Shown: one piece after another, positions 1-10,367 of the stretch
How positions within the stretch are numbered: the first letter of the stretch is position 1
Layout: the number at the start of each line of letters is the position of its first letter
Source of the DNA: Planctomycetota bacterium
GTDB taxonomy: Bacteria; Planctomycetota; Planctomycetia; Pirellulales; Pirellulaceae
Direction: 5' to 3'
Assembly: GCA_026692885.1 (NCBI GenBank)
Contig: JAPLNJ010001209.1
Location: 1-10,367 of the forward strand
Length of the DNA stretch: 10,367 bases
Notes under the pieces: generated by a model
What the model was told of the DNA's origin: nothing
Database searches by the model: none
Seen by the model: only the letters and a program-made list of their open reading frames with translations
Position numbers and translations under genes: made by a program

Positions 1-622
1 TGGGTGGCGCCGTCCGGGCTGATCGCGATCAGGCGGCGAAAACGTTGCGATTCGTTGCGCATGTTCAGCATCACGCGCCCGTCGGACAACTCGACGGCCA
101 CGCTCTCGTTCGGATTGGGCGTCGCGGGGACGTTCCGAGCCACGATGTCGCCGCGGCGCCAGGTGACGCCGTGATCGTCGCTGTAAATTGTCGCCGTGCA
201 GGAAGGGTGATGCCCGCGGCCGCCGGTCGATAGCCACACCGGGACCAGCAGCCGGCCGTTTTTCAGTTGGATGCCGTGGCCCGGTCCAGGGGCGATTACG
301 TTCCAGTAACCTGGTTGTCACCCAGCACGAGCGAGGCGGCCGTTCCGTCGAGTTTCTCAAGGCTAACCCGGGCCTGAACCAGGAAGTCGTCGCTACCCAG
401 CGACCGGTCTGCATGGAGCAGATTGCCGACGCCCGTGCTCTCCAGGTAGTCTTCTCCCCTGCGCCAGGGATTACCGGCCTCGCAAACGGACAAAGGCCCA
501 CCCTGGGAGACAAACAGGGTCGCGTCGGCCGCGCTAACCGGCAGCGGTCTGCTGGCGCCCAGAAAGACCAGGACCGCAAGAACTCCCGTAGCGAGGTGAA
601 CCATTCGGGCGATGGCTGACAT
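1..622 (-). pseudogene. Exo-alpha-sialidase with internal deletion, cut by window edge
   Basis: The start at 622 has a good ribosome binding site (AAGGAG) about 8 nt upstream and opens a signal peptide (hydrophobic core near residues 10-22, Ala-Ala near 31). A LFVSQGG... DDFLVQARVSL segment follows, typical of secreted planctomycete sialidases. The frame reaches a TAA at 296-298 after residue 108. In another frame, from about 309 to the window edge, sialidase sequence resumes: APGPGHGIQLKNGRLLVPVW, a clear Asp box SDDHGVTW near 120-180, then NPNESVAVELSDGR. The segment normally lying between these parts (RIP motif and first blade, well over 100 residues by family knowledge) is missing. The intact enzyme would be secreted and remove terminal sialic acids from glycans. 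As it stands it is an internal deletion with frameshift, so almost certainly inactive. An assembly deletion is the alternative. Confidence 0.8.
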
Positions 623-688
623 TCTTACGCTCCTTGCACCGTAACCCTTAGAGGATCAAATCGAATTGTTTCCTGGTTGCGGTTGGTG

Positions 689-832
689 TCAGATATTGAA
701 ATCCTCGGCAGTCTGTCGCGCCGGCGGTGCCTGAGTCGACGTCCGGATGAAACACGCGGCCACCATCCCGATGATTGCGCACAGCGCGATGAAAATCCAG
801 CCCGACGTGTAGTCATTCGTGCCGTTCTTCTC
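689..832 (-). pseudogene. C-terminal tail of a membrane transporter
   Basis: Reading from the junction at about 832 to the TGA at 689-691 gives NEKNGTNDYTSGWIFIALCA followed by IIGMVAACFIR and a polar tail ending AEDFNI. A single hydrophobic helix with a charged stop and a short cytoplasmic tail resembles the last transmembrane segment of an MFS-type permease, but this is resemblance only. The rest of the transporter is absent: the DNA immediately upstream is FAD oxidoreductase copy 1, and the tail continues in the same frame as that gene's C-terminal coding frame. The sialidase start lies 67 bp downstream, so oxidoreductase, transporter and sialidase were probably neighbours in one operon before the deletion. 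The family is uncertain. Confidence 0.55.
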
Positions 833-1385
833 GTTCTGCCAACCCTGCGGCACCAGAATGCTGTAGGGGATGCCGTAGCACTCGCCCGGCTTCAGGCGGC
901 CGGTCTGCGTGTACTCCTGATAGCTTGTAGCCTTCGGGATTGAACGGCGTCCAGCAATGGAACCACTTGCTGTAGAAATCCTCCGTCACCTGGGGCGCGA
1001 GGAACCCGCGGCGGTGCATCGTGGTGACAATCTCCCGCATCAGGCCGCCGACCAGCATCCGCTCGCCGTTGGCCATCGGATCGAACGCGGTGACCAAGCC
1101 CGAGGTGCCCATGCCGCCCAGGCAGCCGGTGGCTTCCACGAGTAGCACCTTCGCGCCCAGCCGCGCGGCACACACGGCCGCTGCCGTACCCGCCGGCCCG
1201 CCGCCGGCGACGACCAGGTCAAAACCTTCCTCGGCAGGAATTTCTCGCGTCAGGCGGTAGGTCGGCTGCGAGCCGGTTGGCGAACCCTCGGTCGCCGGTG
1301 CTGCCGACGCTTGGCCCAGCCCTGCGACGTCGACCGCGCCGACCGCGGATGACAATAGGAACGAACGCCTGGTAGTCTTCTCCAT
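833..1385 (-). pseudogene. FAD-dependent oxidoreductase, copy 1, internally deleted and 3' truncated
   Basis: ATG at 1385 follows GGAGG with about 6 nt spacing. The protein starts with a Tat-like leader (KTTRRSFLLSSA), then an FAD-binding Rossmann segment FDLVVAGGGPAG near residues 55-66 with the acidic strand end LLVEA. After ...WTPFNPEGYKL (residue about 154) the frame carries only 36 out-of-family residues to a stop at 813. One frame away, family sequence resumes at EYTQTGRLKPGECYGIPYS and ILVPQGWQN, the region close to the C-terminus. About 270 residues normally between these blocks are missing, judged from memory of the family. The gene then fuses at 832/833 to a transporter tail. Members are secreted flavoproteins, often beside sugar-degradation genes. 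It is about 92% identical to the copy at 2534-3323. Confidence 0.85.
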
Positions 1386-1519
1386 GTCTGCCTCCAGTTA
1401 CTCTTACGGGAATGGTAGCGCTCCCGCCTATGAGAACACCGACGGCCCCTGCGCTCCGACCGTTCGATCAGTTGAGCCCATGGTGGACCAGTCCTCCCGT
1501 CTCCTTTTCCTCTCTGGGG
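1386..1519. other. Intergenic spacer with no recognised gene
   Basis: The first bases next to the gene hold the Shine-Dalgarno sequence of FAD oxidoreductase copy 1, and similarity with the leader of copy 2 ends about 11 nt upstream of the start codon. I see no convincing promoter, hairpin or coding segment in the rest. A promoter for the oxidoreductase would be expected here because the upstream gene is unrelated. Confidence 0.4.
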
Positions 1520-1957
1520 TTACTGGCGAATCCCGGTGACAGGACGGCGCAAGAAAGTCATCGCTTGACCGTAGATGTCTCCGGCCAGGGATTCCAGTGA
1601 ATCGTGGATCACGTCCTCAAGTGCTCCGAGCTTGCTCGTCCAACGTCCGTCCGAGCGTTGCTTCGCGGCATGTTTGGGAGCCGCATCTTTGGTATAGAAG
1701 GCAACCTTTTCGAGTCCTTGCTCCCAGGCCGGATCCTGGCACACTTCGTAGCCTAACGTCGCGAATGCAGCAACAAACGCTTCCAGCGTCGCTTCGCGCG
1801 GAACGCCCGACGGCCAGAAGGTCTCCTCGGCGGGAACCGGCCACCACCAGTGACGCTCATCGCCGGCCGCCCAGGCGATGCAATTGTAAGCGTCCGACTG
1901 CGGGCTCGTGATTTCGTAGTCGGATTCTGCCAGCTTCGGAAAGATCGCTTCGAGCAT
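1520..1957 (-). CDS. DUF7689 family protein, candidate papain-like fold
   Basis: A 145-residue soluble protein without a signal peptide. I recognise the family from its pattern: ITSPQSDAYNCIAWAAGD (residues 16-33) with Trp-rich HWWWP, then FWPSGVPREATLEAFVAAF, GLEKVAFY, KHAAK around His97, and RWTSKLGALEDVIHDSL (105-121). The conserved Cys26 in YNCIAWA, followed by a His after a beta strand and a W-SKLG motif, resembles the Cys-His layout of NlpC/P60 or CHAP enzymes. That is my inference; no function is established as far as I know. The ATG shares one base with the TGA of the upstream gene (TGATG), so the two are translationally coupled, and that overlap fixes this start although the frame is open upstream to 2209. 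Length and motifs look complete. Confidence 0.8.
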   Translation of the reverse strand: MLEAIFPKLAESDYEITSPQSDAYNCIAWAAGDERHWWWPVPAEETFWPSGVPREATLEAFVAAFATLGYEVCQDPAWEQGLEKVAFYTKDAAPKHAAKQRSDGRWTSKLGALEDVIHDSLESLAGDIYGQAMTFLRRPVTGIRQ

Positions 1958-2361
1958 CAGACGCACCCCCGGTCCCGTCCCCACTGCAGCCAGTCTTGTG
2001 TCATGGCCTGGACGTTGCCGCAATGTTCGGGCGGGACGGGGTTTTCTCCCGTGATGGCTCGCAGCGCCCAGAACCAGTGACCGCCTCGGTTCCGCATCTC
2101 TTCGAGGATGAACGGCAACGCGGTTTCGCCCATTCCGATGATCGTCTGGTACGCAGGAAGCATGGCCCGGTCTGTCGAAGAGGACAGCGGCGCCGCTTGC
2201 TCGCGCCACTGGGCTGCCAGCATTTCAAATCTTGCTTTCGAGGCCGCAAGTTGATCGACAAAATCCCTGATCAGCTTGTCGAGCGTTGTACGACGTTCGC
2301 CGGCCGCCTGTTCGGCCTGCTGCACGGTTCGTTCGTCAAGAGAAACAGTGATGGTGGTCAT
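1957..2361 (-). CDS. Ribbon-helix-helix domain fused to the usual DUF7689 partner domain
   Basis: A 134-residue protein from ATG 2361. Residues 2-9 (TTITVSLD) form a plausible beta strand, followed by two helices (ERTVQQAEQAAGERR, then TTLDKLIRDFVDQL). This is the layout of VapB-like ribbon-helix-helix antitoxins. From about residue 45 the sequence changes to a conserved domain known as the neighbour of DUF7689 genes: AYQTIIGMGETALPFIL, GGHWFWALRAITGENPVPP and MTQDWLQWGR. Its end overlaps the DUF7689 start by one base. A longer reading from 2454 is possible, but the extra 31 residues look non-conserved and Arg-rich. The Shine-Dalgarno (GGAACGAG) is weak. The fusion suggests that the DNA-binding half could autoregulate the pair, as in toxin-antitoxin operons; this is inference. 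Confidence 0.75.
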   Translation of the reverse strand: MTTITVSLDERTVQQAEQAAGERRTTLDKLIRDFVDQLAASKARFEMLAAQWREQAAPLSSSTDRAMLPAYQTIIGMGETALPFILEEMRNRGGHWFWALRAITGENPVPPEHCGNVQAMTQDWLQWGRDRGCV

Positions 2362-2533
2362 TGCGGTTCTCGTTCCAGTTGTAGGGATACGCGACCTTAG
2401 TGGTAATTGTAACCCACTCCGCCGCAATTTGTCAGCCAGTCTTGCGGCAGGCAACGGCTCGGCGTGGGTCCCTGCGAATGGTTCGTCTTCGCGATACCCA
2501 GCCGTGCCACACGAGTCTTACCTCGGGCCCGGC
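2362..2533. other. Spacer between FAD oxidoreductase copy 2 and the DUF7689 pair
   Basis: About 170 bp with no supported gene on either strand. It should contain the promoter and operator of the ribbon-helix-helix gene. I could not find a clear palindrome or -35/-10 pair by eye. The stretch is less G+C-rich just upstream of the start (2395-2425), as expected for a promoter. Confidence 0.35.
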
Positions 2534-3323
2534 TCACGCCTTCCCGCGGGTCATGTGGCGGCTGAGGTTCTCTTGAGGCAGATAGGCATCGGCACGGCGG
2601 AGCGACTCGACCAGCGCGGCCGTGTCGAGCTCGCACGCACTCTGACCAGTGGCCAGTGATTGCACCGCTGCCGTGCCCGCCGCCTGGCCCATCATCGAGG
2701 CGGCAGGCTGGACGCGGATCGAGCCGTGCACGCGCACGTCGCTGGAGTTGCAACGGCCCGCGACCCATAGGTTCTGCCAACCCTGCGGCACCAGAATGCT
2801 GTAGGGGATGCCGTAGCACTCGCCCGGCTTCAGGCGGCCGGTCTGCGTGTATTCCTGACAGCTTGTAGCCCTCGGGGTTGAACGGCGTCCAACAATGGAA
2901 CCACTTGCTGTAGAAATCCTCCGTGACATGAGGCGCAAGGAACCCGCGACGGTGCATCGTGGTGACAATCTCGCGCATCAGGCCGCCGACCAGCATCCGC
3001 TCGCCGTTGGCCATCGGATCGAACGCCGTGACCAAGCCCGATGTGCCCATACCGCCCAGGCAGCCGGTGGCTTCCACGAGCAATACCTTCGCGCCCAGCC
3101 GCGCGGCACACACGGCCGCCGCCGTACCCGCCGGCCCGCCGCCAGCGACAACCAAGTCGAAACCTCTCTCGGCAGGAATCTCCCGCGTAAGGCGATAGGT
3201 CGACTGCGAGCTGGTTGGCGAACCCTCGGCCGCCGGTCCTGCCGACGTTTGGCCCAGCCCTGCGACGCCGGCCGCGCCGACTGCGGATGACAATAGGAAC
3301 GAACGCCTGGTAGTCTTCTTCAT
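2534..3323 (-). pseudogene. FAD-dependent oxidoreductase, copy 2, internally deleted
   Basis: ATG 3323 has GGAGG about 7 nt upstream; a GTG at 3335 overlaps that site and is rejected. A Tat-like leader (KKTTRRSFLLSSAVGAAGVAG) is followed by the FAD-binding FDLVVAGGGPAG, LVEATGCLGGMGTSG, and ...TPFNPEGYKL. At about 2850-2860 the reading frame must move to continue the family sequence: EYTQTGRLKPGECYGIPYS, LWVAGRCNSSDVRVHGSIRV, QPAASMMGQAAGTAAVQS, ending QENLSRHMTRGKA at the TGA 2534-2536. The C-terminal part is complete, including the GRCNSSD and GQAAGTAA segments that contact FAD in relatives. Roughly 270 central residues, the substrate-binding part, are missing. Without frameshifting, translation continues out of family to 2397. 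The junction is the same as in copy 1. Confidence 0.87.
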
Positions 3324-3383
3324 ACTTGCCTCCACGTCGTTTTCGAGGGCCGGCCTTGCGGTACTCGAGCCTGTTCCGGTCGT

Positions 3384-3570
3384 TCACGGCTTGGTCGGGG
3401 CGTGCAGTTGCCTCACGATGAAATCCCTGATGTCCTCGTAACCCTTGGTGGGATGTCCATGAGCTGAAGCGGACTCGGCCCGTAAGAAACGTCGGCGTGC
3501 GTCGGGACGGGTTTGGGCGGGATGGATTTTGGTGCGGCGCCCGGTGTCGCCGCTCCAGCACCAACAGCGG
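3384..3570 (-). pseudogene. Alpha/beta-hydrolase (esterase) reduced to its two ends
   Basis: A Pro/Ala-rich stretch leads to PTHADVSYGPSPLQLMD (about 3459-3510). This matches the extreme N-terminal region of planctomycete esterase/lipase proteins, where YGPHxxxxLD precedes the HGGG oxyanion loop. At about 3452-3460 it is joined, in a different frame, to HPTKGYEDIRDFIVRQLHAP and a TGA at 3384-3386, which looks like the C-terminal helix of such an esterase. The whole catalytic core (HGGG, GxSxG, Asp, His) is absent, so this cannot be active. Upstream, the reading frame is continuous with the end of the serine hydrolase; either a true linker or a third fusion explains that. The frame without a shift ends at 3413. 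Confidence 0.55.
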
Positions 3571-4374
3571 CCCTTCCGTATTTCTCAATTGCCGCTTTCA
3601 TAGATGCGCCGTAGAACTCCTTTTGCTCTGGCCCGGTCATGTCGAAACGCTCCACGAGGAGCACCATCGCAAGGCCGTTGTGTGGGTCAACCCACATCGC
3701 CGTGCAGCGCGCGCCGCGATGGCCGAAACTGCCGGCGCTCGGGCCTTCTTCGTCGGTGAGCTTCACGCTCCAGCCGATGCCGTAGCTCTCCTGCCGACCT
3801 CAATGATGCGTCCGCCGGTGTTGATGCCGCAGTTGTTGTATTCGTACTAGGTGCCCGGCTCCTGGCGCAGCGGGCGCTTGGCGTATTTGAGCACGTCGTC
3901 CTTCAGCACCTGCGTGCGTTTCAACGTCTTCTCGCTGGCGAGCACGAGGCCGCTGGTGTGGCTCATGATCTCACGCACGGTGATCGGGTGCCGTGGCGGA
4001 TACGCGGGGGCCTGGTCATTCCCGGTGATCGTCTGCCCCTTGAACTCGGGCAGGTACTTTTCCACCGGGTCGTCCAGGCTCACCTGGCCCTGGTCCACGA
4101 GCATCATCAGCGCCGCGTCTGTGAGCGACTTACTCATCGAGGCGATCCAAAACACCGCGTCTTCGCGAATCGGCGCCTTGTTCGCGAGACTGGCGTAGCC
4201 GGCTTTGTCCAGTGCGAGCACGCCGTCCTTGTCCGCCACGAGCGCGACCACGCCGGGCGCGATGCGCTTCTCCACAAATGATTGCAGCACCGGCGCGAGG
4301 ACGCTCGGCCCGTCGGCGGCGTGAAGCGACGCACTGCCAAGGACGAAGAAGACAATGGTTGCGTAGAGTTTCAT
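3571..4374 (-). pseudogene. Serine hydrolase (beta-lactamase/class C family), nonsense codon plus internal deletion
   Basis: ATG 4374 begins a signal peptide (MKLYATIVFFVLGSASLHAA). The N-terminal half has the family hallmarks: the SxxK nucleophile motif SMSK at residues 79-82, LDDPVEKYLPEF, and HPITVREIMSHTSGL with the conserved HTSGL (139-143). After RQEPGT a TAG (3847-3849) stops translation, yet the same frame continues in family: YEYNNCGINTGGRIIEV, including the YxN motif that holds the general-base Tyr. At about 3788-3796 it jumps to a different frame with SYGIGWSVKLTDEE and GSFGHRGARCTAMWVDP, where GHRG corresponds to the third (KTG-like) motif, and ends near IEKYGR. Around 100-150 residues between the second and third motifs are gone. 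The intact enzyme would be a secreted esterase or peptidase-like hydrolase. Confidence 0.85.
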
Positions 4375-4429
4375 TGTGTTATCACGCCAGAATACGGGGA
4401 TTCATTTCAACTGGTCTGGGAATGCTTCT

Positions 4430-4526
4430 GGGTCTGTCGTTCAAATTTCATTCTTCGCGGCTTGGAAGGCCTTTTCTGCTGGCGGAGTCTGTGCGCCGCG
4501 AAGAATGACATTTGAACGACTGACCC
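4430..4526. repeat. 97-bp palindromic element with 32-bp arms
   Basis: Left arm 4430-4461 and right arm 4495-4526 are reverse complements with two mismatches. The inner 26 bp (4436-4461 against 4495-4520) have one mismatch, and the loop is 33 nt. The arms include TTCATTCTTCGCGGC and its complement. It lies between two divergent gene remnants, upstream of the serine hydrolase and ahead of the PIN remnant, so a terminator role is unlikely. It resembles a miniature inverted-repeat element (MITE) or dispersed planctomycete palindrome. I see no flanking target-site duplication. Confidence 0.75.
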
Positions 4527-4604
4527 TGCTCCCGGCCGCCGACGAGTTCGGCGTCGCGACGGTGATCGCTGTGGGCGTCGATCGCATTCTAGGGGGTGGA
4601 CGGG

Positions 4605-4711
4605 GAACCAGGCAAGGGATCGCGAGCCAGACGCGATCGCGAGCGAAACCGCTCCTCCACCACAACGACACTGCCGAGTTCGCCGAGTTGTTTCGGGAAT
4701 TGAGTTCCGTG
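4605..4711. repeat. Probable dispersed planctomycete repeat joined to a PIN gene
   Basis: This segment contains two direct copies of GATCGCGAGC (4618-4627 and 4635-4644). They are followed by CGAAACCGCTCCTCCACCAC and a GCCGAGTTCGCCGAGTTGTT stretch. I recall very similar segments read through in many planctomycete proteins (NSANSAVSLWW on the other strand), which suggests a dispersed repeat. Its right end coincides with the place where recognisable PIN-domain coding begins. The boundaries are approximate and the identification rests on memory. Confidence 0.4.
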
Positions 4712-4837
4712 GGCCGGGTGATGTCACAATTCGACTTGCTGATTGCGGCGCTGGCTCGACAACGGGGGCTGATCTTGCTAACTGCCGACCAGGATTTCCA
4801 GTCCGTCACCGGGCTTGATGTCGAGAACTGGTTCTGA
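4712..4837 (+). pseudogene. VapC-type PIN-domain toxin, C-terminal remnant
   Basis: The last 41 codons of an open frame read GRVMSQFDLLIAALARQRGL, LILLTADQDFQSV, and GLDVENWF with a TGA. This is the C-terminal third of a PIN ribonuclease: the Asp in SQFDLLIAA and the TADQDF motif supply two of the metal-binding acids, and the ENWF ending is typical of VapC. The N-terminal part with the first catalytic Asp is missing. The frame upstream (to 4376) runs through the palindromic element and the dispersed repeat and has no PIN features. No VapB-like gene stands directly upstream. VapC enzymes cleave tRNA or rRNA; this remnant should be inactive. Confidence 0.75.
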
Positions 4838-4930
4838 TCAAGGGGCCTATCGCAGATCGCGGTCCACCCATTCGCCGAGACGAATTCTCAATTCCGGAAC
4901 GAATCTTTTTAGGGATATCACCATCGGTTC
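4838..4930. other. Short convergent spacer
   Basis: Ninety-three bases between the end of the PIN remnant (+) and the end of the GmrSD remnant (-). They contain CGAGACGAATTCTCAATTCC and CGGAACGAATC, short partial repeats, but I see no strong bidirectional terminator hairpin. Confidence 0.3.
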
Positions 4931-5930
4931 TCATTCAAGTGAATCCGATGCGCCATCCGGCATGACGAACGCAAAATCAGTTGAGCCAATTCTTCCGAGT
5001 TCAGCGACCTTTCCGCACCAATCCTGCAATTGGGCTGCGGCGGCGTGCGTGTTGATGTAGACGTTCCCGATCTGTGCTTTCGATCGATGGAACCGATCTT
5101 CATTCATCGCGATCACGGCAGTCAAAGTCCGTTCCGTCGCGATGCGCAACAATAACCCCGGACTGCTCGCGTCGAATTGCTTGAGCAATTTAATGAACGC
5201 ATCTTTCCAGCTCGTGACGGGCTGCTGATGGTCACGAAACCGAATTCTCACGGGCGGAGTAATCGCTCGCTTCTCGTGTTCGATAGAAATGGACTCTCGA
5301 CCAACGTCGCTCCAAATCTTGATTGCGCGCTGCGCGAGCGCACGGCCTCGTTCGCGGATTGCGTCCGGCGACCAACGCACGACGGTGGCGAAGTGGCGAT
5401 TCAATACGAAGTGACTGTTGGCGACATCTCTTTGTTTGACCACGTATGGTCTATTCGACAACTCGGCGTTGTATTTCGTCAGCGTAAGATTCCCGAGCGT
5501 GTGCAGCAGGTGTGACGAATGCTCCTCTGCTCCGTCTCCGAGTTCGTGTTCCCACTCTGGAGTCAGCGTCTGCGGCAGCACATGCTCGATCTGCGCTCCA
5601 GAAAGTTCCGCTGGTTCTTTGTGATTGAACGAAAGCTCAAGCCTTTCGAGGATCAACCGGAGCCGTGCATTTTTCTCGGCGGTTGAATAGAGCGGGTCTG
5701 TTGCGAGCTTCACAGCAAATGCTTCGTCGTTGGGACAACGCGTTCCACCTAATTGTTTACGAAGTCCATCAACGAACGCCGAACCAGCACCGCCAGCCGC
5801 ATCGAACACCGGCGGCAGCATTCGCCGCAACTGGTTGGTCGGCATACTGCAAATCGATCGACGAATCACGAACGACTCAAGCAAGTCCAGAGTCTCAAGC
5901 ACTTGCTCGTGATTGAGCACCGGCCGAATG
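4931..5930 (-). pseudogene. GmrSD-type restriction protein lacking its DUF262 domain
   Basis: The open frame spans 4931-5971, but its first 15 or so residues are antisense to a transposase. GmrSD-like sequence starts near PVLNHEQVLETLDLLESFVI (residue 17). The helical middle is followed by the DUF1524 nuclease domain: IEHVLPQT (128-135) with the His of the His-Me/HNH motif, and HTLGNLTLTKYNAELSN (157-173) with the conserved GNLTL and Asn. Residues 240-346 form an extra C-terminal domain ending LGRIGSTDFAFVMPDG. Intact GmrSD enzymes (type IV restriction, cutting modified phage DNA) have an N-terminal DUF262 domain with a ParB-like NTPase fold and some 200 more residues, absent here. The truncation lies exactly at the ISAzo13 remnant. 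The remaining frame has no stop or shift over 330 codons, so the loss may be recent. Confidence 0.8.
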
Positions 5931-5934
5931 TTGC

Positions 5935-6343
5935 TGGAAGATTTGAAGCTTGGAGTCCGACAGGCCCGCAAGGACGAGGCGACTTGCCACTACGCCCTCC
6001 GCAACGGGCAGTTCGCATATCTTGCCGAACAGCGGGATTGGTATCTGCGACAAGGCTGGCCGGTGCTCAGCATCGACACCAAGAAAAAGGGAACCGTTGG
6101 GCAACTTTTTCCGCGCTGGAACGGCCTACACGGACTCGCTTCTGAAGGTGTGGGATTACGATTTTGCCTCGCAGGCGAAGGGGAAGCTTGTCCCGTATGG
6201 ACTCTACGATTCTGCTCGGAACGAAGGTTTCGTGCTGTTGTCTCTTGGTGCCGATACCAGCGAAATGGTCTGCGACGCCATTTGGCGCTGGTGGCAAGTC
6301 ACTGGCAAACAACACTATTGGCATGCCTCCGGGCTGCTTCTCC
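5935..6343 (+). mobile_element. ISAzo13-family transposase remnant, truncated at both ends and frameshifted
   Basis: Frame 1 (from about 5935) reads FAYLAEQRDWYLRQGWPVLS then IDTKKK, the conserved VSxDTKKK strand of ISAzo13 transposases. At 6081-6091 (AAGAAAAAGGG) one extra base moves the family sequence to the +1 frame: EPLGNFFRAGTAYTDSL, VWDYDFASQAKGKLVPYGLY, DSARNEGFVLLSLGADTSEM and IWRWWQVTGKQHYWHASGLL. It stops matching at about 6343, just before the GGG-S-N motif and the second catalytic acid. The first quarter of the protein and the whole C-terminal half are gone. No inverted repeats or target duplication can be recognised. The apparent long frame continuing to 7005 is antisense to another gene and not part of the transposase. 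Confidence 0.85.
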
Positions 6344-7436
6344 ACCTGCCAGGGCGACGTACCCACCTCGATGATGCGGCTGCCCTCCACGAACCCATCT
6401 TTGGCCGGAATCCGTATCGGCCGCTCGCGCCAGCCGGTCGGGCGGCAGACCGTGCCCACTTGCACCAGCAGTCGGCGGGAGGTGGCGATGGACCGATCGT
6501 CCAACGGGGCGACCACGACGGAGGCAGATTGGTTGGCGCAGTCGACCGTCACGTCGCTCAACTTCTGCGGGCCGGCGCTGCCCGGGAAGCCGGTCGCACC
6601 CCGGGCCTGGGGAGCATCCACCAGGTACAGCCCGCGGGCAAGATCGGCCGTGATCTGGCCTGTCACGCTGCGGACTGTCTTCTTGACCGGATCGATGTAT
6701 TTCGACAGGTCGACAGCGCTGCTCTTGGCTGGGTCACCGCCGTACTTGACCTCCGCGCGGCCCACGAGGTAGGCCAGCAGATCGACCGCGGCCTTGAAGG
6801 GACTGGCCTCGGGCATCGCTCCCTTGTCGCGGTTCGGATCCCAGGCTCCTTCTTCGGCGATCAGCGGTCAGCGGCGCTGGAAGTCCGGCGGCGCGATTGT
6901 GAAGCCGCTACTCCCCTTGGCACCGCGGTCGCTAATCGAGAAGTGCGCAACAGCCCCGTCGACGGAAACGTTGCAACCGAAGCAGAAAATACCGGACCCG
7001 AATAGGTTCGCGGGCCGCTCGTTGGCCTTCTCCTCACCCTCCACGGCAGTGATGACAACACGTACCGGGACCACAGATCTGTCGCGAGTTTCCCGCGCTC
7101 GTGGGCCTTTTCCAGGAAATCGCCCCAGCGCCGGTCCTAAGCCGTCTTCCCATCCGCCTGCAACTGCAGGGCGCGGGTGGCTGCGGCCAGAATCTGCGCT
7201 GACGAGAGTTGGTTGTCATCGAGTTTCTGAAGAAGTTCCGTGGCTGTGACGTCGTCGCCCAATGCGGGCCCGGTCACGCTGTCGTTGCGATTGCCGGTCG
7301 GCACGCTTTGCGGAGTCGGAGGCTGCCCCAGCGACCGCGCCGATGGCGGAAGCCCTGCCCCCAATGCAACGCCGACACAAAGCACGATGAGTCTACGGCC
7401 AGGAGCACTGACTGCCGACGAGAAAGCAACCATCAT
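6344..7436 (-). pseudogene. Secreted planctomycete protein of unknown function, in out-of-frame pieces
   Basis: ATG 7436 follows GAGGAG and starts a signal peptide (RRLIVLCVGVALGAG), then TATELLQKLDDNQLSSAQIL. A TAG at 7137-7139 interrupts a frame that otherwise continues DRRWGDFLEKAHERGKLATD, in line with the WDPxWGDF pattern I remember from relatives. A second piece in another frame (about 7070-6868) reads VVITAVEGEEKANERPANLF, FGCNVSVDGAVAHFSISDRG and ends APPDFQ. A third (about 6867-6344) reads LIAEEGAWDPNRDKGAM, LLAYLVGRAEVKYGGDPAKS, VDLSKYIDPVKKTVRSVTGQ and stops at GTSPWQVE, where the transposase remnant begins. I know these segments from large secreted proteins in planctomycetes but cannot assign a function. 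At least one nonsense codon, two junctions and loss of the C-terminus make it inactive. Confidence 0.7.
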
Positions 7437-7511
7437 AGCGTCTCCTCGATGCGGCATCGGATCATGAATTGCCTTTCCGCGGAAACTGTGGTTCGTGGCT
7501 GTCGTCTTGGA

Positions 7512-7540
7512 TTCTTTGCAAGACGCCGACAGTGTAAAAT
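7512..7540 (+). promoter_or_regulatory. Possible sigma70-type promoter for the enolase-superfamily gene
   Basis: TAAAAT at 7535-7540 is a good -10 hexamer and TTCTTT at 7512-7517 a weak -35 with 17-bp spacing. It lies about 43 bp upstream of the start in the divergent spacer 7437-7582. Planctomycete promoters are poorly characterised, so this is a candidate only. Confidence 0.3.
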
Positions 7541-7582
7541 GGCCAGAACCGTAGGACCACCAACTTGAAGGAGTGATGAACC

Positions 7583-8851
7583 ATGTACACGCGTAGGGCG
7601 TTCTTGACGACGGCGATCATTGGTTCCGCGGTTGGCGGCGCTCTGGGTTGGCGAACGCTCCTCAGGGCGGCGGACACGAAGCCGCTAGTCGTGCGCGATG
7701 CGAAGATCATTCGGGTCGGTGATCGGCGCAAAGGCGGGCCAAGCGATTCGTACCTGGAGATCGCGAGCCAGTCCGGACTGAAAGGTCTTGCCGGGCCGTT
7801 GCTGACGGAGCAGGTCGCGGCCTTCCCGGCGAACCTGCGCGAGTTGCTGGCGGGGCGCGACGCTGCCGCCCCTGAGCAACTCAACTTTGGTACGCTGTGG
7901 GCCGCGTGCCATCCCGGCAAGACGCTGGAAAGCTACGTCGACGGGAAGGATCCACTGACCGGCGCACCGGTGTGGGGCACGAAGCGGACGTCACGGCAGA
8001 CGGAGACCGGCTGGGTGATTACGGCCCTGAGCGCGATCGACCTGGCGCTGTGGGACCTACGGGGCAAGGCGGTGGGACAGCCGGTCTGGCGGCTGTTGGG
8101 TGGCCAACGCCAACAGCTGAACGCCTACGCCAGCATGCTGGGCTATTCGGTCCAGCCGACCGAAGCGAGAAAGGCAGCCCGTGACATGTTTGACCGCGGA
8201 TTCCATCGACAGAAGTGGTTCTTCATGAAGGGCCCCGCCGACGGAGTCGCGGGTCTTAAGCAGAACATCGAGCTGGCGCATGCGGTGCGCGAGGAACTCG
8301 GGCCGGAAGCGATCCTAATGTTCGATGGCATCCAGTACGTGTGGAAGTCGGTCGACGTCGATTACGCGATTGCGCTGGCCAAGGGGATTCTGCCGTGCCG
8401 ACCGCACTGGCTGGAGGAGCCGTTGCGCCCCGACGACCTGGACGGCTACACTCGCCTGAAAGGCGAGACGGGGATCACGCTGGCCGCGGGCGAACACTGG
8501 TACACGCGCTGGAACGTCAAGCCGTTTCTGGATCGCGGGATTGTCAGCTTCGTGCAGTCAGATCCAGAGTGGTGCGGTGGGATCAGCGAATGGCTGAAGA
8601 TCTGCGAGTTGGCCAAGAAGTATCCGGGCGTGCAGGTCGTTCCGCACGGGCACCATGTTCTGGCGGCTTCGGCTTGCGTGGCATCGCAAAGTGAGACGCT
8701 CTGCCCGATGTTGGAGTACCTGATCCAGTCGCGGGTGGCGTTCCAGCGTTGCCAGACCCGCCCCTTGGTGGCCGAAGCGGGAACCTTTGCGATGCCGGAA
8801 GAGCCCGGCCTGGGCCCATCCCTTGACGAGGCCCGATGGGAAAGGGTGTAA
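7583..8851 (+). CDS. Mandelate racemase/muconate lactonizing enzyme-like protein, exported
   Basis: An intact 422-residue protein of the enolase superfamily. The start is supported by GAAGGAG some 10 nt upstream. The N-terminus is a twin-arginine-type leader (YTRRAFLTTAIIGSAVGGAL, then LRAADTK). The capping domain runs to about residue 140 and the barrel starts near ALSAIDLALWDLRGKAVGQP. Likely catalytic positions: Lys211 and Lys216 in QKWFFMK on the second strand, metal ligands Asp248 (LMFDG), Glu278 or Glu279 (HWLEEPL) and Glu304 (AAGEHW), with QSDPEWCGGI (325-334) and His355-His358 (PHGHH). These enzymes abstract a proton next to a carboxylate, typically dehydrating or racemising sugar acids. 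Export would place it in the planctomycete periplasm. The substrate cannot be told. It is the only full-length metabolic gene in the window and stands divergent from the broken secreted-protein gene. Confidence 0.92.
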   Translation: MYTRRAFLTTAIIGSAVGGALGWRTLLRAADTKPLVVRDAKIIRVGDRRKGGPSDSYLEIASQSGLKGLAGPLLTEQVAAFPANLRELLAGRDAAAPEQLNFGTLWAACHPGKTLESYVDGKDPLTGAPVWGTKRTSRQTETGWVITALSAIDLALWDLRGKAVGQPVWRLLGGQRQQLNAYASMLGYSVQPTEARKAARDMFDRGFHRQKWFFMKGPADGVAGLKQNIELAHAVREELGPEAILMFDGIQYVWKSVDVDYAIALAKGILPCRPHWLEEPLRPDDLDGYTRLKGETGITLAAGEHWYTRWNVKPFLDRGIVSFVQSDPEWCGGISEWLKICELAKKYPGVQVVPHGHHVLAASACVASQSETLCPMLEYLIQSRVAFQRCQTRPLVAEAGTFAMPEEPGLGPSLDEARWERV

Positions 8852-8867
8852 CTGGCACTGCTGTGAA

Positions 8868-9011
8868 TATCTTTGCAGCCAGCCAAAGGCTGGAAATACA
8901 AGCACGACGCGCAAGCGAGTGCGTCAGGGGTGGACCGGCAAGCGAAATCCAGACTCACTCGCTTGCGCGTCGTGCTTGTAAAATACCGGCCTCCGGCCCG
9001 TTTAAAGATGT
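8868..9011. repeat. Palindromic dispersed element downstream of the enolase-family gene
   Basis: A perfect 25-bp inverted repeat (8897-8921 against 8956-8980, containing AAGCACGACGCGCAAGCGAG) encloses a 34-nt spacer. Outside it, weaker symmetry continues: ATCTTTGCAGCC...GGCTGG on the left matches CCGGCC...GGCCCGTTTAAAGAT on the right. The whole is an imperfect palindrome of about 144 bp carrying a small hairpin in each arm (CCAGCC-AAA-GGCTGG on the left). I know this core as a recurrent planctomycete repeat (read through as HDAQASAS or TRKRV). It begins 17 bp after the stop codon and could end transcription, though it lacks a U tract. Confidence 0.8.
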
Positions 9012-9168
9012 TCCCAGCAGTGGGTGTAACCGGTGATTCACCGTCGACATGGCTTTCGCTGATGGTCGCTCTCGCGGGTGAAGAAGATTGGCAGGCTAGA
9101 AACGGTCCCGCCACACGCCCATTTGCTTTCCGCCCGGCCGTCTCCGGTTCTTGGTGCGAGCAACCTGC

Positions 9169-9231
9169 GTAGGTCAGGCTTTCCAGCCTGACGTTCTGCG
9201 GGCCGGTGTCAGGCTGGAAAGCCTGACTTAC
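9169..9231. repeat. Palindromic repeat with GTCAGGCTTTCCAGCCTGAC arms
   Basis: Left arm 9169-9192 and right arm 9208-9231 are reverse complements with one mismatch, separated by 15 nt. The inner 20 bp are perfect. Each arm is itself nearly palindromic (CAGGCT-TTCC-AGCCTG). The sequence corresponds to a very common planctomycete intergenic repeat (read through as GQAFQPD and RLESLTYK). It could form a cruciform or a transcript hairpin. Confidence 0.8.
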
Positions 9232-9236
9232 AAATC

Positions 9237-9310
9237 CGGTTCGAGGCCCACAGGTAGTGGCGCGTCTCGTCGCTGCACTGTACGGGCGCGTTGGCGGCGT
9301 AGAACAGCAA
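9237..9310 (-). pseudogene. Coding-like island between two palindromic repeats
   Basis: On the minus strand the 74 bp between the repeats read LLFYAANAPVQCSDETRHYL followed by WASNR, with codon composition like real coding sequence and no stop. It has no start of its own and is bounded exactly by the palindromes at 9231 and 9313. I do not recognise the family. It may be a leftover of a gene disrupted by repeats or chance. Confidence 0.25.
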
Positions 9311-9312
9311 TT

Positions 9313-9347
9313 CCCTTAGCCCGCTCCAAAGGCGAGCGGGCTAAGGG
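9313..9347. repeat. Short perfect hairpin repeat, CCCTTAGCCCGCTC arms
   Basis: Arms 9313-9326 and 9334-9347 are perfect 14-bp reverse complements around a 7-nt loop (CAAAGGC). This is another recurrent planctomycete palindrome (read through as LARSKGERAKG). Its stem is strong enough to act as a terminator or RNA-processing hairpin, but no U tract follows. Confidence 0.75.
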
Positions 9348-9371
9348 GAGAGATCGAACAAGCGGAGCGGC

Positions 9372-9497
9372 CTACGCCGCACAGGCACGGAGCCGTGGAC
9401 GGTGCAAACTGACGCGATGGTCAGCATCGAGCCGATCCCAATTGATTCGGAGCGGCTCGCGTTCGATGGGGATGCGGGTCAGGACGAAGAATCCCAT
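9372..9497 (-). CDS. Short hypothetical reading frame, possibly a remnant
   Basis: From ATG 9497 the minus strand reads MGFFVLTRIPIEREPLRINW then DRLDADHRVSLHRPR to a TAG at 9372-9374 (41 codons). The frame is open upstream to 9554 with plausible residues (NDGQATGESVDTIAQ), so the true start, if any, is unclear. Composition looks coding (IPIEREPLRINWDRLD), but I see no ribosome binding site and no known family. It lies downstream of the broken toxin. Treat as uncertain. Confidence 0.3.
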   Translation of the reverse strand: MGFFVLTRIPIEREPLRINWDRLDADHRVSLHRPRLRACAA

Positions 9498-9575
9498 CTG
9501 AGCGATGGTGTCCACGGATTCTCCGGTGGCCTGCCCGTCATTCTGTGCCGCACGTCATTCACCGAGCCGGCACTT

Positions 9576-9816
9576 CTAGTAATCCGAGTGGCGGCTGTGA
9601 TGCTTGACCACCAGAATCCGCAGGCAGTCTTCTTCGTGCCGGTAGTAGATGGCGTACGTTGACCACAGCCCACCGATTAGGCGCGGCCTGGATTTTGGAA
9701 ATCGCCGCGCCTAACTCGCGCAGGAACCGTTCTCCCAAACCCGCGACGTGCTGCTGGTAGAATCGCACCGCGTCCAGAAGTTCCTCTTCGGCGTCGGGGT
9801 GATAGACGATCTTCAC
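9576..9816 (-). pseudogene. RelE/ParE-family toxin with small internal deletion
   Basis: A GTG start at 9816 overlaps the antitoxin stop (GTGA), which fixes the start. The first 47 or so residues are a normal ParE N-terminus: KIVYHPDAEEELLDAVRFYQ, GLGERFLRELGAAISKIQ and PNRWAVV. At about 9655-9666 the sequence continues in a different frame with YAIYYRHEEDCLRILVVKHH and SRHSDY, the standard C-terminal strands, ending in TAG 9576-9578. The piece normally between them (roughly 12-15 residues with an R-R-L-x-x-FP pattern) is missing, so the frame shifts and the unshifted frame runs on to 9559. The intact protein would be a ribosome-dependent RNase or gyrase inhibitor held by the adjacent antitoxin. 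The toxin is very probably dead. Confidence 0.8.
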
Positions 9817-10043
9817 CCCAGAACTCGCCGTGCGGCGTCCATCACCTGCTCGTGGGAACGGCCGATTGCTTGGCCGGAAGTGAGTTCTGCGTCGCGACGC
9901 ATCGCCTGCTGGATGGCATCTTGATCTTCACTGTCCGAACTCGGTAGGCCCTCGTCAATGCTGGCCCACAGCGTCTGCGCCAGTGTCACGCGGTCGACCA
10001 GCGGCAATGTCATCGCCGCCTGCAGCACTTCTTCGTTGGACAT
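9813..10043 (-). CDS. Addiction-module antitoxin (PF09720-like)
   Basis: A 76-residue acidic protein: SNEEVLQAAMTLPLVDRVTL, AQTLWASIDEGLP, then an acidic linker and AMRRDAELTSGQAIGRSHEQ with a final MDAARRVLG. The A-L-P-x-x-DR-x-x-LA-x-x-LW-x-S-(I/L)-DE pattern is the hallmark of the short antitoxins that precede ParE/RelE toxins. Its TGA overlaps the toxin start by four bases, giving translational coupling. ATG 10043 gives the family's usual start; ATG 10049 (MFMSN) is equally possible, and neither has a clear Shine-Dalgarno. A dispersed repeat begins 20 bp upstream. The C-terminal half should bind and neutralise the toxin. Confidence 0.85.
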   Translation of the reverse strand: MSNEEVLQAAMTLPLVDRVTLAQTLWASIDEGLPSSDSEDQDAIQQAMRRDAELTSGQAIGRSHEQVMDAARRVLG

Positions 10044-10063
10044 GAACATGAAAGCGATACGCA

Positions 10064-10098
10064 CAGCGGCGTCAAGCCGCCGCACTCCAAAACGCCGC
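10064..10098. repeat. Dispersed CGGCTTGACGCCG-type repeat
   Basis: On the minus strand the stretch reads GCGTTTTGGAGTGCGGCGGC followed by TTGACGCCGC. The right half forms a hairpin (GCGGC-TTGAC-GCCGC). I recognise it as a recurrent repeat of planctomycetes and relatives, read through as GVLECGGLTPL. It sits directly upstream of the antitoxin start and downstream of an unidentified coding remnant, so it may mark a rearrangement boundary. Confidence 0.6.
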
Positions 10099-10099
10099 G

Positions 10100-10276
10100 G
10101 CTGGCCAGATAGAACCGGCCGGCCAAGTCGGTGTTCGCCAGGCTGGATGGTTTGGCCAGCGAAAGCGTCTCGTCGAGCATCTTGAGCATGCCGCAGAAAT
10201 CGCGCTGGCCTTGTGGCGTGGGAAGGGGCCCCTCACCCAACGCCGTTAAGGATTTTACGCGGCTTGGTCTTGGCAT
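10100..10276 (-). pseudogene. Unidentified coding remnant ending at a repeat
   Basis: The minus strand reads LGEGPLPTPQGQRDFCGMLK then MLDETLSLAKPSSLANTDLA and GRFYLA before entering the dispersed repeat, through which the frame stays open to 10010. The DFCGMLKMLDETL block looks like a natural helix. The nominal start at 10276 has no good ribosome binding site. I do not recognise a family. It is probably a gene fragment cut by the repeat. Confidence 0.3.
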
Positions 10277-10367
10277 TCGAGTTGAAGTAGTTTTAGTTTT
10301 TGGGTTTCTGTGGCCGCGGTTACCTTCGGTGGGCCGGCGGACGGTTCTTCTTTTCGTCGGGGATAGT
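10255..10367 (-). CDS. Possible C-terminal tail of a gene entering from the right edge
   Basis: One minus-strand frame is open from the window edge to a TAA at 10255-10257: a Pro/Lys-rich stretch (RRKEEPSAGPPKVTAATETQ) and KLKLLQLECQDQAA. This could be the tail of a protein beginning beyond the window. It is too short to identify, and chance openness in G+C-rich DNA is possible. Confidence 0.25.
   Translation of the reverse strand, partial: YPRRKEEPSAGPPKVTAATETQKLKLLQLECQDQAA

Follow-up and report, generated by a model that had tools for sequence, protein, structure and literature searches.

How can two neighboring genes carry the same internal deletion, joined at the same base, when the differences between them appear to have accumulated while each was still a working gene? 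The question is raised by a stretch of 10,367 bases, analyzed at its full length (the window) and probably a whole contig, whose minus strand holds two copies, here A and B, of an FAD_oxidored (PF12831) gene ~1.9 kb apart. A first-pass annotation of this DNA had offered four options: a conversion tract that carried the deletion, repeated deletion at a hot spot, an expressed mini-protein, or an assembly artifact. As it had stated, the copies align without gaps back to their start codons, over 553 bases at an offset of 1938 and with 37 differences.

In both copies, codons 1 to 155 lie in one frame and are followed, from QEYTQTGRLKPGE onward, by sequence in another. The N-terminal part contains the motif GGGPAG, which we take to be the N-terminal dinucleotide-binding motif, and the C-terminal end of the PF12831 profile is also matched. 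Amino acid identity of the N part to the gene of a related locus, L001, is 74.7% for copy A and 73.9% for copy B. The C part of copy B runs to the normal C-terminus and is 82% identical to residues 405 to 511 of the L001 open reading frame (ORF), and the shorter C piece of copy A is 80% identical to residues 404 to 433 (tblastn, frame -2). Set against their family, the copies match profile positions 1 to 91 with their N parts and, in copy B, 334 to 416 with the C part; the middle of the profile is absent from both, and the frames disagree. Full-length relatives have ~500 amino acids, and neither copy has one continuous frame of that length including the middle. Since the middle is missing and the frame is changed, A and B are pseudogenes of the PF12831 family rather than working members. 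Copy A bears a second deletion or join at 832/833, where its C piece is fused to an unrelated tail (Table 1); the tail ORF had no Pfam match and matched none of 148 genomes in a search run without a positive control.

Table 1. Coordinates of the two FAD oxidoreductase copies and of neighboring features in the window
Feature	Position	Strand	Remarks
Copy A	1385..833	minus	Gapless alignment to copy B
Copy A, N-terminal part (codons 1-155)	921..1385	minus	PF12831 profile 1-91 of 416, E 1.9e-23
Copy A, junction	914..921	minus	CTA-T-CAGGAG
Copy A, C-terminal piece	833..920	minus	T + 29 codons (QEYTQTGR..PQGWQN); other frame than N part
Hydrophobic tail	689..832	minus	47 residues, unrelated, fused in frame to copy A C piece
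Ribosome-binding-site neighborhood of copy A	1386..1396	minus	TGGAGGCA + 3 bases; A/B flank homology ends here
Copy B	3323..2771	minus	Aligned part; whole copy extends to 2534
Copy B, N-terminal part (codons 1-155)	2859..3323	minus	PF12831, E 4.9e-23
Copy B, junction	2852..2859	minus	CTG-T-CAGGAA; same base as in copy A
Copy B, C-terminal part	2534..2857	minus	Complete, 107 codons + stop; other frame; PF12831 profile 334-416, E 5.2e-22
ORF between the FAD copies	1520-2454 region	minus	DUF7689 (PF24738) match, nearly complete
Beta-lactamase-family (PF00144) gene	3413-4374	minus	Two frames; stop codon at 3847-3849
BNR (sialidase-like) fragment	311-3	minus	Begins at ~residue 191 of L134 ORF
GmrSD_C (PF07510) ORF	4931-5971		Start of ORF overlapped by ISAzo13-type transposase remnant
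ISAzo13-type transposase (PF07592) remnant	5913-6330	plus	Split across two frames near 6090
Enolase-superfamily gene	7583-8851		Frame open

We located the junction with the ORFs of relatives (tblastn) and by base-level comparison. Frame -1 holds the N part, which ends at 921 in copy A and 2859 in copy B; frame -2 holds the C part, which starts at 922 in copy A (overlapping the N match by one codon) and at 2857 in copy B. The junctions read ..AAGCTATCAGGAGTACACG in A and ..AAGCTGTCAGGAATACACG in B, with a single additional T separating the Leu codon from CAG, and A and B therefore undergo the same frame change. Both the shared nucleotide and the shared frame change had been proposed from the sequence and were borne out, and the base-exact sharing of both breakpoints argues for a single deletion event. 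A large deletion was also correctly recognized, but its size had been put at about 800 bp; the absent middle is 732 nt long in L001, L003, and L004, and the N-to-C gap in relatives is 675 to 744 nt in 97 of 99 pairings (some from overlapping loci; the other two exceed 2 kb). Of the 246 invariant columns in a 12-sequence alignment, 107 fall within this middle. The differences beside the junction had all been read as silent. For CTA/CTG at 921 this is not the only reading: the A of CTA in copy A could, judging from a relative, derive from the C side, had that side read TAT CAG, and L004 has TAT at the place just before CAG.

A search of other genomes for the junction had been proposed; junction patterns were absent from the viral contigs and from all 139 fetched loci. 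In DNA searches of 345 and 397 genomes (the latter at E values up to 1e-20 only), no listed match extended far across the junction; those in G008, G034, and G035 start at query position 447, ~20 bases before it, with the N part ~1 kb away in each genome. Relatives of the gene itself were absent from viral contigs by either query and represented on plasmids by one distant Variovorax match (58% identity, 44% of the query). The nearest nucleotide outgroup, L001 in genome G001, is 81 to 83% identical, too distant to polarize silent changes. At the amino acid level a 137-residue protein, P0121, is closer, with 91% identity over 72% of the ORF of copy A among the best 120 of 245 matches. A second N-part match occurs in 4 of 80 loci of relatives, at 37 to 51% identity. 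One further relative, P0058 (172 amino acids, on a 1409-bp contig), seems by eye to jump from YSKWY to a shifted-frame C-terminal end, apparently through an internal deletion other than that of A and B.

The region around the two copies looks to be decaying. Pieces of the PF00144 gene map to residues 57 to 258 and 400 to 477 of the L124 ORF, and ~140 residues are gone near 3793 to 3796. We dropped the BNR gene as a candidate for internal deletion, as the ORF at 622-296 (minus strand) before the fragment had no Pfam match and no match among the ORFs of relatives; in contig C172 of G001, a BNR-like gene lies ~6 kb from the FAD gene. Between the FAD copies, a second minus-strand ORF without a Pfam match overlaps the DUF7689 ORF in the 1520-2454 region. 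Elsewhere in the window are a partial PIN-domain (PF01850) match at 4658-4810 (plus strand), an addiction-module (PF09720) ORF with an adjoining small ORF lacking a Pfam match at 9559-10085 (minus strand), and two inverted repeats, at 4430-4526 and 8897-8980, with 32-nt arms that are 94% complementary and are perhaps mobile or regulatory hairpins. The tetramer CAGG occurs near both FAD junctions (919 and 2857), near the PF00144 junction (3795), and near the point where the BNR region changes frame (~300), a post hoc pattern that is probably due to chance.

We asked whether the differences between the N parts bear the mark of selection, as the first-pass annotation had claimed from a count of 23 base differences affecting only two codons. 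The two replacements (E53R and Q132H) stand, but the base count does not: codons 42 to 155, the core, hold 27 differences in 25 of 114 codons, 23 of which changed silently. Neutral simulations with an equal number of changes gave a mean of ~17 replacement codons, and 0 of 2000 gave two or fewer (2000 runs at each of three transition-to-transversion settings, with the same outcome in each). The bias does not extend to codons 1 to 41, a probable signal peptide and linker that is variable across the family, where eight of nine differing codons are replacements against a neutral mean of ~5.7, so not fewer than neutral expectation. It is thus confined to the folded part. There, the proposal that selection acted on both copies is supported, and an ancestral deletion shared by both copies and followed by neutral drift is rejected. 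The silent bias therefore implies that constraint was acting on both genes while the core accumulated most of its divergence, and supports the view that most divergence between A and B predates inactivation. A Poisson bound that assumes an 8% background leaves up to about a fifth to a third of the core changes for the time after inactivation, and a share above ~30% is unlikely (P = 0.04 at 30%).

What the first-pass annotation did not contain is a step in divergence at the junction, and this step tells the order of events where the lesion itself does not. The copies differ at 36 of the 465 bases that precede the junction, compared with 1 of the 86 that follow it (Fisher P = 0.019). That single C-side difference is the GAG/GAA change, followed by 81 identical bases to the end of copy A (P about 0.003 for the terminal run). 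A single change point fits best after base 472, next to the junction (465-467), and 34 of 2000 permutations did as well. The contrast comes from 86 C-side bases, with modest P values; it gives modest support to a tract of raised identity inside a diverged paralog pair, with one edge visible as copy A ends at 833.

As a control, we compared the same N and C stretches in 3160 pairs of 80 loci, keeping the 171 with N divergence of 2 to 25% and an alignment of more than 100 codons on the N side and at least 27 on the C side (plus-strand matches only). The ratio of C to N divergence is 0.15 for A and B over all bases and 0.17 over silent changes, below all 171 homolog pairs, for which the minima are 0.26 and 0.22 and the medians 0.76 and 0.88. 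In the 133 pairs with both genes open in one frame, the minima are 0.40 and 0.22; the remaining 38 include a gene not testing as open. The pairs cannot be treated as independent, as 31 loci supply the 133 open ones, and only eight open pairs resemble A and B in N divergence (5 to 11%), with ratios of 0.42 to 1.49. In one pair of genes not testing as open, L065 and L067, there is 1 C difference against 15 N differences.

Identity before the start codons falls from 60% over 20 bases to 40% over 50 and 33% over 90, so that the homologous unit lies close to the coding part, and on the other side the likeness of A and B stops at 833. With 33% upstream identity over 90 bases, these are separate loci with unrelated flanks. 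Fading flanks are expected for old paralogs kept alike in their coding part only. Yet because just one core codon in five differs silently, paralogs born of a simple tandem duplication should still share some homology upstream, which counts against the reading proposed below.

We consider it on balance probable that A and B were two old, functional paralogs, that one suffered the deletion, and that this was copied together with its C flank into the other by non-reciprocal recombination. Among the four options first listed, a conversion tract is the best fit, because the raised identity begins at the junction and extends down the C side. Conversion or gap repair from the deleted to the intact copy would account for the shared breakpoints, for the silent divergence, and for the divergence step, which points to a recent transfer of the junction with its C side. 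By this account, A and B would have been long-diverged, functional FAD-dependent oxidoreductases of the PF12831 family, already placed as they are now, when one lost ~730 nt by a single illegitimate deletion; copy B would more likely have been the first, its C-terminal part being complete. Gene conversion or gap repair would then have carried the deletion to the other paralog: the N homology of the recipient would pair with the deleted copy as far as the breakpoint, the unpaired middle would be trimmed there, and synthesis would extend across the junction and into the C side for ~80 bp or more. The differences at 921 and 914, within 8 bases of the junction, count against conversion, since the tract must start almost exactly there; the trimming of an unpaired tail, a step we infer, would place the tract edge at the junction. 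The fusion at 832/833 in copy A may be part of the same repair event. In its fullest form, in which a broken end of A was templated on the deleted B, copied the junction plus ~87 nt, and finally underwent end joining with the tail of a membrane-protein-like gene unrelated to it, this contagious pseudogene formation in one repair event is a doubtful conjecture.

A different order of events is unlikely but would explain much of the same evidence: the deleted gene was duplicated, and one N part was later replaced, up to the junction, from an intact, diverged third paralog or homolog. Such a re-supply covers both the silent bias and the divergence step, and homology with an intact donor would stop at the junction by itself. 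However, a recent duplicate of the deleted gene should bring its flanks along, in conflict with the 33% upstream identity and the end of likeness at 833, and a third copy is required, whereas a repeat search of the window found no third copy of the long repeat.

We regard an assembly artifact as improbable to a similar degree; in that case neither gene would be damaged, and a middle common to the two would have collapsed and been dropped from each by the assembler. Such an artifact would be consistent with the PF00144 gene of the same contig also lacking its middle, and with copy-specific bases that flank the junction closely on either side, as they would where a collapsed repeat ends. Yet A and B agree at the six bases that separate the two flanking differences, and overlaps between unitigs normally bring more of a collapsed middle into the contig. 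At 92% identity the N parts would stay apart in assembly, so the middle would need far greater likeness. Furthermore, the missing lengths are unequal (~730 nt in the FAD copies, ~140 residues in the PF00144 gene), and a dropped repeat makes neither the stop codon nor the frame-split transposase of this region.

Independent deletion of both paralogs at one hot spot is quite unlikely. If the C side is taken from relatives to have read TAC TAT CAG, the junction of copy A permits 2 to 3 bases of microhomology (CT or CTA), and P0058 appears by eye to carry another N-to-C deletion in the family. However, the CTG-T junction of copy B suggests little or no microhomology, and the junction of P0058 lies elsewhere. 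The proposal is weakened by breakpoints that coincide to the base in A and B at either end of the deletion, and by a C-side divergence that is low for two independently diverged genes.

A conserved, translated mini-protein, in which programmed frameshifting would link the N and C parts and which selection would maintain, is scarcely credible and went unsupported: it would account for the silent bias on the N part, but copy A is without the rest of the C part, the absent middle holds the many invariant columns counted above, the shifted tail occurs in 1 of 231 proteins (the window's own P0001), and no N+C relative of ~260 amino acids appears among the best 120 of 3232 matches to a read-through query (candidates of ~144 to 458 amino acids, 7998 scored), which, P0001 apart, are 439 to 459 amino acids long. 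Among the best 120 of 245 matches there was likewise no relative that would make a mini-protein family, and this candidate was rejected.

Transfer of an indel by conversion between adjacent bacterial paralogs, our preferred reading of A and B, is already described. In Mycobacterium tuberculosis, gene conversion is reported to move an indel and linked substitutions between PE_PGRS17 and PE_PGRS18, tandem paralogs that are adjacent and up to 12% diverged; the pattern between the genes apparently does not move with them, and the authors propose DSBR or SDSA (PMC1762029). The likeness to A and B lies in the transfer of an indel between adjacent, diverged paralogs; the difference is that a 12-bp in-frame insertion is found there in many strains and a frame-breaking deletion of ~730 nt here in one contig (PMC1762029). 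In the duplicate tuf genes of Salmonella, the sections drawn on here state that conversion effectively starts anywhere in the gene and that tracts with nearby mismatches left unconverted occur (PMC5485169). Both features resemble what A and B would require, a start at any position and unconverted mismatches close by, whereas the tuf work is experimental and concerns point differences under selection, and those sections do not describe the spread of a deletion (PMC5485169).

The kind of event is therefore known, and the useful part is the divergence step as a means to order deletion and divergence. In its one-event form, contagious pseudogene formation would at once account for the shared junction, the near-identical C side, and the sudden fusion at 832/833. 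If the preferred reading is true, several paralogs can be disabled by one deletion. A shared lesion would then be no proof that inactivation came before duplication, which, although the mechanism is not new, would be a caution for the dating of pseudogenes and the annotation of decaying metagenome contigs.
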